A stretch of DNA of 64,000 nt from positions 62,001 to 126,000 of the forward strand of contig NZ_AMZB01000124.1 of NCBI RefSeq assembly GCF_000313755.1, written 5' to 3'. A program made the translations under genes and the position numbers. Positions 1-64,000 of this stretch are shown piece by piece. The notes beneath the pieces are model-generated. The model worked only from the letters and a program-made list of their open reading frames with translations. It did no database searches and was not told where the DNA came from. Origin of the DNA: Pseudomonas nitroreducens TX1 (GTDB lineage Bacteria; Pseudomonadota; Gammaproteobacteria; Pseudomonadales; Pseudomonadaceae). The first letter of the stretch is position 1; each line of letters begins with the position of its first letter.

Positions 1-62
1 CCTTGCCCGCCCTGCCGCGCCCGGCCCTGGCCCGCCCGGTGTGGGAGGAGCTGCTCGGATGA
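1..62 (+). CDS. 3' end of an unidentified protein-coding gene (truncated by window edge)
   Basis: An open frame enters from the left edge and ends at a TGA at 60-62, reading ...RPVWEELLG. This stop overlaps the ATG of the next gene (ATGA), the usual sign of translational coupling in this genome. About 19 codons are visible, too few to identify the product. In P. aeruginosa the gene at this place is, from memory, a hypothetical oxidoreductase, but nothing in the visible residues confirms that. Confidence 0.5.
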   Translation, partial: LPALPRPALARPVWEELLG

Positions 63-862
63 GGACCCTGCATCACCTGCATCGCCCGCTGGGCAGCACC
101 GGCCTGAACGTATCGCCGCTGGGCCTGGGCACCGTGAAGCTTGGCCGCGACCAGGGCGTGAAGTACCCCGAGGGCTTCCGCATCCCCGATGACCGCGAGG
201 CCGCCGACCTGATCGCACTGGCCCGCGACCTGGGCATCAACCTGATCGACACCGCGCCGGCCTATGGCCGCAGCGAGGAACGTCTCGGTCCGCTGCTGCG
301 CGGCCAGCGCGATGCGTGGGTGATCGTCAGCAAGACCGGCGAGGAGTTCGTCGACGGCCAGTCGCACTTCGATTTCAGCGCCGTCCACACGCGTCGCTCG
401 GTGGAGCGCAGCCTGCAGCGCCTGGAGACCGATTACATCGACCTGGTGCTGGTGCATTCCGATGGCAATGACCTGGACATCCTGCGCGGCACCGAGGTCT
501 ACGCGACCCTGGAACAGCTGAAGAAGGAAGGGCTGATCCGTGGCTTCGGCTTCTCCGGCAAGACCGCCGATGGCGGGCTTCTCGCGCTGGAGCGCGGCGA
601 TTGCGCCATGGTGACCTACAACCTCAACGAGCAGACGGAAAAACCGGTGATCGACTATGCCCAGGCCCATGGCCGCGGCATCCTGATCAAGAAGGCCCTG
701 GCCAGCGGCCATGCCACCCTCGCCCCTGGCGTCGACCCGGTGCGCGCCAGTTTCGAGCTGGTGCTGGGTCATCCCGGCGTCGCCAGTGCCATCGTCGGCA
801 CCATCAATCCGCTGCACCTTGCCCACAACGTGAAGATCGCCGCCGAGGTCATCGACCGCTGA
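59..862 (+). CDS. Aldo/keto reductase family oxidoreductase
   Basis: This is a cytoplasmic NADPH-type aldo/keto reductase of 267 aa, a normal length for the short bacterial members. The catalytic tetrad is visible: Asp and Tyr in LIDTAPAYGRSEERLG, Lys in IVSKTG and His in LVLVHSDG. The C-terminal SAIVGTINPLHLAHN resembles the cofactor-binding SAIVGT segment of the family. I chose the ATG at 59 over an upstream GTG at 41 because GGAGGAG lies 8 nt before the ATG and the ATG overlaps the stop of the upstream gene. The physiological substrate cannot be read from sequence. The equivalent gene in P. aeruginosa sits next to the following Nudix-like gene. Confidence 0.9.
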   Translation: MRTLHHLHRPLGSTGLNVSPLGLGTVKLGRDQGVKYPEGFRIPDDREAADLIALARDLGINLIDTAPAYGRSEERLGPLLRGQRDAWVIVSKTGEEFVDGQSHFDFSAVHTRRSVERSLQRLETDYIDLVLVHSDGNDLDILRGTEVYATLEQLKKEGLIRGFGFSGKTADGGLLALERGDCAMVTYNLNEQTEKPVIDYAQAHGRGILIKKALASGHATLAPGVDPVRASFELVLGHPGVASAIVGTINPLHLAHNVKIAAEVIDR

Positions 863-1196
863 TCGGCGGTCATGTGGATTGCGTATTCCTGTGCCATGCT
901 CCAACTCCGCCGGAGAAAACCGGTGGCACAGAAACTGTCGCCAGCCGGCGATTCCCACGCAAAAGCCTCGGAATCGCCCAGCCTTTCAGGGAAAAATCCG
1001 GAAATCCTTTCGATTTTCGATGACACCAGGAGAGGTGTCAGGCTGTCCAGGTTGTAGCGACCCTGCAATGAATGATCGGCCGGACTGTCTCCATCAGATG
1101 GTCAGCGTTCGCGTCGGCGCCGCTTTCTGACCCGGCACGCGCCCGCGCAACCCGGTGCCCAGTACGACCAAGGCCCTGTGACAGAAGGAAGCCCCT
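863..1196. other. Intergenic region with two small hairpins
   Basis: No credible gene is present in these 334 bases. Two inverted repeats stand out. CCGCCGG-AGAAAA-CCGGTGG at 907-926 has one G-U pair, lies about 45 nt after the reductase stop and could act as a weak terminator, although no T-run follows. GACACC-AGGAGA-GGTGTC at 1022-1039 could be an operator or a processing hairpin. The region ends with an AAGGAAG ribosome-binding site for the next gene. Confidence 0.4.
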
Positions 1197-2108
1197 ATGC
1201 CCCGTACGCTCGCCCGCAAGGACCCGACCGCCTTCAAGACCCTGCCGCTGCTGGTGCAAGCCAGCGCGGAAGGTCTCGCCTACCAGACCCTCGGCAAGCC
1301 CCTGAACTTCGCCCAGGTCCTGGAAAAGCGCCGCCCTATCGAGATCAACGAAACCGAGCGCTTCGACGCTGAACTGGCCAACCTCGGCGTGTCAGTGCGA
1401 CTGACCCTGAACTATCAGGGGCGCGATCACTGGATCCTGGTGCGCCAGCGCCGCCAGGACCGTGGCGACACGGTGCTCAAGCTGATTTCCGGCTACGTGC
1501 CGGCCCACGAGCTGAACCTGCCGCTGCTCACCGCGATCCAGGAAGTGGCTGAGGAATGCCTGGTGGAAACCGCCGACGGCTGGCTCGGCGGACGCTTCGG
1601 TGATACCTGGCTGCCGACCCCCTACGAAGGCATCCTGCGTTACCGCGAGACCAGCCACTTCTCGCTGACGCCGCTGTCCGGCGCTGCCCGTCCGGTTCAG
1701 GCGGGCGCGCTGCGTCTGCTGGAGCGTCCGCAGGCCTATGTGCACCTGCCGACGGCCTCGCTGCAGCTGGTCTATGACCTGCGCATGGAGCTGCCCAAGG
1801 ACGCACGCGAAGTCAGCCTGTTCCATGTCGACGAGAAACTCGAGAGCGGCCCGCTGGTGGCGCGGCTTGACCGCCGGCGTCCGGACCTCTACCTGCTGCC
1901 GCTGGAGCACGGCCGGCCCAGCGGCGAGCTCTACACCCTGAGCAAGGGCGAACTGTGCAAGGCTGGCACCCGTGGCCTGTGGCTGTCGGAAAGTTTCGCC
2001 GAGCAGGACGGCTGGCTGGTGCGCGAAGAGCGCATCCGATTCCGCGAATGGATGGAGCAGTGGCCGCCCGCCGCCGGCAATGCCGGCAGCGGGCGGCGCA
2101 CGGCCTGA
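1197..2108 (+). CDS. Nudix-like hydrolase domain protein with a degenerate Nudix box
   Basis: This 303-aa cytoplasmic protein resembles the uncharacterised protein next to the aldo/keto reductase in P. aeruginosa (PA4993 position, from memory). The segment from ISGYVPAHE to QEVAEECLVE looks like a Nudix box. It keeps the G-x5-E part and a (R/Q)E-x-x-EE core, but nine residues separate the halves instead of seven, Arg is replaced by Gln, and the usual Gly after EE-x is Leu. A WILVRQRRQDRG strand upstream fits the first Nudix strands. It may be a divergent Nudix enzyme or a substrate-binding relic. AAGGAAG about 8 nt upstream supports the ATG at 1197. No operon partner follows on this strand. 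Confidence 0.7.
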   Translation: MPRTLARKDPTAFKTLPLLVQASAEGLAYQTLGKPLNFAQVLEKRRPIEINETERFDAELANLGVSVRLTLNYQGRDHWILVRQRRQDRGDTVLKLISGYVPAHELNLPLLTAIQEVAEECLVETADGWLGGRFGDTWLPTPYEGILRYRETSHFSLTPLSGAARPVQAGALRLLERPQAYVHLPTASLQLVYDLRMELPKDAREVSLFHVDEKLESGPLVARLDRRRPDLYLLPLEHGRPSGELYTLSKGELCKAGTRGLWLSESFAEQDGWLVREERIRFREWMEQWPPAAGNAGSGRRTA

Positions 2109-2191
2109 GGCCGCCAACGTGATCTGATCACTCCGGCCTGACGGCTGGTTTGGGACAGATGCCGCATCCTGAAGCTCTGCGCGGGGTTCTG

Positions 2192-2309
2192 CCCTCTCCC
2201 CCGCCCTCTCCCTGAAGGGAGAGGGAGCTGTCCGTACCGGCTGATGCCAAGGTTTCATCCTGCACCGAACGGTCCCCTCTCCCTTCAGGGAGAGGGTTAG
2301 GGAGAGGGG
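2192..2309. repeat. Paired-hairpin intergenic repeat, copy 1 (CCCTCTCCC family)
   Basis: Two perfect 9-bp hairpins face each other: CCCTCTCCC-TGAA-GGGAGAGGG at 2204-2225 and its reverse complement with a TTCA loop at 2275-2296. Extra CCCTCTCCC and GGGAGAGGG arms lie outside, at 2192-2200 and 2300-2308. A related element lies at 40198-40349 in the opposite orientation. The arrangement resembles a BIME (paired REP sequences). It lies between the convergent ends of the Nudix-like gene and an acyl-CoA dehydrogenase, where it could also stop transcription from both sides. Confidence 0.8.
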
Positions 2310-2345
2310 CTCTTGCCGGGCAACGGATATCGCAGGGTGCTTGCG

Positions 2346-3551
2346 TCACTTCAACTGACTGGAACTCTTGCCCAGCAACCGCCGCGCCACGATCAGCAGT
2401 TGGATCTGCTGGGTGCCTTCGAAGATGTCGAGAATCTTCGAATCCCGCGCCCATTTCTCCAGCAAGTTCTCTTCCCCATAGCCCAGCGCGCCGGCCAGCT
2501 CGACGCATTTGAGCGTCACCTCGTTGGCCACCCGCCCGGCCTTGGCCTTGGCGATGGAGGCCTCCTTGGAGTTGGGCAGGCGGTTGTCTGCCATCCAGGC
2601 GGCTTTCAGGGTCAGCAGGCGCGCGGCCTCCCATTCGGCTTCCAGCCGGTACAACGTGGCTTCGGCATGGCTGGCGGTCAGCAACGGCTGGCGATAATCG
2701 AAGCGGCAACCGGCCTTCTTCAGCAGTTCGCGGGTGCGATCCAGCGAGGCCTTGGCCACGCCGATGGCCATGGCGGCCACCAGCGGACGGGTGTTGTCGA
2801 AGGTTTCCATTACCCCGGCAAAGCCCTTCTGCACATCGATCTCGGCGTTGCCCAGCAAGTTGGCAGCCGGCACCCGACAGTCGGTGAAGCTGATGGACGC
2901 GGTGTCCGACGCCTTGATGCCGAGCTTCTTCTCCAGGCGGGTGACGGTCATGCCCGGCGTGCCCTTCTCCACCACGAAAGACTTGATCGCCGCGCGGCCC
3001 AGGCTCTTGTCCAGGGTCGCCCAGACCACCACCGCGTCGGCGCGGGCGCCGGAGGTGACGAAGATCTTCTCGCCATTGAGCACATAGTGATCGCCATCGC
3101 GGGTGGCGGTGGTGCGAATCGCCGCCGAGTCCGAGCCGCAGCCCGGTTCGGTAATGGCCATGGCCGCCCAGGTGCCGGAGAAGCGCTTGAGCTGCTCCTC
3201 GTTGGCCACTGCGGCGATGGCCGCATTGCCCAGGCCCTGGCGCGGCATGGCCAGCAGCAGGCCGGTGTCGCCCCAGCACATTTCCATCACACCCAGGCAG
3301 GCGGAGAGGTTGCCGCCGTTCTTCACGCCCTCCTCCGCGCCGGCCTTGCGCTTGCTGGCCGAAGTGGCGCCAACGGCGTCCGGCGAGCCGGCGTTCATGC
3401 CGTCCAGCAACGCGGCCAGCAGGTCCAGTTCCTTGGGATAGGCGTGCTCGGCCTTGTCGTACTTCCGCGATATCGGTCGCAGGTAGTTCTCCGCCACCTG
3501 TCGGGCCTGGTTCTGCAAGGTGCGGAATTTCTTCGGTGTCTCGAGGTACAT
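2346..3551 (-). CDS. Acyl-CoA dehydrogenase (first of a neighbouring pair)
   Basis: This 401-aa FAD-dependent acyl-CoA dehydrogenase carries out alpha,beta-oxidation of an acyl-CoA. Family marks are AITEPGCGSDSAA (the flavin/substrate-side TEPxxGSD motif) near residue 130, a mid beta-domain with IFVTSGARAD, and the C-terminal FEGTQQIQLLIVARRLLG, which fits the adenine-binding end of the family. The length is typical. It lies downstream of a second acyl-CoA dehydrogenase on the same strand, separated by about 150 bases that contain a dispersed repeat, so the two may be cotranscribed. The pair matches PA4994/PA4995 of P. aeruginosa as I recall it. Chain-length preference cannot be read. The start is the ATG preceded by AGGAGCC on the coding strand. 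Confidence 0.92.
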   Translation of the reverse strand: MYLETPKKFRTLQNQARQVAENYLRPISRKYDKAEHAYPKELDLLAALLDGMNAGSPDAVGATSASKRKAGAEEGVKNGGNLSACLGVMEMCWGDTGLLLAMPRQGLGNAAIAAVANEEQLKRFSGTWAAMAITEPGCGSDSAAIRTTATRDGDHYVLNGEKIFVTSGARADAVVVWATLDKSLGRAAIKSFVVEKGTPGMTVTRLEKKLGIKASDTASISFTDCRVPAANLLGNAEIDVQKGFAGVMETFDNTRPLVAAMAIGVAKASLDRTRELLKKAGCRFDYRQPLLTASHAEATLYRLEAEWEAARLLTLKAAWMADNRLPNSKEASIAKAKAGRVANEVTLKCVELAGALGYGEENLLEKWARDSKILDIFEGTQQIQLLIVARRLLGKSSSQLK

Positions 3552-3584
3552 GGAAGGCTCCTAAGCGGAGCTCATCGCGTCGCG

Positions 3585-3690
3585 AGCGAAGCGCAGCCAA
3601 GGCGGAAACGGACGAGGAAGCGGAGTTTACAGTTGTAAATGAGCATTCCGAGTTCGTTTCCAACGCCGGCTGGGCGAGCGCAGCAGCGAT
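3585..3690. repeat. Dispersed intergenic repeat, copy A (TTTACA/TGTAAA family)
   Basis: The region is built around TTTACA-GT-TGTAAA at 3626-3639. Its flanks read, on the minus strand, GCGTTGGAAACG, then TGCTCATTTACA, then GTAAACTCCGC. The same blocks occur in the same order at about 50951-51050 on the plus strand (GCGTTGGAACGC, GATGCTCATTTACA, GTAAACTCCGC). It separates the two acyl-CoA dehydrogenase genes and has no coding potential I trust. Confidence 0.7.
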
Positions 3691-3699
3691 GAGCCCGCG

Positions 3700-4983
3700 T
3701 TACAGGTGTAGACCGCCGGCCATCAAACTGACGGCGCGCAGGTCGCGGTACCAGCGCTCGGCCGGGTGTTCCTGGGTGAAACCATGGCCGCCGAGCAGTT
3801 GCACCGCGTCGGTGCCGATCTTCATCGCCTTCTCGGCGCAGAGCAGCTTCGCCAGGTAGGCCTCGCGGTGAAACGCCAGCCCGCGTTCAGCCAGCGCGCA
3901 GGCGCGCCAGACCATCAGGCGCATGGCGTCCAGCTCGACGGCGATGTCCGCGACCATGAAGGCCACGCCCTGGCGATGGCTGATCGGCTCCCCGAAGGCC
4001 TCGCGCTCGTTGCAGTAGGTGATCACGTAATCGAGTGCTGACTGCCCCGTGCCGACGGCCAGCGCACACCAGGCCAGCACGGTGTGATCGAGGAAGGCCT
4101 GGTAGTCGAAGCGCTCCGCCGCCAGCCGCTGTTCGGCCGGCACCTTCACGCTCTTGAAGCGCACCCGCGCCGTGCCAGTGGCTTTCAGGCCCATGGCCGG
4201 CTCGGCGCGCACCTCGACGCCTTTGGCGCGGGTGTCGACCAGGAACAGCGCCGGGCCGTCGCCGGCATCCGCCGCGACAATCAACTTCTGCGCATCGACG
4301 CCGCGCACGACCAGGCACTTCTCGCCGGACAGCGTGTACGTCGAACCACGCTTGCGCGCCTTGGTGGACAAGCGTTGCGGATCGGCCAGCAATTGCGGCT
4401 CGGTCACCGCGATGGCAATCAGCGGCGCCGCCTCTTCACCGACAAAGGCCGGCAGCCAGCGTGCCTGTTGCTCCGGCGAGGCCCAGCGGCGAATGCAATT
4501 GGCCGCCGACAGCGGCACCAGCAGCGCGGCGGCCAGACTCAGGTCGCCTCGGGCGAGGGATTCGGCAATCAGGGCATTGGTCACCACGGTGCGCTCGCCG
4601 GCCATGCCGCCGTGCACTTCGCTGACGCCGTAATGGGTCAGGCCCAGCTCCTGCGCCTGGGCCAGCAGTTCCAGGCTGAGGTTGGCCTTGGCGTCGGCCT
4701 CATGGGCAGCCGGGCGCAATACTTCGGCGGCGAAGCCTTCGAGCATCTCCACCAGCATCTGCTGCTCATCGGACAGGGACAGGTCGAACAACCCGTCCGG
4801 GTCAGCCTTGCGCGGGGTCTTGGGTTGCTTGGCGGCGCGCTCGCTGGCCAGCCGGAAGCCGGTGCGGCTGCCGCTGTAGAGCAGGCGTTCGAAGGGCTTG
4901 CGCAGCTTGAGTCGATCCGGCCAGTCGGCCTGGGCGACACGATTCAACACGGCCAGGGCACGGCCCTGCACGTCGGTGGTCAT
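3700..4983 (-). CDS. Acyl-CoA dehydrogenase (second of a neighbouring pair)
   Basis: This 427-aa flavoprotein of the acyl-CoA dehydrogenase family has an N-terminal extension of about 70 residues before the first family helix (DLSLSDEQQMLVEMLEGF). The usual TEPxxGSD motif is weakened to AIAVTEPQLLADPQ, so substrate contacts may differ from the neighbouring gene product. The C-terminal domain is well kept: YCNEREAFGEPISHRQGVAF, QLLGGHGFTQEHPAERWYRD, and a final LMAGGLHL. The last gene in this strand run before the hldE terminator, it is followed by the other dehydrogenase about 150 bases on; a joint role as partners or as sequential enzymes is only inference. GGAGCGAG upstream supports the ATG at 4983. 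Confidence 0.9.
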   Translation of the reverse strand: MTTDVQGRALAVLNRVAQADWPDRLKLRKPFERLLYSGSRTGFRLASERAAKQPKTPRKADPDGLFDLSLSDEQQMLVEMLEGFAAEVLRPAAHEADAKANLSLELLAQAQELGLTHYGVSEVHGGMAGERTVVTNALIAESLARGDLSLAAALLVPLSAANCIRRWASPEQQARWLPAFVGEEAAPLIAIAVTEPQLLADPQRLSTKARKRGSTYTLSGEKCLVVRGVDAQKLIVAADAGDGPALFLVDTRAKGVEVRAEPAMGLKATGTARVRFKSVKVPAEQRLAAERFDYQAFLDHTVLAWCALAVGTGQSALDYVITYCNEREAFGEPISHRQGVAFMVADIAVELDAMRLMVWRACALAERGLAFHREAYLAKLLCAEKAMKIGTDAVQLLGGHGFTQEHPAERWYRDLRAVSLMAGGLHL

Positions 4984-5045
4984 GGCATCTCGCTCCGCGG
5001 AGGGTGGATGCCGCGATCATGCGCTGCAAAATGCCGCAGGGACCA

Positions 5046-5081
5046 TGACCGCTTTGCCGCTGGTCACTGGCAGAGCGGTCA
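5046..5081. promoter_or_regulatory. Inverted repeat upstream of the acyl-CoA dehydrogenase gene
   Basis: TGACCGCT at 5046-5053 is matched perfectly by AGCGGTCA at 5074-5081. Inside it a second TGCC/GGCA arm gives an 8+4-bp hairpin with one mismatch and a 10-base loop. It lies 62-98 bases before the start of the minus-strand dehydrogenase, a position suited to an operator or a 5' leader structure. No binding protein can be named. Confidence 0.4.
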
Positions 5082-5093
5082 GTGCATCGCCAC

Positions 5094-5126
5094 AAACAAA
5101 AAGGGCGCTACCCGGTAGCGCCCTTT
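5094..5126 (-). terminator. Rho-independent terminator after hldE
   Basis: Read on the minus strand, AAAGGGCGCTAC pairs with GTAGCGCCCTTT around a 3-base loop and is followed by TTTTTGTTTG. It starts 15 bases after the hldE stop. It separates hldE from the acyl-CoA dehydrogenase genes on the same strand. Confidence 0.9.
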
Positions 5127-5141
5127 CTGGGGAGGAGAGGA

Positions 5142-6566
5142 TCAGCCCTGATGGCGGATCTTCTCGACGATGGCCGTGGTGGAGCTGTTTTCCACCAGGC
5201 CCAACACGCGGACTTCGCCGCCGTAGGCCCTGACGATGTCGGCGCCGACCACCTGCTCGACGCCGTAGTCGCCGCCCTTCACCAGCACGTCCGGGCGGAC
5301 TTCGGTGAGCAGGCGCTCGGGGGTGTCTTCGGCGAAGCTGACGACCCAGTCCACCGCACCGAGGCCGGCCAATACGGCCATGCGGCGGTCGACGCTGTTG
5401 ATCGGGCGGCCCGGGCCCTTGAGGCGGGTCACCGAGGCGTCGTCATTGGTGGCGACGATCAGGCGGTCGCCCTGGGCGCGGGCCTGTTCCAGGTAAGTCA
5501 CGTGGCCGGCGTGGAGGATATCGAAGCAGCCGTTGGTGAAGACGATCTTCTCACCATGGGCGCGCGCATCCTCGATGGCCAGCAGCAGTTGGTCGAGGCT
5601 CAGCACGCCACGCTCGGAGCCCTGTTCGCGCTGCACGGCGCGACGCAGTTCCGGGGCGCTGATGGCGGCGGTGCCGAGCTTGCCGACGACGATGCCGGCG
5701 GCCAGGTTGGCCAGGGCTACGGCCTGCGGCAGCTCCTCACCGGCCGCTATGGCGCCGGCCAGGGTGGATATCACGGTGTCGCCGGCGCCGGTGACATCGA
5801 ACACTTCGCGAGCGCGGGCCGGCAGGTGAAGGGCGTTGTGACCGGGGCGCAGCAGGGTCATGCCGTGCTCGCCACGGGTGACCAGCAATGCACCGAGTTC
5901 CAGCTCGGTCATCAGTTGCTGGCCCTTGGCGACCAGGTCGGATTCGTCGGTGCAGCGGCCGACGATGGCTTCGAATTCGGAGAGGTTCGGGGTGATCAGG
6001 CTGGCGCCGCGGTAGATGGCGAAGTCCTTGCCCTTGGGATCGGCCAGCACCGGGATGTTGCGCTGGCGGGCAGCCTGGATCAGTTGCTGGTGGTTTTTCA
6101 GCGCGCCCTTGCCGTAGTCGGAGAGCACCAGTACCCGGACGTTATCCAGCAGCGCCTCGACGTCGGCGGACAGCGCCACGGCGTCGGTGCGGAAGGCTTC
6201 TTCGAAGTCCACGCGCAGCAGTTGCTGGTGGCGGCTCATGACCCGCAGCTTGACGATAGTCGGCTGGCCGGCGATGCGCTGGAAGCGGGTGGTCACGCCC
6301 ACCGCCTTGAGGCTGTCGGTCAGACTGTCGGCGGCTTCGTCGACGCCAGTGACGCCAACCAGAAAGGCCGGCGCGCCGAGGGCGGCGAGGTTGAGCGCGA
6401 CGTTGGCGGCGCCGCCGGGGCGGTCCTCATGCTGCTCGACCCGCACCACGGGCACCGGCGCCTCGGGCGAGATGCGCGAGGTCGCGCCGTGCCAGTAGCG
6501 GTCGAGCATCACGTCGCCTACCACCAGCACGGGGGCCTGATCGAATCGGGGCATGGTCAATTTCAT
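5142..6566 (-). CDS. hldE: Bifunctional heptose 7-phosphate kinase / heptose 1-phosphate adenylyltransferase
   Basis: HldE makes ADP-activated glycero-manno-heptose for the LPS inner core in the cytosol. The first about 320 residues are a ribokinase-like (PfkB) domain with [17 protein letters not shown] near the N-terminus and [14 protein letters not shown] as the catalytic/anion-hole motif. Residues from about 340 to the end are a nucleotidyltransferase domain with [17 protein letters not shown] (HxGH). From the ATG at 6566 the product is 474 aa, the family's usual size, and CGGAG precedes it; longer upstream starts are less likely. It supplies the substrate for the heptosyltransferases WaaC and WaaF encoded at 26.5-28.6 kb. 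It begins a minus-strand group that ends in the strong terminator. Confidence 0.96.
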
Positions 6567-6653
6567 GGGAACTCCGCAGGTCGAAATCGCCGCGGATAAT
6601 ACCATAGCCGCCCAGTGCGACTTGCGCCGGGCACCGGGCGGTCACGGCAATCT

Positions 6654-8066
6654 CTAAGGGATTTTGCGAACCCAGAACAGCTCGTGACGGCGCACCGCCT
6701 TGCGGAAGAACTCGTCGTCGCCGGTGGGAGGCCAGCGGCGCCCGGCGAGCACGCGCTGGATCAGTCGGCGCAGGCGTTTCTTGCCGGTGAGCGGGGTCTG
6801 CAGGTCGTGCTGCAGGGCCAGGGCCTGGGCCTTGTCGACGCGGGTCGCGGTGTCCAGCACCGGGCTCCACAGCGGGTCGGCCGGCAACGCCTCGATACAG
6901 GGCGGCAGGGCAATGCCGCCGTCGGCCGGCCCCATGGGCCAGCGGTCATTGTCGTGCAGGTGATTGGCGTAGAGCAGCAGCGTCTGCGGCTTCCAGCTGC
7001 TGCGCTCGACGGCTTCCAGCGTGGCGCGGGTGGCGTGCACGTGGTCGGCGTGAGGGTCCAGTTCCGGGTGCGCGGTGAGGATCACCTCTGGTCGGATGCG
7101 CTCGATCAGCGCAGTGAGGTCGGCCACCAGATTCAGCCAGGTCGGCGCGCCGTCGCTGTCGGCGGGCAGCGCGAACGGATTGAATCCGCGCACACTGCGG
7201 ACGTCGGCCTCGCCGGACTCCTTCGAGCCGAACGCCTGGCTCGGCTCAGCGGCCATGGCCGGCAGCTGCAGGCAGTAATAGCCCAGCTGCACGCAGCGCT
7301 CGGCCGGCACGCCGCCCCAGAGCGGCGCGGCAATGCTGTCCCAGGTGCGCAGGCGGCCCTTCAGCCGGGCGGCGGCGGCCTTGTCCAGCCCGAGCCGCTG
7401 GTAGTGCTCGGCCTCGATTTCGCCCTGGGTCAGGGTGGCGATCCAGGCGTCCGCGCAGCGGCTGTACTGGCCGAAGGCAGCCAGCTCGGCATCATCCGCA
7501 TGGGGCGCAATGATCAGCAGGCGCTGCCGGGCATAGTCGGGATTATGGAAGGCGTGCAGCACGCCTTGATGCGCGAGCCGGCAATGGCGGCTGCGCAAAC
7601 GCAGGTGCCCGGCGCGCAGGGCTTCGCCCTGGCCGGACAGGTTGATATAGCGCTTGCCGCTGACACCGCGCTCGAAGTCCTGGCGATCGTTCTCGACGCC
7701 TTCAATCAGCACCTGCGGGTCGAGCCAGCGGCCAAGCAGCGAGGACTTGACCTCGATCTCCAGCACCAGCGTCTCCTCGCTCTCCGACAGCGCGCCGGTG
7801 GCGACGTGCAAGCCGTGCGGGCCGAGGGAAACCGGCAGGGCGACGGAGCCCTCGGGGAAGTCGTAGCGGTAGTCGTCGCGCGGCGAGTAGAACAGGTGGT
7901 CGGCGAACCAGGCTTCGTGGGCGACCCAGCCGAGCAGCAGCGCCAGCGGCACGCTCCACCAGGGCGCGAAGATGCCCAGCAGGATCAGCGCCAGGAGGGC
8001 GACGAGCAGGACCACGCGCTTCTTGCGGCGGTGCTGTTTGAGCAGGTGCTGCTTGCGGGCGCTCAT
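6654..8066 (-). CDS. dnpA: Membrane-anchored PIG-L family de-N-acetylase (DnpA-like)
   Basis: PIG-L enzymes are zinc-dependent deacetylases of N-acetylhexosamine groups. This 470-aa protein has two hydrophobic helices at about residues 17-55, then a soluble domain. The zinc motif is at 188-194 (PHADDAE), and a later HPELDPHADHVHAT supplies the second histidine pair. Its position among LPS genes and its architecture match DnpA (PA5002), reported in P. aeruginosa to affect fluoroquinolone tolerance; the true substrate is not known to me, though an LPS or surface sugar is a reasonable inference. In P. aeruginosa it lies further along the core cluster, whereas here it is between hldE and msbA. 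The ATG at 8066 is preceded by GGAGAA; longer frames would run into a REP cluster. Confidence 0.85.
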   Translation of the reverse strand: MSARKQHLLKQHRRKKRVVLLVALLALILLGIFAPWWSVPLALLLGWVAHEAWFADHLFYSPRDDYRYDFPEGSVALPVSLGPHGLHVATGALSESEETLVLEIEVKSSLLGRWLDPQVLIEGVENDRQDFERGVSGKRYINLSGQGEALRAGHLRLRSRHCRLAHQGVLHAFHNPDYARQRLLIIAPHADDAELAAFGQYSRCADAWIATLTQGEIEAEHYQRLGLDKAAAARLKGRLRTWDSIAAPLWGGVPAERCVQLGYYCLQLPAMAAEPSQAFGSKESGEADVRSVRGFNPFALPADSDGAPTWLNLVADLTALIERIRPEVILTAHPELDPHADHVHATRATLEAVERSSWKPQTLLLYANHLHDNDRWPMGPADGGIALPPCIEALPADPLWSPVLDTATRVDKAQALALQHDLQTPLTGKKRLRRLIQRVLAGRRWPPTGDDEFFRKAVRRHELFWVRKIP

Positions 8067-8085
8067 GTGGTTCTCCGTGGACACC

Positions 8086-8205
8086 GATCGCGGACGGAGT
8101 CCGCTCCTACGCACAGACCAAGTCGCCGTGCACGAACTGTAGGAGCGAGCTTGCTCGCGAACAACCCCCGCAGAGGAATGGCTTCGCGAGCATGCTCGCT
8201 CCTAC
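8086..8205. repeat. REP-like cluster of three palindromic elements
   Basis: Three related palindromes lie upstream of dnpA. One has GCGGAC-GGA-GTCCGC (8090-8104) ending in TCCTAC. One starts GTAGGAGCGAGC-TTGCTCGCGAAC (8139-8162). The last is its inverted partner, TTCGCGAGC-ATGCTCGCTCCTAC (8183-8205). The GTAGGAGCGAGC..GCTCGCG type is a well-known REP of pseudomonads. The second and third form an inverted pair, as in BIMEs. A single copy of the first type recurs at 40386-40404. Confidence 0.85.
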
Positions 8206-8218
8206 AAAAAGCCTGAAG

Positions 8219-9115
8219 TCAGACCTGAAACACCGGCACGCGGTGGCACCAGCGGTCCTTGTACTCGCGGTCGGCGCGGCCGAAGGAATAGCGCAGGGGC
8301 TTGCCCAGCGCCTCGGCTTCGGCCCAGGCCTCCTGCGTATTGACGAAGCTGAGCACGCTGCCGGGGCTGAAGTCGCGATTTTCCGGCGCCACGCCGCCAT
8401 TGATGTATTCGACGCTGATCCACTTCGGCGCCTCGACCCGGTAGAGAATCTGGATCGCCACCGGCTCGTCGTCCAGGCGCACCAGCGAGCCGCGCATGAA
8501 TTCGCGCATCAGGCCGAATACTTCGGCCAGCCGCGCCTTGCCGGGCACCTCGAATTCCCAGCGGCGCTGGAACAGGTCGGCATAGATGCTCGCCTGCTCC
8601 TCCGGGCTCAACTCGCTCATGGGTTGCAGCACGCCGCCCGCCTCTTCCAGCAGGCGCTGTTCGCGGCGCTGGTTGTAGCGAAATTTCTTCGAGAAGTCGG
8701 CCGGGGCGCGGTTCATCGCCAGTTGCTCGGGCTGCGCGCGGGCATCGCTGACCTGTTCGCGATTGAGTTCGGAGAGGTAGCGCACCTGATGGCGCAGTTC
8801 GATGCGCGTGCCTTCGGCAATCGGCAGGATGATCTCCGCGTTGCCCAGGTCGAACAGGGCCTTCTTGCCCTCGCGCTTGAGCACGTCCTTGGACAAGGCC
8901 AGGTTGCGTCCCCAGGTCGGCACAGCGGCGCGCAGTTCATCGCCCTCGAACCAACCCAGGTAGCGCACCGGAATGCCGGCCAGATGGGCGAGGCGCTCGA
9001 CCACCTCCGGGTGGGTGGCGACGCTGCCGCCGAAGCGCTGCCAGGCGGCCGCATAGTCAGTTGCCGTGATGGGCGTCCAGCCGCGTTCGCGGAAGACTCG
9101 CAGACGGTTCAGCAT
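8219..9115 (-). CDS. Mig-14 family protein
   Basis: This 298-aa protein belongs to the Mig-14 family, which has an acyltransferase (GNAT/FemAB-like) type fold; Salmonella mig-14 contributes to resistance to antimicrobial peptides. Recognisable stretches include FSKKFRYNQRREQRLLEEAGG and a C-terminal YINGGVAPENRDFSPGSVL followed by SFGRADREYKDRW. No signal peptide or clear membrane helix is seen. The P. aeruginosa counterpart (PA5003 position) lies next to dnpA, and the pair is kept together here although moved. It starts 13 bases after the msbA stop, so it is likely cotranscribed with msbA. A role in modifying LPS or the envelope is inference from context and family. Confidence 0.8.
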   Translation of the reverse strand: MLNRLRVFRERGWTPITATDYAAAWQRFGGSVATHPEVVERLAHLAGIPVRYLGWFEGDELRAAVPTWGRNLALSKDVLKREGKKALFDLGNAEIILPIAEGTRIELRHQVRYLSELNREQVSDARAQPEQLAMNRAPADFSKKFRYNQRREQRLLEEAGGVLQPMSELSPEEQASIYADLFQRRWEFEVPGKARLAEVFGLMREFMRGSLVRLDDEPVAIQILYRVEAPKWISVEYINGGVAPENRDFSPGSVLSFVNTQEAWAEAEALGKPLRYSFGRADREYKDRWCHRVPVFQV

Positions 9116-9128
9116 GTCGGGTGCCGCG

Positions 9129-10958
9129 TCATACCGGCTGCTCGGCGGTCAGCTCGTTGCCATCGGCCGGATCATCGGCGAACTGGCGGGCATGCAGGCG
9201 TGCGTAGTAGCCATTCTGGGCAATCAGCTGGTCATGGGTGCCACGCTCGACGATGTGGCCCTGGTCCATCACCAGGATCAGGTCCGCCGCCTCGATGGTG
9301 CTCAGGCGGTGGGCGATGACCAGCGTGGTGCGACCTTGCATGACCTTCTCCAGCGCGGCCTGGATGTGCCGCTCGGACTCGGTGTCCAGTGCCGAAGTGG
9401 CCTCGTCGAGGATCAGCACCGGCGCGTCCTTGAGCAGCGCGCGGGCGATCGCCAGGCGCTGGCGCTGGCCGCCGGAAAGCATCACCCCGTTCTCGCCGAC
9501 TTCGGTGTCGAAGCCTTCGGGCAGGCGGTCGATGAACTCGCGGGCGAACGCGTCCTCGGCGGCCTTCTCCACCGCTTCGCGCGGTTTGCTGGCGAGGTCA
9601 CCATAGGCGATGTTGTTGAGCACGCTGTCGTTGAACAGATTGACCTGTTGGGTCACCAGCGCGATATGCCGGCGCAGGTTGCTCAGCGTGTAGTCTTCGA
9701 CGTCCGTACCGTCGAGCAGGATCTGCCCGTCGCTGTGGTCGTAGAAGCGCGGAATCAGGTTGGCCAGGGTCGACTTGCCGCTGCCGGAGCGGCCGACCAG
9801 CGCCACCATCTGGCCCGGTTCGACGCTGAAGTTCAGGTCGTTCAAAACCTTCTTCTCGGTGCCCGGGTAGGTGAAGCTGAGGTTCTTCACTTCCAGGCGA
9901 CCCTGTACGCGGTCACGCTCGACGGTGCCGTTGTCCACCTCGGGCTGCTCGTCGAGTTGCTCGAAGATGCTCTCCGCACCGGCCACGCCCTTCTGGATGG
10001 TCGAGCTGACTTCGGACAGCTGGCGGATCGGCTTGGGCAGCAGGCCGGCCATGGAGATATAGGCCACCAGGTCACCGACGGTGGCATCGCCGCGCAGCAG
10101 CAGCACGAGGTACAGCAGCACGGCCATGGCGCTGTAGATCACCAGCTGCAGCATCGGCGTGTAGATCGCCGAGGTCTTGTTCATGCGCAGGTTCTTGCTG
10201 GTGTTCTCATCGGTCACGTTCTGGAAGCGTTGGCGCTCATAAGGCTCGCCGCCAAAGCTGCGGACCACCCGATAGCCCTGGATGGTCTCGGAGGACACGT
10301 GTGTCACGTCGCCCATGGCCACCTGGATCTTCTTGCTCTGCTTGCGGAACTTGCGGCTGGCGCTGGTCACCATCAGGGCGATGACCGGCAGGATCGCCAG
10401 CATCACCAGGGTCAGTTTCCAGTTCATGTAGAGCAGCGAGAGGAACAGGAAGACCACGGTCATGCCTTCACGGATCACCACCTTGATGGCATCGGTAGCC
10501 GCGCCGGTGACCATGGTCACGTTGAAGGTGATGCGCGAGATCAGGTGCCCGGAGTTGTTGCTGTCGAAGTAGCGATTGGGCAGGGTCAGCAGATTGTTGA
10601 ACAGCGCGATGCGCAGGTCCTGCACCAGCCCCAGGGACACCTTGGCGATGTAGTAGTTGCCGAGGAAGGAACCGACGCCCTGCCAGACAGCGATCAGTAC
10701 CACCAGCAGCGGTACCGCATAGAGCAACGAGAGGTCGCGCAACCAGGCCCAAGGCGCATTGGGGAACAGCTTGGCATCCGGATGGGCCAGGCCATCGACG
10801 AAATACTTGAGGATGCCCGCCAGCATCGGCTGGGTCGCGGCGAAGATCAGGAAACCGACGATGCTGAGCAGGAACATCCCGATGTACGGGCGCACATAGG
10901 ACAGCAGTCGGAAGTAGATCTTCAGGCTCGAAGGTGCCTGGGGTTCTTTACCGGACAT
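9129..10958 (-). CDS. msbA: Lipid A / LPS core flippase, ABC transporter
   Basis: MsbA flips core-lipid A across the inner membrane using ATP. This 609-aa half-transporter has six membrane segments in its first about 320 residues and a nucleotide-binding domain after that. The domain contains Walker A GRSGSGKST, the Q-loop TQQVNLF, the signature LSGGQRQRLAIARALL, Walker B LILDEATSALD and the switch His in IAHRLST. Length and order are standard. It is divergent from a kinase-like gene, with a TATAAT box about 30 bases before its start. Downstream are the Mig-14 gene and, after the REP cluster, dnpA and hldE, all envelope genes on the same strand. Confidence 0.95.
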   Translation of the reverse strand: MSGKEPQAPSSLKIYFRLLSYVRPYIGMFLLSIVGFLIFAATQPMLAGILKYFVDGLAHPDAKLFPNAPWAWLRDLSLLYAVPLLVVLIAVWQGVGSFLGNYYIAKVSLGLVQDLRIALFNNLLTLPNRYFDSNNSGHLISRITFNVTMVTGAATDAIKVVIREGMTVVFLFLSLLYMNWKLTLVMLAILPVIALMVTSASRKFRKQSKKIQVAMGDVTHVSSETIQGYRVVRSFGGEPYERQRFQNVTDENTSKNLRMNKTSAIYTPMLQLVIYSAMAVLLYLVLLLRGDATVGDLVAYISMAGLLPKPIRQLSEVSSTIQKGVAGAESIFEQLDEQPEVDNGTVERDRVQGRLEVKNLSFTYPGTEKKVLNDLNFSVEPGQMVALVGRSGSGKSTLANLIPRFYDHSDGQILLDGTDVEDYTLSNLRRHIALVTQQVNLFNDSVLNNIAYGDLASKPREAVEKAAEDAFAREFIDRLPEGFDTEVGENGVMLSGGQRQRLAIARALLKDAPVLILDEATSALDTESERHIQAALEKVMQGRTTLVIAHRLSTIEAADLILVMDQGHIVERGTHDQLIAQNGYYARLHARQFADDPADGNELTAEQPV

Positions 10959-10987
10959 GTAGGAATCGCACGCTTAAAAGGTCGGCG

Positions 10988-10993
10988 ATTATA
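10988..10993 (-). promoter_or_regulatory. Probable -10 box for msbA
   Basis: A perfect TATAAT reads on the minus strand, 30 bases before the msbA start, in the only gap between msbA and the divergent kinase-like gene. I cannot find a convincing -35 hexamer 16-18 bases upstream, so the promoter may depend on an activator or be weak. On the plus strand TACTAT at 11026-11031 is a possible -10 for the kinase-like gene. Confidence 0.45.
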
Positions 10994-11058
10994 ACACAGC
11001 GCTCTCGTTTGCCCGGCGGCTGGGCTACTATAGCCGGCTATCGATTCAGGGACCCGCC

Positions 11059-11709
11059 ATGCAAGACCTCGCTCTCTCCGCCTACGAAGCGCTACGCGCC
11101 GGCGCCCAGGTGCTGGAAGCCGACAAGCATGGCGACAAGGTCCTGCGCCTGGCCGATGGCAACTTCCTGAAACTGTTCCGGCGCAAGCGGCTGATCTCCT
11201 CGGCGGCGCTGTATCCCTACGCGCAGCGCTTCGCCGACAACACCCAGACGCTACAGCATCTGAAAGTGCCGTGCCCGCAGATCATCGCGGTCTACCGTAT
11301 CCCGGAACTCGCCCGCGATGCGGTGCACTACCAGCCATTGCCCGGCGATACGCTGCGCCAGGTGATCGCCGCCGGCGAGGCGGACGCGAAGCTGGCAGCC
11401 CAGTTGGGCACACTGATCGCCGAATTGCATGATCAGGGCGTGTACTTCCGCTCGCTGCACCTGGGCAATGTGGTGAGGACGCCGGAAGGCTCCCTGGGCC
11501 TGATCGACCTCGCGGACATGAAGAAGCAGCGGCGCGCGCTTTCCCGCCAGCAGCGCAAGCGCAACTTCGCACACATGCTGCGCTATACCGGTGATCGTCA
11601 GTGGCTGCTCGCCGGTAACACCGACAGCCTGTCGCAGGCTTACCTGGCGCGCAGCCAGGTTCGCTGGCCGCTACCGGACCTCAAGCAGTTTCTCAGTTCG
11701 GCGCCCTGA
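11059..11709 (+). CDS. Small LPS-kinase-like (3-deoxy-D-manno-octulosonic acid kinase fold) protein lacking the catalytic HxD
   Basis: This 216-aa cytoplasmic protein has the reduced protein-kinase fold of the lipopolysaccharide kinase superfamily. The catalytic loop, normally HxDxxxxN, reads FRSLHLGNVV, so both His and Asp are replaced, while the metal-binding segment is kept as LIDLAD. The N-terminal GDKVLRLADGNFLKLFRRKR gives the glycine-poor nucleotide strand with a Lys candidate. It corresponds by position to PA4998 of P. aeruginosa. It may be a pseudokinase, or use another base, in core phosphorylation. Its 3' end overlaps the end of the convergent waaL by 17 bases. CAGGGA upstream serves as ribosome-binding site. 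Confidence 0.75.
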   Translation: MQDLALSAYEALRAGAQVLEADKHGDKVLRLADGNFLKLFRRKRLISSAALYPYAQRFADNTQTLQHLKVPCPQIIAVYRIPELARDAVHYQPLPGDTLRQVIAAGEADAKLAAQLGTLIAELHDQGVYFRSLHLGNVVRTPEGSLGLIDLADMKKQRRALSRQQRKRNFAHMLRYTGDRQWLLAGNTDSLSQAYLARSQVRWPLPDLKQFLSSAP

Positions 11710-12913
11710 CTGCCGGACGCACCGGCGGCCAGCGCTCAAGGGTCAGCCCGAGCAGGATCACCACCCACGGCATCAGCCACATGGCGCGCGTTCGCTCCCA
11801 AAGGCTGAACACGTCGAACTGCATGGCCACGCTGGAAAACACCCACAGCAACAACACCGAAAGCCCCAGGGCACGCGCACGGCAACGCCAGGCGCGGTAG
11901 CCGATCACCGCCCAGAGCGCCAGGAATGCCAGCATGGCCGGCACGCCGTATTGAATGGCGGTATGCGCCGGGAAGTTGTGAGCGCCATTTTCGTAAACGG
12001 AGCGGCCGCTGGTGACCGAATAATCGGCACCCAGCCCAACCCCGAGCCAGAAGTGCTGCTGGATCAGCGGCCAGGCACTGCGCAGTAGTTCGAAGCGCTC
12101 GGCATCGCCGCGCTCCATCAACCCTGGTTCGACGACGACCAGCGTCGCCCCGCCCACCAGCAGCAGCAATGGCAGCAACTTGGCGATCCGCCCCCGTACC
12201 AGGCTGAGGCTGAAGATAGCCGTGACCATCAGCGCCAGGAGTGCGCCGCGGCTGCCACACAACGCTACATAAGCCAGGGCCGCTGCCAGCAGCAGCACCC
12301 AGGGCAATTGGCCCCAGCCGCGACGCGGCAGCAGAGGCACGCACATCACCGAGACGAAGGCGATCGAATAGGCCGCCGCATTCGGGTTGTCCATGAAGCC
12401 ACCGAAGCCATTCAGGCGTTCGCCGTCATAGAGGGGGGCCATCACCAAAGCCGCAAGGCTGTATAAACCGATCACCAGTGCCAGGGACAGCAGTGTCATA
12501 TGCAGCCGGCGCTCATCAGCCCGCGCCCATAGCACCCAGCCCAGGACGAACAACATGAACAGCGAAACGCTCTTGAGGCTGCCAAGCGGCTTTCCCGACG
12601 TAGACCACAGCAGCGAGAGCACCGCCCAACCGAACAGCGCCAGCAGGAGCCACAGCTCCCGCTGCGCACGCAGCAAGTGGCCGAGTTCCTCGCGACGAGC
12701 GATGCACAGCCACAGGGACGGCAGGTAAGCGAACAGCGCGACCATCTGGAAATAGAACTTCATGGTCGGAGTGAGCATCACGCCAGCGATGCTCCACAGC
12801 ACACCAATGCCCAGCATTGCCTCGGCTATCCGTGTTCCCCGGCGCTGAGTCGCACCGGTTGGCGTCACTCTCGGACACCAGGCCCGCCAGGCTTGGGCAA
12901 TCACTTCTTTCAT
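11693..12913 (-). CDS. waaL: O-antigen ligase
   Basis: WaaL transfers undecaprenyl-linked O antigen to the core-lipid A acceptor on the periplasmic face of the inner membrane. The product, 406 aa from the ATG at 12913, is mostly hydrophobic with about 10-12 helices. It has the Wzy_C-type loop near the C-terminus with GVGLGADYS and ENGAHNFPAHTAIQYG, which holds the conserved His region of ligases. The ATG overlaps the stop of the upstream glycosyltransferase (ATGA), so a longer in-frame upstream start was rejected. It is the last gene of the long minus-strand core operon. The length agrees with P. aeruginosa WaaL (about 400 aa). Confidence 0.9.
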   Translation of the reverse strand: MKEVIAQAWRAWCPRVTPTGATQRRGTRIAEAMLGIGVLWSIAGVMLTPTMKFYFQMVALFAYLPSLWLCIARREELGHLLRAQRELWLLLALFGWAVLSLLWSTSGKPLGSLKSVSLFMLFVLGWVLWARADERRLHMTLLSLALVIGLYSLAALVMAPLYDGERLNGFGGFMDNPNAAAYSIAFVSVMCVPLLPRRGWGQLPWVLLLAAALAYVALCGSRGALLALMVTAIFSLSLVRGRIAKLLPLLLLVGGATLVVVEPGLMERGDAERFELLRSAWPLIQQHFWLGVGLGADYSVTSGRSVYENGAHNFPAHTAIQYGVPAMLAFLALWAVIGYRAWRCRARALGLSVLLLWVFSSVAMQFDVFSLWERTRAMWLMPWVVILLGLTLERWPPVRPAVRAPN

Positions 12914-13824
12914 CGGCAAACGTCTTGTTCCTGCCCGAACTTGAATAACAAATGACGAACCCGCCGCAAGGTGACGCGATTCCAGCGCCACGGCGGGAGT
13001 TGCAGCAGCAGCGACCAGGCGTACCCCTTGTCATTGACCACGGATTGCTTGAGCGCCTTGTTGAGGATGCAGGTCATGCCAGCGGAGTAGGCCGGGTGAT
13101 CCCGGTAGGGCGCGACCGCCATGCGATCATACTGGAGCTGGTTCTTGTAGGCCGTCCGCGACAGGTTGCCTGCATGGCGACGGTAGCCACTGACGACTTC
13201 CGGCAGGACTTCGACCCCGTAGCCCAGATGAGCGATTTTCAGGGTCATCTGGAAGTCCTGGATGCGAATCTGCGGATCGTAGCGCCCTGCCCGCTCCATG
13301 GCCTCGCGCCGGTACATGGCTACCGTCGCGCCGATGGCGATGGCCTGGCCCAACAACTCATCGAAGCTGTAGCGGCGCACGGCGCTGCCGGGGCCGCCTT
13401 TGATGTGCTTGCCATTGGCATCGATATAGACTGCACGCCCGCCGAGGCAACCGACCTGCGGATGCTCGCGCAGGTATCTGGCCTGCAGGCTCAGGCGCCC
13501 TGGCAGCATGATGTCGTCGGAGTCTGGCGTGGCTACCAACTCGCCCCGTGCATGGCTCAGGGCAGCATTGAGCGCGGCGCTGACGCCCTGGTTGGCCTGG
13601 CGGTAGAACTGGAAGCCATGCTGTTGCTGCAGCGCCTGGATCTTCTCGGCACTGCGGTCCTGGGAGCCGTCATCCACCACGATCAGTTCGAAGTTCGGAT
13701 AGTCCTGCCCCAGGATGCTCAGCAGCGTCTCTTCGATATAGCGTTCGCGGTTGTAGCAAGGCACCAGCACAGAAATCAGCGGGTAATCCACAGGCACCTC
13801 GGTGTCCGGCGAAGGAGTGGGCAC
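12910..13824 (-). CDS. wapR: GT2 family glycosyltransferase, WapR-like
   Basis: This 304-aa GT-A fold transferase has the starting motif ISVLVPCYNRERYIEETL, the nucleotide-sugar Asp in IVVDDGSQD, and the metal-binding DxD region in VATPDSDDIMLPGRL. There is no membrane anchor, so it acts at the cytoplasmic face. It lies between ssg and waaL exactly where P. aeruginosa has wapR, the alpha-1,3-rhamnosyltransferase that completes the core form capped with O antigen; the name is given on position and family, not on measured specificity. The start is a GTG at 13824, three bases after the ssg stop; a later GTG (before DYPLIS) is possible. Its stop overlaps waaL. Confidence 0.8.
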   Translation of the reverse strand: MPTPSPDTEVPVDYPLISVLVPCYNRERYIEETLLSILGQDYPNFELIVVDDGSQDRSAEKIQALQQQHGFQFYRQANQGVSAALNAALSHARGELVATPDSDDIMLPGRLSLQARYLREHPQVGCLGGRAVYIDANGKHIKGGPGSAVRRYSFDELLGQAIAIGATVAMYRREAMERAGRYDPQIRIQDFQMTLKIAHLGYGVEVLPEVVSGYRRHAGNLSRTAYKNQLQYDRMAVAPYRDHPAYSAGMTCILNKALKQSVVNDKGYAWSLLLQLPPWRWNRVTLRRVRHLLFKFGQEQDVCR

Positions 13825-13827
13825 AGA

Positions 13828-14784
13828 TCAGATCCCCAACGCCAGACGGCAACGTTCGAGCACTCCGGGCTGCGGCCGTTCGCGCAGCGGCTCGGCCATG
13901 GCCTGGACGATCCGTGCGCCAATCTGGCTGAAGCCGAAACCCTCAACCGCCAGCGCTCGTCCAGCCTCAGCGATACGGGCGGCGTGCTGCGGGTCGTTCC
14001 GCAGCCATTGCAGCTTGCTGCGCAACTGGGCAACGTCGCGGTAAAGCACCACGTTGTGCATATCCTGCAAGCCGAGCGCACGGTTCTCCGCCTCGCCCTG
14101 GTCATAGGCGAGCAAGACGCAACCGCAGGCCATCGCCTCGAAATTCTTGATCATGTACTCACCCATGCCGACATCCGCGCTGACGAAGAAGCGAATGCGG
14201 TTGAGGGTGTTCAGGTAGTCCTCGCCTGAATTGGTCTTGGTGACCAGCAGGTTTTCCACCTTGCCCAGCTCGTCCAGCAGCGCCTTGCGGCCACTGTAGG
14301 CAACGCTGCCGGTGCTGCCGACGAACGCCAGTTCGATATCGCGCTCGCGCCCCAGATCGTGGAGCAGGTCCTGGTCGTAGCCCTTGGGCACAAAGACCGC
14401 ATCGAAGCCTTCCTGGCGCAGCCGCTCGCTGACCATGAAGCCGGAGCTGATCACGCGCGCCCAGGGCAGGCGACGGTAGTGCGCACTGAACTTCCCGGTG
14501 TACTTGCAGGGGATGTAGTTCTGGTAGGCATCGTGTTCGAGGATGACAAGGTTGGGCACGCTGCGGATGAAGGCGGCCTGGCGCATCTCCTTCTTGAAAC
14601 GCAGGAAGAACAGGATGCGGTCGTATTTCGACACGTCCACCTGTTCACGGAAATAGCGGCGCAGGTTGGCCTGCTCGCCACTGCTCAGCCAGCGCAGATC
14701 GCACTCGCAATGTTCGGCGATGCCGTCATACAGGCGGTCGAGGATGGCGCGTTGTTCTTTCTGGACCAGGAACAGGACCTTCAT
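13828..14784 (-). CDS. ssg: Ssg-like cell-surface polysaccharide glycosyltransferase
   Basis: This 318-aa protein has a C-terminal GT-B half with GEYMIKNFEAMACGCVLLAY, the Glu-containing sugar-nucleotide site of GT4-like enzymes, and FVGSTGSVAYSGRK in the linker. The N-terminal half (MKVLFLVQKEQRAILDRLYDGI) forms the acceptor domain. Size and place match Ssg (PA5001) of P. aeruginosa and the surface-spreading gene of other pseudomonads, which affect LPS and motility. Donor and acceptor are unknown to me. Its ATG overlaps the stop of the DUF115 gene (ATGA), so it is translated with the ulosonic-acid cassette described below. Confidence 0.82.
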   Translation of the reverse strand: MKVLFLVQKEQRAILDRLYDGIAEHCECDLRWLSSGEQANLRRYFREQVDVSKYDRILFFLRFKKEMRQAAFIRSVPNLVILEHDAYQNYIPCKYTGKFSAHYRRLPWARVISSGFMVSERLRQEGFDAVFVPKGYDQDLLHDLGRERDIELAFVGSTGSVAYSGRKALLDELGKVENLLVTKTNSGEDYLNTLNRIRFFVSADVGMGEYMIKNFEAMACGCVLLAYDQGEAENRALGLQDMHNVVLYRDVAQLRSKLQWLRNDPQHAARIAEAGRALAVEGFGFSQIGARIVQAMAEPLRERPQPGVLERCRLALGI

Positions 14785-15683
14785 ACCGGCTTGCCCACCT
14801 CAGGACGCAATGGTTGCGACGTTGCCAAGGCCACCAGTTCATGGACCTGAGCAAGGTTGACCTTCGGGATCAACTCGCCGGGAAGGCGGCTCTCGCGGGA
14901 AAGATTGAACACCTGGAACCCGGAGTCGATAACCTGCCGGGCCAACAGGCTGAAATTTGGCAGGATGTGCCCGGCGAAATCATCGTCCAGGCGGCTTTTT
15001 ACCTGGACACCGGCAGGATCGTAAAACTGTCCGAGCGACGAATTCATATCTACGCCCACGAGGAACACCCTGTCGAAACCCAGGTAATACGCCAACTGAA
15101 TGGCGACATAGGCAATGGTACGAGCGGAGAAGTAACCCCGACCGAAGTTCCGGCTGAAACCCAAACGGTTGGCGGCCTGACTTAGCAAGGACCAGTTCAT
15201 GACGAAATCCGGGTCTTTCCGGGCCGACCAGGCGAACGCGCGGTCTGTGCGCTGGGGCACATCCGCCCAACGATTGACACGCTCCATCAGCAGAAGGTTC
15301 TCCGCCTGCAGCGCCTGCGGCTCCTTTGCGTACAACCGCTTCATGGCCTCCAGCCCCAGCGCCGCCCATTGCGACCGGTGAATGCCACTGGCAACGGCAG
15401 TGCTTTTCTTTTCGGCCACACCGGCATCGTCGCAAAGGTAGAAGAACGGACGCACGCCCTCCTGCTCGAAGCGGGCGATGGAGCCGTTCATCGCGATCAT
15501 CGGTACATGGGCGTAGTCCTTCAGGGGAAACTCAGCCACCGATGGCCCCGACGCGATGATGAAGACTGCCCCGCTGCGACTGTTGCGCAGCAGCTGCCAG
15601 GACGGTAGACGACGCGCCTGCCCGGAAGGCAGGTGCAAGGTACGCTCGCCGGAAGGTCCGGCCTCCAGAGTCACAACCGTCAT
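14781..15683 (-). CDS. DUF115 / MptE-like domain protein, possible ulosonic-acid transferase
   Basis: This 300-aa cytoplasmic protein has a DUF115-type domain: FIIASGPSVAEFPL at about 41-54, IAMNGS at 63-68, FYLCDD about 80-86 and, after an ARTIAYVAIQLAYYLGF helix, RVFLVGVDMNSS. Relatives include the Maf flagellin-glycosylation proteins and the MptE pterin kinase, and enterobacterial KdoIII transferase WaaZ may be related. In P. aeruginosa no such gene sits here. It is flanked and coupled by overlaps to the HAD phosphatase (ATGA) and to ssg (ATGA). A role as the transferase that uses the sugar made by its three upstream partners is inference from this context and from Maf proteins moving CMP-nonulosonic acids. 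Confidence 0.7.
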   Translation of the reverse strand: MTVVTLEAGPSGERTLHLPSGQARRLPSWQLLRNSRSGAVFIIASGPSVAEFPLKDYAHVPMIAMNGSIARFEQEGVRPFFYLCDDAGVAEKKSTAVASGIHRSQWAALGLEAMKRLYAKEPQALQAENLLLMERVNRWADVPQRTDRAFAWSARKDPDFVMNWSLLSQAANRLGFSRNFGRGYFSARTIAYVAIQLAYYLGFDRVFLVGVDMNSSLGQFYDPAGVQVKSRLDDDFAGHILPNFSLLARQVIDSGFQVFNLSRESRLPGELIPKVNLAQVHELVALATSQPLRPEVGKPV

Positions 15684-16351
15684 GGGGTTTCTTCTATCCT
15701 GAGCAACGCCTGGATATCACGGCGCACTGCGACGGACTTGTCGGCGAAGAAGGCGTTCGCGTCGTGGAATTCACTCCAGCCGTCAAGGAAGACGAAATCC
15801 AGTCCAGCCCCATGGGCGCACTGGTAATCGAAGCGGCTGTCTCCCAGGAACAGGGCGGGGCCGGCGATATTGCCGCTAGCCAGTTCGCGGGCAAGGATAC
15901 GGTCCTTCGGCGTCGGGCTACCGAAGATGCCGCCATCGAACAGGCGGTCCAGGCCGCGAGCGGAAAACACGTCGCGCAACTCGGCCTCATCACCGCCCGA
16001 AACGATCAGCCAACGGCTATCGGGCAACTGCGCTCGCAACGCCTGCAACCCCGGCGCCACGGCACAGTCCAGCAATCCTTGGCGAACGGCGGCAGCGTAT
16101 TGCTCGAGGAGACCGGGGAGCAATGCCTGAACGTCCTTCGCCCTCACGATGTCCTGCAGGAAATACTCGAACTTGCGATAGCGGGATATGCCGCCGTTGG
16201 CCTGGTGATAATCGACGAAGGCCTGCGCAGCGCTGTCCCCGAACGGCAGTGCAACTTCGTGGAAAGCCCGGGTCTTCACTGCGTTGGAGTCCAACACGAC
16301 GCCATCGCAATCGAACACCAGGCAGCGGTAGTCGGCGAGATTGCGCAGCAT
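15680..16351 (-). CDS. HAD-superfamily phosphatase of the sugar cassette
   Basis: This 223-aa cytoplasmic HAD hydrolase has all four motifs: DCDGVVLDS (D14 and D16), the Ser of LIVSGGDEAELRDVF, the Lys of PTPKDRIL, and LFLGDSRFDYQCA. A helical cap of the phosphoglycolate-phosphatase type lies between motifs I and II, so it is not a simple KdsC, which lacks a cap. It could remove the phosphate from a ulosonate-phosphate or from a sugar aldehyde precursor. Its ATG at 16351 sits inside the TGATG overlap with the cytidylyltransferase; a GTG three bases earlier is less likely. Specificity is unknown. Confidence 0.82.
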   Translation of the reverse strand: MLRNLADYRCLVFDCDGVVLDSNAVKTRAFHEVALPFGDSAAQAFVDYHQANGGISRYRKFEYFLQDIVRAKDVQALLPGLLEQYAAAVRQGLLDCAVAPGLQALRAQLPDSRWLIVSGGDEAELRDVFSARGLDRLFDGGIFGSPTPKDRILARELASGNIAGPALFLGDSRFDYQCAHGAGLDFVFLDGWSEFHDANAFFADKSVAVRRDIQALLRIEETP

Positions 16352-17094
16352 CACAGTCCCCGCGCCCGAATGGCCGCCTCGGCCGTCTCGATGTCTTCAG
16401 GGTTGTCTACGGCAATGGAGTCCTGCGACAGTTCAAGCATCCGCACCTCCCAACCCAGCTCCAGGAAACGCAGTATCTCGATGTCCTCCAGGCTCTCCAG
16501 CGGTGTTTTGCTCGTGCAGGCGGCAAAGGCCTCGAGCGCGGCACGAGGGAAGGCGTACAGACAGACCTGGCGCCAGGCCTTGATGAACTCGTCCGCCTTG
16601 GTGCCGGGAATAGTCGCGCGAGACATGTAGAGCAGGCGGCCATCGGGACGCATGACCACCTTGGGCGTGCTCGTACTACGGAACTGCAGTTCCTGCTCGA
16701 TGGCACAGAATCCGTTGAGCACCTCGCCCGGCCATTGGGCGCTGGCCTCGATCATGCGCCGCAAGTCGTCCGGGTTGAAGACTGGCTCGTCACCCTGCAC
16801 GTTGATGAACACATCCGCATTGAGCTGCTGCGCGCATTCGGCGAGACGGTCGGTACCGGTAAGGCAGTCCCCGGAGGTCATCAGCACGGCAATGGAGTGC
16901 GCCTCGCATACCTGGCGAATCCGCTCATCGTCGGTCGCGACGTAGATTCGTTCAGCCGGACAAGCCTTCAGGCACTGCCGGTAGGTGCGCAGGATCATCG
17001 GAACGCCGTTCAGCTCCACCAGCGGCTTGCCCGGCAAGCGGCTGGACTGGTAGCGAGCGGGAATGATCACGGCGTAATCGAGCTGAGCGGACAT
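16351..17094 (-). CDS. KdsB-like CMP-sugar (3-deoxy-ulosonate) cytidylyltransferase paralogue
   Basis: The 247-aa product belongs to the CMP-Kdo / acylneuraminate cytidylyltransferase family, which activates 3-deoxy-ulosonic acids with CTP. Visible motifs are IPARYQSSRLPGKPL (11-25), VATDDERI (52-59), TGTDRLAE (79-86) and VQGDEP (99-104). In housekeeping KdsB the segment before the SGTDR motif carries a DHxSGTDR His; here it is GDCLTGTDR, so Cys77 takes the His position, hinting at a different acid. It lies within an LPS-core operon, 7 bases after an aldolase. I chose the ATG at 17094; an ATG at 17112 overlapping the aldolase is possible but poorly preceded. Confidence 0.82.
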   Translation of the reverse strand: MSAQLDYAVIIPARYQSSRLPGKPLVELNGVPMILRTYRQCLKACPAERIYVATDDERIRQVCEAHSIAVLMTSGDCLTGTDRLAECAQQLNADVFINVQGDEPVFNPDDLRRMIEASAQWPGEVLNGFCAIEQELQFRSTSTPKVVMRPDGRLLYMSRATIPGTKADEFIKAWRQVCLYAFPRAALEAFAACTSKTPLESLEDIEILRFLELGWEVRMLELSQDSIAVDNPEDIETAEAAIRARGL

Positions 17095-17101
17095 AGATGA
17101 C

Positions 17102-18700
17102 TCAAAGGGCATAGATGGAAGAACAGGGAACCTGATAGCGGGTCGGTGTCACCGCCAGCAATTCGGGCACTGCCTGCTGAGCCTGATAAGCCTCCAGCAC
17201 GTCGTTGACCTCAACATTGCGCGGATCCTCGCCGGGATAGCCGTCGAAACCCGCCAGCAGAACCCGCCGGGCCTTGCCGCTGGCCGCGATTGCCAGCGCA
17301 TAGGCCGCCACCAGCGACGTCGGCAATGTACAGTGCCGGGCATGGAAACCAAAGCCCTGCCTGTCGATGGACAAACCAAAGTCCAGAAGCGCTTTGCCCT
17401 TCAAGGAATTCAGCACATCCTCAGGCAACATGCTCGCCGGCGTGATCAGCGGCTGCGGCAGTTGCACGTGCTCGGCGCCATCGGCCATCAGGCGTAACGG
17501 ATGGCAGGCCGCGCGCAGATGGATCAGCTCAGGAGAGATATCGGTCTGTGTATTGAGTGCCAGCACCACGGGGTTGGCCTTGCGGATGTAATGCTCGATG
17601 GCATCACGATGCCTGGCCACGCCGGCACCGCTGCCGAGCAGCAGCACCTCCCGGTCGGCCAGCCACTCCTGCGGAGCCCACTCGCCCCGAGGAGAGCCGT
17701 GGTAGAAGTGCCGCGATGCCTCGAGAGTGTCCGGGTTGTACTTTTTACCGCCGCTGGTGCGCAGCGCCTGGATCGCGACTAGCAGATCCGAGTCGCTGTA
17801 ACGCGAGTCAGCCAGCATTTCCTGGACGTAGGTGGGGTGAATGCCATGCATTCCCGCCAGGTAGTAATAAGGATTGGTGCCCCAGCCGTAACGCTGCTGC
17901 ATCGGCTGGAAGCGCCTCGACACCAGCTGCAGAAGCGCCGAGAGATTGCGCTTGCCATGCTGCATGGCGAGGTATTCGATGCGCGCGTTGCCCGGACCGC
18001 GCCCCATGCCAAGCACAGTGCCGTCGACCCAGGTCGCGCCCGCCTCGATGGCTTCGAGCGTGTTGGCGTGGGCCAGTGCGCGATTATCATGCGCATGGAT
18101 TCCCAGCGGGCCGTCCCATTCGCGGCGCAGCAGGGCGACGATCGCGCGCACATCGGCGGGCGAAAGGCTGCCCATGCTGTCGGCGAAATACAGCACGTCC
18201 AGTCCGAACTGCTGGGCTGATGCAGCCAATTGCAGGATGGTTTCGTCAGACTGTTCGGCGATCTGCATCAGGTTGATGCCGACCCGGTAGCCCTGCTGTT
18301 TCAACCAGCGGCAGGCTGGCAATACCGCCTGGAACTCGTGGGCATGACTGGCGATGCGCACCAGGTCGATCGGGGACTCCTGCGCGCAAGCAAACAGGAG
18401 CGCCGCAGCGGCAAGCGGCCCTTCGGCATGCTGGACCAGCTCACTGGCATTGACCATCACGCCGTAGCAGACGCCCGGAACCAGCGGCAAGCTGGCGAGA
18501 AAGGCATCGCTGCTGTAGGCGTATCCGCCGCGAAAACCGTGCCGGGGAAAACCGCGCAGACCCAACTCGACATAATCGATACCCGCACTGGCCACAGCCT
18601 GCAGGTACTCGCGAACCAGGTCCGCGTCGAAGTCCCAGTTGTTGTAGTAACCGCCGTCTCGCAATGTGCAATCCAGCAAGAAGACTTTCGAATCGCGCAC
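17102..18700 (-). CDS. HMGL/DmpG-type aldolase with a C-terminal DUF115-like domain
   Basis: The first about 330 of 532 residues form a pyruvate-aldolase TIM barrel of the HMGL-like family. Key parts are LDCTLRDGGYY at 9-19 (Arg14 and metal-ligand Asp15), FADSMG at 172-177 and the metal-ligand pair His202/His204 in IHAHDNRALAH, then GMGRGPGN. Such enzymes join pyruvate to an aldehyde to give a 4-hydroxy-2-oxo acid, which is the core of every 3-deoxy-2-ulosonic acid. Residues from about 349 form a separate Rossmann-like domain (VLLLGSGAG, VVLALN, ARRVLLAGFDGY) similar in layout to the DUF115 protein three genes downstream. The GTG at 18700 is chosen because GGAGGG lies 7 bases before it; a TTG further upstream would overlap wapH. 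Confidence 0.8.
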   Translation of the reverse strand: MRDSKVFLLDCTLRDGGYYNNWDFDADLVREYLQAVASAGIDYVELGLRGFPRHGFRGGYAYSSDAFLASLPLVPGVCYGVMVNASELVQHAEGPLAAAALLFACAQESPIDLVRIASHAHEFQAVLPACRWLKQQGYRVGINLMQIAEQSDETILQLAASAQQFGLDVLYFADSMGSLSPADVRAIVALLRREWDGPLGIHAHDNRALAHANTLEAIEAGATWVDGTVLGMGRGPGNARIEYLAMQHGKRNLSALLQLVSRRFQPMQQRYGWGTNPYYYLAGMHGIHPTYVQEMLADSRYSDSDLLVAIQALRTSGGKKYNPDTLEASRHFYHGSPRGEWAPQEWLADREVLLLGSGAGVARHRDAIEHYIRKANPVVLALNTQTDISPELIHLRAACHPLRLMADGAEHVQLPQPLITPASMLPEDVLNSLKGKALLDFGLSIDRQGFGFHARHCTLPTSLVAAYALAIAASGKARRVLLAGFDGYPGEDPRNVEVNDVLEAYQAQQAVPELLAVTPTRYQVPCSSIYAL

Positions 18701-18731
18701 GTCATGTCCCTCCAACGCGGTAAAGCGGCAG

Positions 18732-19862
18732 TCAGCGCTCGGCAACGAGCGCCTTCATCAGCGGCAAGCTCCAGAACTCCCGACGCACGGCGGCGTCGGA
18801 GAAGCGCGTCTGCAGGCGTTGCTCCATCTGTTGCGCACAAGCCTCGCGCTGCCCACGATCGAGCGCCGCCATATGTCCCAGGCCTTCGGCCAGGGCTTTC
18901 TCGTCACGCAGCGGGAACAGGATGCCGACGCCTTCGACCACTTCGCTGGCGCCGCCACCCGCACTGGCGATCACCGGCACGCCCGCGGCCATCGCCTCCA
19001 GCAGGACCATGCCGAACGGCTCGTGGTCGGAGCTCAGGGCAAACACGTCGAACGCCTTGAAGTAGCGCTTGGCATCGGGAACCTGGCCGAGGAACAGCAC
19101 GCGTTCGGCGATGCCCAGTTCGCGGGCCAGATCCTTGAGATCGTCTTCCAGGCGGCCCTTGCCGAGGATCGCCAGCAGGCTGTTGTGCGGCAGGCGCGGC
19201 AGTGCCTGGGCGAAGCCGCGCAGCAGGGTGGCCTGGTCCTTGTCCGGATGCAGGCGGCCGACGTTGCCGACCACCCAGGCGTTGTCCGCCAGGCCCAGGT
19301 GCTGGCGCGCGGGATAGCGGTCGACCTGCTGCGCCTGCAGCGCATCGACGTCGACCCGGTTGTACAAGGTCTCGATGCGCTCCTGCGGCCAGGCAGGCAG
19401 GCAGGCGCGGATTTCGTCGCGCACCGCGTTCGAGACGCCCAGCAGGCTCAGGCGCTCGGCGAAGATACGCGCGAACAACTTGCGCCCCAGGCGCTGGAAA
19501 TCACCGAAACCGTGGTGCACGCCGATGATCGGCAGACGGGTGCCGAGCATCGCGATCCAGGTCGGCTTGAAGCGGTGCGCAATGCAGAAGCGGAAGTCCC
19601 GGGAGCGCGCGATTTCGCGTAGATCACGGATCGCCTTGAGCTTCAGCCCGCGGATGTCCCGCGAGCTGTAGTCGAGGAAGAGCACCTCGTCGCTGGCGCA
19701 GCCGGAGGCCACTTCCGGGTCGGGGGCGCCGGTGAGGAACACCGTGGTGACCCGGTAGCCGGTGCCGGCGAACAGACTGGCATATTGACGGGCGCAATCC
19801 AGGAAGGGCCCGTCATAGCCATGGCAGAACTGCAGGACGCGCGGTTCAGCCGAGCGAGTCAT
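18732..19862 (-). CDS. wapH: GT4 family core glycosyltransferase
   Basis: This 376-aa GT-B enzyme has the second-domain marks of GT4: VGNVGRLHPDKDQATLLRGF, LLAILGKGRLEDDL and the EX7E segment EPFGMVLLEAMAAGVPV. It acts at the cytoplasmic face on growing LPS core. Location between the carbamoyltransferase gene and (in P. aeruginosa) the Mig-14 gene matches WapH (PA5004), an outer-core hexose transferase; here its downstream neighbour is the aldolase cassette instead. The ATG at 19862 lies 17 bases inside the wapO 3' end. The linkage made cannot be read from sequence. Confidence 0.85.
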   Translation of the reverse strand: MTRSAEPRVLQFCHGYDGPFLDCARQYASLFAGTGYRVTTVFLTGAPDPEVASGCASDEVLFLDYSSRDIRGLKLKAIRDLREIARSRDFRFCIAHRFKPTWIAMLGTRLPIIGVHHGFGDFQRLGRKLFARIFAERLSLLGVSNAVRDEIRACLPAWPQERIETLYNRVDVDALQAQQVDRYPARQHLGLADNAWVVGNVGRLHPDKDQATLLRGFAQALPRLPHNSLLAILGKGRLEDDLKDLARELGIAERVLFLGQVPDAKRYFKAFDVFALSSDHEPFGMVLLEAMAAGVPVIASAGGGASEVVEGVGILFPLRDEKALAEGLGHMAALDRGQREACAQQMEQRLQTRFSDAAVRREFWSLPLMKALVAER

Positions 19863-21603
19863 AGGCCGCCGCGCCGTCCTTGACCACCAGGATGTCCTGC
19901 ATGATCAGGTATTGCAGGTCCGAACCGTAGAACATGTTCAGCGCGTCGGTGGGCGAGCAGATCATCGGCTCGCCACGGCGGTTCAGCGAGGTATTGAGCG
20001 CCACGCCGTTGCCGGTGAGCTTCTCCAGCTCCTTCATCATGTCGTAGTAGCGCGGGTTGAACTCGCGCTTGAGCACCTGGGCGCGGGAGGTGCCATCCTC
20101 GTGGACGACTTCCGGCACGCGGGTCTTCCACTCTTCGTTGACTTCGAAGGTGAAGGTCATGAACGGCGCCGGGTGGTCGATCTTGAACATCTGCGGGCCG
20201 ACGGTATCCAGCATCGACGGGCAGAAGGGCCTCCAGCGCTCGCGGAACTTGATCTGCGCGTTGATGCGGTCGGCGACGCCGGGAACGCTCGGGCAGCCGA
20301 TGATCGAACGCCCGCCCAGGGCGCGCGGGCCGAACTCCATGCGGCCCTGGAACCAGGCCACCGGGTTGCCGTCCACCAGCACCTTGGCGATCAGCTCGGG
20401 CACGTTGTCGATCTTGCGCCATACCGGCTTGGCCTCGTGGCGGGCGCAGGCGGCGATGACGTCTTCATTGCTGTATTCCGGGCCGAGGTAGACGTGCTCC
20501 ATCTTCTCGACCGGCACGCCGCGCTCCCAGGACACGTACGCGGCGGCGCCAACGGCGGTGCCGGCGTCGCTGGCCGCGGGCTGCACGTACAGCTCCTTGA
20601 CCTCGGGACGGGCGATGATCTTCTGGTTGAGCTTGACGTTCAGCGCGCAGCCGCCGGCGAAGGCGATCTTGCCGGTCTCGCGGATGATGTCGCCCAGGTA
20701 GTAATCCATCATCTCCAGCGCCAGCTTCTCGAACAGCGCCTGGATGCTGGCGGCGTAGTGGATGTAGGGATCGTCGGCGATGTCGCCTTCACGCTTCGGG
20801 CCGAGCCACTCGATCAGCTTGGGCGAGAAGTAGTAGCCCTTGCCCTTTTCCTTGTAGCGGCGGAAGCCGATGACGTTGGCGTAGTCGGTGTTGATGATCA
20901 GCTCGCCGTTCTCGAACTTGGCCAGGCGGGAGAAATCGTACTTGCTGGCATCGCCGTAGGGCGCCATGCCCATGACCTTGAACTCGCCGTCGAGCATGTC
21001 GAAGCCGAGGTATTCGGTCAGCGCGCCGTACAGGCCACCCAGGGAGTCCGGATCGTAGAACTCCTTGATCTTGTGGATCTTGCCGTTCTCGCCGTAGCCG
21101 AAGAAGGTGGTGGCGTACTCGCCCTTGCCGTCGATCCCGAGGATCGCGGTCTTCTCCTTGAAACCGGAGCAGTGGTAGGCGCTGGAGGCGTGGGCCAGGT
21201 GGTGTTCGACCGGCTGGATCTTGGTTTTCTTCAGGTCGAAGCCCAGCTGCTGCAGGCACCACTGGATACGCTTGTAGTAGCGGTGGTAGCGGCGGTTGCC
21301 GAGCAGGATGGCATCGAGCGCACGGTCCGGGGCGTAGGCGTAGCGCTTGGCGTAGTGCCAGCGAGCCTTGTCGAAGATGCTGATGGGGGCGAAGGGAATG
21401 GCCACCACGTCAACGTCCGACGGCTTGATCCCGGCCTGTTCCAGGCAGAACTTGGCCGACTCGTAGGGCATGCGGTTCTTCGCGTGCTTGTCGCGGACGA
21501 AGCGCTCTTCTTCGACAGCCGCGACCAGTTTGCCGTCGATGTACAGGGCGGCGGAAGGGTCATGGCTTACGGCGCCGGACAGGCCGAGGATGGTCAATGC
21601 CAC
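19846..21603 (-). CDS. wapO: LPS core carbamoyltransferase (NodU/CmcH family)
   Basis: WapO-type enzymes transfer a carbamoyl group from carbamoyl phosphate to an inner-core heptose. The 585-aa product has the N-terminal ASKHA-like half (LGLSGAVSHDPSAALYIDG, EEERFVRDKHAKN) and the C-terminal carbamoyltransferase domain with WFQGRMEFGPRALGGRSI, which is nearly invariant in the family. Length is typical. It is in the same place as PA5005. The start is a GTG at 21603 after AGAGG. The end overlaps wapH by 17 bases, supporting cotranslation in the core operon. Confidence 0.92.
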   Translation of the reverse strand: MALTILGLSGAVSHDPSAALYIDGKLVAAVEEERFVRDKHAKNRMPYESAKFCLEQAGIKPSDVDVVAIPFAPISIFDKARWHYAKRYAYAPDRALDAILLGNRRYHRYYKRIQWCLQQLGFDLKKTKIQPVEHHLAHASSAYHCSGFKEKTAILGIDGKGEYATTFFGYGENGKIHKIKEFYDPDSLGGLYGALTEYLGFDMLDGEFKVMGMAPYGDASKYDFSRLAKFENGELIINTDYANVIGFRRYKEKGKGYYFSPKLIEWLGPKREGDIADDPYIHYAASIQALFEKLALEMMDYYLGDIIRETGKIAFAGGCALNVKLNQKIIARPEVKELYVQPAASDAGTAVGAAAYVSWERGVPVEKMEHVYLGPEYSNEDVIAACARHEAKPVWRKIDNVPELIAKVLVDGNPVAWFQGRMEFGPRALGGRSIIGCPSVPGVADRINAQIKFRERWRPFCPSMLDTVGPQMFKIDHPAPFMTFTFEVNEEWKTRVPEVVHEDGTSRAQVLKREFNPRYYDMMKELEKLTGNGVALNTSLNRRGEPMICSPTDALNMFYGSDLQYLIMQDILVVKDGAAAYDSLG

Positions 21604-21608
21604 AGGGT

Positions 21609-23096
21609 CTAGCCTCTTTCATCTGGGCGGGTGCCAGGCACCCGCGGTAAACGTTCGTCGAGCAGCCGGTGCAGTGCGCTGCCCTCTGGCCAGTTGCGCA
21701 GGAAGCGCGCACGGTCGCGGGCATAGGCGCGGGCGAAGCTCGCTTCTCGCGAGTGGTGCTGCATGGCATCGAGGTCGATCAACGACCACTGTCCGCCTTC
21801 GCCCTGCTCCTGCCAGAACAGGTTGTGCCCCTTCAAGTCGCCATGGCTGATGCGCTCATGCACCAGCGCCGCGAACAGTCTGTCCAGGGCCGCAAGCTCT
21901 GTTTCCGGCGGCAGGCCGCCCCCCTCCGGATAGTTCAGGTAGGGTTTGAAACGAGCGATTATATCCTGACCCGCCAGGTAATCGGTAATCAGGAAGGCCG
22001 GGCCGCGCAGCCACAGCCAGCGCCGCTCGATCACCGCCAGCGGCTTGGGCGTGGCGATGCCGAGGAAGTCCAGGCGGTTGCCCTCGCGCCAGGAGGCCCA
22101 GGCGCGGCTCGGGCGCCAGAAGCGCTTGAACCAATGCAGCAGGTTCTTGATGTTGTAGCGCTTGATCACCAGAGGCCGACCATTGAGCTCCACGCGGGCG
22201 ACAGTGGCAGCGCCGCCCGTCTTGTAGAGGTGCCCCTTCGCAATGAAAGCGTCAGGGTCGGCCAGCAGCGGCTGCAGCCCTTGCTCTTCCTCGCGGCGCA
22301 CCGCTCGCAGGCCGAACGGCCCCTTTAACACGCTGAACAGGCTGCAGTCGCGGGCGATCTTCTTCATCAGGTCGCCGACGCGCCAGCGTCGAACCCTGGC
22401 GATTTCCTTCTGCAGGGCTTCCAGCGGCAGGGCGTGCTCACCATTGGCCAGCAGGTAGTGGATCAGCAACTCTTCCAGGTACGGCTCGAGGCTTGCCGGC
22501 AGCTGGGCAAAGAACACCCCGAGGTTTTCCAGAACATGCTTGCGCGACAGTGGCTGGCCGGGGGTTTCCGCGCGGATGCCGGCGCCATCGATCAGGTACA
22601 GCCTGCCGGCGTGGCGCAACAGGTTGTCCAGGTGCAGATCTTCCTGCCATAGGCCCTTGGCGTGCATCAGCGCAATGGCAGTCAGCGCCTCGGCGAGGAC
22701 GGCGGTCTGCCCTTCGGACAGCAGCGGCTCGCCCTCCACGGTGCGCCAGGCGTCCCAGAGACTCTCGGCATTGTCGAGAAACTCGAAGAGCAGCCAGCCG
22801 CCTTCGCCGTCCTTCAGCCCGTCGGCCAGCAACTGCGGCGTGGGCAGGCCCTGTTCGGCGAGCAGGCGCACGCCTTCGCGCTCACGCTGGAAGTGCCGTG
22901 CGGCCTTGCCGCCGACCAGCAACTTGGCCAGCACCGGTCGGCCGCGCCAATTGGCCGCACCGACGTAGCGCTGGCCGGGCAATACGCGCAGCAGGCTGTC
23001 CAGGCGCAGTTCGGCAGGACCCGCGCCATCTTCCAGTTCGATGCGCAGCGGCAGCGCCGGAACGCGGCCGGCATCGCGCAGGGCAGACAGCCTCAT
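21609..23096 (-). CDS. Tandem LPS-core kinase-like protein (PA5006 type)
   Basis: The 495-aa protein consists of two kinase-like units in one chain. The N-terminal unit (about 40-250) has LAKLLVGGKAARHF, the loop WQEDLHLDNLLRH (Asp kept, His replaced by Glu) and LYLIDGAG. The C-terminal unit (about 280-490) has LVIKRYNIKNLLHWFKRFW, the full loop SHGDLKGHNLFW and SLIDLDAM. It resembles the protein between WapQ and WapO in P. aeruginosa and probably phosphorylates the inner core or a precursor at the cytoplasmic face. Its ATG overlaps the wapQ stop (ATGA). Which unit is active cannot be decided here; the second has the more complete set. Confidence 0.85.
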   Translation of the reverse strand: MRLSALRDAGRVPALPLRIELEDGAGPAELRLDSLLRVLPGQRYVGAANWRGRPVLAKLLVGGKAARHFQREREGVRLLAEQGLPTPQLLADGLKDGEGGWLLFEFLDNAESLWDAWRTVEGEPLLSEGQTAVLAEALTAIALMHAKGLWQEDLHLDNLLRHAGRLYLIDGAGIRAETPGQPLSRKHVLENLGVFFAQLPASLEPYLEELLIHYLLANGEHALPLEALQKEIARVRRWRVGDLMKKIARDCSLFSVLKGPFGLRAVRREEEQGLQPLLADPDAFIAKGHLYKTGGAATVARVELNGRPLVIKRYNIKNLLHWFKRFWRPSRAWASWREGNRLDFLGIATPKPLAVIERRWLWLRGPAFLITDYLAGQDIIARFKPYLNYPEGGGLPPETELAALDRLFAALVHERISHGDLKGHNLFWQEQGEGGQWSLIDLDAMQHHSREASFARAYARDRARFLRNWPEGSALHRLLDERLPRVPGTRPDERG

Positions 23097-23848
23097 GCGC
23101 GGTTTTCCTTCTTCTTGCGGCGCGCGCCCAGGCGGCGGTACCAGTCGTCCACTTCAGGGCCGGTGGACGAGGTCCCCAGGTAGGCCGCCAGCAGGTTGCG
23201 TACGTCGGTCTCGTTCCAGTCCGGCGCGCGGCGCAGCAGCGGCTCAAGGTCGCGCACGCGGTCGCGCTGGCCAAACCACAGTGGGCGGGTCTTCTCCAGG
23301 TCGATCAGGGTCGCCTCGTAGGCGTCATCGGTTTCGCGCAGGAAGATGTGCTTGGGGTAGAAGCAGCCATGCATCTGCCCGGCTTCGTGCAAGCGGCGCG
23401 CGAGCATGCCGCAGGCGCGCAGGATAGCCTGGCGACGCTCGGCCGGTAGGTTCGACCAGCCCTGCAGCAGGCTGTCCAGGTCACGCCAGCCGTCCAGGGC
23501 GCGGGTCATCAGGATCGCCCGGCGCTCGCCGCCGACCTGCCGGGCGCCGAAGAAGGCCGCCTGCATCGAGGGAATACCCAGTTGGTGGTAGCGCTGGATA
23601 TTGCGGAACTCGCGACTGAAGGTCGGCTCGCCCATGGGTTTGCGGATGCTGCGGGTCAGGTGGTTGCTCTGGCGCTTGAGGTAATAGGCAGTGCCGTCCA
23701 GCTCCAGGCGATAGACGCTGCTCCAGCCACCGCGCTCGGTATTGGGCTCGTCCACGGCGTCCAGTTGCAGGGCCCAGAGGGCGTCGAAATCGGCCAGGGC
23801 GTTGCTTTCCAGCAGGGCCTGATCGCCCTCGGCAATGAAATCCTTCAC
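23093..23848 (-). CDS. wapQ: LPS core heptose kinase-like protein WapQ (catalytic Asp replaced)
   Basis: The 251-aa protein has the small LPS-kinase fold: YYLKRQSNHLTRSIRKPMGE for nucleotide binding, then the loop MHGCFYPKHIFL and TLIDLEKTR. Compared with WaaP (HRDCYICH) the loop Asp is Cys in WapQ (HGCFYPKH), so the mechanism or activity is uncertain. Position and length match PA5007. GTG at 23848 is the start: it overlaps the wapP stop as GTGA and is preceded by GAGGGA, whereas longer upstream frames run through wapP. It is cotranslated with its neighbours on both sides. Confidence 0.88.
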   Translation of the reverse strand: MKDFIAEGDQALLESNALADFDALWALQLDAVDEPNTERGGWSSVYRLELDGTAYYLKRQSNHLTRSIRKPMGEPTFSREFRNIQRYHQLGIPSMQAAFFGARQVGGERRAILMTRALDGWRDLDSLLQGWSNLPAERRQAILRACGMLARRLHEAGQMHGCFYPKHIFLRETDDAYEATLIDLEKTRPLWFGQRDRVRDLEPLLRRAPDWNETDVRNLLAAYLGTSSTGPEVDDWYRRLGARRKKKENRA

Positions 23849-24579
23849 TCGCGTCCCTCGAAGAAATGGACGATCTGTCGGACACGCTTCTTGTCCGACG
23901 CGTTCAGTCGCTCGCGGCGCCGGTACAGCAGGTAGAACTGCAGGCGCTGCGTGTAGGAGAGGTGGTACTTGGCGACCTTGTCGAGGGTGGCCAGGTCCTT
24001 GGTGATGCGATAGCGCAGCATGAAGCTGATCCAGAAATCGCCGATCGGGCAGTCGATGAAGTACACCGTGCCCTCCCCGTCCACCAGAATGTTGCGCCAC
24101 TTCAGGTCGTTGTGGGTGAAGTGGTGGTCATGCATGGTCCGGGTGTAGCTGGCCAGCTGACGCATGACGTGCTCGACCCAGGCGCGATCCTTCAGGCGCG
24201 GATCGTTCTGCTTGGCCAGGGCATGCAGGTCCTCGGTGCCGACCAGCTCGCGGGTGATGATCGCGCCGCGGGAGAAGCCGCCGTTGATGCGCTCCAGTCC
24301 GTAGGCCACCACCTGTGCGGTGGGAATGCCCCACTTGCCGAACTGCTTGAGATTCTGCCATTCGGCCTTCACCCGCGGGCGCGGCAGATAGCGGCGGAAA
24401 CCCTTGCCCGGCTTGCGGTAGCGCTTGACGTAATAACGCACGCCGTCGCGTTCGATGCGCACGACATCGGACATTGCATCCTTGGTGATGCGCTCGCCTT
24501 CGACGGCGAACACGGCATCCAGGCTGCCGAAATCGGCGGCGAGATGCTGGTAGTCGGCTTCGAGTACCCAGCCGGCCAT
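23845..24579 (-). CDS. wapP: LPS core heptose kinase WapP
   Basis: This 244-aa inner-core kinase has YYVKRYRKPGKGFRRYL (Lys and basic patch), the catalytic loop HNDLKWRNILV with a proper HxDxxxxN, and YFIDCPIG for metal binding. It acts in the cytosol on the heptose region of lipid A-core, helping build the heavily phosphorylated core of pseudomonads. The ATG at 24579 shares its bases with the waaP stop (TGATG). The stop overlaps the wapQ GTG. Order waaP-wapP-wapQ is that of P. aeruginosa. Confidence 0.92.
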   Translation of the reverse strand: MAGWVLEADYQHLAADFGSLDAVFAVEGERITKDAMSDVVRIERDGVRYYVKRYRKPGKGFRRYLPRPRVKAEWQNLKQFGKWGIPTAQVVAYGLERINGGFSRGAIITRELVGTEDLHALAKQNDPRLKDRAWVEHVMRQLASYTRTMHDHHFTHNDLKWRNILVDGEGTVYFIDCPIGDFWISFMLRYRITKDLATLDKVAKYHLSYTQRLQFYLLYRRRERLNASDKKRVRQIVHFFEGRE

Positions 24580-25385
24580 CAGAGCAGGTCTCCGTAACGT
24601 TGTTTGCGGTCATAGAGCTTCGCCGCCTTGCGTTCCATCCACGCCAGCAGCGCAGCTTCCTCGCGGAGGATGTCACGCAGCGGGCGCTGGAAGTAGCCGC
24701 GCAGGAAGCGCAATTTGTCACGGCGCGTGAGGCCGATGTCCAGCGCGGAGAAATACAACGCCGCCAGGTCCTTGTCGCGCCAGCGGCGCGGGGTGGCGGC
24801 TCGGGTCTGGGCGCGGTGCAGGTCGATCACCGACAGGCGCAGGTCATCCGCGCTGATCGGGCGATCGGTGTGCAGCAGGAAGTGGCAGATGTAGCAGTCG
24901 CGGTGATTGACCCCGGCGCGGTGCATGGTGCCGACCATCTTCGCCACTTCGGCGATCAGCGCGCGCTTCAGGCGTGGCTCGGGCGGCGCCTGCAGCCAGT
25001 CCAGCGAGAGGACTTCCAGGTCAGTGGTCGGCGCCAACTCCTCGGTGATGATGAAGGAGTGCTGCGCGGCCGGATTGCCGCCGCGCTCGCCGTAGGCCAC
25101 CGAGGTCATGGTCGCCACGCCGGCCTGGTGCAGGCGCTCGAGGGCGCGCTGCTCCTGGCCAGCCCCGAGAACGGGGAACTTGGCGCTGAAGAGGTTCTTG
25201 ACGATCTCGCCCCAGCCGATGCCGCGGTGGATCTTCACGAAATAGCCGCGACCCTCGACTTCGGTGCGCAGCGTGCGGCGACCTTCCAGCTCGCGGTAGA
25301 CCTTGCCCTGCAGGCGTTCGACTTCGGCGAACGGGTTCTTGCCGGCCCAGAGGGTCTTGAAGGGCTCGTGCAGTTCGAGCTTCAT
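24579..25385 (-). CDS. waaP: LPS core heptose(I) kinase
   Basis: WaaP phosphorylates the first core heptose; in P. aeruginosa it is essential and also has protein-tyrosine kinase activity. The 268-aa product equals the known length. It has YFVKIHRGIGWGEIVKNL near the N-terminus, VNHRDCYICHFLLH as catalytic loop and LSVIDLHRAQ as metal-binding segment. The ATG at 25385 forms ATGA with the waaG stop; longer frames are ruled out by this coupling. It lies in the order waaF-waaC-waaG-waaP that is shared by pseudomonads. Confidence 0.95.
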   Translation of the reverse strand: MKLELHEPFKTLWAGKNPFAEVERLQGKVYRELEGRRTLRTEVEGRGYFVKIHRGIGWGEIVKNLFSAKFPVLGAGQEQRALERLHQAGVATMTSVAYGERGGNPAAQHSFIITEELAPTTDLEVLSLDWLQAPPEPRLKRALIAEVAKMVGTMHRAGVNHRDCYICHFLLHTDRPISADDLRLSVIDLHRAQTRAATPRRWRDKDLAALYFSALDIGLTRRDKLRFLRGYFQRPLRDILREEAALLAWMERKAAKLYDRKQRYGDLL

Positions 25386-26503
25386 GCGCGCTCCCGCAGG
25401 ATCAGGTCGGCAGCGTGCTGCGGCATGCTGTAGAGATCGGCGGTCTCGGCAAAGGCCAGGCCATTGCGCCCCCACTGCCCACGCGCCGCGTCATCCTCCA
25501 GCATGTCCTTGAGCATGGCGTTCAGGTGCTCCTGCTCGAAGGGCGACGGCACCACGCGCCCGGCTTTCGCCTCGTCGATGTAGTGGGCGTAGCCGCAGAC
25601 GTCGGTGACCAGCACCGGCAGACCCGCGACCAGCGCTTCCAGCAGCACGGTACCGGTGTTTTCGTTGTAGGCCGGATGGATCAGCAGGTCGGCGCCCAGC
25701 AGGAAACGCGGGATATCGCTGCGCCCCTTGAGGATCTGCACGTTGTCCGACAGCCCCAGCGCCTTCACCTGTAGCAGGAACGGCTTGGGATCGTCCTGGC
25801 CGATGGCGATCAGCCGGGTGCGCTTGCGCAGCGAGCGCGGCAGCGCGGCCAGCGCCTTGAGGCTGCGGTCCAGGCCCTTGGTCTTGAAACCGGAGCCGAT
25901 CTGCACCAGCAGCAGATCGTCGTCACCCAGCTTGAACTCGCGGCGGAAATCGGCGCGGATCTGCCCGGCGTTGGCCGGCGCGCGGCGGTCCTGGGCGATA
26001 CCCGGCGGCAGCAGATGGAAGCGTGCCTCGGGGGTGCGGTAATGCTTGATGAACAGCGGTTGCTGGACTTCGGAGATCATCAGGATCTCGGTCTTGGACT
26101 CCGGCGCAAACACCGCACGCTCGTAATCGGCGAAGTGCTTGTAGCGGCCCCAGCGACGGTAGAAGGAATTGCGCAAGGTCTGCGCCTTGTCCTCGAAGCA
26201 ACCGTCGGCGGCGTAGTAGACGTCCAGGCCGGGCATCTTGTTGAAGCCGATCACACGGTCCACCGGCGAGCGCGCGAGGTCCGCTGCCAGCCACGCGCTG
26301 AATTTCTCGTTGCGGCGATGGTTGAACAGCGACTTCACCGGCGCCACGCGCACGTCGAAGCCGGGCGGCACCTCGCCCTCCCAGATCGGCGTGTAGACGC
26401 GGATGGAGTGGCCGCGCTGCTGGCATTCCAGGGCAATGCGCATGAAATCGCGCTGCAGCCCGCCGAACGGGAAGTATTTGTAGAGGACGAAAGCCAGTGT
26501 CAT
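25382..26503 (-). CDS. waaG: LPS core glycosyltransferase WaaG
   Basis: This is a GT4 family GT-B enzyme of 373 aa that adds the first outer-core sugar (galactosamine in P. aeruginosa, glucose in enterics) to the inner-core heptose. It has YKYFPFGGLQRDFMRIA, the typical WaaG N-terminus with a glycine-rich loop, IGSGFKTKGLDRSLKAL, and HPAYNENTGTVLLEALVAG carrying the GT4 Glu pair. It is a peripheral membrane protein. The ATG at 26503 overlaps the waaC stop (ATGA). Length equals the P. aeruginosa protein. Confidence 0.94.
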   Translation of the reverse strand: MTLAFVLYKYFPFGGLQRDFMRIALECQQRGHSIRVYTPIWEGEVPPGFDVRVAPVKSLFNHRRNEKFSAWLAADLARSPVDRVIGFNKMPGLDVYYAADGCFEDKAQTLRNSFYRRWGRYKHFADYERAVFAPESKTEILMISEVQQPLFIKHYRTPEARFHLLPPGIAQDRRAPANAGQIRADFRREFKLGDDDLLLVQIGSGFKTKGLDRSLKALAALPRSLRKRTRLIAIGQDDPKPFLLQVKALGLSDNVQILKGRSDIPRFLLGADLLIHPAYNENTGTVLLEALVAGLPVLVTDVCGYAHYIDEAKAGRVVPSPFEQEHLNAMLKDMLEDDAARGQWGRNGLAFAETADLYSMPQHAADLILRERA

Positions 26504-27570
26504 CGAAGTGTCTCCGGGGCCAGCAGCAGTGCCTCCAGTTGTATCGCCACGCGCTGCGGGTTGAGACGCGTGAAGCACAGGGGCTGTTCATGCCGCAGGT
26601 CGAACTGGCGCTTGTCTTCGGCCGTCGGCTGGTAGGTACAGGTCTTCTGCAGGCAAGGCGCGCAGGGCCAGTCGCTGGCCAGGTGCACCTGCGAATGCCC
26701 GTAGGCGCCGGTCAGACCGGGATTGGTCGGGCCGAACAGCGACAGCGTCGGCACGTCCAGGGCGGCGGCCAGGTGGCCAAGCCCGGTGTCGACCGCCACG
26801 CAGGCGGAAGCGCCGGCCAGGACCTTGGCCATGCCCGCGAGGCTTAATCTGGGGAGCACCGAGGCGTTTTCCAAGCCATCGGCCAGCCGTTCGGCTCGCT
26901 GCCGCTCGGCCTCGTTACCCCAGGGGAGGCGAACCTGCCAGCCGCGTTCACCCATGCGTTGCGCCAGCTCGCGCCAGTAGACCTCGGGCCAGTGCTTGGT
27001 CACCCAGGTGGTGCCGTGGAGGAAGACCAGGTAAGGCTCGGTCTCCACCGAATCCAGCAGGCGACTGCGGTCCAGGCCGTAGTCACCGGTGGCGGTGGGC
27101 AACGGGTAGTCCAGCGCCTGGGCGAACAGTTGGCGCACGCGCTCGACGGCGTGCTGGCCCCAGGCGACCGGATAGGTACGACGGTAGAAGCGGCTGGCGG
27201 CCGGCTCACGGGCGGACTCGCGATCCAGCCCGGCGACCGGGGTGCGGCGGCGCACGTAGCGGGTCAGCCAGGCGCTCTTGAGCAGGCCCTGGGCGTCGAT
27301 CACCAGGTCGTAGTCGACTTCCTTCAGGCGCCGCTTGAAGCGGCTCCATTCGCCGCTCTTGATCGTCTGCCAGAGGTTCTTGCGCCAGCGGCGGATCGCC
27401 ACCGGGATGACCTGGGCCACCGCCGGGTGCCAGGCGGGAATTTCGGCGAAGCCCTCCTCGACCACCCAGTCGAACTGGATACCGGGAATGGCGCGGGCGG
27501 CGTCGGTGAGCGCCGGCAGGGTATGGATGACGTCGCCCAGGGACGACGTCTTGATCAACAACACCCTCAT
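26500..27570 (-). CDS. waaC: LPS heptosyltransferase I
   Basis: WaaC adds the first L,D-heptose from the ADP-heptose made by HldE to Kdo2-lipid A. The 356-aa GT9 enzyme begins MRVLLIKTSSLGDVIHTLPA, typical of the family, and has FLHGTTWVTKHWPEVYW and VAVDTGLGHLAAALDVPTL for the ADP-heptose site. Start and end are both in ATGA overlaps, with waaF upstream and waaG downstream. It is preceded in the transcript by heptosyltransferase II, the usual order in pseudomonads. Confidence 0.96.
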   Translation of the reverse strand: MRVLLIKTSSLGDVIHTLPALTDAARAIPGIQFDWVVEEGFAEIPAWHPAVAQVIPVAIRRWRKNLWQTIKSGEWSRFKRRLKEVDYDLVIDAQGLLKSAWLTRYVRRRTPVAGLDRESAREPAASRFYRRTYPVAWGQHAVERVRQLFAQALDYPLPTATGDYGLDRSRLLDSVETEPYLVFLHGTTWVTKHWPEVYWRELAQRMGERGWQVRLPWGNEAERQRAERLADGLENASVLPRLSLAGMAKVLAGASACVAVDTGLGHLAAALDVPTLSLFGPTNPGLTGAYGHSQVHLASDWPCAPCLQKTCTYQPTAEDKRQFDLRHEQPLCFTRLNPQRVAIQLEALLLAPETLR

Positions 27571-28610
27571 TCCGCGCTTTCCACGTCCACCGGGTCGGCG
27601 ACCAGACGGTCCAGCGCTTCAAGCACCGGGCGCGGCTTCAGCTCGCGCAGGCAGTTGTAGTGGCCGAAGCGGCACACGCGGTCGAAACAGGGGCTGCATT
27701 CCAGACCCAGGCGGACAATCTCCACGGCATCAGCCAGCGGCGGGGTGAACTGCGGCGAGGTGGAGCCGTAGACCGCCACCAGCGGGCGGTTCAGCGCAGC
27801 GGCCACGTGCATCAGGCCGGAATCGTTGGTGACCACGGCACTGGCGCAGGACATCAGGTCGATGGCTTCGGACAGGGCGGTCTCGCCAGCGAGATTGACC
27901 GACTCCTCGCGCAGGCCGGGAATCAGGCGCATGCGGATGTCTTCGCCGCCGGGATGGTCGTTCTTCGAGCCGAAGATCCACACTTGCCAGCCGGCGCGGA
28001 TCTTCACTTCGGCGACCTTGGCGTAATACTCGGCCGGCCAACGCTTGGCCTCACCGAACTCGGCGCCGGGGCACAGCGCCAGCACCGGGCGGTCCAGGCT
28101 CAGGCCGAACTTGGCCAGCGCGGCCTCGCGGCTCTGCGGGTCGATGGACAGGCGCGGCTGTGGATAAGGCTGCGGCAGCTCGACGCCCGGCTCATAGGCC
28201 AGGGCCATGAAGCGCTCGATCATCAGCGGGTAGCGTTCTTTATCCAGCGTGCGGATGTCGTTGAGCAGACCGTAGCGCATCTCGCCTTTCCAGCCGGTGC
28301 GCCTGGGGATACCGGCGAAATACGGCACCAGCGCCGACTTGAGCGAATTGGGCAAGAGGATCGCCTGGTCGTACTGGCCCTTGAGGGACTTGCCGATGCG
28401 CCGGCGCGAGGCGATGTCCAGCACGCCGTGGCCGAGCGGGAAGCTCAGGGCCTGACGCACCTCGGGCATGCGTTCGAGGATAGGCCGGCTCCAGTCGGGC
28501 GCCAACACGTCAATCACGCAATCCGGATGCTGCTGCTTCAGACACTGGAAGAGTGTCTGCGCCATCACCATGTCACCCACCCAGGAGGGGCCTACGATCA
28601 GAATTCTCAT
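27567..28610 (-). CDS. waaF: LPS heptosyltransferase II
   Basis: WaaF adds the second inner-core heptose. The GT9 protein of 347 aa starts MRILIVGPSWVGDMVMAQ, contains LALCPGAEFGEAKRWPAEYY and VTNDSGLMHVAAALNRPLVA, and carries a C-terminal CSPCFDRVCRFGHYNCL cluster seen in heptosyltransferase II. The ATG at 28610 is preceded by AAGG; the size fits the family. It is the first gene of the long core operon and lies just behind a hairpin with a T-run, so leader regulation is possible. In P. aeruginosa ilvE precedes it; here that gene is absent. Confidence 0.96.
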   Translation of the reverse strand: MRILIVGPSWVGDMVMAQTLFQCLKQQHPDCVIDVLAPDWSRPILERMPEVRQALSFPLGHGVLDIASRRRIGKSLKGQYDQAILLPNSLKSALVPYFAGIPRRTGWKGEMRYGLLNDIRTLDKERYPLMIERFMALAYEPGVELPQPYPQPRLSIDPQSREAALAKFGLSLDRPVLALCPGAEFGEAKRWPAEYYAKVAEVKIRAGWQVWIFGSKNDHPGGEDIRMRLIPGLREESVNLAGETALSEAIDLMSCASAVVTNDSGLMHVAAALNRPLVAVYGSTSPQFTPPLADAVEIVRLGLECSPCFDRVCRFGHYNCLRELKPRPVLEALDRLVADPVDVESAE

Positions 28611-28908
28611 GCCTTTTCCGAAAAACGACCGGGGAGGCTCTCGCCTCCCCGTGTTCCATTCATCCAGCCGTGCGGCAGGTGCCGTCACGAGTGGGTGCCG
28701 AGCATCGAATGCCGGCAGTCTAGCCCAGCGAGCCTTGCGGCCGGGCGGATTTCGTCACTCCCTGTGACCTGGCGCAATGGCATCACGCGCCCCTTTCCTG
28801 ACATCTCTTCAGCCCCGCAAACAACCGACAGCGCGACCCGCTCCGGCGATCATCATCCGCCGGATGCGGCTCCATCGTTCAAAAGCCCTGGGAGGAAATC
28901 GCAGCGCA
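28611..28908. other. glnE-waaF intergenic region without ilvE
   Basis: Nearly 300 bases hold no credible gene, although P. aeruginosa carries ilvE at this place. On the minus strand TAGACT (plus 28717-28722) could be a -10 box for waaF, with an about 100-base leader containing the hairpin listed separately. I recognise no trace of ilvE coding sequence. Confidence 0.5.
28621..28650 (-). terminator. Hairpin with T-run just upstream of waaF (terminator or attenuator)
   Basis: On the minus strand GGGGAGGC-GAGA-GCCTCCCC forms a perfect 8-bp stem with a tetraloop, followed after GGTCG by TTTTT. It ends only 10 bases before the waaF ATG. It may end transcription from glnE (or from a lost ilvE), or act as an attenuator in the waaF leader. 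Confidence 0.6.
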
Positions 28909-31854
28909 TCAGGTCAGCTCTAAGGCCTTCCACATCTGCATCACCATGCGCCTTTCTGCGTGGAAGTGGTCGCCGCTCACCACGCCCGGCTGCTTCTGCA
29001 GGGACAATCGGTGCGCCGCCGCCCGGTAGGCCTTGTAGGCGTCCTGCAGATTCAGGACATCCTCGCCGGACATCAACCCGACCCGCTCCAGCGCTTCCAG
29101 AATGCGGATATTGTCGGTGAACTCCACCAACTCCGGGTGTTTCCACGACCAGGCCAGGGCCGCGTATTGCACCATAAATTCGATATCGACGATACCACCG
29201 GCATCCTGCTTGAGATCGAACGGGGCCGCGGCCTCGAAGGCATTCGGCGCAGTGCCGGCAGCCGTGGTCGGCGTGCCGAGGTTGTCGCGCATCTTCGCGC
29301 GCATCTCGCTGACTTCCTTGCGCAACTCGGCCAGGTCGCGCTGCTGGCCGAGGACTTTCGCGCGGATCGCTTCGAACGCCCCTGCGACCCGCTTGCAGCC
29401 GGCGAGCACGCGGGCGCGCACCAGAGCCTGGTGCTCCCAGGTCCAGGCCTCCCCCAACTGGTAGGCCTCGAAGGCGCGCAGCGAACTGACCAGCAGGCCG
29501 GAAGCGCCGCTCGGACGCAGGCGCATGTCCACCTCGTAGAGCATGCCCGAGGGCGTCTGCGCGGTAAGGAAGTGGATGATCTTCTGCCCCAGGCGCGTGT
29601 AGAACTGCGCGCCGTCGATGGGCTTGGCACCATCGGTTTCGCACTGCGGGTCGCCGTCGTGGATGAACACCAGGTCAAGGTCGGAGCCATGGCCCAGCTC
29701 CAGGCCGCCGGACTTGCCATAGCCGATGATGATGAAGTCCGGATCGCAGGGCGTGCCGTCGCCCCGGGTCGGCCGACCGTGGCGCTGCACCAGCTGGTCC
29801 CAGGTCAGGCTCAGCACCTGCTCGAGGATGGCTTCGGCCAGCCAGGTCAGGTAGTCGCTGACCTTCATCAGCGGCAGGGTGCCGGCGATCTCCGACGCCA
29901 CCACGCGCAGGGCGTGGGCCAGCTTGAAGTGGCGCAGGGTTTCCATCTGCTGCTCGAGGTCGTCCTCGGGGATGCGCATCAGCCGCTCGCGCAGCTCGGC
30001 GCCCAGCTCGGCAGCCTGCGGCGGACGGAACAGCCGCCCTTCATTCAACAGCTCGTCGAGCAGAATCGGGAAGCGGGCGATCTGTTCGGCGACCATCGGG
30101 CTGGCCGCGCAGAGCGTCAGCAGGCGCTCCAGGGCGCCGGGGTTTTCGGTGAGCAGCACGAGATAGGCCGAACGCCGCGCCACCGCCTCGATCAACGGCA
30201 GGGTGCGCTCGAGCAGCACGTCCGCCGGACCGCGCTCGGCGATCATGTTCAGCAGGCGCGGCATGAAGGCGTCCAGCCGCTCGCGTCCCAGGCGCTGCAT
30301 GGCCCGCACCTGCGTGCCATGGCGCAGGTCGGTCAGGCGCTTCCAGGCCTGCGCCGGCTCGGCGAACCCGGCGTCGGCGAACTGCCGGCAGGCGGACTCT
30401 TCATCGACCGCCTCCTCCCACAGCGGGATCCACTCGCCACCGATGGCGGTATCCACCTGGCCATCTTCGTCCTCGTCTGGGTCGGCGATGACCTGGCGGA
30501 AATGCCAGTCGATACGATCGCGCCACTGGTTGGTCGCCTGGTGGAAGGCCGACCAGTTGGCGAAGCCCATGATGAAGGCCACGCGGATACGCTCGAATTC
30601 ATCCTCCGGCAGCATCTGCGTCTGCCGGTCGGCGATGGCCTGCAGCGCGTGCTCGGCGTAGCGCAGGAACTCGTAGCCTTCGCGCAGCTCGGCAACCACC
30701 TGCGGCGGCAGGTAGCCCTGCCCTTCCAGGATCGCCAGCACGCGCAGCAGCGGCCGCTGCTGCAGGCTGAGGTCACGGCCGCCATGGATCAGCTGGAAGG
30801 CCTGGGCGATGAACTCCACCTCGCGGATGCCGCCGGCGCCCAGCTTGATGTTCTCGCTCATGCCCTTGCGCCGGACTTCCTGCTGGATCAACTGCTTCAT
30901 GGTGCGCAGCGCTTCGATGGCAGAGAAGTCCAGGTAGCGGCGGTAAACGAACGGACGCAGCAGCTCCAGCAGGCGCTGGCCGGCCTCCTGGTCGCCGCCG
31001 ACCACGCGGGCCTTGATCATCGCGTAGCGTTCCCAATCGCGCCCCTGGTCCTGGTAGTACTGCTCCAGCGCGGCAAAGCTGTGCACCAGCGGGCCGCTGG
31101 AACCATACGGGCGCAGGCGCATGTCGACGCGGAAGGCGAAGCCCTCGACGGTGATGGCGTCCAGCGACTTGATCAGCTTCTGCCCCAGGCGGGTGAAGAA
31201 CTCCTGGTTATCCAGCGCGCGCTTGGCGCCCTGGGTCTCGCCGCCCTCGGGGTAGCCGAAGATCAGGTCGATGTCGGAGGACAGGTTCAGCTCGCCCGCC
31301 CCCAGCTTGCCCATGCCCAGCACCACCATCTTCTGCGGCAGGCCCGAACGGTTGCCGATGGGCACGCCGAACTGCTGGCAGTGGCGCTGGTAGAGCCAGG
31401 CCAGGGATTGGTCGATGCAGGCGTCGGCAAGGTCCGACAGGTCGCGGCAGGTACCCGCGAGGTCGCTGCGGCGGGTCAGGTCGCGCCAGATGATGCGCAC
31501 CTGCTGGCGCCGGCGGAAGCGGCGCAGGCGGCGGCCCAGCTCGTCCTCGTCGGTGCAGTCGGCGAGCAGCGCTTCGAGCTGCGCGCCCATCTCGCCCGGC
31601 TGCAGACTCCGCTCCAGTTCACCGGTCGCGGCCAGCGCCAATAGAAAGGCAGGATCGCGCTGCACCTGCTCGGCGACGAAGTCGCTGCCGGCCGTGACTC
31701 GGGCGAAATCGGTGTGCCGCTCGTCGGGCCAACTGTCGAAACTGGCGATCTGCTCGGCGGAAAGGGCGGCGATAGCGGTGCGGAAATTCTGCTCAGCGCG
31801 CTCGGCAAGCGGCTTGAGCGTGGCCGGCAATGCGGCCAGGGACGGCAGGCTCAT
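28909..31854 (-). CDS. glnE: Bifunctional glutamine synthetase adenylyltransferase / adenylyl-removing enzyme
   Basis: GlnE adds AMP to and removes it from glutamine synthetase in response to PII and glutamine. The 981-aa protein is of full family length. It has two nucleotidyltransferase halves: the N-terminal adenylyl-removing domain with LSSDIDLIFGYPEGG and the C-terminal adenylylating domain with HGSDLDLVFIHDGD. Long helical regulatory linkers and GGIVDIEFMVQYAAL near the end complete the usual arrangement. It is divergent from aceE. AGGATAG precedes the ATG at 31854. Confidence 0.96.
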   Translation of the reverse strand: MSLPSLAALPATLKPLAERAEQNFRTAIAALSAEQIASFDSWPDERHTDFARVTAGSDFVAEQVQRDPAFLLALAATGELERSLQPGEMGAQLEALLADCTDEDELGRRLRRFRRRQQVRIIWRDLTRRSDLAGTCRDLSDLADACIDQSLAWLYQRHCQQFGVPIGNRSGLPQKMVVLGMGKLGAGELNLSSDIDLIFGYPEGGETQGAKRALDNQEFFTRLGQKLIKSLDAITVEGFAFRVDMRLRPYGSSGPLVHSFAALEQYYQDQGRDWERYAMIKARVVGGDQEAGQRLLELLRPFVYRRYLDFSAIEALRTMKQLIQQEVRRKGMSENIKLGAGGIREVEFIAQAFQLIHGGRDLSLQQRPLLRVLAILEGQGYLPPQVVAELREGYEFLRYAEHALQAIADRQTQMLPEDEFERIRVAFIMGFANWSAFHQATNQWRDRIDWHFRQVIADPDEDEDGQVDTAIGGEWIPLWEEAVDEESACRQFADAGFAEPAQAWKRLTDLRHGTQVRAMQRLGRERLDAFMPRLLNMIAERGPADVLLERTLPLIEAVARRSAYLVLLTENPGALERLLTLCAASPMVAEQIARFPILLDELLNEGRLFRPPQAAELGAELRERLMRIPEDDLEQQMETLRHFKLAHALRVVASEIAGTLPLMKVSDYLTWLAEAILEQVLSLTWDQLVQRHGRPTRGDGTPCDPDFIIIGYGKSGGLELGHGSDLDLVFIHDGDPQCETDGAKPIDGAQFYTRLGQKIIHFLTAQTPSGMLYEVDMRLRPSGASGLLVSSLRAFEAYQLGEAWTWEHQALVRARVLAGCKRVAGAFEAIRAKVLGQQRDLAELRKEVSEMRAKMRDNLGTPTTAAGTAPNAFEAAAPFDLKQDAGGIVDIEFMVQYAALAWSWKHPELVEFTDNIRILEALERVGLMSGEDVLNLQDAYKAYRAAAHRLSLQKQPGVVSGDHFHAERRMVMQMWKALELT

Positions 31855-31907
31855 GGTCTATCCTGAGAGGTCGGCGAGGCGCCGGCATTCCTGTCTTTTC
31901 GCGCCCC

Positions 31908-31921
31908 TGTAGTTTTACTAC
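31908..31921. promoter_or_regulatory. Operator-like palindrome 1 in the glnE-aceE gap
   Basis: TGTAGTTTTACTAC contains GTAGT-TTT-ACTAC, a 5-bp inverted repeat with a 3-base centre. It is the reverse complement of the core of a second site 52 bp away (centre to centre). The TGT...ACA-like layout suits a GntR-family repressor such as a PdhR-type regulator of the pyruvate dehydrogenase genes, but that assignment is inference. Confidence 0.65.
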
Positions 31922-31958
31922 TAACTTTTTCTGGCGGAGGGGTGTATCCGCTGGCGAT

Positions 31959-31975
31959 TTGTAGTAAAACTACAA
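31959..31975. promoter_or_regulatory. Operator-like palindrome 2 upstream of aceE
   Basis: TTGTAGT-AAA-ACTACAA is a perfect 17-bp palindrome (7-bp arms) 123 bases before the aceE start. Together with the weaker copy at 31908-31921 it gives two sites spaced about five helical turns, consistent with cooperative binding on one face of the DNA. This is the better of the two sites. Confidence 0.7.
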
Positions 31976-32058
31976 CCCGCCGGGCGTACCCCCGGAGCAC
32001 TTCCAAGAATTCGCCGCGTCGCCCACGAGGTTGGCGCAGCTATCGGCAACGATCTACT

Positions 32059-32078
32059 GGCTTCCGATTCTGGAAGCC
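32059..32078 (+). other. Leader hairpin before aceE
   Basis: GGCTTCC-GATTCT-GGAAGCC is a perfect 7-bp stem with a 6-base loop, ending about ten bases before the GGAG ribosome-binding site of aceE. It could stabilise the mRNA 5' end or affect translation. Confidence 0.5.
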
Positions 32079-32098
32079 TTTCCGCCCTGGAGCAAGCC

Positions 32099-34747
32099 AT
32101 GCAAGACCTCGATCCCGTCGAAACCCAGGAATGGCTGGACGCCTTGGAATCGGTCCTGGACCGTGAAGGTGAAGACCGCGCCCATTACCTGATGACCCGC
32201 ATGGGCGAGCTGGCCAGCCGGTCCGGCACCCAACTGCCCTACGCCATCACCACGCCTTACCGCAACAGCATCCCGGTGACCCACGAAGCGCGCATGCCCG
32301 GCGACCTGTTCATGGAACGCCGCATCCGCTCACTGGTGCGCTGGAACGCCCTGGCGATGGTGATGAAGGCCAACAAGAACGACCCGGATCTGGGTGGCCA
32401 CATCTCCTCCTTCGCCTCCTCGGCGACCCTGTATGACGTTGGCTTCAACTACTTCTTCCAGGCCCCGACCGAAGAACACGGCGGCGACCTGGTGTTCTTC
32501 CAGGGCCACGCCTCCCCCGGCGTCTACGCCCGCGCCTTCCTCGAAGGCCGCATCAGCGAAGACCAGCTGAACAACTTCCGCCAGGAAGTGGACGGCAACG
32601 GCCTGTCTTCCTACCCGCACCCCTGGCTGATGCCGGACTTCTGGCAGTTCCCGACCGTCTCCATGGGTCTGGGTCCGATCCAGGCGATCTACCAGGCGCG
32701 CTTCATGAAGTACCTGGAAAGCCGCGGTTTCATTCCCGCCGGCAAGCAGAAGGTCTGGTGCTTCATGGGCGACGGCGAGTGCGACGAGCCCGAATCCCTG
32801 GGCGCGATCTCCCTGGCCGGCCGCGAGAAGCTGGACAACCTGATCTTCGTCATCAACTGCAACCTGCAGCGCCTCGACGGCCCGGTTCGCGGCAACGGCA
32901 AGATCATCCAGGAACTCGAGGGCGTGTTCCGTGGCGCCGAGTGGAACGTCAACAAGGTGGTCTGGGGTCGCTTCTGGGACCCGCTGTTCGCCAAGGACAC
33001 CGCCGGCCTGCTGCAGCAGCGCATGGACGAGGTCATCGACGGCGAGTACCAGAACTACAAGGCCAAGGACGGCGCTTACGTGCGCGAGCACTTCTTCGGC
33101 GCGCGTCCCGAGCTGCTGGAGATGGTCAAGGACCTCTCCGACGAAGAGATCTGGAAGCTCAACCGTGGCGGCCACGACCCCTACAAGGTCTATGCGGCCT
33201 ACCACCAGGCGGTCAACCACAAGGGCCAGCCGACCGTCATCCTGGCCAAGACCATCAAGGGCTACGGCACCGGCTCGGGCGAAGCGAAGAACATCGCGCA
33301 CAACGTCAAGAAGGTCGACGTCGAGTCCCTGAAGTCGTTCCGCGACAAGTTCGACATCCCGATCAAGGATGCCGACCTGGAAAACCTGCCGTTCTACCGC
33401 CCCGAGGAAGGCAGCGCCGAAGCCAAGTACCTGGCCTCGCGCCGTGCCGCGCTGGGCGGCGTGATGCCGGTTCGCCGCGAGAAGAGCTTCAAGGTCCCGG
33501 TTCCGCCGCTGGATACCCTCAAGGCCATGCTCGACGGCTCGGGTGACCGTGAAATCTCCACCACCATGGCCTTCGTGCGGATCATCTCGCAGTTGGTCAA
33601 GGACAAGGAACTCGGCCCGCGCATCGTCCCGATCGTGCCGGACGAAGCCCGTACCTTCGGTATGGAAGGCATGTTCCGCCAGCTGGGCATCTACTCCTCC
33701 GTCGGCCAGCTGTACGAGCCGGTGGACAAGGACCAGGTGATGTTCTACCGCGAGGACAAGAAAGGTCAGATCCTCGAGGAGGGCATCAACGAAGCCGGCG
33801 CCATGTCCAGCTGGATCGCCGCGGGTACCTCGTACTCCACGCACAACCAGCCGATGCTGCCGTTTTATATCTTCTACTCGATGTTCGGCTTCCAGCGCAT
33901 CGGCGACCTCGCCTGGGCCGCTGGCGACAGCCGCGCGCACGGCTTCCTGATCGGCGGCACCGCCGGCCGTACCACCCTGAACGGGGAAGGCCTGCAGCAC
34001 GAAGACGGTCACAGCCACCTGCTGGCGGCGACCATCCCGAACTGCCGCACCTACGATCCGACCTATGCCTACGAGCTGGCGGTAATCATCCGCGAAGGCT
34101 CGCGCCAGATGATCGAAGAGCAGCAGGACATCTTCTATTACATCACCGTGATGAACGAGAACTACGTCCAGCCGGCCATGCCCAAGGGCGCCGAGGAAGG
34201 CATCATCAAGGGCATGTACCTGCTCGATGAGGACAAGAAGGACGCCGCGCACCACGTGCAGCTGCTGGGCTCGGGCACCATCCTGCGCGAAGTCGAAGCC
34301 GCCGCGAAGATCCTGCGCGAGGACTTCGGCATCGGCGCGGACGTCTGGTCCGTACCGAGCTTCAACGAACTGCGCCGCGACGGCCTCGCCGTGGAGCGCT
34401 GGAACCGCCTGCACCCGGGTCAGAAGCCCAAGCAGAGCTATGTCGAAGAGTGCCTGTCCGGCCGCAAGGGTCCGGTGATCGCCTCCACCGACTACATGAA
34501 GCTCTATGCCGAGCAGATCCGTCAGTGGGTTCCGAGCAAGGAATACAAGGTCCTGGGCACTGACGGCTTCGGCCGCAGCGACAGCCGCCGCAAGCTGCGC
34601 GACTTCTTCGAAGTCGACCGCCACTGGGTCGTGCTGGCTGCGCTGGAAGCCCTGGCCGATCGTGGTGATATCGAACCCAAGGTCGTGGCGGAAGCCATCG
34701 CCAAGTTCGGCATCAACCCCGAAAAACGCAACCCGCTGGACTGCTGA
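32099..34747 (+). CDS. aceE: Pyruvate dehydrogenase E1 component
   Basis: AceE decarboxylates pyruvate with thiamine diphosphate and passes the acetyl group to the lipoyl domains of AceF. The 882-aa single-chain E1 is the gammaproteobacterial homodimeric type. The ThDP motif GDGECDEPESLGA starts near residue 223 and ends about 30 residues on at FVINCNLQRLDG. N-terminal PVTHEARMPGD and the HISSFASSATLYD segment are also typical. GGAG lies 7 bases before the ATG. It is followed after 11 bases by aceF, so they form an operon; lpd is not adjacent, as usual in pseudomonads. Control probably involves the two upstream palindromes. Confidence 0.97.
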   Translation: MQDLDPVETQEWLDALESVLDREGEDRAHYLMTRMGELASRSGTQLPYAITTPYRNSIPVTHEARMPGDLFMERRIRSLVRWNALAMVMKANKNDPDLGGHISSFASSATLYDVGFNYFFQAPTEEHGGDLVFFQGHASPGVYARAFLEGRISEDQLNNFRQEVDGNGLSSYPHPWLMPDFWQFPTVSMGLGPIQAIYQARFMKYLESRGFIPAGKQKVWCFMGDGECDEPESLGAISLAGREKLDNLIFVINCNLQRLDGPVRGNGKIIQELEGVFRGAEWNVNKVVWGRFWDPLFAKDTAGLLQQRMDEVIDGEYQNYKAKDGAYVREHFFGARPELLEMVKDLSDEEIWKLNRGGHDPYKVYAAYHQAVNHKGQPTVILAKTIKGYGTGSGEAKNIAHNVKKVDVESLKSFRDKFDIPIKDADLENLPFYRPEEGSAEAKYLASRRAALGGVMPVRREKSFKVPVPPLDTLKAMLDGSGDREISTTMAFVRIISQLVKDKELGPRIVPIVPDEARTFGMEGMFRQLGIYSSVGQLYEPVDKDQVMFYREDKKGQILEEGINEAGAMSSWIAAGTSYSTHNQPMLPFYIFYSMFGFQRIGDLAWAAGDSRAHGFLIGGTAGRTTLNGEGLQHEDGHSHLLAATIPNCRTYDPTYAYELAVIIREGSRQMIEEQQDIFYYITVMNENYVQPAMPKGAEEGIIKGMYLLDEDKKDAAHHVQLLGSGTILREVEAAAKILREDFGIGADVWSVPSFNELRRDGLAVERWNRLHPGQKPKQSYVEECLSGRKGPVIASTDYMKLYAEQIRQWVPSKEYKVLGTDGFGRSDSRRKLRDFFEVDRHWVVLAALEALADRGDIEPKVVAEAIAKFGINPEKRNPLDC

Positions 34748-34758
34748 GGAGAGGCACG

Positions 34759-36399
34759 ATGAGCGAACTGATTCGTGTACCCGACATCGGCAATGGCCAG
34801 GGTGAAGTCATCGAACTGCTGGTCAAGGTCGGCGACACCGTCGAGGCCGACCAGAGCCTGCTGACCCTGGAATCCGACAAGGCCAGCATGGAAATTCCCT
34901 CGCCCAAGGCCGGCGTGGTGAAGAGCCTGAAGGTCAAGGTGGGCGACACCCTGAAGGAAGGCGACGAGATCCTCGAGCTGGAAGTCGAGGGTGGTTCGGC
35001 TGCCGCCGAGGCGCCCAAGGCCGAAGCACCGGCGCCGGCCGTCGAGGCACCGAAGGCAGAGGCTCCGGCCGCTGCCCCGGCGCCGGCTGCCGCGCCTGCC
35101 GCTGGCGCCAGCGTCCAGGACATCCATGTCCCGGACATCGGCTCCGCCGGCAAGGCGAATGTCATCGAAGTCATGGTGAAAGCCGGCGACACGGTCGAAG
35201 CCGACCAGTCGCTGATCACCCTGGAGTCGGACAAGGCCAGCATGGAAATCCCCTCGCCGGCTTCCGGCGTGGTGGAGAGCGTATCGATCAAGGTCGGTGA
35301 CGAAGTCGGCACCGGCGACCTGATCCTCAAGCTCAAGGTCGCGGGCGCTGCTGCCCCGGCCGCCGCAGAGGCTCCGGCTGCTGCTCCGGCTCCGGCCGCT
35401 GCTCCTGCCGCCGCTCCCGCGCCGGCCGCCGCTCCAGCCAAGGCACCGGAAGCCGCTCCGGTGGGTGCGCCCAGCCGTGACGGTACCAAGGTTCACGCAG
35501 GCCCCGCCGTGCGCATGGTCGCCCGCGAGTTCGGCGTCGAACTGGCCGAAGTGAAAGGCACCGGCCCGAAAGGTCGCATCCTCAAGGAAGACGTGCAGGC
35601 GTTCGTCAAGGAACAGCTGCAACGCGCCAAGTCCGGCCCGGCTGCGGGCGCTACCGGTGGCGCAGGCATCCCGCCGATTCCGGAAGTCGACTTCAGCAAG
35701 TTCGGCGAAGTGGAAGAAGTGGCAATGACCCGCCTGATGCAGGTCGGCGCCGCCAACCTGCACCGCAGCTGGCTGAACGTGCCGCACGTCACCCAGTTCG
35801 ACTCGGCCGACATCACCGAGATGGAAGCCTTCCGCGTGGCCCAGAAAGCCGTCGCGGAGAAGGCCGGCGTCAAGCTGACCGTGCTGCCGATCCTGCTGAA
35901 AGCCTGCGCCCACCTGCTCAAGGAAATGCCGGACTTCAACAGCTCCCTCGCCCCCAGCGGCAAGGCGCTGATCCGCAAGAAGTACGTGCATATCGGCTTC
36001 GCCGTGGACACCCCGGACGGTCTGCTGGTCCCGGTGATCAAGAACGTCGACCAGAAGAGCCTCCTGCAACTCGCCGCCGAAGCCGCCGAACTGGCCGAGA
36101 AAGCGCGCACCAAGAAGCTCTCTGCCGACGCCATGCAGGGCGCCTGCTTCACCATCTCCAGCCTTGGCCACATTGGCGGCACCGGCTTCACGCCGATCGT
36201 CAACGCGCCGGAAGTGGCGATCCTGGGTGTCAGCAAGGCGACCATGCAGCCGGTGTGGGACGGCAAGGCCTTCCAGCCGCGCCTGATGCTGCCGCTGTCG
36301 CTGTCCTACGATCACCGCGTGATCAACGGGGCGGCCGCCGCGCGCTACACCAAGCGCCTGTCGGACCTGCTGGGCGATATCCGCACCCTGCTGCTGTAA
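34759..36399 (+). CDS. aceF: Dihydrolipoamide acetyltransferase (pyruvate dehydrogenase E2)
   Basis: AceF forms the core of the pyruvate dehydrogenase complex. The 546-aa chain shows two lipoyl domains (lipoyl-Lys in ESDKASMEIPSP at about residues 41 and 160), each followed by Ala/Pro-rich flexible linkers. Next comes a peripheral subunit-binding domain around 245-280 (AVRMVAREFGVELAEV, GRILKEDVQAFV), then the catalytic domain ending with LSLSYDHRVINGAAAARY, which holds the active-site His. Two lipoyl domains match Pseudomonas rather than the three of E. coli. GAGGAGAGG precedes the ATG. Confidence 0.97.
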   Translation: MSELIRVPDIGNGQGEVIELLVKVGDTVEADQSLLTLESDKASMEIPSPKAGVVKSLKVKVGDTLKEGDEILELEVEGGSAAAEAPKAEAPAPAVEAPKAEAPAAAPAPAAAPAAGASVQDIHVPDIGSAGKANVIEVMVKAGDTVEADQSLITLESDKASMEIPSPASGVVESVSIKVGDEVGTGDLILKLKVAGAAAPAAAEAPAAAPAPAAAPAAAPAPAAAPAKAPEAAPVGAPSRDGTKVHAGPAVRMVAREFGVELAEVKGTGPKGRILKEDVQAFVKEQLQRAKSGPAAGATGGAGIPPIPEVDFSKFGEVEEVAMTRLMQVGAANLHRSWLNVPHVTQFDSADITEMEAFRVAQKAVAEKAGVKLTVLPILLKACAHLLKEMPDFNSSLAPSGKALIRKKYVHIGFAVDTPDGLLVPVIKNVDQKSLLQLAAEAAELAEKARTKKLSADAMQGACFTISSLGHIGGTGFTPIVNAPEVAILGVSKATMQPVWDGKAFQPRLMLPLSLSYDHRVINGAAAARYTKRLSDLLGDIRTLLL

Positions 36400-36408
36400 G
36401 TGTTGTAG

Positions 36409-36494
36409 AAGGCCGGCCCCGCGCCGGCCTTTCCTCTCGACGAGCACGCCACGCTCGTTCTCTCCAGCCCTGCCGGATGGCGGGGCTTCTTTTT
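36409..36494 (+). terminator. Terminator region after aceEF (two hairpins)
   Basis: The first hairpin, AAGGCCGG-CCCCGCG-CCGGCCTT (36409-36431), begins 10 bases after the aceF stop and has only a short T-run. The second, AGCCCTGCC-GGAT-GGCGGGGCT (36466-36487, one G-U pair), is followed by TCTTTTT and is a good rho-independent terminator. Confidence 0.85.
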
Positions 36495-36664
36495 ATCAGG
36501 ACCGGCGGTCATGCCCCGCGCCTGCCCCTGGCTCAACTTCCCTCTGTGACGGCCGATACAGTCTTGGCTTGTCATGGCCCCGTGCCTCATGCAAATCTTG
36601 CCAACGCCCATAGAAGTCGGGCGAGGCCATGTACCTCGTCCAGCACCCTGGAAATCCACCGCGA

Positions 36665-39364
36665 ATGAAGAGTCATCCCGATGCCGCCAGCCGTCAGGCG
36701 GCCGAGGTTGTCACGCAGCTTCCCGTCCCCTCCAGGCTCGGGATGTTGCGCTTCGAGCGCCTGAATGAACCCAGCTGGACCCTGCTGTTCCTCGACCCCG
36801 GCTGCGAACGCCAGATCGGCGTGCCGGCCCAGGACCTCTGCGGCATCCTCGACGCCCCCTACGCCAGTCTGATGGAGCCCGAAGCGCGCCATCGCCTGCA
36901 CGAACAGGTTCAGCAGCAGTTGCTCAAGGACGGCCGCTACCGGGTGCGCTACCTGCTCCACTCGCCGCGCGGCACGCTGAACGTGCTGGAGGTCGGCGAG
37001 AGCTTCCAGCAGCACGGTCGCCAACTCCTCCACGGCTACATCCTGCAGGACGAGGGCGACGAGCAGAGCAGCGAGCTGGACCCGCGCCTGCTGGACCTGG
37101 AAGCACAGAACATCCGCCTGAAGATGTCCCTGGAGATGTACCAGCGCTCCCAGGACGAACACCTGCAGCACCTGGTGCGCTCGCGCACCCAGCAGAACCT
37201 GATCGTGCGCCTGGCGCGGCACCGCTACCTGTCCAGCGACCCGCTGCTCGAAGCTGCCCAGTTGATCGCCCAGGCCGCCTGCGAGGCCTACGACGTGGCC
37301 CGCGCCGGCATCTGGCGCCTGCACACGGATCATCGGCTGGAGGCGGTGACCATCTACCGCCGCGACATCGACCAGTACGAAAAGCCGCAGGACATCGACG
37401 CCAGCAACTTTCCCAACTACCTCGACGCGGTCCATAGCGGCCGCGCCATCGACGCCCACAACGCCCAGCAGGACCCGCGCACCCAGGAACTGGCCAAGCG
37501 CTACCTGCGCCCGCAGGGCATCAGCGCCATGCTCGACGCCACCATCCGCGTGGGCGGCGAGGTGGTCGGCGTGCTCTGCCTGGAGCACGTTGGCGAAGTG
37601 CGCATGTGGCAGAGCGACGAGATCGCCTTTGCCGGCGAGCTGGCCGACCAGTATGCCCAGGTCCTGATGAACCACGAGCGGCGCAACGTTTCCAGCGCCC
37701 TGCACCTGTTCCAGCGCGCCGTCGAGCAGAGCGCCAGCGCCTTTCTGCTGATCGACCGCGACGGCCTGGTGGAGTACGTCAACCCGAGCTTCACCGCGAT
37801 CACCCAGTACGGCGCCGACGAAGTGCGCGGCCGCCGCCTGCCGGAGCTGCCGGCACTGGCCAATCTCAGCGAGCTGCTGTTCGACGCGCGCTCCACCCTG
37901 GTCACGCAGAACAGCTGGCAGGGCGAGTTCCGCAGCCGGCGCAAGAACCTCGAGCCCTACTGGGGCCAGCTGTCGCTGTCCAAGGTCTACGACGACAAGG
38001 GCGAGCTGACCCACTACATCGGCATCTACGAAGACATCACCCAGAGCAAGCTAGCCCAGCAGCACATCGAGAAGCTCGCCTACCGCGACAACCTCACGGG
38101 CCTGGCCAACCGGCACTTCTTCATCAACGCCCTGGAAGAGCGCCTGCAGGTAGGCAGCGAACACTCGCTGAGCCTGCTGCTGGTGGACATCGACAACTTC
38201 AAGCGGATCAACGACAGCCTCGGCCACCAGACCGGCGACAAGCTGCTGGCCAACCTCGCCCGCCGCCTGCGCAGCAGCCTGAGCGACAGCGCCACCCTGG
38301 CGCGCTTCGCCAGCAACGAATTCGCCGTGCTGCTGGAGGAGTCCGTCGCTGGGCGTGGCGAGAAGATCGCCGCGCAGATTCTCGATGTGCTCGACAAACC
38401 GCTGTTCGTCGACAACCAGCTGATCAGCATCACCGGCTCGGTCGGCATCGCCTACGCGCCACAGCACGGCCAGGACCCGCAGACCCTGATGAAGCACGCC
38501 GGTCTTGCGCTGCACAAGGCCAAGGCCAACGGCAAGCACCAAGTGCAGACCTTCACCGAGGCGATGACCGCCGAGGCCAGCTACAAGCTGTTCGTCGAGA
38601 GCAACCTGCGCCGTGCGCTGGTGCAGGACGAGCTGGCGGTGCATTACCAGCCCAAGCTGTGCCTGCGCAGCGGCGCACTGCTCGGCCTGGAAGCGCTGCT
38701 GCGCTGGCAGCACCCGGAAAAGGGCATGATCCGGCCGGACCAGTTCATCAGCGTCGCCGAGGAAACCGGGCTGATCATTCCCATCGGCAAATGGGTGATC
38801 CGCCAGGCCTGCCGCCAGGTACGCGAGCTCGCCGCCAAGGGCCTGGGCGAGCTGCACATGGCAATCAACCTGTCACCCAAGCAGTTCAGCGACCCCGATC
38901 TCGTCGGCTCCATCGCCGCGATCCTCCATGAGGAGAGCATCCCGGCCTCGCAGCTGGAGCTTGAACTCACCGAAAGCCTGCTGCTGGACGCCACCGACGA
39001 CACCCGCCAGCAGCTGGAGCGCCTGAAGAACCTCGGCCTGACCCTGGCCATGGACGACTTCGGCACCGGCTATTCGTCGCTGAGCTACCTGAAGAAGTTC
39101 CCCATCGACGTGATCAAGATCGATCGCAGTTTCATCAAGGACATCCCGGACAACCAGGACGACATGGAAATCACCTCGGCGGTGATCGCCATGGCCCACA
39201 ACCTCAAGCTGCAGGTGGTCGCCGAAGGCGTCGAGACCGCCGCCCAGCTGGCGTTCCTGCGGCGCAACCGCTGCGACATCGGCCAGGGCTACCTGTTCGA
39301 CAAGCCCATCCCCAGCCACGATCTCTCCTCCAGCCTGCAGCGCTACCCCTGCCGCCCGCACTGA
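36665..39364 (+). CDS. dipA: Cyclic-di-GMP phosphodiesterase with PAS/GAF sensors and degenerate GGDEF, DipA-like
   Basis: DipA lowers cyclic-di-GMP and promotes biofilm dispersal in P. aeruginosa. From the ATG at 36665 the product is 899 aa, which I recall as the exact DipA length; an ATG at 36629 would add 12 residues. Order: N-terminal PAS-like part, a coiled segment (residues 135-175), GAF domain (about 190-340), PAS domain (about 350-470, FLLIDRDGLVEYVNPSF), GGDEF domain with the signature changed to ASNEF (so no cyclase activity expected), and an EAL domain with LEALLRW, NLSPKQF, MDDFGTGYSSL, KIDRSFI and AEGVET, all needed for hydrolysis. No membrane segment is seen. Confidence 0.93.
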   Translation: MKSHPDAASRQAAEVVTQLPVPSRLGMLRFERLNEPSWTLLFLDPGCERQIGVPAQDLCGILDAPYASLMEPEARHRLHEQVQQQLLKDGRYRVRYLLHSPRGTLNVLEVGESFQQHGRQLLHGYILQDEGDEQSSELDPRLLDLEAQNIRLKMSLEMYQRSQDEHLQHLVRSRTQQNLIVRLARHRYLSSDPLLEAAQLIAQAACEAYDVARAGIWRLHTDHRLEAVTIYRRDIDQYEKPQDIDASNFPNYLDAVHSGRAIDAHNAQQDPRTQELAKRYLRPQGISAMLDATIRVGGEVVGVLCLEHVGEVRMWQSDEIAFAGELADQYAQVLMNHERRNVSSALHLFQRAVEQSASAFLLIDRDGLVEYVNPSFTAITQYGADEVRGRRLPELPALANLSELLFDARSTLVTQNSWQGEFRSRRKNLEPYWGQLSLSKVYDDKGELTHYIGIYEDITQSKLAQQHIEKLAYRDNLTGLANRHFFINALEERLQVGSEHSLSLLLVDIDNFKRINDSLGHQTGDKLLANLARRLRSSLSDSATLARFASNEFAVLLEESVAGRGEKIAAQILDVLDKPLFVDNQLISITGSVGIAYAPQHGQDPQTLMKHAGLALHKAKANGKHQVQTFTEAMTAEASYKLFVESNLRRALVQDELAVHYQPKLCLRSGALLGLEALLRWQHPEKGMIRPDQFISVAEETGLIIPIGKWVIRQACRQVRELAAKGLGELHMAINLSPKQFSDPDLVGSIAAILHEESIPASQLELELTESLLLDATDDTRQQLERLKNLGLTLAMDDFGTGYSSLSYLKKFPIDVIKIDRSFIKDIPDNQDDMEITSAVIAMAHNLKLQVVAEGVETAAQLAFLRRNRCDIGQGYLFDKPIPSHDLSSSLQRYPCRPH

Positions 39365-39496
39365 GCCGCTCTGGCGCGGCGTGCCCGCAGCCATGCCCGC
39401 GACCCCGCTCAAACATCCCGCAAAGCGAATCAAACGCTGTAATCTTCGGCGAGTACCCGAGTCTATTGCCGCCCCCATTCCGAGGAGACGAATGCC

Positions 39497-40144
39497 ATGA
39501 CCCTGCGCTCGCAAATACTTGCCCACAAGCTGGAACTGCCCAGCTCCGCCCAGGCCCTGCCGGGACGCGAGAGCCCCATGCCGGTGCCCGAAGCGCATTA
39601 CGTCAATGGCCGTCCGCTGACCGCGCCCTTCCCCGCTGGCGTGCAGCAGATCGTTGTCGGCCTGGGCTGCTTCTGGGGCGCCGAGCGGCGCTTCTGGCAA
39701 CAGCCGGGCGTGTGGGTCACCGCGGTGGGCTACGCGGGCGGCTTCACGCCGAACCCGACCTACGACGAAGTCTGCTCCGGCCTGACCGGCCACAGCGAAG
39801 TGGTGCTGGTGGCGTACGATCCGCGCGAAACCAGCATCGAGGCGCTGCTCAAGGTGTTCTGGGAATCCCATGACCCGACCCAGGGCATGCGCCAGGGCAA
39901 CGACACCGGCACCCAGTACCGCTCGGTGATCTACTGGTTCGACCAGGCGCAGAAAGCCGCCATCGACGCCAGCCGCGCGGCCTTCCAGAAGGAACTGAGC
40001 GCCAAGGGCTACGGCGAGATCACCACGGAAATCCGCGAAGTGCCGCCGTTCTACTACGCCGAGGCTTACCACCAGCAGTACCTGGCGAAGAACCCCAACG
40101 GCTACTGCGGCCTGGGCGGGACGGGTGTTTGCCTGCCGGCGTAA
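39497..40144 (+). CDS. msrA: Peptide methionine-(S)-S-oxide reductase
   Basis: MsrA repairs oxidised methionine in proteins in the cytosol. The 215-aa protein has the catalytic GCFWGAE at about 57-63, [27 protein letters not shown], and the C-terminal [17 protein letters not shown] with resolving cysteines, as in the E. coli-type enzyme with an N-terminal extension. GAGGAG precedes the ATG. It follows dipA after about 130 bases, as in P. aeruginosa, and is followed by intergenic repeats. Confidence 0.95.
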
Positions 40145-40197
40145 GTGGGCTCTTGTAGGAGCAGTTGTCTTTGTCTGAAACCTCGTATCACCGACTT

Positions 40198-40349
40198 CCC
40201 TCTCCCTAACCCTCTCCCTGAAGGGAGAGGGGACCTGTTCGGCATGAAGGCTAGCCCTGCGCATCCCTGATACTGATATGCCAGGAATACACTGGAGCCT
40301 GAGCGGCACGGATACTCCCCCTCCCTTCAGGGAGAGGGCGGGGAGAGGG
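40198..40349. repeat. Paired-hairpin intergenic repeat, copy 2 (CCCTCTCCC family)
   Basis: CCCTCTCCC-TGAA-GGGAGAGGG at 40210-40231 and a facing hairpin at 40317-40338 (one mismatch, TTCA loop) are flanked by further CCCTCTCCC and GGGAGAGGG arms. The middle begins GACCTGTTCGGCATGAAG, which resembles the reverse complement of the middle of copy 1 (GACCGTTCGGTGCAGGATGAA when read across), so the two elements share more than the stems and lie in opposite orientations. Confidence 0.8.
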
Positions 40350-40385
40350 AAAATCCAAGGCACCGCCCTCACCGGCTGCGTAGAA

Positions 40386-40404
40386 GCGGACTCCGTCCGC
40401 GATC
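40386..40404. repeat. Single REP-like element (GCGGAC-TCC-GTCCGC)
   Basis: This 15-base palindrome plus GATC flank is the reverse complement of the element at 8086-8104, down to the flanking GATC. It lies between msrA and the rlmJ terminator. Confidence 0.7.
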
Positions 40405-40436
40405 ATGCCCCCGCGCCCTTTCCCGGCATCATCATG

Positions 40437-40466
40437 AAAAAGCCCCGGCAGGTGCCGGGGCTTTTT
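40437..40466 (-). terminator. Rho-independent terminator after rlmJ (bidirectional)
   Basis: AGCCCCGGCA-GG-TGCCGGGGCT is flanked by AAAAA on the left and TTTTT on the right, so it can work in both directions. It directly touches the rlmJ stop codon and could also end plus-strand transcripts from msrA. Confidence 0.92.
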
Positions 40467-41302
40467 CATTCGGCGATCAGCCAGTCCACCTGGCTGCTGC
40501 CTTCGCTCTGCGCCAAGGTCTCGGCTAACCAGGGCAGCAGACCGCAAAGCTCTTCGTCCAGCGGCCATGGCGGGTTGGCAATCACCAGCCCGGAACCGTT
40601 CAGGCGATCAGCCGTATCGGCCGGATGCACACACAGCTCCACGCGCAGCAGCTTCGGCGCCGAGCTTTTCTCCAGACGCTGGTAGAAGCGCTTGAGCTGG
40701 CGGCGGTCCTTGATCGGGTACCAGATCGCGACCACGGTCTGGCGCATGCGGCCGATGGCTTCGTCCAGCGCGGTCACGCAGCGTTCCAGGTCGTCGGGCT
40801 GTTCGAAAGGCGGGTCGATCAGCAGCACGCCGCGCTTCTCGGGAACGGGCAGGAAGGCACGGGGCAGCAGCCAGCCGTCGCCCTGGTGCACCGCGATGCG
40901 GCGTTCGCCGGCCATGTTGGCCTTGAGCAGGCGACCATCTTCCGGGTGCAGTTCGTTGAGCATCACCCGGTCCTGCGGGCGCGTCAGGCGGCGCCCCAGC
41001 TCCGGCGAACCGGGGTAGAACTCCAGGCCGCCATCGGGATTCAGCGCGCTGACGACGCCCAGGTAGTCCTGCACCAGCTCCGGCAGGTCATGGCGCCCAT
41101 ACAGGCGGCCAATGCCCGACTCCCACTCGCCGGTGCGGCTGGCTTCGTCGCCCAGCAGGTCGTACAGGCCGATGCCGGAATGGCTGTCGAGGTAGGCGAA
41201 GGGTGTGTCCTTGCGCGCCATCAGCGCGAAGATGCGCGCGAGGACGATATGTTTCAGCACGTCGGCATGGTTGCCGGCGTGGTAGGCGTGGCGGTAGTTC
41301 AT
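40466..41302 (-). CDS. rlmJ: 23S rRNA (adenine2030-N6)-methyltransferase
   Basis: RlmJ methylates A2030 of 23S rRNA. The 278-aa protein starts with the family signature MNYRHAYHAGNHADVLKH, which fixes the ATG at 41302 (GGAG upstream) rather than a start 18 bases earlier. The catalytic tetrapeptide region is LLIDPPFEQ at about residue 160, and YLDSHSGIGLYDL is the SAM-binding loop. The P. aeruginosa counterpart lies at the same place between msrA and an acyl-CoA dehydrogenase gene. Transcription runs into the strong terminator immediately after the stop. Confidence 0.94.
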   Translation of the reverse strand: MNYRHAYHAGNHADVLKHIVLARIFALMARKDTPFAYLDSHSGIGLYDLLGDEASRTGEWESGIGRLYGRHDLPELVQDYLGVVSALNPDGGLEFYPGSPELGRRLTRPQDRVMLNELHPEDGRLLKANMAGERRIAVHQGDGWLLPRAFLPVPEKRGVLLIDPPFEQPDDLERCVTALDEAIGRMRQTVVAIWYPIKDRRQLKRFYQRLEKSSAPKLLRVELCVHPADTADRLNGSGLVIANPPWPLDEELCGLLPWLAETLAQSEGSSQVDWLIAE

Positions 41303-41480
41303 GGATAGCGGACTCCTCAAGGCGCGCAGTTTAGGTCCTGCGGCGGGTACGGTGCGAGTCCGCCGTGGCCGGGGCCTGCCGGAAGGCCAGGCGTTTTAGC
41401 CCTTTATCACGCTCATGGATGATTCTGTGCGCGCTTCATTCACCAGACTAGACTGCGCCGATTCCCACGGAGGTCGATCC

Positions 41481-43298
41481 ATGTCCGAGACCCTGCTCAG
41501 CTCCCGCAACCTCGCTTTCGAACTCTACGAAGTGCTCGACGCCGAGGCCCTGACCCGGCGCGAACGCTTCGCCGACCACAACCGCGAGACCTTCGACGCC
41601 GCGCTGGCCACTGCCCGGGGCATCGCCGAGGAGCTGTTCGCCCCGCACAACCGCAAGAACGACGAGAACGAACCGCAGTACGTCGATGGCGGCGCGGTGC
41701 TCATCCCGGACGTGAAGCCGGCGGTGGACGCCTTCAACGAGGCCGGCTTCCAGAACGCCTCGCGCAGCTTCGAACAGGGCGGCATGCAGCTGCCGCACCT
41801 GCTGTCGCGCGCCTGCTTCGCGCACTTCCAGTCGGCCAACATCGCCACCTCGTCCTACCCGATGCTGAGCATGGGCGCCAGCCACCTTATCGAAACCTTC
41901 GGCAACGAAGAACAGAAGCGCCTGTTCCTGCAGCCGATGATCGAGGGCCGCTGGTTCGGCACCATGGCCCTGACCGAGCCCCACGCCGGCTCGTCCCTGG
42001 CCGACATCCGCAGCCGCGCGGAACCGGCCGCCGACGGCAGCTATCGTCTCCGCGGCAACAAGATCTTCATCTCTGGCGGCGACCACCCATTGTCGGACAA
42101 CATCGTCCACATGGTGCTGGCCAAGCTGCCGGACGCCCCGCCGGGCGTGAAGGGCATCAGCCTGTTCATCGTTCCGAAGTTCCTGGTCAACGCCGATGGC
42201 TCCCTCGGCGAGCGCAACGACGTGACCCTGGCCGGCCTGTTCCACAAGATGGGCTGGCGCGGCACCACGTCCACCGCGCTGAACTTTGGTGACAAGGGCG
42301 ATTGCGTCGGCTACCTGGTGGGCAAGCCGCACCACGGCCTGGCCTACATGTTCCAGATGATGAACGAGGCACGCATCGGCGTCGGAATGGGCGCGATCAT
42401 GCTCGGCTACGCCGGCTACCTGTACTCCCTGGAATACGCCCGCGAGCGCCCGCAGGGCCGCCCGGTGGACGCCAAGGACCCGAACTCCGCACCGGTGTCC
42501 ATCGTCCAGCACACCGACGTCAAGCGCATGCTGCTGACCCAGAAGGCCTATGTCGAGGGCGCCTTCGATCTCGGCCTATATGCCGCGCGCCTGGTGGATG
42601 ATTGCGAAACGCTGGCCACCGAGGACGAGCGCAAGCAGGCTCACGAACTGCTCGACCTGCTCACCCCGATCGTCAAATCCTGGCCCTCGGAGTTCTGCCT
42701 GAAGGCCAACGAACTGGCGATCCAGATCCTTGGCGGCCACGGTTATACCCGCGAGTACCCGGTGGAGCAGTACTACCGCGACAACCGCCTGAACCCGATC
42801 CACGAAGGCACCCACGGTATCCAGTCGCTGGACCTGCTGGGCCGCAAACTGGCGCAGAACAACGGCGCCGGCCTCAAGCAACTGACCCGCCTGATCAGTC
42901 TGTGCTGCGAACGCGCCAGCGCGCACCCGTCGCTGGACAAACTGCGCGAACCGCTCGAGCAACTGATGGCGCGCCTGTCGGCCACCACCCTGAGCCTGCT
43001 CGGCGACCTGATGCAGGGCCGTGTCGCCCAGGGCCTGGCCAACTCCGCGCTGTACCTGAAAGTCTTCGGCCACGCCGTGATCGGCTGGCGCTGGCTGGAG
43101 CAGGCGATTCGCGCCGAGGAAGGCCTCGCCCTGATCCAGAAGGGCAGCGGCAACGCCGCCGACAGCGACTTCTACCACGGCAAATTGCAGGCCGCGCGCT
43201 ACTTCCTGACCTGGGAAGTGCCCTCCTGCCACCACGACCTGACGCTGCTCGAAGCCCGCGACGACACCTGTTCCACCATGCAGGACGCCTGGTTCTAA
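41481..43298 (+). CDS. Large (four-domain) acyl-CoA dehydrogenase
   Basis: The 605-aa flavoprotein belongs to the long acyl-CoA dehydrogenases with an extra C-terminal domain of about 130 residues. Marks: MALTEPHAGSSLADIRSRAE (TEPxAGS), NKIFISGGDHPLSDN, an ILGGHGYTREYPVEQYYRDN segment and IHEGTHGIQSLDLLGRKL. It oxidises an acyl-CoA in the cytosol and passes electrons to ETF. It matches the PA5020 position. The ATG at 41481 follows CGGAGG by 8 bases and is preferred over an earlier in-frame ATG. It is monocistronic, with a terminator 20 bases after the stop. Confidence 0.93.
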   Translation: MSETLLSSRNLAFELYEVLDAEALTRRERFADHNRETFDAALATARGIAEELFAPHNRKNDENEPQYVDGGAVLIPDVKPAVDAFNEAGFQNASRSFEQGGMQLPHLLSRACFAHFQSANIATSSYPMLSMGASHLIETFGNEEQKRLFLQPMIEGRWFGTMALTEPHAGSSLADIRSRAEPAADGSYRLRGNKIFISGGDHPLSDNIVHMVLAKLPDAPPGVKGISLFIVPKFLVNADGSLGERNDVTLAGLFHKMGWRGTTSTALNFGDKGDCVGYLVGKPHHGLAYMFQMMNEARIGVGMGAIMLGYAGYLYSLEYARERPQGRPVDAKDPNSAPVSIVQHTDVKRMLLTQKAYVEGAFDLGLYAARLVDDCETLATEDERKQAHELLDLLTPIVKSWPSEFCLKANELAIQILGGHGYTREYPVEQYYRDNRLNPIHEGTHGIQSLDLLGRKLAQNNGAGLKQLTRLISLCCERASAHPSLDKLREPLEQLMARLSATTLSLLGDLMQGRVAQGLANSALYLKVFGHAVIGWRWLEQAIRAEEGLALIQKGSGNAADSDFYHGKLQAARYFLTWEVPSCHHDLTLLEARDDTCSTMQDAWF

Positions 43299-43319
43299 GC
43301 GTCTCGTATGTTCCTTATG

Positions 43320-43346
43320 CCCCGGTCACGTCCGGGGCTTTTTTAT
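43320..43346 (+). terminator. Rho-independent terminator after the long acyl-CoA dehydrogenase
   Basis: GCCCCGG-TCACGT-CCGGGGC is followed by seven T, starting about 20 bases after the stop codon. Confidence 0.92.
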
Positions 43347-43483
43347 GCCCGTCGCAGTGCATCCAGCGCCAACGTCGCCCTTCATTGAAGAAGCGCCGAC
43401 TCTAACCATCCGATTTGCCTGACAGATAAATCCATCCGCATTCCGTTGAATGGCGCCCGCGTCCGTCCTCAACGAGCTTTGCC

Positions 43484-44134
43484 ATGCCACCTCTGTCGAC
43501 TCGCCAAGACCTGGCCCCCCGATTGCTTTTGCCCCTGCTCGCCACTTCCATCGCGCTCGGTTGCGTGGTTTTTCTGTTCCGGCCAACCTCGATGGACGAC
43601 CTGCCAACCACCGCCGCCCTGCCGCAACGCATGGACCACGCACTGGATACCGCGCCGATCTATAGCGAACCGGGCGCCGAGGCGCACCAGCACGCCAGGG
43701 ACTTCCTCGACGCCATCGACAAGGCAATCGGCAATGGCGTGGAACTGCTGCGCGGCGCTGACGGCACATCGATCCAGGCGCAGAGCCGCTACTTCAACGC
43801 CCTGGTGAACGCCGGCTACGCCCAGTTCGGCTCCTCGTACTACGAGCCATTGGGAAGTTGCGGAGCCGCTGGCAGTTCAGCCCGCAACGTATGGCATGCG
43901 CAGATTCGCTCAGCAAACAGCCCAGCCGACAACGATACCGCCAGCGAAGTCCGCAAGGCGCTGGCCGCCTTGCAGCGGGACCGCGACAACTGCCTGAATG
44001 CCGCTCACCCAGTCCATGAAGACGGGCTGACCTGGACGCCCGAGCCCCTGATCCAAAGCAACCCGCTACCTGATTGGGAGCACACCGCCGGCTGGTCCGA
44101 CAGCGCCGCGGCCTGGCCAGCAACTAACCTTTGA
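43484..44134 (+). CDS. Unidentified membrane-anchored or exported protein
   Basis: I do not recognise this 216-aa protein. One hydrophobic stretch at residues 13-33 (LLLPLLATSIALGCVVFLF) after two charged residues suggests an inner-membrane anchor with the rest in the periplasm. The remainder is polar, with two cysteines close together (GSCGAAG and later DNCLNAAHP) that could form a disulfide. It lies alone between a terminator and the antiporter gene, and I recall no P. aeruginosa gene at this spot, so it may be an insertion. Codon use is GC-rich in third positions, which supports coding. No clear ribosome-binding site precedes the ATG; function unknown. Confidence 0.6.
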   Translation: MPPLSTRQDLAPRLLLPLLATSIALGCVVFLFRPTSMDDLPTTAALPQRMDHALDTAPIYSEPGAEAHQHARDFLDAIDKAIGNGVELLRGADGTSIQAQSRYFNALVNAGYAQFGSSYYEPLGSCGAAGSSARNVWHAQIRSANSPADNDTASEVRKALAALQRDRDNCLNAAHPVHEDGLTWTPEPLIQSNPLPDWEHTAGWSDSAAAWPATNL

Positions 44135-44161
44135 CAGCCTTGTAAATCCGCAGGTTAGAAT
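44131..44161 (+). promoter_or_regulatory. Possible promoter for the K+/H+ antiporter gene
   Basis: TTGACA (44131-44136), overlapping the stop of the upstream gene, and TAGAAT (44156-44161) are separated by 19 bases, longer than the ideal 17. They lie about 70 bases before the antiporter start. Confidence 0.35.
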
Positions 44162-44232
44162 CGATTGGCATGCGGCCTGCATCCTTGATTACGTAGCGTC
44201 GCCACTCCCCCATTCCCCAGGAGGTCGACACC

Positions 44233-45975
<1,743 letters not shown>

Positions 45976-45985
45976 CCGCCCACCA

Positions 45986-46003
45986 GCACCCGCTTGCGGG
46001 TGC
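45986..46003. other. Perfect palindrome between the antiporter and channel genes
   Basis: GCACCCGC-TT-GCGGGTGC gives an 8-bp stem with a 2-base loop, 10 bases after the antiporter stop and without a following T-run. It may be a transcript-end stabiliser or weak terminator. Confidence 0.5.
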
Positions 46004-46059
46004 CGGCCTGCCAGCACTACCCTCACTCCACTTTTTTGCACGAGCCGCTGAACGCGACC

Positions 46060-49000
46060 ATGTCATTCCTGCTGCGTACCCTGCTGACTGCCGCCCTCCT
46101 GGGCGGCTCGCTCACCGGCCTGCCCGCGCTGGCCGCCGAATCCACCGTGCCAAGCGCCGAAAAGGTGCAGCAGAGCCTCGATGGGCTGGCCGACCGCAAG
46201 CTTGCGGACGCCGACGCCAAGCCGCTCAAGGCCAGCCTGGAAAACACCCTCAAGCTGCTGGCGGCCAAGGCTGACAGCGAGAAAGAGCTGGAGGAACTGA
46301 ACGGCAGGCTGGCCGATGCTCCCAAGCTGATCAACGAGAACCAGAAGGCCCTCACCCGACTCAAGGCCAGCAGCGAGAAGCCGGCCAGCCAGCGCTACGG
46401 CAGCTACAGCGCCACCCAGCTGGAAATGCTCCTCAACGAGCAATCCACGCAGTTGGCCGCATGGCAGAAGGACATGATCGACGCCAAGAGCGAGATCCTC
46501 ACTGCGCAGACCCGCCCCGAACGTGCCCAGGCCGACCTGAGCAAGAACCAGACCCGCCTGCTGGACATCAATACCGTGCTCAAGGCTGGCAAGGAAGGCG
46601 CCAAATCCCTGACCGACGAGCGCCGCAACGAGCTGCTGGCGGAACAGGCCGCGCTGGCCGCGCAGAACCTGCTGCTGCGCAAGCAACTGGCCGGTAACAA
46701 CCTGCTGCTCGACCTCGCCTCCAGCCAGCGCGACCTGCTGGCCGAACAGATCGGTCGCGAGGAGCGCCAGACCCTCGAGCTGCAGGCGATGATCAGCGAC
46801 AAGCGCCGTGAGCAGTCGGAGAAGGCTGTCGCCGAGCTGTCCAAGGACAGTAGCCAGGCCGCCGGCACCGACAGCCTGCTGAGTCAGCAGAGCGCTGCCA
46901 ACCTCAAGCTCTCCGACTACCTGCTGCGCACCACCGACCGCCTCAACACCCTCACCCGGCGCAACCTGGAAGCCAAGCAGCAGCTGGATAACCTGACCCA
47001 GGGCGAGCAGGCCCTGGACGAGCAGATCAACGTGCTGCGCGGCAGTCTGCTGCTGTCGAAGATCCTCTACCAGCAGAAGCAGTCGCTGCCGGTGATCAAG
47101 ACCGACCAGGACCTCGCCGACGAGATCGCCGACCTGCGCCTGTACCAGTTCGAGCTGAACCAGAAGCGCGACGAGATCAACAACACCCAGGTCTACATCG
47201 ACAACCTGCTGGCCCAGCAATCGCAGGAAAGCGTCACCCCGCAACTGCGCCATGATCTCCGCGAACTGGTGGACACCCGCCTGGAGCTGATGGAGCGCCT
47301 CAACCACGAACTGAACGCGCTGCTCAACGAAGCCATCACCCTGCAGCTGAACCAGAAGCAGCTCAAGGAAACCAGCGACAGCCTGCGCGCCACCCTCGAC
47401 GAGCAGATGTTCTGGATTCCCAGCAACCGTCCGCTGGACCTGTCGTGGTTCAAGATGACCCCAACCCTGCTGCACCACCAGTTGGCCGAAGTGCCCTGGG
47501 GCTCCGGGGTGAAGGAGCTGTTCGAGGGCCTGATCGATCGTCCCTTCCTGTTCCTGCCGCTGCTCCTGCTGGTCGCAGGGTTGTTGTGGAAGCGCAAGTT
47601 CCTCTACGACAAGCTGGAGTCGCTGAATGACGACATCGGCCACTTCAAGCGCGACAGCCAGGCCCACACCCCTCTGGCCCTGCTGCTCGCCGTGTTGCTG
47701 GCACTGCCCGGCACCCTGGCGCTGGCCATCGCCGGCCTCGCGCTGCTGCTCGACGCCCGTGGGCAGAACGCCACCCTGGGTAGCGCGCTGCTGGAGATGG
47801 CGCAGGTCTGGCTGGTGTTCTACACCGCGCACCGCATCCTGCGTCCGGGCGGCATCGCCGAGCGTCACTTCCACTGGAGTCAGCCGCAGGTACTGTTCCT
47901 CGGCAAGCTGATGCGCCGACTGGGCCTGGTGGTGATGTCGCTGGTCGCCGTGGTCACCGTCGCCGAGCACGCGCCCGCCTCCCTGGCCGATGACGTGATC
48001 GGCATTGCCGTGGTGCTGTTCGGCTACGGCGCCATGACCTGGCTGCTCGCCCAGCTGCTGTTCAACAGCCCATCCAGCGAGCGCCCGTCGATGATCAAGA
48101 TGATCGTCGGTCTGGGCTTCACCGCCCTGCCGGTGGCGCTGTTCCTGGCCGTGGGCTTCGGCTACTACTACACCGCGCTCAAGCTCACCGACCGACTGAT
48201 CGATACCCTGTTCCTGCTGATGTTCTGGATGGTGGTGGAAGCCACTTTCGTCCGCGGCATGGGTGTCGCTGCCCGTCGCCTGGCCTACCAGCGCGCGCTG
48301 TCGAAGCGGCAGAACGCCCCCAAGGAAGGCATCGAGGGCACCGAGGTGATCGAAGAACCGACCCTGGGCATCGAGCAGATCAACGACCAGTCCATGCGCC
48401 TGATCCGCCTGGGCCTGCTGATCGGTTTCGTGGTCACCCTGTACTGGGTATGGGCCGACCTGATCAGCGTCGTCTCCTACCTCGACAACGTGACCCTCTA
48501 CCAGTACACCAGCGGCACCGGCGACACGGCGTCCACCACGCCGATCAGCCTGAGCGACTTCCTCATGGCGCTGGTGATCGCCGCCGTCACCGTCGCCCTG
48601 GCGCGCAACCTGCCCGGCCTGCTGGAAGTCCTGGTGCTGCAGCGCCTGACCCTGGGCCAGGGCAGCGCCTACGCCATCACCACCCTGCTGTCCTACACCA
48701 TCAGCGGCGTCGGCATCGTCAGCGCGCTGTCCACCCTCGGGGTGAGCTGGGACAAGCTGCAATGGCTGGTAGCCGCGCTGTCGGTCGGCCTCGGCTTCGG
48801 CCTGCAGGCGATCTTCTCCAACTTCGTCTCCGGCCTGATCATCCTCTTCGAGCGTCCGGTGCGGATCGGCGACGTGGTGACCATCGGCACGCTGTCGGGC
48901 ACCGTCAGCCGGATCCGCATCCGCGCCACCACCATCACCGACTTCGACCGCAAGGAAATCATCGTTCCCAACCAGACATTCATCACCGGCCAGCTGGTGA

Positions 49001-49419
49001 ACTGGTCGCTGAGCGACACCGTAACGCGGGTGACCATCAAGATCGGCCTGGCCTACGAGAGCGACCTGCCGCTGGCGCGCAAGATCATGCTCGACGCCGC
49101 CCACGCCAACCCCCGCATCCTGCGCGATCCGGAACCGGTGCTGTACTTCACCACCATCAGCGCCAGCACCTTTGACTACGAACTGCGCTTCCACGTGCGC
49201 GAGCTGGGCGACCGCAACCCGGCGGTCGATGAGACCCTCACCCGCATCGCCCTGGCCTTCCGAGAGGCCGGCATCGATATGGCCTTCAACCAGGTCGACG
49301 TGTTCCTGAAAAACTTCCAGGGCCAGGAAGCCCAGGTCATCGTTGGCCAGCAGTCGCCCGCCGCCACACCGGTGAAGCTGCCCGCTCCCCTGGACAAGCC
49401 CAGCGGCGACAAGGCCTGA
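46060..49419 (+). CDS. Large MscS-family mechanosensitive channel (MscK/KefA-like)
   Basis: This inner-membrane channel opens under membrane tension to release solutes. From the ATG at 46060 the product is 1119 aa. Residues 1-28 are a signal peptide ending ALAA. Residues about 30-480 are a periplasmic, strongly coiled-coil MscS-porin type domain rich in Glu/Gln/Lys. From about 495 on there are around 11 membrane helices, ending in the MscS core: the pore helix and beta domain with GLGFGLQAIFSNFVSGLIIL, FERPVRIGDVVTIG and IIVPNQTFITGQLVNWS. Size and order fit MscK/MscM proteins; it matches PA5022. An upstream GTG start is less likely because the signal peptide begins at this ATG. It probably shares an osmotic role with the antiporter before it. 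Confidence 0.9.
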   Translation: MSFLLRTLLTAALLGGSLTGLPALAAESTVPSAEKVQQSLDGLADRKLADADAKPLKASLENTLKLLAAKADSEKELEELNGRLADAPKLINENQKALTRLKASSEKPASQRYGSYSATQLEMLLNEQSTQLAAWQKDMIDAKSEILTAQTRPERAQADLSKNQTRLLDINTVLKAGKEGAKSLTDERRNELLAEQAALAAQNLLLRKQLAGNNLLLDLASSQRDLLAEQIGREERQTLELQAMISDKRREQSEKAVAELSKDSSQAAGTDSLLSQQSAANLKLSDYLLRTTDRLNTLTRRNLEAKQQLDNLTQGEQALDEQINVLRGSLLLSKILYQQKQSLPVIKTDQDLADEIADLRLYQFELNQKRDEINNTQVYIDNLLAQQSQESVTPQLRHDLRELVDTRLELMERLNHELNALLNEAITLQLNQKQLKETSDSLRATLDEQMFWIPSNRPLDLSWFKMTPTLLHHQLAEVPWGSGVKELFEGLIDRPFLFLPLLLLVAGLLWKRKFLYDKLESLNDDIGHFKRDSQAHTPLALLLAVLLALPGTLALAIAGLALLLDARGQNATLGSALLEMAQVWLVFYTAHRILRPGGIAERHFHWSQPQVLFLGKLMRRLGLVVMSLVAVVTVAEHAPASLADDVIGIAVVLFGYGAMTWLLAQLLFNSPSSERPSMIKMIVGLGFTALPVALFLAVGFGYYYTALKLTDRLIDTLFLLMFWMVVEATFVRGMGVAARRLAYQRALSKRQNAPKEGIEGTEVIEEPTLGIEQINDQSMRLIRLGLLIGFVVTLYWVWADLISVVSYLDNVTLYQYTSGTGDTASTTPISLSDFLMALVIAAVTVALARNLPGLLEVLVLQRLTLGQGSAYAITTLLSYTISGVGIVSALSTLGVSWDKLQWLVAALSVGLGFGLQAIFSNFVSGLIILFERPVRIGDVVTIGTLSGTVSRIRIRATTITDFDRKEIIVPNQTFITGQLVNWSLSDTVTRVTIKIGLAYESDLPLARKIMLDAAHANPRILRDPEPVLYFTTISASTFDYELRFHVRELGDRNPAVDETLTRIALAFREAGIDMAFNQVDVFLKNFQGQEAQVIVGQQSPAATPVKLPAPLDKPSGDKA

Positions 49420-49432
49420 GGGTGGACGCCTT

Positions 49433-49467
49433 CGGACAAGTCCGAGCACAATGCTCGGACTTGTCCG
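49433..49467 (+). promoter_or_regulatory. Perfect 16-bp hairpin before selO
   Basis: CGGACAAGTCCGAGCA pairs without mismatch to TGCTCGGACTTGTCCG around a CAA loop. Its right arm ends at the first G of the GGAG ribosome-binding site of selO (49467-49470), and it starts 13 bases after the channel stop. It has no T-run. It could end channel transcripts, protect mRNA ends, or limit selO translation. Confidence 0.75.
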
Positions 49468-49474
49468 GAGTTAG

Positions 49475-50938
<1,464 letters not shown>

Positions 50939-50950
50939 GCCGGTTACAAG

Positions 50951-51050
50951 AACGGCCGTAGGGCGTTGGAACGCGCCCTCAGATGCTCATTTACAGCACG
51001 TAAACTCCGCTCTTCGGACGCGCTCCGCCTACTACGGCTCTAGCTCGCAA
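50951..51050. repeat. Dispersed intergenic repeat, copy B (TTTACA/TGTAAA family)
   Basis: The blocks GCGTTGGAACGC, GATGCTCATTTACA, GTAAACTCCGC and CTCCGCCT occur in the same order as in the reverse complement of 3585-3690. The centre is TTTAC-AGCAC-GTAAA (50990-51004). It lies between selO and metY. Confidence 0.7.
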
Positions 51051-51095
51051 TATCGCAAACAGGTTCTAAGCTCAGCGAAAAGCGATCTAGCGGCA

Positions 51096-51136
51096 GCCCC
51101 GCCGGCGTTGCTCCCGGTCATTGACCGGGGCGGGGC
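51096..51136 (+). promoter_or_regulatory. Nested hairpin in the metY leader
   Basis: An inner perfect palindrome CCCGGTCA-T-TGACCGGG (51113-51129) lies within outer arms GCCCCGCC (51096-51103) and GGCGGGGC (51129-51136), which share one base with the inner right arm and so could form alternative structures. It ends about 45 bases before metY. A leader-type control is possible but I recognise no known riboswitch. Confidence 0.45.
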
Positions 51137-51181
51137 GCCGCTCGCATCCTCGGGGCTTTCTGCCACAAGGACGCTCGAACA

Positions 51182-52459
51182 ATGAAACCGGAAACCCTGG
51201 CCATCCACGCCGGCTACAGCCCCGACCCGACCACCAAGGCCGTGGCGGTGCCGATCTACCAGACCAGCTCCTACGCCTTCGACGACACCCAGCACGGCGC
51301 CGACCTGTTCGACCTGAAGGTCGCCGGCAACATCTACACGCGCATCATGAACCCCACCAACGCGGTCCTGGAGGAGCGCGTGGCCGCCCTGGAAGGCGGC
51401 GTCGCAGCGCTCGCCGTGGCTTCCGGCATGGCCGCCATCACCTACGCCATCCAGACCGTCGCCGAGGCCGGCGACAATATCGTCTCGGTGGCCAAACTCT
51501 ACGGCGGCACCTACAACCTGTTCGCCCACACCCTGCCGCGCTTCGGCATCCAGACCCGCTTCGCGCCGCACGATGACATCGCCGCCCTCGAAGCGCTGAT
51601 CGACGAGCGCACCAAAGCCGTCTTCTGCGAATCCATCGGCAACCCGGCGGGCAACATCGTCGATCTGCAGGCACTGGCCGACGCCGCGCACCGCCACGGC
51701 GTGCCGCTGATCGTCGACAACACCGTCGCCACGCCGATCCTCTGCCGCCCCTTCGAACATGGCGCGGACATCGTCGTGCACTCGCTGACCAAGTACATCG
51801 GCGGCCACGGCACCAGCATCGGCGGCATCGTCGTCGACTCCGGCAAATTCCCCTGGGCCGACAACAAGGCGCGCTTCCCGCTGCTCAACACGCCGGATGC
51901 GTCCTACCACGGCGTCACCTACACCGAAGCCTTCGGCCCCGCCGCCTTCATCGGCCGCTGCCGCGTCGTGCCGCTGCGCAACACTGGCGCCGCGCTTTCG
52001 CCGTTCAACGCCTTCCTCATCCTGCAAGGCCTGGAAACCCTCGCCCTGCGCATGGAGCGCCACTGCGAGAACGCGGTGAAGGTCGCTCAGTACCTGCAGG
52101 AGCACCCGCAAGTCAGCTGGGTGAAGTACGCAGGCCTCGCCAACCATCCCGAGCAGGAACTGGCGCTGCGCTACATGGGCGGCAAGCCGGCGTCGATCCT
52201 CTCGTTCGGCATCAAGGGCGGGCAGGAGGCCGGCGCGCGCTTCATCGACGCGCTCAAGCTGGTGGTGCGCCTGGTGAACATCGGCGACGCCAAGTCCCTC
52301 GCCTGCCACCCGGCCTCCACCACCCACCGCCAGCTCAACGACGAGGAACTGCAGAAGGCCGGTGTGCCGCGCGACATGGTGCGCCTGTCCATCGGCATCG
52401 AGCACATCGATGACATCCTCGCCGACCTCGCCCAGGCGCTGGACGCTGCCAAGGCCTGA
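51182..52459 (+). CDS. metY: O-acetylhomoserine sulfhydrylase (PLP-dependent)
   Basis: MetY makes homocysteine from O-acetylhomoserine and sulfide in the cytosol. The 425-aa protein starts [20 protein letters not shown], with [27 protein letters not shown] (the PLP Lys at about residue 206) and [14 protein letters not shown] near the end, all typical of the Cys/Met metabolism PLP family and of the longer MetY branch with its NPAGNIVD segment. AAGGA precedes the ATG. It lies between a nested leader hairpin and a strong terminator, so it is probably a single-gene unit. Confidence 0.93.
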
Positions 52460-52486
52460 CACCCGCACCAGGCTCGCTTCAACCGG

Positions 52487-52524
52487 ACCGCCGGCCTGCT
52501 GTGCAGCAGACCGGCGGTTTTTTT
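52487..52524 (+). terminator. Rho-independent terminator after metY
   Basis: ACCGCCGG ... CCGGCGGT encloses a second CTGCT-GTGC-AGCAG stem, giving a long hairpin followed by TTTTTT. Confidence 0.93.
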
Positions 52525-52649
52525 CGCCTCGACCATACGGATCTGCCGAACGCGGCCGATAGCGACAAAGCGCGGTACGCCCGCCTGGCCCCCAACAAGA
52601 ACAATCTCCGAACGGCCTGACTTCACACAACCTTTCCTGGAGATCGTCA

Positions 52650-54569
52650 ATGAACCGCTGGATTTCCGACTTGAGCGTCAACCTCAAGTTGGCCCTGGGC
52701 TTCGGCCTGGTGCTCGCCTTCACCGCCATCCTCGCTATCGTCAGCTGGATCGGCCTGGGCTCGCTGATCGACCGCAGTAACTGGATGAGCGACATCACCG
52801 AGCTGAACTCGCGCCTCACCAAGCTGCGCATCACCCGCCTGCAGTACATGATCGCCGACGGCGCCGAGCAGGAAGCCGCCAACGTCATGAGCACCCTGGC
52901 CGACTTCAAGGCCCAGCAGCAGAAACTGCGCGCGTCCTTCGTCAGCCCCGAGAACGTGCGCCTGCTCGACCAGCTCGGCGGCATCATCGCTGACTACGAG
53001 AAATCCCTGGCCGCCATGCGCGCCGGCTACCAGAGTGCCGGCATCACTCGCCGCACCCTGCAGGACAACGCCGCGCGGGCCAACGAACTGACCGCTCAGA
53101 TCCAGCAGGACATCCTCAAGGCCCCGGCCGACGAAGAGCGCGCCACCCGCTTCCAGGCCATCACCGGCACCCGTGAGGACCTGCTGCAGGCACGCTACGA
53201 CGTGCGCGACTATCTCGCCACCGCCCTCACCAGCAACGGCGACGGCGTGACCCGCGGCCTCGACGAGAGCATCGCCGGCCTGCCAGCTCTTGAGAGCGTG
53301 CTCGGTGTTGACGAAGCGCAATACGTTCAGCAACTCGGTGCCGCCCTGCGCACCTACCGCGACGCCGTACAGACCCTGCGCCAAAACATGGCCGCGATCG
53401 TCCAGGCGCGCAAGGAGATGACCGTCCAAGGCCAGGACATCGTCAAGATCAGCGAAAATCTCTACCAACTGCAGCTCGATCGCCGCGACATAGAAAGCAC
53501 CAAGGCTCGCAGCCTGCAGACCCTGGTCACCCTGCTCGCGCTGGTGTTGGGCAGCATCGCTGCGCTGATCATCACTCGTCAGATCACCCGTCCGCTGCAC
53601 GACACCATGGCGGTGGTCGACCGCATCGCCGCCGGCGACCTGTCGCAGAGCATCCAGGTGAGCCGCCGCGACGAACTCGGCCGCCTGCAGCAGAGCATGC
53701 AGCGCATGAGCCAGAGCCTGCGCGAGCTGATCGGTGGCATCCGCGACGGCGTCACCCAGATCGCCAGCGCCGCGGAGGAACTTTCCGCCGTCACCGAACA
53801 GACCAGCGCTGGCGCCAATACGCAGAAGGTCGAGACCGACCAGGTCGCCACCGCCATGCACGAGATGTCCGCCACGGTGCAGGAAGTCGCGCGCAACGCC
53901 GAGCAAGCCTCCCAGGCTGCTTCCGCCGCCGACCACCAGGCCCAGGATGGCGACCGCGTGGTGAACAAGGCCGTGGAGCAGATCGAACGCCTGGCGGAGG
54001 AAGTGGAGCGCTCCGCCGAGGCCATGCAGCGCCTTGAGCAGGAGAGCGAGAAGATCGGCAAGGTCATGGACGTGATCAAGTCGGTGGCCGAGCAGACCAA
54101 CCTGCTGGCCCTCAACGCCGCCATCGAAGCCGCCCGCGCGGGCGAGGCCGGCCGCGGATTCGCCGTGGTCGCCGATGAAGTTCGCGGCCTGGCCCAGCGC
54201 ACTCAGCAATCCACCGAAGAAATCGAAGCCCTGGTAGCCGGCCTGCAGAGCGGCACCCGCCAAGTCTCCAGCGTCATGCTCGGCAGCCGCGAACTCACCG
54301 CCAGCAGCGTCGCCCTGAACCGCCAGGCCGGCGAGTCGCTGGGCGAGATCACCCGCACCGTCTCCAACATCCAGGCGATGAACCAGCAGATCGCCACCGC
54401 CGCCGAGGAGCAGAGCGCCGTGGCCGAGGAGATCAGCCGCAGCGTGGTGAACGTGCGCGACGTCTCCGAACAGACCGCGTCGGCCAACGAGGAAGTCGCC
54501 GCCTCCAGCGTCGAACTCGCCCGTCTGGGCGGGCAGTTGCAGACACTGGTCAGCCACTTCCGGGTGTAA
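52650..54569 (+). CDS. Methyl-accepting chemotaxis protein with a large helical (HBM-type) sensor domain
   Basis: This inner-membrane chemoreceptor of 639 aa has membrane helices at about 13-35 and 288-310. The about 250-residue periplasmic domain between them is all-helical and of the size of the helical bimodular (HBM) family, known from McpS for organic acids. A HAMP domain follows ([22 protein letters not shown]), then the signalling domain whose hairpin tip reads [38 protein letters not shown] follows. The ligand cannot be predicted reliably. The C-terminus lacks the CheR-tethering pentapeptide. It is preceded by a CTGGAG ribosome-binding site and stands alone between terminators. Confidence 0.92.
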
Positions 54570-54575
54570 TCGCAC

Positions 54576-54600
54576 GGGCCGGTGCCCCCTGCGCCGGCCC
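54576..54600 (+). terminator. Possible terminator hairpin after the chemoreceptor gene
   Basis: GGGCCGG-(11 bases)-CCGGCCC forms a perfect 7-bp stem 6 bases after the stop, but without a T-run. Confidence 0.4.
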
Positions 54601-54682
54601 AAGCATCCGAAAATTGTGCCGGCCGAGGTTGAGATCGTCCCGCACAGGCTCCACCTTGGGCTCATAGCCTCTGGAGCCCATC

Positions 54683-55117
54683 ATGTCCGATTCCCTGATC
54701 ATCCCCTGTCCCCACTGCAACGGCCTGAACCGCGTGCCCGCCGCACGACTGGGCGATTCGCCCAGTTGCGGGCGCTGCCAATCGCCGATCGTGCTGGATA
54801 CGCCGTTCAACCTCGACGAAGCCAGCTTCGCTGCCCAGGCCAAGGGCGATCTGCCGTTGCTGGTGGACGTCTGGGCCGACTGGTGCGGGCCGTGCAAGGG
54901 CTTTGCGCCGGTGTTCGAGCAGGCCGCCGCGCGGCTGTCGGGCAAGGTGCGACTGGCCAAGCTGGACAGCGACGCCAACCCGAACCTCTCCACGCGCCTG
55001 GGGATTCGCTCGATTCCGAGCCTGATCCTGCTGCGCAACGGCCAGGAGGTGGCGCGCCAGAGCGGCGCCATGCCGCTGCCGCAACTGCTGGACTGGCTAT
55101 CCCGCCAGGGCATCTGA
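54683..55117 (+). CDS. trxC: Thioredoxin 2 with N-terminal zinc finger
   Basis: TrxC reduces protein disulfides in the cytosol. The 144-aa protein has the four-cysteine zinc site CPHCNGLNRV / CGRCQSP in its first 35 residues, then a thioredoxin domain with active site WADWCGPCKGFAP and the cis-Pro SIPSLIL. This layout defines the Trx2 branch, linked to oxidative stress. The ATG is preceded by a weak CTGGAG. A hairpin follows the gene. Confidence 0.94.
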   Translation: MSDSLIIPCPHCNGLNRVPAARLGDSPSCGRCQSPIVLDTPFNLDEASFAAQAKGDLPLLVDVWADWCGPCKGFAPVFEQAAARLSGKVRLAKLDSDANPNLSTRLGIRSIPSLILLRNGQEVARQSGAMPLPQLLDWLSRQGI

Positions 55118-55139
55118 AGGCGAGCGTTTCGGTCAATCG

Positions 55140-55162
55140 GTGCGGTCATTGCCAGACCGCAC
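55140..55162 (+). other. Hairpin between trxC and the thioesterase gene
   Basis: GTGCGGTC-ATTGCCA-GACCGCAC is a perfect 8-bp stem with a 7-base loop and no T-run, about 22 bases after trxC. It could be a weak terminator or a stabiliser. Confidence 0.45.
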
Positions 55163-55199
55163 ATGCGGGCTAGGCTTGGGCAAAAAGCCGGAGCACGCC

Positions 55200-55646
55200 A
55201 TGCCCTCCTATCCCGAAGACTTCATCCGCCAGCTCACCGAAGATCACATCGCCTTCGTCAAGCGCACCGGCCTCAAGGCCGAGGTGCTGGAAGCGGGCCA
55301 TGTGCGCCTGCGCATGCCGCTCAAGGGCAACGAGAACCACATCCAGAACATGTACGCCGGCGCCTTGTTCACCGTGGCTGAATTGCCCGGCGGAGTGCTC
55401 ATGCTGACCAGTTTCGACGCGCGGCGCTTCTACCCTATCGTCAAGGAAGCCGGCCTGCGCTTCCTGCGTCCCGCCGCCAGCGACGTGACGGTGGACGCCC
55501 GGCTCAGCGACGAGGAAATCCAGCGCATCGGTGAGGAGGCCACCCATCACGGCAAGTCCGAGTTCGTCCTCGACCTGCAATTGAAGGACGAGGAGGGCAA
55601 CGTCGTCGCCGAAAGCCACGCCATCTATCAGCTGCGGAGTCGGTGA
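55200..55646 (+). CDS. Hotdog-fold thioesterase-like protein (YiiD C-terminal / DUF4442 type)
   Basis: The 148-aa protein has the single hotdog fold of PaaI/DUF4442 thioesterases: a first strand segment LKAEVLEAGHVRLRMPLKGNENHIQNMYAGALFTVAE (seen as LRMPLKGNENHI then MYAGALFTVAELPGG) carries the helix with the usual catalytic region, and the end LKDEEGNVVAESHAIYQL is the last strand. It probably hydrolyses an acyl-CoA, substrate unknown. The ATG at 55200 has GGAG 6 bases upstream; an in-frame start at 55140 would include the upstream hairpin. No clear operon partner. Confidence 0.8.
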   Translation: MPSYPEDFIRQLTEDHIAFVKRTGLKAEVLEAGHVRLRMPLKGNENHIQNMYAGALFTVAELPGGVLMLTSFDARRFYPIVKEAGLRFLRPAASDVTVDARLSDEEIQRIGEEATHHGKSEFVLDLQLKDEEGNVVAESHAIYQLRSR

Positions 55647-55723
55647 AAGCGGGCCATTGCCCTGCATCAAGGTGAAATTTCCTACGTGGCGCGACAGTGG
55701 ATGCGCCACAGAGGGAGCCCACC

Positions 55724-56533
55724 ATGTACCGGAACCTGCTCGTCGCCCACGACCTCAGCGTCGAGGCGGATATCGCGGTGCGCCGCGCCGCGCAGCTGGC
55801 TAGCCAGCACAGTGCCAGCATCACGCTGCTGCACGTTATCGAAGAATTCTTTCCGGACCGCATGATGGCCACGGTACGCGAAGCGGCCGAAGTGGCGCTG
55901 CGCGATGCGGCTCGCGCCAGTGACATCATCGACTACCAACTGGTGATCCGCCAGGGCCGCGCGGCAAATACCGTCACCCAGGCGGTACAGGAACTGGGCG
56001 CCGATCTGCTGGTGATCGGTGCGCACCACCAGCAGCTGCTGGAGCGCTTCGACGGCACCACCCTGGAGCGCATCGCCCGGCACTGCCGCGCACCGATCCT
56101 GCTGGCGGTGGACGAATCCGCCAGGCCTTACGCGAAGGCGCTTTCCGGGCTGGACCTGTCGCACTGCGCCCGCCAGGCCTGGCGCGCCGGCTACACGCTC
56201 CTGGCGCCCGAGGCCGAGCTGCTGGCGCTCAACGCCTACCAGCCAGGCAAGAACGCCGGCCGCGCCGACAGCCACCTGGAGACCCAGCGCGAACTACTGC
56301 GCCAGGCACTGCAGGATGAGCGCGCCCAGGTGCCAGCCACGGGGCCGCAACTGCTTTGTGCAGTGCAGCAGGGAACGCCCCAGCAGGCGCTGGAGACGGC
56401 ATTACGGGAATGGACGCCGGACCTGCTGGTGCTTGGCAGCCGCAGTCGCGGCGCCATCGAGCAGGCCATGCTGGGCAGCTCGACGCGCTATTTCCTGCGC
56501 CGGCCACCCTGTGACGTGCTGATCAGCCAGTGA
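55724..56533 (+). CDS. Tandem universal stress protein
   Basis: This cytoplasmic protein of 269 aa has two UspA domains. The first (1-135) begins MYRNLLVAHDLSVEADIAVR and has the nucleotide-binding end LLVIGAHHQQLLERFDGTTL; the second (about 140-269) ends with LLVLGSRSRGAIEQAMLGSSTRYFL, which keeps the G-x2-G-x9-G(S/T) ATP-binding pattern. The first domain has a less regular loop. The ATG at 55724 follows AGGGAG. It converges with the ParA gene, five bases apart, matching PA5027-PA5028 order. Function is general stress survival, details unknown. Confidence 0.9.
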   Translation: MYRNLLVAHDLSVEADIAVRRAAQLASQHSASITLLHVIEEFFPDRMMATVREAAEVALRDAARASDIIDYQLVIRQGRAANTVTQAVQELGADLLVIGAHHQQLLERFDGTTLERIARHCRAPILLAVDESARPYAKALSGLDLSHCARQAWRAGYTLLAPEAELLALNAYQPGKNAGRADSHLETQRELLRQALQDERAQVPATGPQLLCAVQQGTPQQALETALREWTPDLLVLGSRSRGAIEQAMLGSSTRYFLRRPPCDVLISQ

Positions 56534-56537
56534 CCGC

Positions 56538-57305
56538 TCAGGCTTCCAGCAGGCCGTGCAGTTCGACGAACTGCTGGGTCAGCTTGTGGCGGGGCTCGAG
56601 GAAGATCAGCGGGGTGCAAGCCTGGTGCGACTCACGCATCTTCACCGAGCTCATCAGGTACACCGGCAGCACCGGCAACGCCTCTTCCACCAACTCATCG
56701 AGCAATTGCTGCGGCAGCGTGGCACGCGGCTGGAACTGGTTGACCACGATGCCTTCGACTTCCAGGTCCTCGTTGTGGTCTTCCTTCAGCTCTTCGATCT
56801 CCTGGAGCAGGCCATACAGCGCCTGGCGGGAGAAGCTATCGCAATCGAAGGGAATCAGGCAGCGATCGGCGGCGATCAGCGCGGAAACCGTATAGAAATT
56901 CAGTGCTGGCGGCGTATCCAGGTAGATCCGGTCGTAATCTTCGGCGAGCTCGTCCAGCAGTTTGCGCAGCTTGTTGATCTTGTGCTTCTGCTCAAGCTTG
57001 GGCTGCAGATCGGCGAGCTCCGGGCTGGCGGTGACGATGTGCAGGTTATCGAAGGGCGTCTCGTAGATATCCACCTTGCCCTTGCGACTGAAAGGCCCGG
57101 ACGCCAGCGTCTGCTTGAAGAAATCGGCGATGCCCACCGGCAGGTCCTCACCGGTCAGCCCGGTCAGGTAGTGCGTGGAGTTGGCCTGCGCATCCAGGTC
57201 CACCAGCAAAGTGCGGTAGCCCTCCGCTGCGCTCACTGCCGCCAGGTTGCAGGCGATGCTGGACTTGCCCACTCCGCCCTTCTGATTGAACACCACGCGT
57301 CGCAT
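56538..57305 (-). CDS. ParA/MinD-type ATPase without a ParB partner
   Basis: The 255-aa product has a deviant Walker [18 protein letters not shown] right at the N-terminus, Walker A' [10 protein letters not shown] and the Walker B region [11 protein letters not shown], so it is a Soj/ParA-like ATPase of the single-domain chromosomal type. No parB or centromere-like repeat is next to it. Orphan ParA proteins place cellular machines such as chemoreceptor arrays or polysaccharide systems, but which one is served here is not visible. It matches the PA5028 position. The ATG at 57305 follows GGAGGG; an upstream start adds a few residues. It is the last conserved gene before the polyene cluster. Confidence 0.88.
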
Positions 57306-57481
57306 CAGCCATCCCTCCAGGAACATTCGAGTGCTGGGGGATTCTATGCAAAGCCCATGACAAGGGCGAGCGGGAAAGTCCCCGCCCTCTGTCCGTCAGA
57401 CGACTTCCGACGAATCGCGAAGAATCCGGGAAGGCGAAGGGTAAAATGTCCTGTCTTACTCACATGTTTGTAAGCAAAGGT

Positions 57482-57510
57482 TTGCCTGCCTCAACCTTGA
57501 CCCGGATAAT
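57482..57510 (+). promoter_or_regulatory. Predicted sigma-70 promoter of the aryl polyene operon
   Basis: TTGCCT (57482-57487), 17 bases, GATAAT (57505-57510) fits the consensus in the TTG and in five of six -10 positions. Transcription would start near 57517, leaving an about 80-base leader. The rest of the 57306-57599 gap, which separates the divergent ParA gene, has no other gene I can support. Confidence 0.5.
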
Positions 57511-57599
57511 GCCGGCACTACGCCATAGCCCGTGCCGTCACAGCTCTTGGTGGATCAAGGAAGACCATTCGCCCGCAAGGGCCAACAAGAGCTCGCAGC

Positions 57600-58316
57600 G
57601 TGATTCAATTCAACATCGACCAGTGGAGCGCCTGGGCTCCCGGCCTGTCCACGGTCTCCGACTGGCAGAGCTGGGTACGGGAAGAGCGCCTTCCTGACGC
57701 CGCCGTCCAACCGGATGTCGCCTTTCTCCCCGCCATGCAGCGCCGTCGCCTCAGCCCACTGGCGCGGATGGTGTTCAGCGTCGCCTGGCCGCTGGCTGAA
57801 GGCCGCCCGCCGATGCCGCTGGTCTTCGTGTCCCGCCACGGGGAAACCGGCCGCAGCCTGGAGCTGCTGCGCGAGCTGGCCGTCGAACAACCACTGTCGC
57901 CGACCCAGTTCAGCCTTTCCGTGCACAACGCGATAATCGGCCTGTGGTCGATCCTGCGGCAGGACAGCAGTGAAATGACGGCGATCGCCGGCGAACGTGA
58001 CGGTTTGGAACACGGCCTGCTGGAAGCCGTCGCGCTGCTCGTCGAAGGCGTCCCGGAAGTCCTGCTGGTGGTGACCGAGGAGCTGCTGCCGGAGCTGTAT
58101 TCGCCCTGGGTCGACGACGTGCCCTTCCCCTATGCCGTGGCCCTGCGCCTGTGCCCGGGGAGCGACTGGTCGCTGGAGCTATTGGAAAACGGCACGGCCC
58201 TTGTTCCGCCGTCCCACCCCAATGCCCTGAACCTGGTGCGAGCGCTGATCGAACGCACCAGCCTGTTCCACCACCCCTGGAAGAAGCGTCTATGGACCTG
58301 GCAACGCAACCACTGA
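57600..58316 (+). CDS. Beta-ketoacyl-synthase-like protein (aryl polyene cluster, first gene)
   Basis: This 238-aa cytoplasmic protein is the short ketosynthase-like component that starts aryl polyene operons (the N-terminal half of a beta-ketoacyl synthase fold only). Family cues are RRRLSPLARMVFSVAWPL, VFVSRHGETGRSLELL and PTQFSLSVHNAIIGLWSI, where the last takes the place of the active-site Cys segment of true ketosynthases. No catalytic Cys is present, so it probably has a chain-length or scaffolding role with a full synthase encoded further right, outside this window. The start is GTG at 57600. Its end overlaps the acyltransferase by 25 bases. Confidence 0.8.
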   Translation: MIQFNIDQWSAWAPGLSTVSDWQSWVREERLPDAAVQPDVAFLPAMQRRRLSPLARMVFSVAWPLAEGRPPMPLVFVSRHGETGRSLELLRELAVEQPLSPTQFSLSVHNAIIGLWSILRQDSSEMTAIAGERDGLEHGLLEAVALLVEGVPEVLLVVTEELLPELYSPWVDDVPFPYAVALRLCPGSDWSLELLENGTALVPPSHPNALNLVRALIERTSLFHHPWKKRLWTWQRNH

Positions 58317-59104
58317 GCAAGCGCGCCGACGCTTGGCTGTGGCGCCTGTTCGCCACCGGCCTGTGCTTCGCCCTCTTCGGTATCGGCGGCCTGCTGTTGC
58401 GGGTGCTGGTATTCCCGCTGCTGGCCCTGTTGCCCGGCGATGCGCTGCGCTGCCGCACCCGCGCACGCCAGACGGTAAGCCGGCTGTTCTGGCTGTTCGT
58501 GCAGATCATGCAGCGCAGCGGCGTCCTGACCTTCGAAGTGGCAGGCGTCGAGCGCCTGGGCCGGCCAGGGCAGATGGTGATCGCCAACCACCCCTCGCTG
58601 ATCGATGTGGTCTTCCTCATCGGCCTGATCCGCGATGCCAACTGCGTCGTCAAGCAGAGCCTGTTCGCCAACCCCTTCACCCGTGGCCCGGTGACGGCGG
58701 CGCAATACATCAGCAACAACGGCAGCATGGACATGTTCGATGAGGCCGTGGAGGCGCTGCAGCAGGGGCAGACGCTGATCGTCTTCCCCGAGGGCACGCG
58801 CACCACACCCGGCGCGGCTCCGCAATTCCATCGTGGCGCGGCATCCATCGCCCTGCGCGGCGCCAGCGTCATCACCCCGGTGACCATCACCGTGACCCCG
58901 ACCACCCTGACCAAGGCCGAGCCCTGGTACAGCATTCCCGCTCGCCGCGTGCATTTCCGCCTGCGCGTGGGCGACGACATCGATCCGCGCGAATTCGCCA
59001 GCCAGGGGCCGGCCCCGGCCGCCTCGCGTCGGCTCAATGCCTTCCTGCACCAGCATTTCATCAAGGAGCTCGCAAGAGATGAGCGATCTGCAACTGGAGA
59101 TTAA
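58292..59104 (+). CDS. Lysophospholipid-type (PlsC) acyltransferase of the aryl polyene cluster
   Basis: The 270-aa membrane-associated acyltransferase has one or two hydrophobic helices at about 20-45, then the catalytic IANHPSLIDVVFLIG (a HPSLID variant of HX4D), NPFTRGPVTAAQYISN and IVFPEGTRTTPG. PlsC-like proteins with this neighbourhood occur in aryl polyene operons and may attach the pigment acyl chain to a lipid. The ATG at 58292 is inside the upstream gene, and its own 3' end overlaps the first acyl carrier protein gene by 26 bases, so translation is coupled. Confidence 0.87.
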   Translation: MDLATQPLSKRADAWLWRLFATGLCFALFGIGGLLLRVLVFPLLALLPGDALRCRTRARQTVSRLFWLFVQIMQRSGVLTFEVAGVERLGRPGQMVIANHPSLIDVVFLIGLIRDANCVVKQSLFANPFTRGPVTAAQYISNNGSMDMFDEAVEALQQGQTLIVFPEGTRTTPGAAPQFHRGAASIALRGASVITPVTITVTPTTLTKAEPWYSIPARRVHFRLRVGDDIDPREFASQGPAPAASRRLNAFLHQHFIKELARDERSATGD

Positions 59105-59339
59105 ACAGCTGATCATCGATGCCCTCGGCCTCGAAGATATCGGCCCTGACGACATTGGCGCGCAGGACGCGCTGTTCGGCGAAGGCCTCGGCCTGGATTC
59201 GGTCGACGCACTGGAACTGGGCCTGGCCATCCAGAAACGCTACGGCATCAAGATCGACGCCGATGCCAAGGACACCCGCCAGCACTTCGCCAACGTGGCA
59301 AGCCTGGCGGCCTTCGTGACTGCCCAGAAAGCCGCCTGA
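59079..59339 (+). CDS. Acyl carrier protein 1 (aryl polyene cluster)
   Basis: An 86-aa carrier protein with the 4'-phosphopantetheine Ser in GLGLDSVDALELG at about residue 37, flanked by acidic helices. Polyene intermediates would be held on it. AAGGAG lies 11-15 bases before the ATG at 59079, inside the preceding acyltransferase gene. It is followed after 11 bases by a second, different carrier protein; two ACPs are standard in these clusters. Confidence 0.9.
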   Translation: MSDLQLEIKQLIIDALGLEDIGPDDIGAQDALFGEGLGLDSVDALELGLAIQKRYGIKIDADAKDTRQHFANVASLAAFVTAQKAA

Positions 59340-59350
59340 GATCGCCGACC

Positions 59351-59599
59351 ATGCAAACCCGTGAGGACATTTTCAACACCCTGCGCGACGCCCTGGTCGA
59401 GCTGTTCGAACTGGAGCCGGAGCAGGTCAGCCTCCAGGCCAACCTCTACGAGGACCTGGAGATCGACAGCATCGACGCCGTCGACCTGATCGACCACCTC
59501 AAACGCCACACCGGCAAGAAGATCGCCGCCGAGGAGTTCAAGTCGGTGCGTACCGTCGGCGATGTGGTCGAAGCGGTCTATCGCCTGGCCAACCCATGA
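59351..59599 (+). CDS. Acyl carrier protein 2 (aryl polyene cluster)
   Basis: An 82-aa carrier protein with the pantetheine Ser in LEIDSIDAVDLIDHL at about residue 38 and typical four-helix size. Its helix 2 motif (EIDSIDAVD) differs from carrier 1 (GLDSVDALE), suggesting the two serve different steps, for example starter loading and chain elongation; that split is inference. The stop overlaps the start of the membrane protein gene (ATGA). Confidence 0.9.
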   Translation: MQTREDIFNTLRDALVELFELEPEQVSLQANLYEDLEIDSIDAVDLIDHLKRHTGKKIAAEEFKSVRTVGDVVEAVYRLANP

Positions 59600-60141
59600 C
59601 ACGCCTGGTCGGGCTCGGCCTGCTGCTGGCCGGGCTGCTCTACCCGTTCGCGATCTACTTCGGCATCGATCACCTGTCGCCGAAATTCTTCGCGCTGCTG
59701 CTGGGCGGCCTGTGGTTCGCCCGCAGCCTGGGCAGCGGGCAACGCCCCGGGCAACGCTGGATGGCGCTGGCCGCCGTGGCCTTCTGCATGCTGCTGTGGT
59801 TCCTCAATGAGCCGAACCTGCTGCGCTGGTACCCGGTGCTGATCAGCGCAGGCCTCTTGAGCCTGTTCGCCCTCAGCCTGAAATTCGGCCCGCCGCTGGT
59901 GGAACGCCTGGCCCGCCTGCGCGAGCCGGAGCTGCCACCCCATGCGGTGCGCTACACGCGTCGGGTGACCCAGGCCTGGGTGCTGTTCTTCCTGGGCAAC
60001 GGCCTGATCGCCGCGGCCCTCACCCTGTGGGCGCCACTGGCCTGGTGGACGCTGTACAACGGCCTGATTTCCTACCTGCTGATGGGCGTGCTGTTCGCCG
60101 TCGAGTGGCTGGTGCGGCAACGGGTCAGAGGTCAAGGATGA
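59596..60141 (+). CDS. Small polytopic membrane protein of the aryl polyene cluster (COG4648 type)
   Basis: The 181-aa protein has about five to six membrane helices (for example LGLLLAGLLYPFAIYFG, MALAAVAFCMLLWFL and AWVLFFLGNGLIAAALTLW). Its size, hydrophobic pattern and place between the second ACP and the AMP-ligase are typical of the COG4648 protein that marks aryl polyene operons. Function is unknown. Both ends are in ATGA overlaps. Confidence 0.85.
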   Translation: MTRLVGLGLLLAGLLYPFAIYFGIDHLSPKFFALLLGGLWFARSLGSGQRPGQRWMALAAVAFCMLLWFLNEPNLLRWYPVLISAGLLSLFALSLKFGPPLVERLARLREPELPPHAVRYTRRVTQAWVLFFLGNGLIAAALTLWAPLAWWTLYNGLISYLLMGVLFAVEWLVRQRVRGQG

Positions 60142-61814
60142 AACCGATTTCCCTCGCCCGGTTGCTGCTGGAACTGCCTGCCGGACGCTTGCTGGCATTG
60201 GAACCGACGCTGCTCGCCGGCGACTTCGTGCAACGCGTCTGCACAGCCGCCGGCGCGCTGCGCCAGCGCAATGTTCGGTGCGTGGCAATCCACCTGGAAG
60301 ATGCCGCCGAGTTGGCCGTCGCCCTCTACGCCGCCTGGCTTGCCGGCGCCGAAGCCGTACTGCCGGCGGACAACCTTGCCCACAGCCGCGAGCGCCTGGC
60401 CGCGCAGATCGACGCCTGGATCGGTGACCAGCCCGGCGATCTGCGGATTGCCGAGCTGAACGGCCCTGCGCTGCAACCCGCCGAGCTTGACCTCGACGCC
60501 TGCCGCCTGGTGCTCAGCACTTCAGGCTCCACCGGCGAGCCCAAGCTGATCGGCAAGTCCCTGCGCCAGCTGAGCAACGAGGTGCAGGTACTGGACAACC
60601 TCTGGGGCGCCGAACTGGGCGATGCGCGCATCCTCGGCAGTGTCGCCGCGCAGCATATCTACGGCCTGCTGTTCCGGGTGCTCTGGCCACTGTCCGCCGG
60701 CCGCGCCTTCCTCCGTCGGCAGATCGCCTTCCCTGAACACCTGCAGCGCCACAGCCTCGACCAGCCGCGTTTCGCCTGGATCGGCAGCCCGGCGCTGCTC
60801 AAGCGCATGGGCGACAACCTTGACTGGCCGGCGCTGCGCCGGGTAGTGCGGGTGTTCTCCTCCGGCGGCCCGCTGCCGGCCGAAGCCGGCGAACTGCTGC
60901 ACGAGCGCCTCGGCCAGGCACCCACGGAAATCTACGGCAGTTCCGAGACCGGCGGCATTGCCTGGCGCCAGGGTGGCCAGCTCTGGCAGCCGTTCGAGGG
61001 CGTGGTATTGAGCCAGGACGAGCATGGCGCGCTACGCATCGAATCGACCTACCTGCCGCCCGGCGTAACCGAGCAGACCGCCGACGCCGCGCGCCTGTGC
61101 GCCGACGGCCGCTTCGAACTGCTGGGGCGGTTGGACCGCATCGTCAAGCTGGAAGAAAAACGCATTTCCCTCCCGCAACTGGAAGCAGCGCTGGCGAAAC
61201 ACCCCTTCGTCAGCGAAGCACGCCTGGGCGTGGTGCAGGAAAACCGCGCCAGCCTGGGCGCGCTGATCGCCCTGAGCGACGCCGGCCTGCACGCACTGCG
61301 TAACGGCGGCCGGCGCGCACTGACCCAGCGCCTGCGCGAGCACCTCGCCGGCCACTGCGAGGCTCTCGCCCTGCCGCGCCGCTGGCGCCTGCTGCGACGC
61401 CTGCCGGGCAATGCCCAGGGCAAGTTGCCGCAAGGCCTGGTGGACGAACTGCTGCACGCCCCACGCAGCCTCGCCCCAGAGGTCCTGGCGCACAATGAAG
61501 TCGACGGCGAACAGCACTTCCAGCTGGAAATCCCGCCGGACCTCGCCTGCTTCCCTGGCCATTTCCCCACCGCACCGGTATTGCCCGGCGTGGTGCAGGT
61601 GCAGTGGGCGCAGCAGCTGGGCCGTCAGGTACTGGAGCTGCCGCCGCGCTTCGCCGGCATGGAAGTGCTGAAGTTCCAGCAACTGCTGCGGCCGGGCGAT
61701 ATCTGCCAACTGGCCCTGCGCTGGGACGCCGCGCGCGGCAAGCTGTACTTCGCCTTCACCCGTGGCGAAGCGGCCTGCTCTTCCGGGCGCATCCTGCTGG
61801 GGGCGGACGAATGA
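60138..61814 (+). CDS. AMP-dependent acyl ligase fused to an ApeI-type dehydratase domain (aryl polyene cluster)
   Basis: The 558-aa protein joins two activities. Residues about 1-440 are an adenylate-forming domain: P-loop LVLSTSGSTGEPKLIGKS, EIYGSSETGGIAWR, and FELLGRLDRIVKLEEKRIS (hinge and catalytic-Lys region), which would activate the aryl starter acid (probably 4-hydroxybenzoate or a coumarate). The last about 100 residues are a hotdog dehydratase-like domain with CFPGHFPTAPVLPGVVQVQW, equal to the FabA/FabZ motif with its catalytic His. Such a fusion, versus two genes in E. coli, saves one cistron. The ATG at 60138 overlaps the previous stop; its end overlaps the next gene. Confidence 0.88.
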   Translation: MKPISLARLLLELPAGRLLALEPTLLAGDFVQRVCTAAGALRQRNVRCVAIHLEDAAELAVALYAAWLAGAEAVLPADNLAHSRERLAAQIDAWIGDQPGDLRIAELNGPALQPAELDLDACRLVLSTSGSTGEPKLIGKSLRQLSNEVQVLDNLWGAELGDARILGSVAAQHIYGLLFRVLWPLSAGRAFLRRQIAFPEHLQRHSLDQPRFAWIGSPALLKRMGDNLDWPALRRVVRVFSSGGPLPAEAGELLHERLGQAPTEIYGSSETGGIAWRQGGQLWQPFEGVVLSQDEHGALRIESTYLPPGVTEQTADAARLCADGRFELLGRLDRIVKLEEKRISLPQLEAALAKHPFVSEARLGVVQENRASLGALIALSDAGLHALRNGGRRALTQRLREHLAGHCEALALPRRWRLLRRLPGNAQGKLPQGLVDELLHAPRSLAPEVLAHNEVDGEQHFQLEIPPDLACFPGHFPTAPVLPGVVQVQWAQQLGRQVLELPPRFAGMEVLKFQQLLRPGDICQLALRWDAARGKLYFAFTRGEAACSSGRILLGADE

Positions 61815-62554
61815 GCGCCAAGCCCTGCGCAGTGATCCCGGTGTACAACCACGAGCACGCGCTGCCCAAGGTCGTGGCCGAATTACTCGCCACCGGCCTG
61901 CCCTGCGTGCTGGTGGACGACGCCTCCAGCCGCGAGTGCGCAGTAGTGATCGACCAGCTCGCCGAAGTCCGCGACACCTTCCTGGTGCGCCTGAGCGTGA
62001 ACCAGGGCAAGGGCGGCGCGGTGATGGCCGGGCTCCGTGAAGCCGCGCGCCTGGGCTTCAGCCACGCGCTGCAGGTGGATGCCGACGGCCAGCACGACCT
62101 GGGCGACGTGCAACGTTTCCTCGACGCATCGCGCGGGCGCCCCGAGGCCCTGATCTGCGGTTATCCGCAGTACGACGAGAGCGTGCCCAAGGGCCGTCTC
62201 TACGCGCGCTACCTGACCCACATCTGGGTGTGGATCAACAGCCTGTCGCTGTCGATCCGCGACGGCATGTGCGGCTTCCGCGTCTATCCGCTGGGCCCCA
62301 CGCTGGAACTGATCGACAGCGCAAAGCTGGGCAAGCGCATGGACTTCGATCCGGAAATCCTCGTCCGCCTGGCCTGGCGAAACCAGCCGATGCATTGGCT
62401 GCCGACCAAGGTGCACTACCCGCTGGACGGTCTCTCGCACTTCCGCCTGTTCCACGACAACGCCCTGATCTCCTCCATGCACGCCCGGCTGTTCTTCGGC
62501 ATGCTCTGGCGCTCGCCGGTCATCCTCTGGCGCCGCCTGCGGAGCGCCGCGTGA
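61811..62554 (+). CDS. GT2 family glycosyltransferase of the aryl polyene cluster
   Basis: The 247-aa GT-A enzyme has CAVIPVYNHEHALPKVV, LVDDASSRECA, NQGKGGAVMAGLREA (glycine-rich substrate loop) and QVDADGQHDLGD with the metal DxD. It resembles the glycosyltransferase half of the fused GT/acyltransferase of E. coli-type aryl polyene operons; here the two halves are separate genes joined by a GTGA overlap. It probably decorates or anchors the polyene; its substrate is unknown. A C-terminal hydrophobic tail suggests membrane contact. Confidence 0.88.
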   Translation: MSAKPCAVIPVYNHEHALPKVVAELLATGLPCVLVDDASSRECAVVIDQLAEVRDTFLVRLSVNQGKGGAVMAGLREAARLGFSHALQVDADGQHDLGDVQRFLDASRGRPEALICGYPQYDESVPKGRLYARYLTHIWVWINSLSLSIRDGMCGFRVYPLGPTLELIDSAKLGKRMDFDPEILVRLAWRNQPMHWLPTKVHYPLDGLSHFRLFHDNALISSMHARLFFGMLWRSPVILWRRLRSAA

Positions 62555-63480
62555 GCACGCAGCACTGGGCGCAACAGCGCGAGCGCGGCAGCCTGCTGCT
62601 GATGCGCTTCACTGCCTGGGCGGCGCGAACCCTCGGCCGTCGCCTGCTGTCGCCGCTGCTGCACCTGATCGTGCTGTACTTCTTCCTCTTCGGCGGCCGT
62701 GCGCGCCGCGCCATCGGCGAGTACCAGCAGCGCCTGGCACAGCACAGCGGTGACGCTTCGTTGCGCCCGAGCACTGGCCGCGTGTTCGGCCAGTTCATGG
62801 CCTTCGCCGACGCCATTCTCGACAAGCTCGATGTCTGGGCCGGTCGCCTGGACCTTTCCAGTATCGAACTGAACGACCCGCACAACCTGCGCGCGCAACT
62901 GCGCAGCGGCCGTGGCCAGATGCTGGTGGGCGCACACCTGGGCAACCTCGAAGTCTGCCGTGCGCTGGCCGAACTGGGCGAAAAGGTACGCATGAACGTG
63001 CTGGTGCACACCCGCCACGCGGAGCAGTTCAACCGGCTGCTGGGCGAGTCCGGCGCCAGCCACCTGCGGCTGATCCAGGTCAGCGAGCTGGACCCGGCGA
63101 CCATGCTGCAGCTGTCCCAGCGCCTGGATGCCGGCGAGTGGCTGGCAATCGCCGGCGACCGTATCCCGCTGCACGGCGGGCGCAACGTCGAGGTCGATTT
63201 CCTCGGCGCCCAAGCCGCCTTCCCGCAGGGACCCTGGCTGCTCGCAGGGCTGCTGCAATGCCCGGCCAACCTGATGTTCTGCCTGAAGGAAGCGGGCCGC
63301 TACCGCGTGCACCTGGAGCCCTTCGCCGAACACATCCAGTGGCGCCGCAGCGACCGCGCCGACGTCCTCAAGCACTGGACCCAGCGCTATGCCCAGCGCC
63401 TGGAACACTACTGCCTGCGCGCGCCGCAGCAGTGGTTCAACTTCTACCCGTTCTGGAAAGCCCATGACGACAGCCATTGA
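62551..63480 (+). CDS. LpxL/HtrB-like lysophospholipid or polyene acyltransferase of the aryl polyene cluster
   Basis: The 309-aa protein belongs to the LpxL/LpxM (HtrB) acyltransferase family: hydrophobic anchor at about 25-45 (LLSPLLHLIVLYFFLFGG), then the catalytic VGAHLGNLEVCRALAEL (HX4D-like, with Glu), DRIPLHGGRNVEVDFLG and PWLLAGLLQCPANLMF. It is the second half of the E. coli-type fused GT/acyltransferase. The start is the GTG at 62551, overlapping the stop of the glycosyltransferase. Its 3' end overlaps the ammonia-lyase gene by 17 bases. Confidence 0.87.
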   Translation: MSTQHWAQQRERGSLLLMRFTAWAARTLGRRLLSPLLHLIVLYFFLFGGRARRAIGEYQQRLAQHSGDASLRPSTGRVFGQFMAFADAILDKLDVWAGRLDLSSIELNDPHNLRAQLRSGRGQMLVGAHLGNLEVCRALAELGEKVRMNVLVHTRHAEQFNRLLGESGASHLRLIQVSELDPATMLQLSQRLDAGEWLAIAGDRIPLHGGRNVEVDFLGAQAAFPQGPWLLAGLLQCPANLMFCLKEAGRYRVHLEPFAEHIQWRRSDRADVLKHWTQRYAQRLEHYCLRAPQQWFNFYPFWKAHDDSH

Positions 63481-64000
63481 AGCGCCGGTTTTCGGCCAAG
63501 GCCACCTGAGCATCGAGCAGATAGTCGCCCTCGCCGAGCGCCGCGTGGACAGCCGCCTGGACGACGATGCCGAGTTCCGCGCGCGGATTGCCCGCGGCGC
63601 GCAGTTCCTCGACACCCTGCTGGACAAGGAAGGCGTGATCTACGGCGTGACCACCGGCTACGGTGATTCCTGCGTGGTAGCCGTGCCGCTGGAGCACGTC
63701 GAGACGCTGCCGCAACACCTGTTCACCTTCCACGGCTGCGGCCTGGGCAAGCTGCTGGAGCCGGCTGCCGTGCGCGCCGTGCTCGCCGCGCGCCTGCGCT
63801 CGCTGAGCCATGGCGTTTCCGGTGTACGCCTGGAACTGCTGGAACGCCTGCATGACTTCCTCGAACACGACATCCTGCCGCTGATCCCGGAAGAGGGTTC
63901 GGTGGGCGCCAGCGGCGATCTCACGCCGCTGTCCTACCTCGCCGCGACACTCGCCGGCGAGCGCGACGTGCTCTGGCGCGGTGAGCGCCGCAGCGCCGCC
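63464..64000 (+). CDS. Histidine/tyrosine ammonia-lyase-like protein (aryl polyene cluster), cut by window edge
   Basis: The first 179 residues are visible. They show the MIO-type aromatic ammonia-lyase family: YGVTTGYGDSC around 54-64 (the catalytic Tyr and Gly loop), LSHGVSGVRLELL, and SVGASGDLTPLSYLAATLAG near 145-164, whose Ala-Ser-Gly forms the MIO prosthetic group. These genes occur in many aryl polyene and xanthomonadin clusters; a tyrosine-type enzyme would give a coumarate starter, but selectivity is not decided by the part seen. The ATG at 63464 overlaps the end of the acyltransferase. The remaining part and further genes of the operon lie beyond the window. Confidence 0.9.
   Translation, partial: MTTAIEAPVFGQGHLSIEQIVALAERRVDSRLDDDAEFRARIARGAQFLDTLLDKEGVIYGVTTGYGDSCVVAVPLEHVETLPQHLFTFHGCGLGKLLEPAAVRAVLAARLRSLSHGVSGVRLELLERLHDFLEHDILPLIPEEGSVGASGDLTPLSYLAATLAGERDVLWRGERRSAA

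Follow-up and report, generated by a model that had tools for sequence, protein, structure and literature searches.

The LPS-core locus of Pseudomonas nitroreducens TX1 hosts a four-gene cassette (an aldolase, a KdsB-like cytidylyltransferase named here KdsB2, a HAD phosphatase and a WaaZ homologue) that probably specifies an alternative CMP-3-deoxy-2-ulosonate pathway, the product of which would be a sugar other than or besides Kdo, transferred to the LPS core by the WaaZ-like protein. Within the window, that is, the whole stretch of 64,000 nucleotides that was analysed, the cassette and the two genes bounding its slot are arranged as follows:

18732..19862, minus strand: GT4 glycosyltransferase (PF00534), which we take to be wapH-like; upstream edge of the slot, as in congeners
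17102..18700, minus strand: aldolase, a DRE-TIM/HMGL pyruvate-aldolase-type barrel with a C-terminal, probably DUF115/MptE-like domain
16351..17112, minus strand: KdsB2, a KdsB-like cytidylyltransferase with a K-Q-C-F-I sugar pocket (PF02348, NF009905, pocket residues)
15680..16354, minus strand: HAD phosphatase (PF00702 and PF13419 over cut-off; HAD motifs)
14781..15683, minus strand: WaaZ-like (DUF115) protein, predicted CMP-ulosonate transferase
13828..14784, minus strand: glycosyltransferase (PF13524), presumably ssg-like; bounds the slot downstream in most of the congeners inspected

The four ORFs (14781-18700) are intact, without internal stops, and overlap by 4 bp at ssg/DUF115, DUF115/HAD and HAD/KdsB2 and by 11 bp at KdsB2/aldolase, which bears out the location and tight coupling claimed in a sequence-only reading of this DNA. 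The families named there were also recovered by profile search, with PF00682 in the aldolase (E 2.8e-28), PF02348 in KdsB2 (E 8.8e-40) and PF00702 in the HAD protein (E 2.6e-9) all over cut-off. The content of the wapH-ssg slot differs between congeners. GC3 is 0.74-0.79 in the four cassette genes, 0.77-0.83 in ssg, wapR and waaL and 0.82-0.92 in the other measured neighbours, values that are suggestive, and only that, of a horizontal origin; we infer that the cassette is mobile. A search of a phage collection returned no match to it at E 1e-20, and none of the matches listed in a literature search of open-licence papers described it.

A CMP-sugar synthetase gene was found within 4 kb of the aldolase, on the same strand, at 84 of 89 loci, and a HAD gene at 69; a NeuA-like synthetase was scored at 25. 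When flanks were held equal at 1.5 kb, a CMP-sugar synthetase accompanied 78/89 aldolase loci and 0/14 of the other HMGL loci that served as a control. The five loci without such a gene in range on the aldolase strand are L057, which ends within the aldolase, L086, where a KdsB-like gene lies on the opposite strand, and L077, L078 and L113. Thus the co-occurrence that the sequence-only reading had proposed as a check is strong for aldolase, CMP-sugar synthetase and HAD, while the four-gene form is rarer. The aldolase-KdsB-HAD triad spans many bacterial groups, including the Gram-positive Rossellomorea, Proteobacteria, SAR11 and Prochlorococcus.

The last gene had been read as a DUF115 protein. 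The PF01973 match was indeed present (E 9.4e-8), although its 32.5 bits fall below the gathering score of 34.6, and a more precise identity is that of a WaaZ homologue: the protein shares 26% identity over 251 aa with E. coli K-12 WaaZ (E 1e-24) and matches TIGR04437 (E 1.5e-29) with 103.1 bits, under the equivalog cut-off of 200, compared to 479.1 bits for E. coli WaaZ itself. Its predicted fold resembles Maf and the CMP-sialyltransferases Cst-I/II. By homology and by this CMP-transferase-like predicted fold, the protein is a member of the WaaZ / DUF115 superfamily. A role as a pterin enzyme (MptE) was also considered, and the transferase was favoured by WaaZ homology and operon context. Furthermore, six of the seven aldolase-linked WaaZ proteins, those of four Pseudomonadaceae genomes together with L036 and L039, form one clade from at least two genera (SH-aLRT 99), the seventh (L104) falling outside it. 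The homology, the predicted fold and this clade all support the transfer step formerly proposed for the DUF115 protein.

KdsB2 bears on the identity of the sugar. It scores over the subfamily cut-offs of NF009905 (278.1 bits vs 255) and NF003952, and below those of NF003950 (203.3 vs 234) and of the equivalogs TIGR00466 (142.9 vs 155.2) and NF003948 (159.8 vs 281). The CTP/metal residues, taken from E. coli KdsB R10, K19, R78, Q98, D100 and D235, the roles of which we in part assume, are kept in KdsB2 as R20, K29, R89, Q106, D108 and D236. Among 59 linked KdsBs (the window and 58 loci, within 3 kb of the aldolase on either strand), all are present in 59/59, except Q98 in 58/59. In the sugar-binding domain, by contrast, KdsB2 has K, Q, C, F and I at R164, H181, G183, Y187 and Q211. 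This KQCFI pocket occurs in 49/59 aldolase-linked KdsBs, with one-position variants in six more, and in 0/30 canonical ones, whereas RHGYQ is found in 23/30 canonical and 0/59 linked enzymes; four of the 59 do not have a KQCFI-type pocket. The nearest solved enzyme, 1gq9, which is named a Kdo cytidylyltransferase and which we take to be KpsU, has R, H, G, Y and Q at these positions. By our own mapping, two of the five switched positions match active-site positions given in passages of PMC12058783. Judged from these residues, KdsB2 probably yields a product other than CMP-Kdo.

The host genome keeps its own kdsA, on another contig, and its own separate kdsB. A PEP synthase within the cassette was rejected as a candidate: the profile matches listed for its proteins, which for the aldolase cover the top 25 of 27 families, include neither KdsA nor NeuB. 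The Rossellomorea genome (L046) carries the triad with a linked KdsB of the KQCFI type, and its profile search gave no kdsA or kdsD over cut-off. It did give one weak NeuB match, of 32 bits yet over the Pfam cut-off of 22.1, which coincides with a sub-cut-off KdsA match and which we take for a DAHP synthase.

These observations bear on whether the cassette is simply another route to Kdo, in which pyruvate and arabinose(-5-P) would give Kdo(-8-P) and more CMP-Kdo would reach a third Kdo added by WaaZ. The family name makes E. coli WaaZ a KdoIII transferase, in five congeners that lack the aldolase the wapH-ssg slot contains a WaaZ-like gene, and passages of PMC8005017 place alpha-KdoIII in the core of P. 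syringae pv. phaseolicola. However, kdsA and kdsB are already present in the host, the sugar pocket is switched at all five positions, Rossellomorea has the triad yet no over-cut-off KdsD for arabinose-5-P, and the linked WaaZ proteins form, in six cases of seven, a clade of their own; we consider this route unlikely. The Kdo-like core sugar proposed earlier is upheld in general terms, but the sugar pocket of KdsB2 makes Kdo itself an unlikely product.

The distribution of WaaZ raises a second alternative, namely that the triad supplies its CMP-ulosonate for use elsewhere, in O-antigen or capsule, that WaaZ adds ordinary Kdo independently of it, and that the two lie side by side for operon convenience. 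Only 10/89 loci have a WaaZ/DUF115-type gene within 10 kb of the aldolase, and two inspected plasmid aldolase loci, both polysaccharide loci, have no annotated WaaZ. Four of the ten (L035, L063, L064 and L066) were not counted as WaaZ because their PF01973 matches are sub-threshold and they have no NCBIfam WaaZ match; the WaaZ match of L108 is weak (22.7 bits). Among 198 Pseudomonadaceae genomes, 40 have WaaZ, 16 the aldolase and four both, with 3.2 expected by chance; the aldolase is missing from 36 of the 40, so in most cases WaaZ acts without the cassette. As this genome-level association is not above chance, it is physical linkage and the clade alone that carry the pairing. Against separate use, the two genes are neighbours in 4/4 of the Pseudomonadaceae genomes that have both (in one of them, G427, the aldolase has one in-frame TGA), their WaaZ proteins form one clade with L036 and L039, and the cassette, with its 4-bp overlaps, sits inside the core locus. 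We regard separate use as quite unlikely and retain transfer to the core by the WaaZ-like protein.

The aldolase ORF opens at a TTG (18745), and a GTG at 18700 is preceded by a GGAGG-like site; the latter is likely the start, giving 532 aa and matching exactly the end coordinate of the sequence-only reading. The barrel called there was confirmed and is now refined to two domains: the barrel extends up to about residue 345, a C-terminal domain follows, and the predicted-fold matches cover the barrel only. The second domain is probably DUF115/MptE-like, a reading that we hold to be moderate since hhalign gave a probability of 3 against a WaaZ-only alignment and reached 89 and 92 only after other DUF115-type proteins were added. 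The metal site (R29, D30, H217, H219) is invariant in 48 sequences and aligns with that of DmpG (D, HxH and the Arg of TLRDG), and Tyr33 occupies the column of DmpG His21, which is catalytic in that enzyme. Although the barrel is DmpG-like, a function with no tie to CTP chemistry, whether that of a catabolic 4-hydroxy-2-oxoacid aldolase or of a Claisen-type synthase, is very improbable, given the CMP-sugar synthetases that lie beside it when flanks are matched (78/89 loci, as against 0/14 in the control), its scores far under the DmpG cut-offs (126.6 vs 229 bits, and 105.3 vs 286 for the TIGR03217 equivalog) and its probable fusion to a DUF115-like domain.

The HAD protein shows the motifs DCDG, SGG, SPTPK and GD...D. 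When 65 HAD hits from the aldolase loci were aligned, the motif residues proved to be kept almost throughout (for example, D in 64/65 and 65/65, K in 65/65, GD in 65/65 and 64/65). All seven of its NCBIfam matches are non-KdsC HAD models below cut-off, in a library that may lack a KdsC model.

Under the proposed pathway, the aldolase would join pyruvate, as its enolate, to an aldose; since the cassette contains no gene for making an acceptor, this is probably an aldose phosphate drawn from central metabolism. The HAD enzyme would then remove the phosphate, from the ulosonate or its precursor, KdsB2 would form the CMP-ulosonate with CTP, and the WaaZ-like protein would transfer it to the LPS core, a possible acceptor being position 6 of an outer-core glucose, which bears KdoIII in P. 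syringae pv. phaseolicola. The linkage counts and the WaaZ evidence thus support the alternative route with core transfer suggested before; we infer its chemistry, that is, the pyruvate donor, the order of reactions, the identity of the product and the acceptor site. We give an even chance to the broader reading that an aldolase-DUF115-like fusion and a KQCFI cytidylyltransferase clade, joined here by a specialised WaaZ that decorates the LPS core, constitute a widespread, uncharacterised third CMP-ulosonate route parallel to KdsA and NeuB. On that reading its product would be a 3-deoxy-ulosonic acid so far unassigned to genes, and the route would operate in a Gram-positive lacking a recognisable Kdo pathway and in Proteobacteria, SAR11 and Prochlorococcus.

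Many bacterial surfaces are defined by CMP-sugars, namely Kdo and the nonulosonic acids, whose 3-deoxy-ulosonate skeletons are known to be built by PEP-dependent synthases. If our reading is true, a route in which a pyruvate aldolase works with a dedicated cytidylyltransferase would be a third entry point to CMP-ulosonic sugars, and genes now labelled only 'aldolase catalytic domain-containing protein' would gain a function. Annotated Kdo cytidylyltransferases adjacent to such aldolases, in Gram-positives and SAR11 included, would probably not make CMP-Kdo, and the five-residue pocket signature would serve as a key for sorting them.

The cassette shares with the Kdo pathway (KdsD-KdsA-KdsC-KdsB) and WaaZ a KdsB-type CTP activation, a HAD-superfamily phosphatase and a WaaZ-family transferase. 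However, KdsA uses PEP, whereas in the cassette a DRE-TIM aldolase would form the C-C bond, presumably with pyruvate as donor, and the KdsB sugar pocket is changed. The pathways of sialic and other nonulosonic acids (NeuB, NeuA, Cst/Maf) follow the same CMP-ulosonate logic with a similar predicted transferase fold, but the cassette has neither a NeuB-type synthase nor an amino-sugar supply gene. In comparison with DmpG, a 4-hydroxy-2-oxovalerate aldolase, the window aldolase has Tyr in place of His21 and an extra C-terminal domain, and it adjoins glycosyltransferase and KdsB-like genes instead of a dehydrogenase. Finally, for BVU_2661 (PDB 3dxi), a putative aldolase of Bacteroides vulgatus, the N-terminal domain alone has been solved, under a title that states no function.

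The cassette's four genes lie between wapH-like and ssg-like glycosyltransferase genes; all are intact and coupled (the names wapH, ssg, wapR, msbA, mig-14 and dnpA are our presumed assignments).

17102-18700, minus strand: aldolase, HMGL-type family by Pfam/NCBIfam; its ORF opens at 18745
16351-17112, minus strand: KdsB-like cytidylyltransferase (KdsB2), family by Pfam/NCBIfam
15680-16354, minus strand: HAD phosphatase, family by Pfam/NCBIfam
14781-15683, minus strand: DUF115 (WaaZ-like) protein, PF01973 sub-threshold, WaaZ models

The aldolase probably starts at the GTG at 18700, with a GGAGG-like site upstream. Its C-terminal domain (17102-17668) resembles DUF115 proteins, a likeness that was absent in comparison with a WaaZ-only alignment, and the protein may thus combine an aldolase with a fold of the transferase type. 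The sequence-only reading, in which the cassette makes and attaches a CMP-activated 3-deoxy-ulosonic acid, holds with three refinements, the reactions being predicted from sequence. The DUF115 family assignment stood, although the protein scores slightly below the PF01973 gathering score, and can be narrowed: two NCBIfam models of the WaaZ KdoIII transferase match at 1.5e-29 and 7.2e-25 (both below equivalog cut-offs), identity to E. coli K-12 WaaZ is 26% over 251 aa, and by these comparisons the protein is a WaaZ homologue.

When relatives were sought by the aldolase alone, each species being represented by one genome, at least 583 were found, and the best 80 of these together with nine loci from whole genomes gave 89 loci. 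The window's aldolase can be aligned over its whole length with eight full-length relatives. The co-occurrence expected by the earlier reading was borne out, as 84 of the 89 loci have a same-strand CMP-sugar synthetase no more than 4 kb away and 69 a HAD gene in that range; at equal 1.5-kb flanks a synthetase was found in 78/89 aldolase loci versus 0/14 control loci, which belong to other HMGL-type proteins that these searches had also turned up. Fifty-nine of the 84 synthetases scored as KdsB-type and 25 as NeuA-type, with weak rows for two loci (L084 and L076) and with search profiles partly built from the same loci. Among 30 ORFs scanned with Pfam, taken from 54 unlabelled neighbours, 18 match CTP_transf_3 and four the HpcH/HpaI aldolase family. 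Extra ORFs immediately follow the aldolase in L032 (8384-9148), L033 (7868-8629), L038 (11654-12391) and L047 (11603-12352); that of L038 is an HpcH/HpaI aldolase, and by position and size we read the four matches as these four ORFs. Two SAR11-type loci (L077 and L078) have the aldolase with neither synthetase nor HAD gene in range on the same strand. Among the carriers, by record title, are Gammaproteobacteria, Alphaproteobacteria, SAR11, Prochlorococcus, a Spirochaetes MAG, Omnitrophota, Bacteroidota and Gram-positives. A search of the phage collection found no match. The aldolase-synthetase-HAD set is a widespread module and not a local oddity, and no description of it was found among the matches listed in the open-licence literature, the scope of our search.

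Within the genus we compared 25 genomes, including the window's own (6.69 Mb, 138 contigs). wapH was found in 17 of them, and the slot following it was inspected in the 16 of these 17 besides the window's. Two relatives (G014 and G021) carry the four-gene cassette there, with aldolases 96% and 86% identical to the window's. Four genomes (G022, G007, G015 and G006) have a WaaZ-like gene and, after it, a hexapeptide-acetyltransferase-type gene, and G016 a WaaZ-like gene and then a short acetyltransferase ORF, all without the aldolase. The slot holds little or nothing in G023, G001, G003, G005 and G010, mig-14 and dnpA in G011 and G017 (presumably the PAO1 gene order), and another arrangement in G018 and G013. 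G022 and the window share 99% identity in wapH but just 44% in WaaZ, and G022 has no such aldolase. This variety suggests a site at which core-modifying genes are switched. The three-gene set also occurs at another place in G019 and G005. In aldolase-free congeners, the acetyltransferase-like gene after the WaaZ-like gene (L118, 8697-9254, matching PF00132, with counterparts in L120, L121 and L122) forms with it a second core-modification variant.

The earlier reading also had a Kdo-like product; the ulosonic acid part is kept, and the product is probably not Kdo. The window's genome retains its own kdsA and a separate kdsB with an RHGYQ pocket. KdsA was sought in 16 genomes with the aldolase and scored over the cut-off in 11; it did not do so in Rossellomorea (L046), two Prochlorococcus (L073 and L087), a Streptomyces (L113, where the aldolase has no synthetase next to it) or a Bacillus MAG (L114), nor did any of these five have a KdsD over the cut-off. 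NeuB is strong in L073, L087 and L113. L046 and L114 gave just 32- and 38-bit NeuB matches (above the Pfam cut-off, 22.1) at the site of their sub-cut-off KdsA match, which we take for DAHP synthase. As genomes from single cells and MAGs can have gaps, Rossellomorea, whose synthetase has a KQCFI pocket, is the cleanest case for independence from Kdo. Bacillus sp. ISL-41 (L108, Gram-positive) has both KdsA and KdsD, and three DUF115-family genes close to its triad (4309-5091, 8244-9032 and 9056-9949).

For the sugar pocket, 59 linked KdsBs (the window's and 58 from loci with a KdsB-like ORF above 90 bits within 3 kb on either strand) were compared with 30 canonical ones (the host's own, that of E. 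coli and 28 from Gammaproteobacteria genomes). An excerpt on a modelled KdsB lists Arg157, His185, Glu214 and Gln215 among active-site residues (PMC12058783), which in our own mapping would be E. coli R157, H181, E210 and Q211; for the Aquifex enzyme, another excerpt gives residues 100-210 as the Kdo-binding domain (PMC3149649). The CTP/metal residues R10, R15, K19, R78, D100 and D235, common to both sets, are kept in 59/59 linked KdsBs, and Q98 in 58. In the C-terminal sugar-binding domain, five positions change jointly: R164-H181-G183-Y187-Q211 is exact in 23/30 canonical enzymes (four have one change and three rows are incomplete), and K-Q-C-F-I in 49/59 linked ones, with six more having one change. 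The four deviant linked pockets are AAHFY (twice), SAHFH and FHSFL; three of them, SAHFH in L051 and AAHFY in L083 and L085, belong to KdsB-like synthetases that lie 2-3 kb away from the aldolase and form a third type, perhaps for another sugar. In a quick tree, whose canonical rows include long or truncated ones, linked and canonical KdsBs are separated with two label changes. The nearest solved relative of KdsB2 is 1gq9 (E 2.8e-41), which we take to be KpsU and whose residues at the five positions are R, H, G, Y and Q; we read the pocket switch, with the CTP/metal residues kept, as a putative change of sugar substrate.
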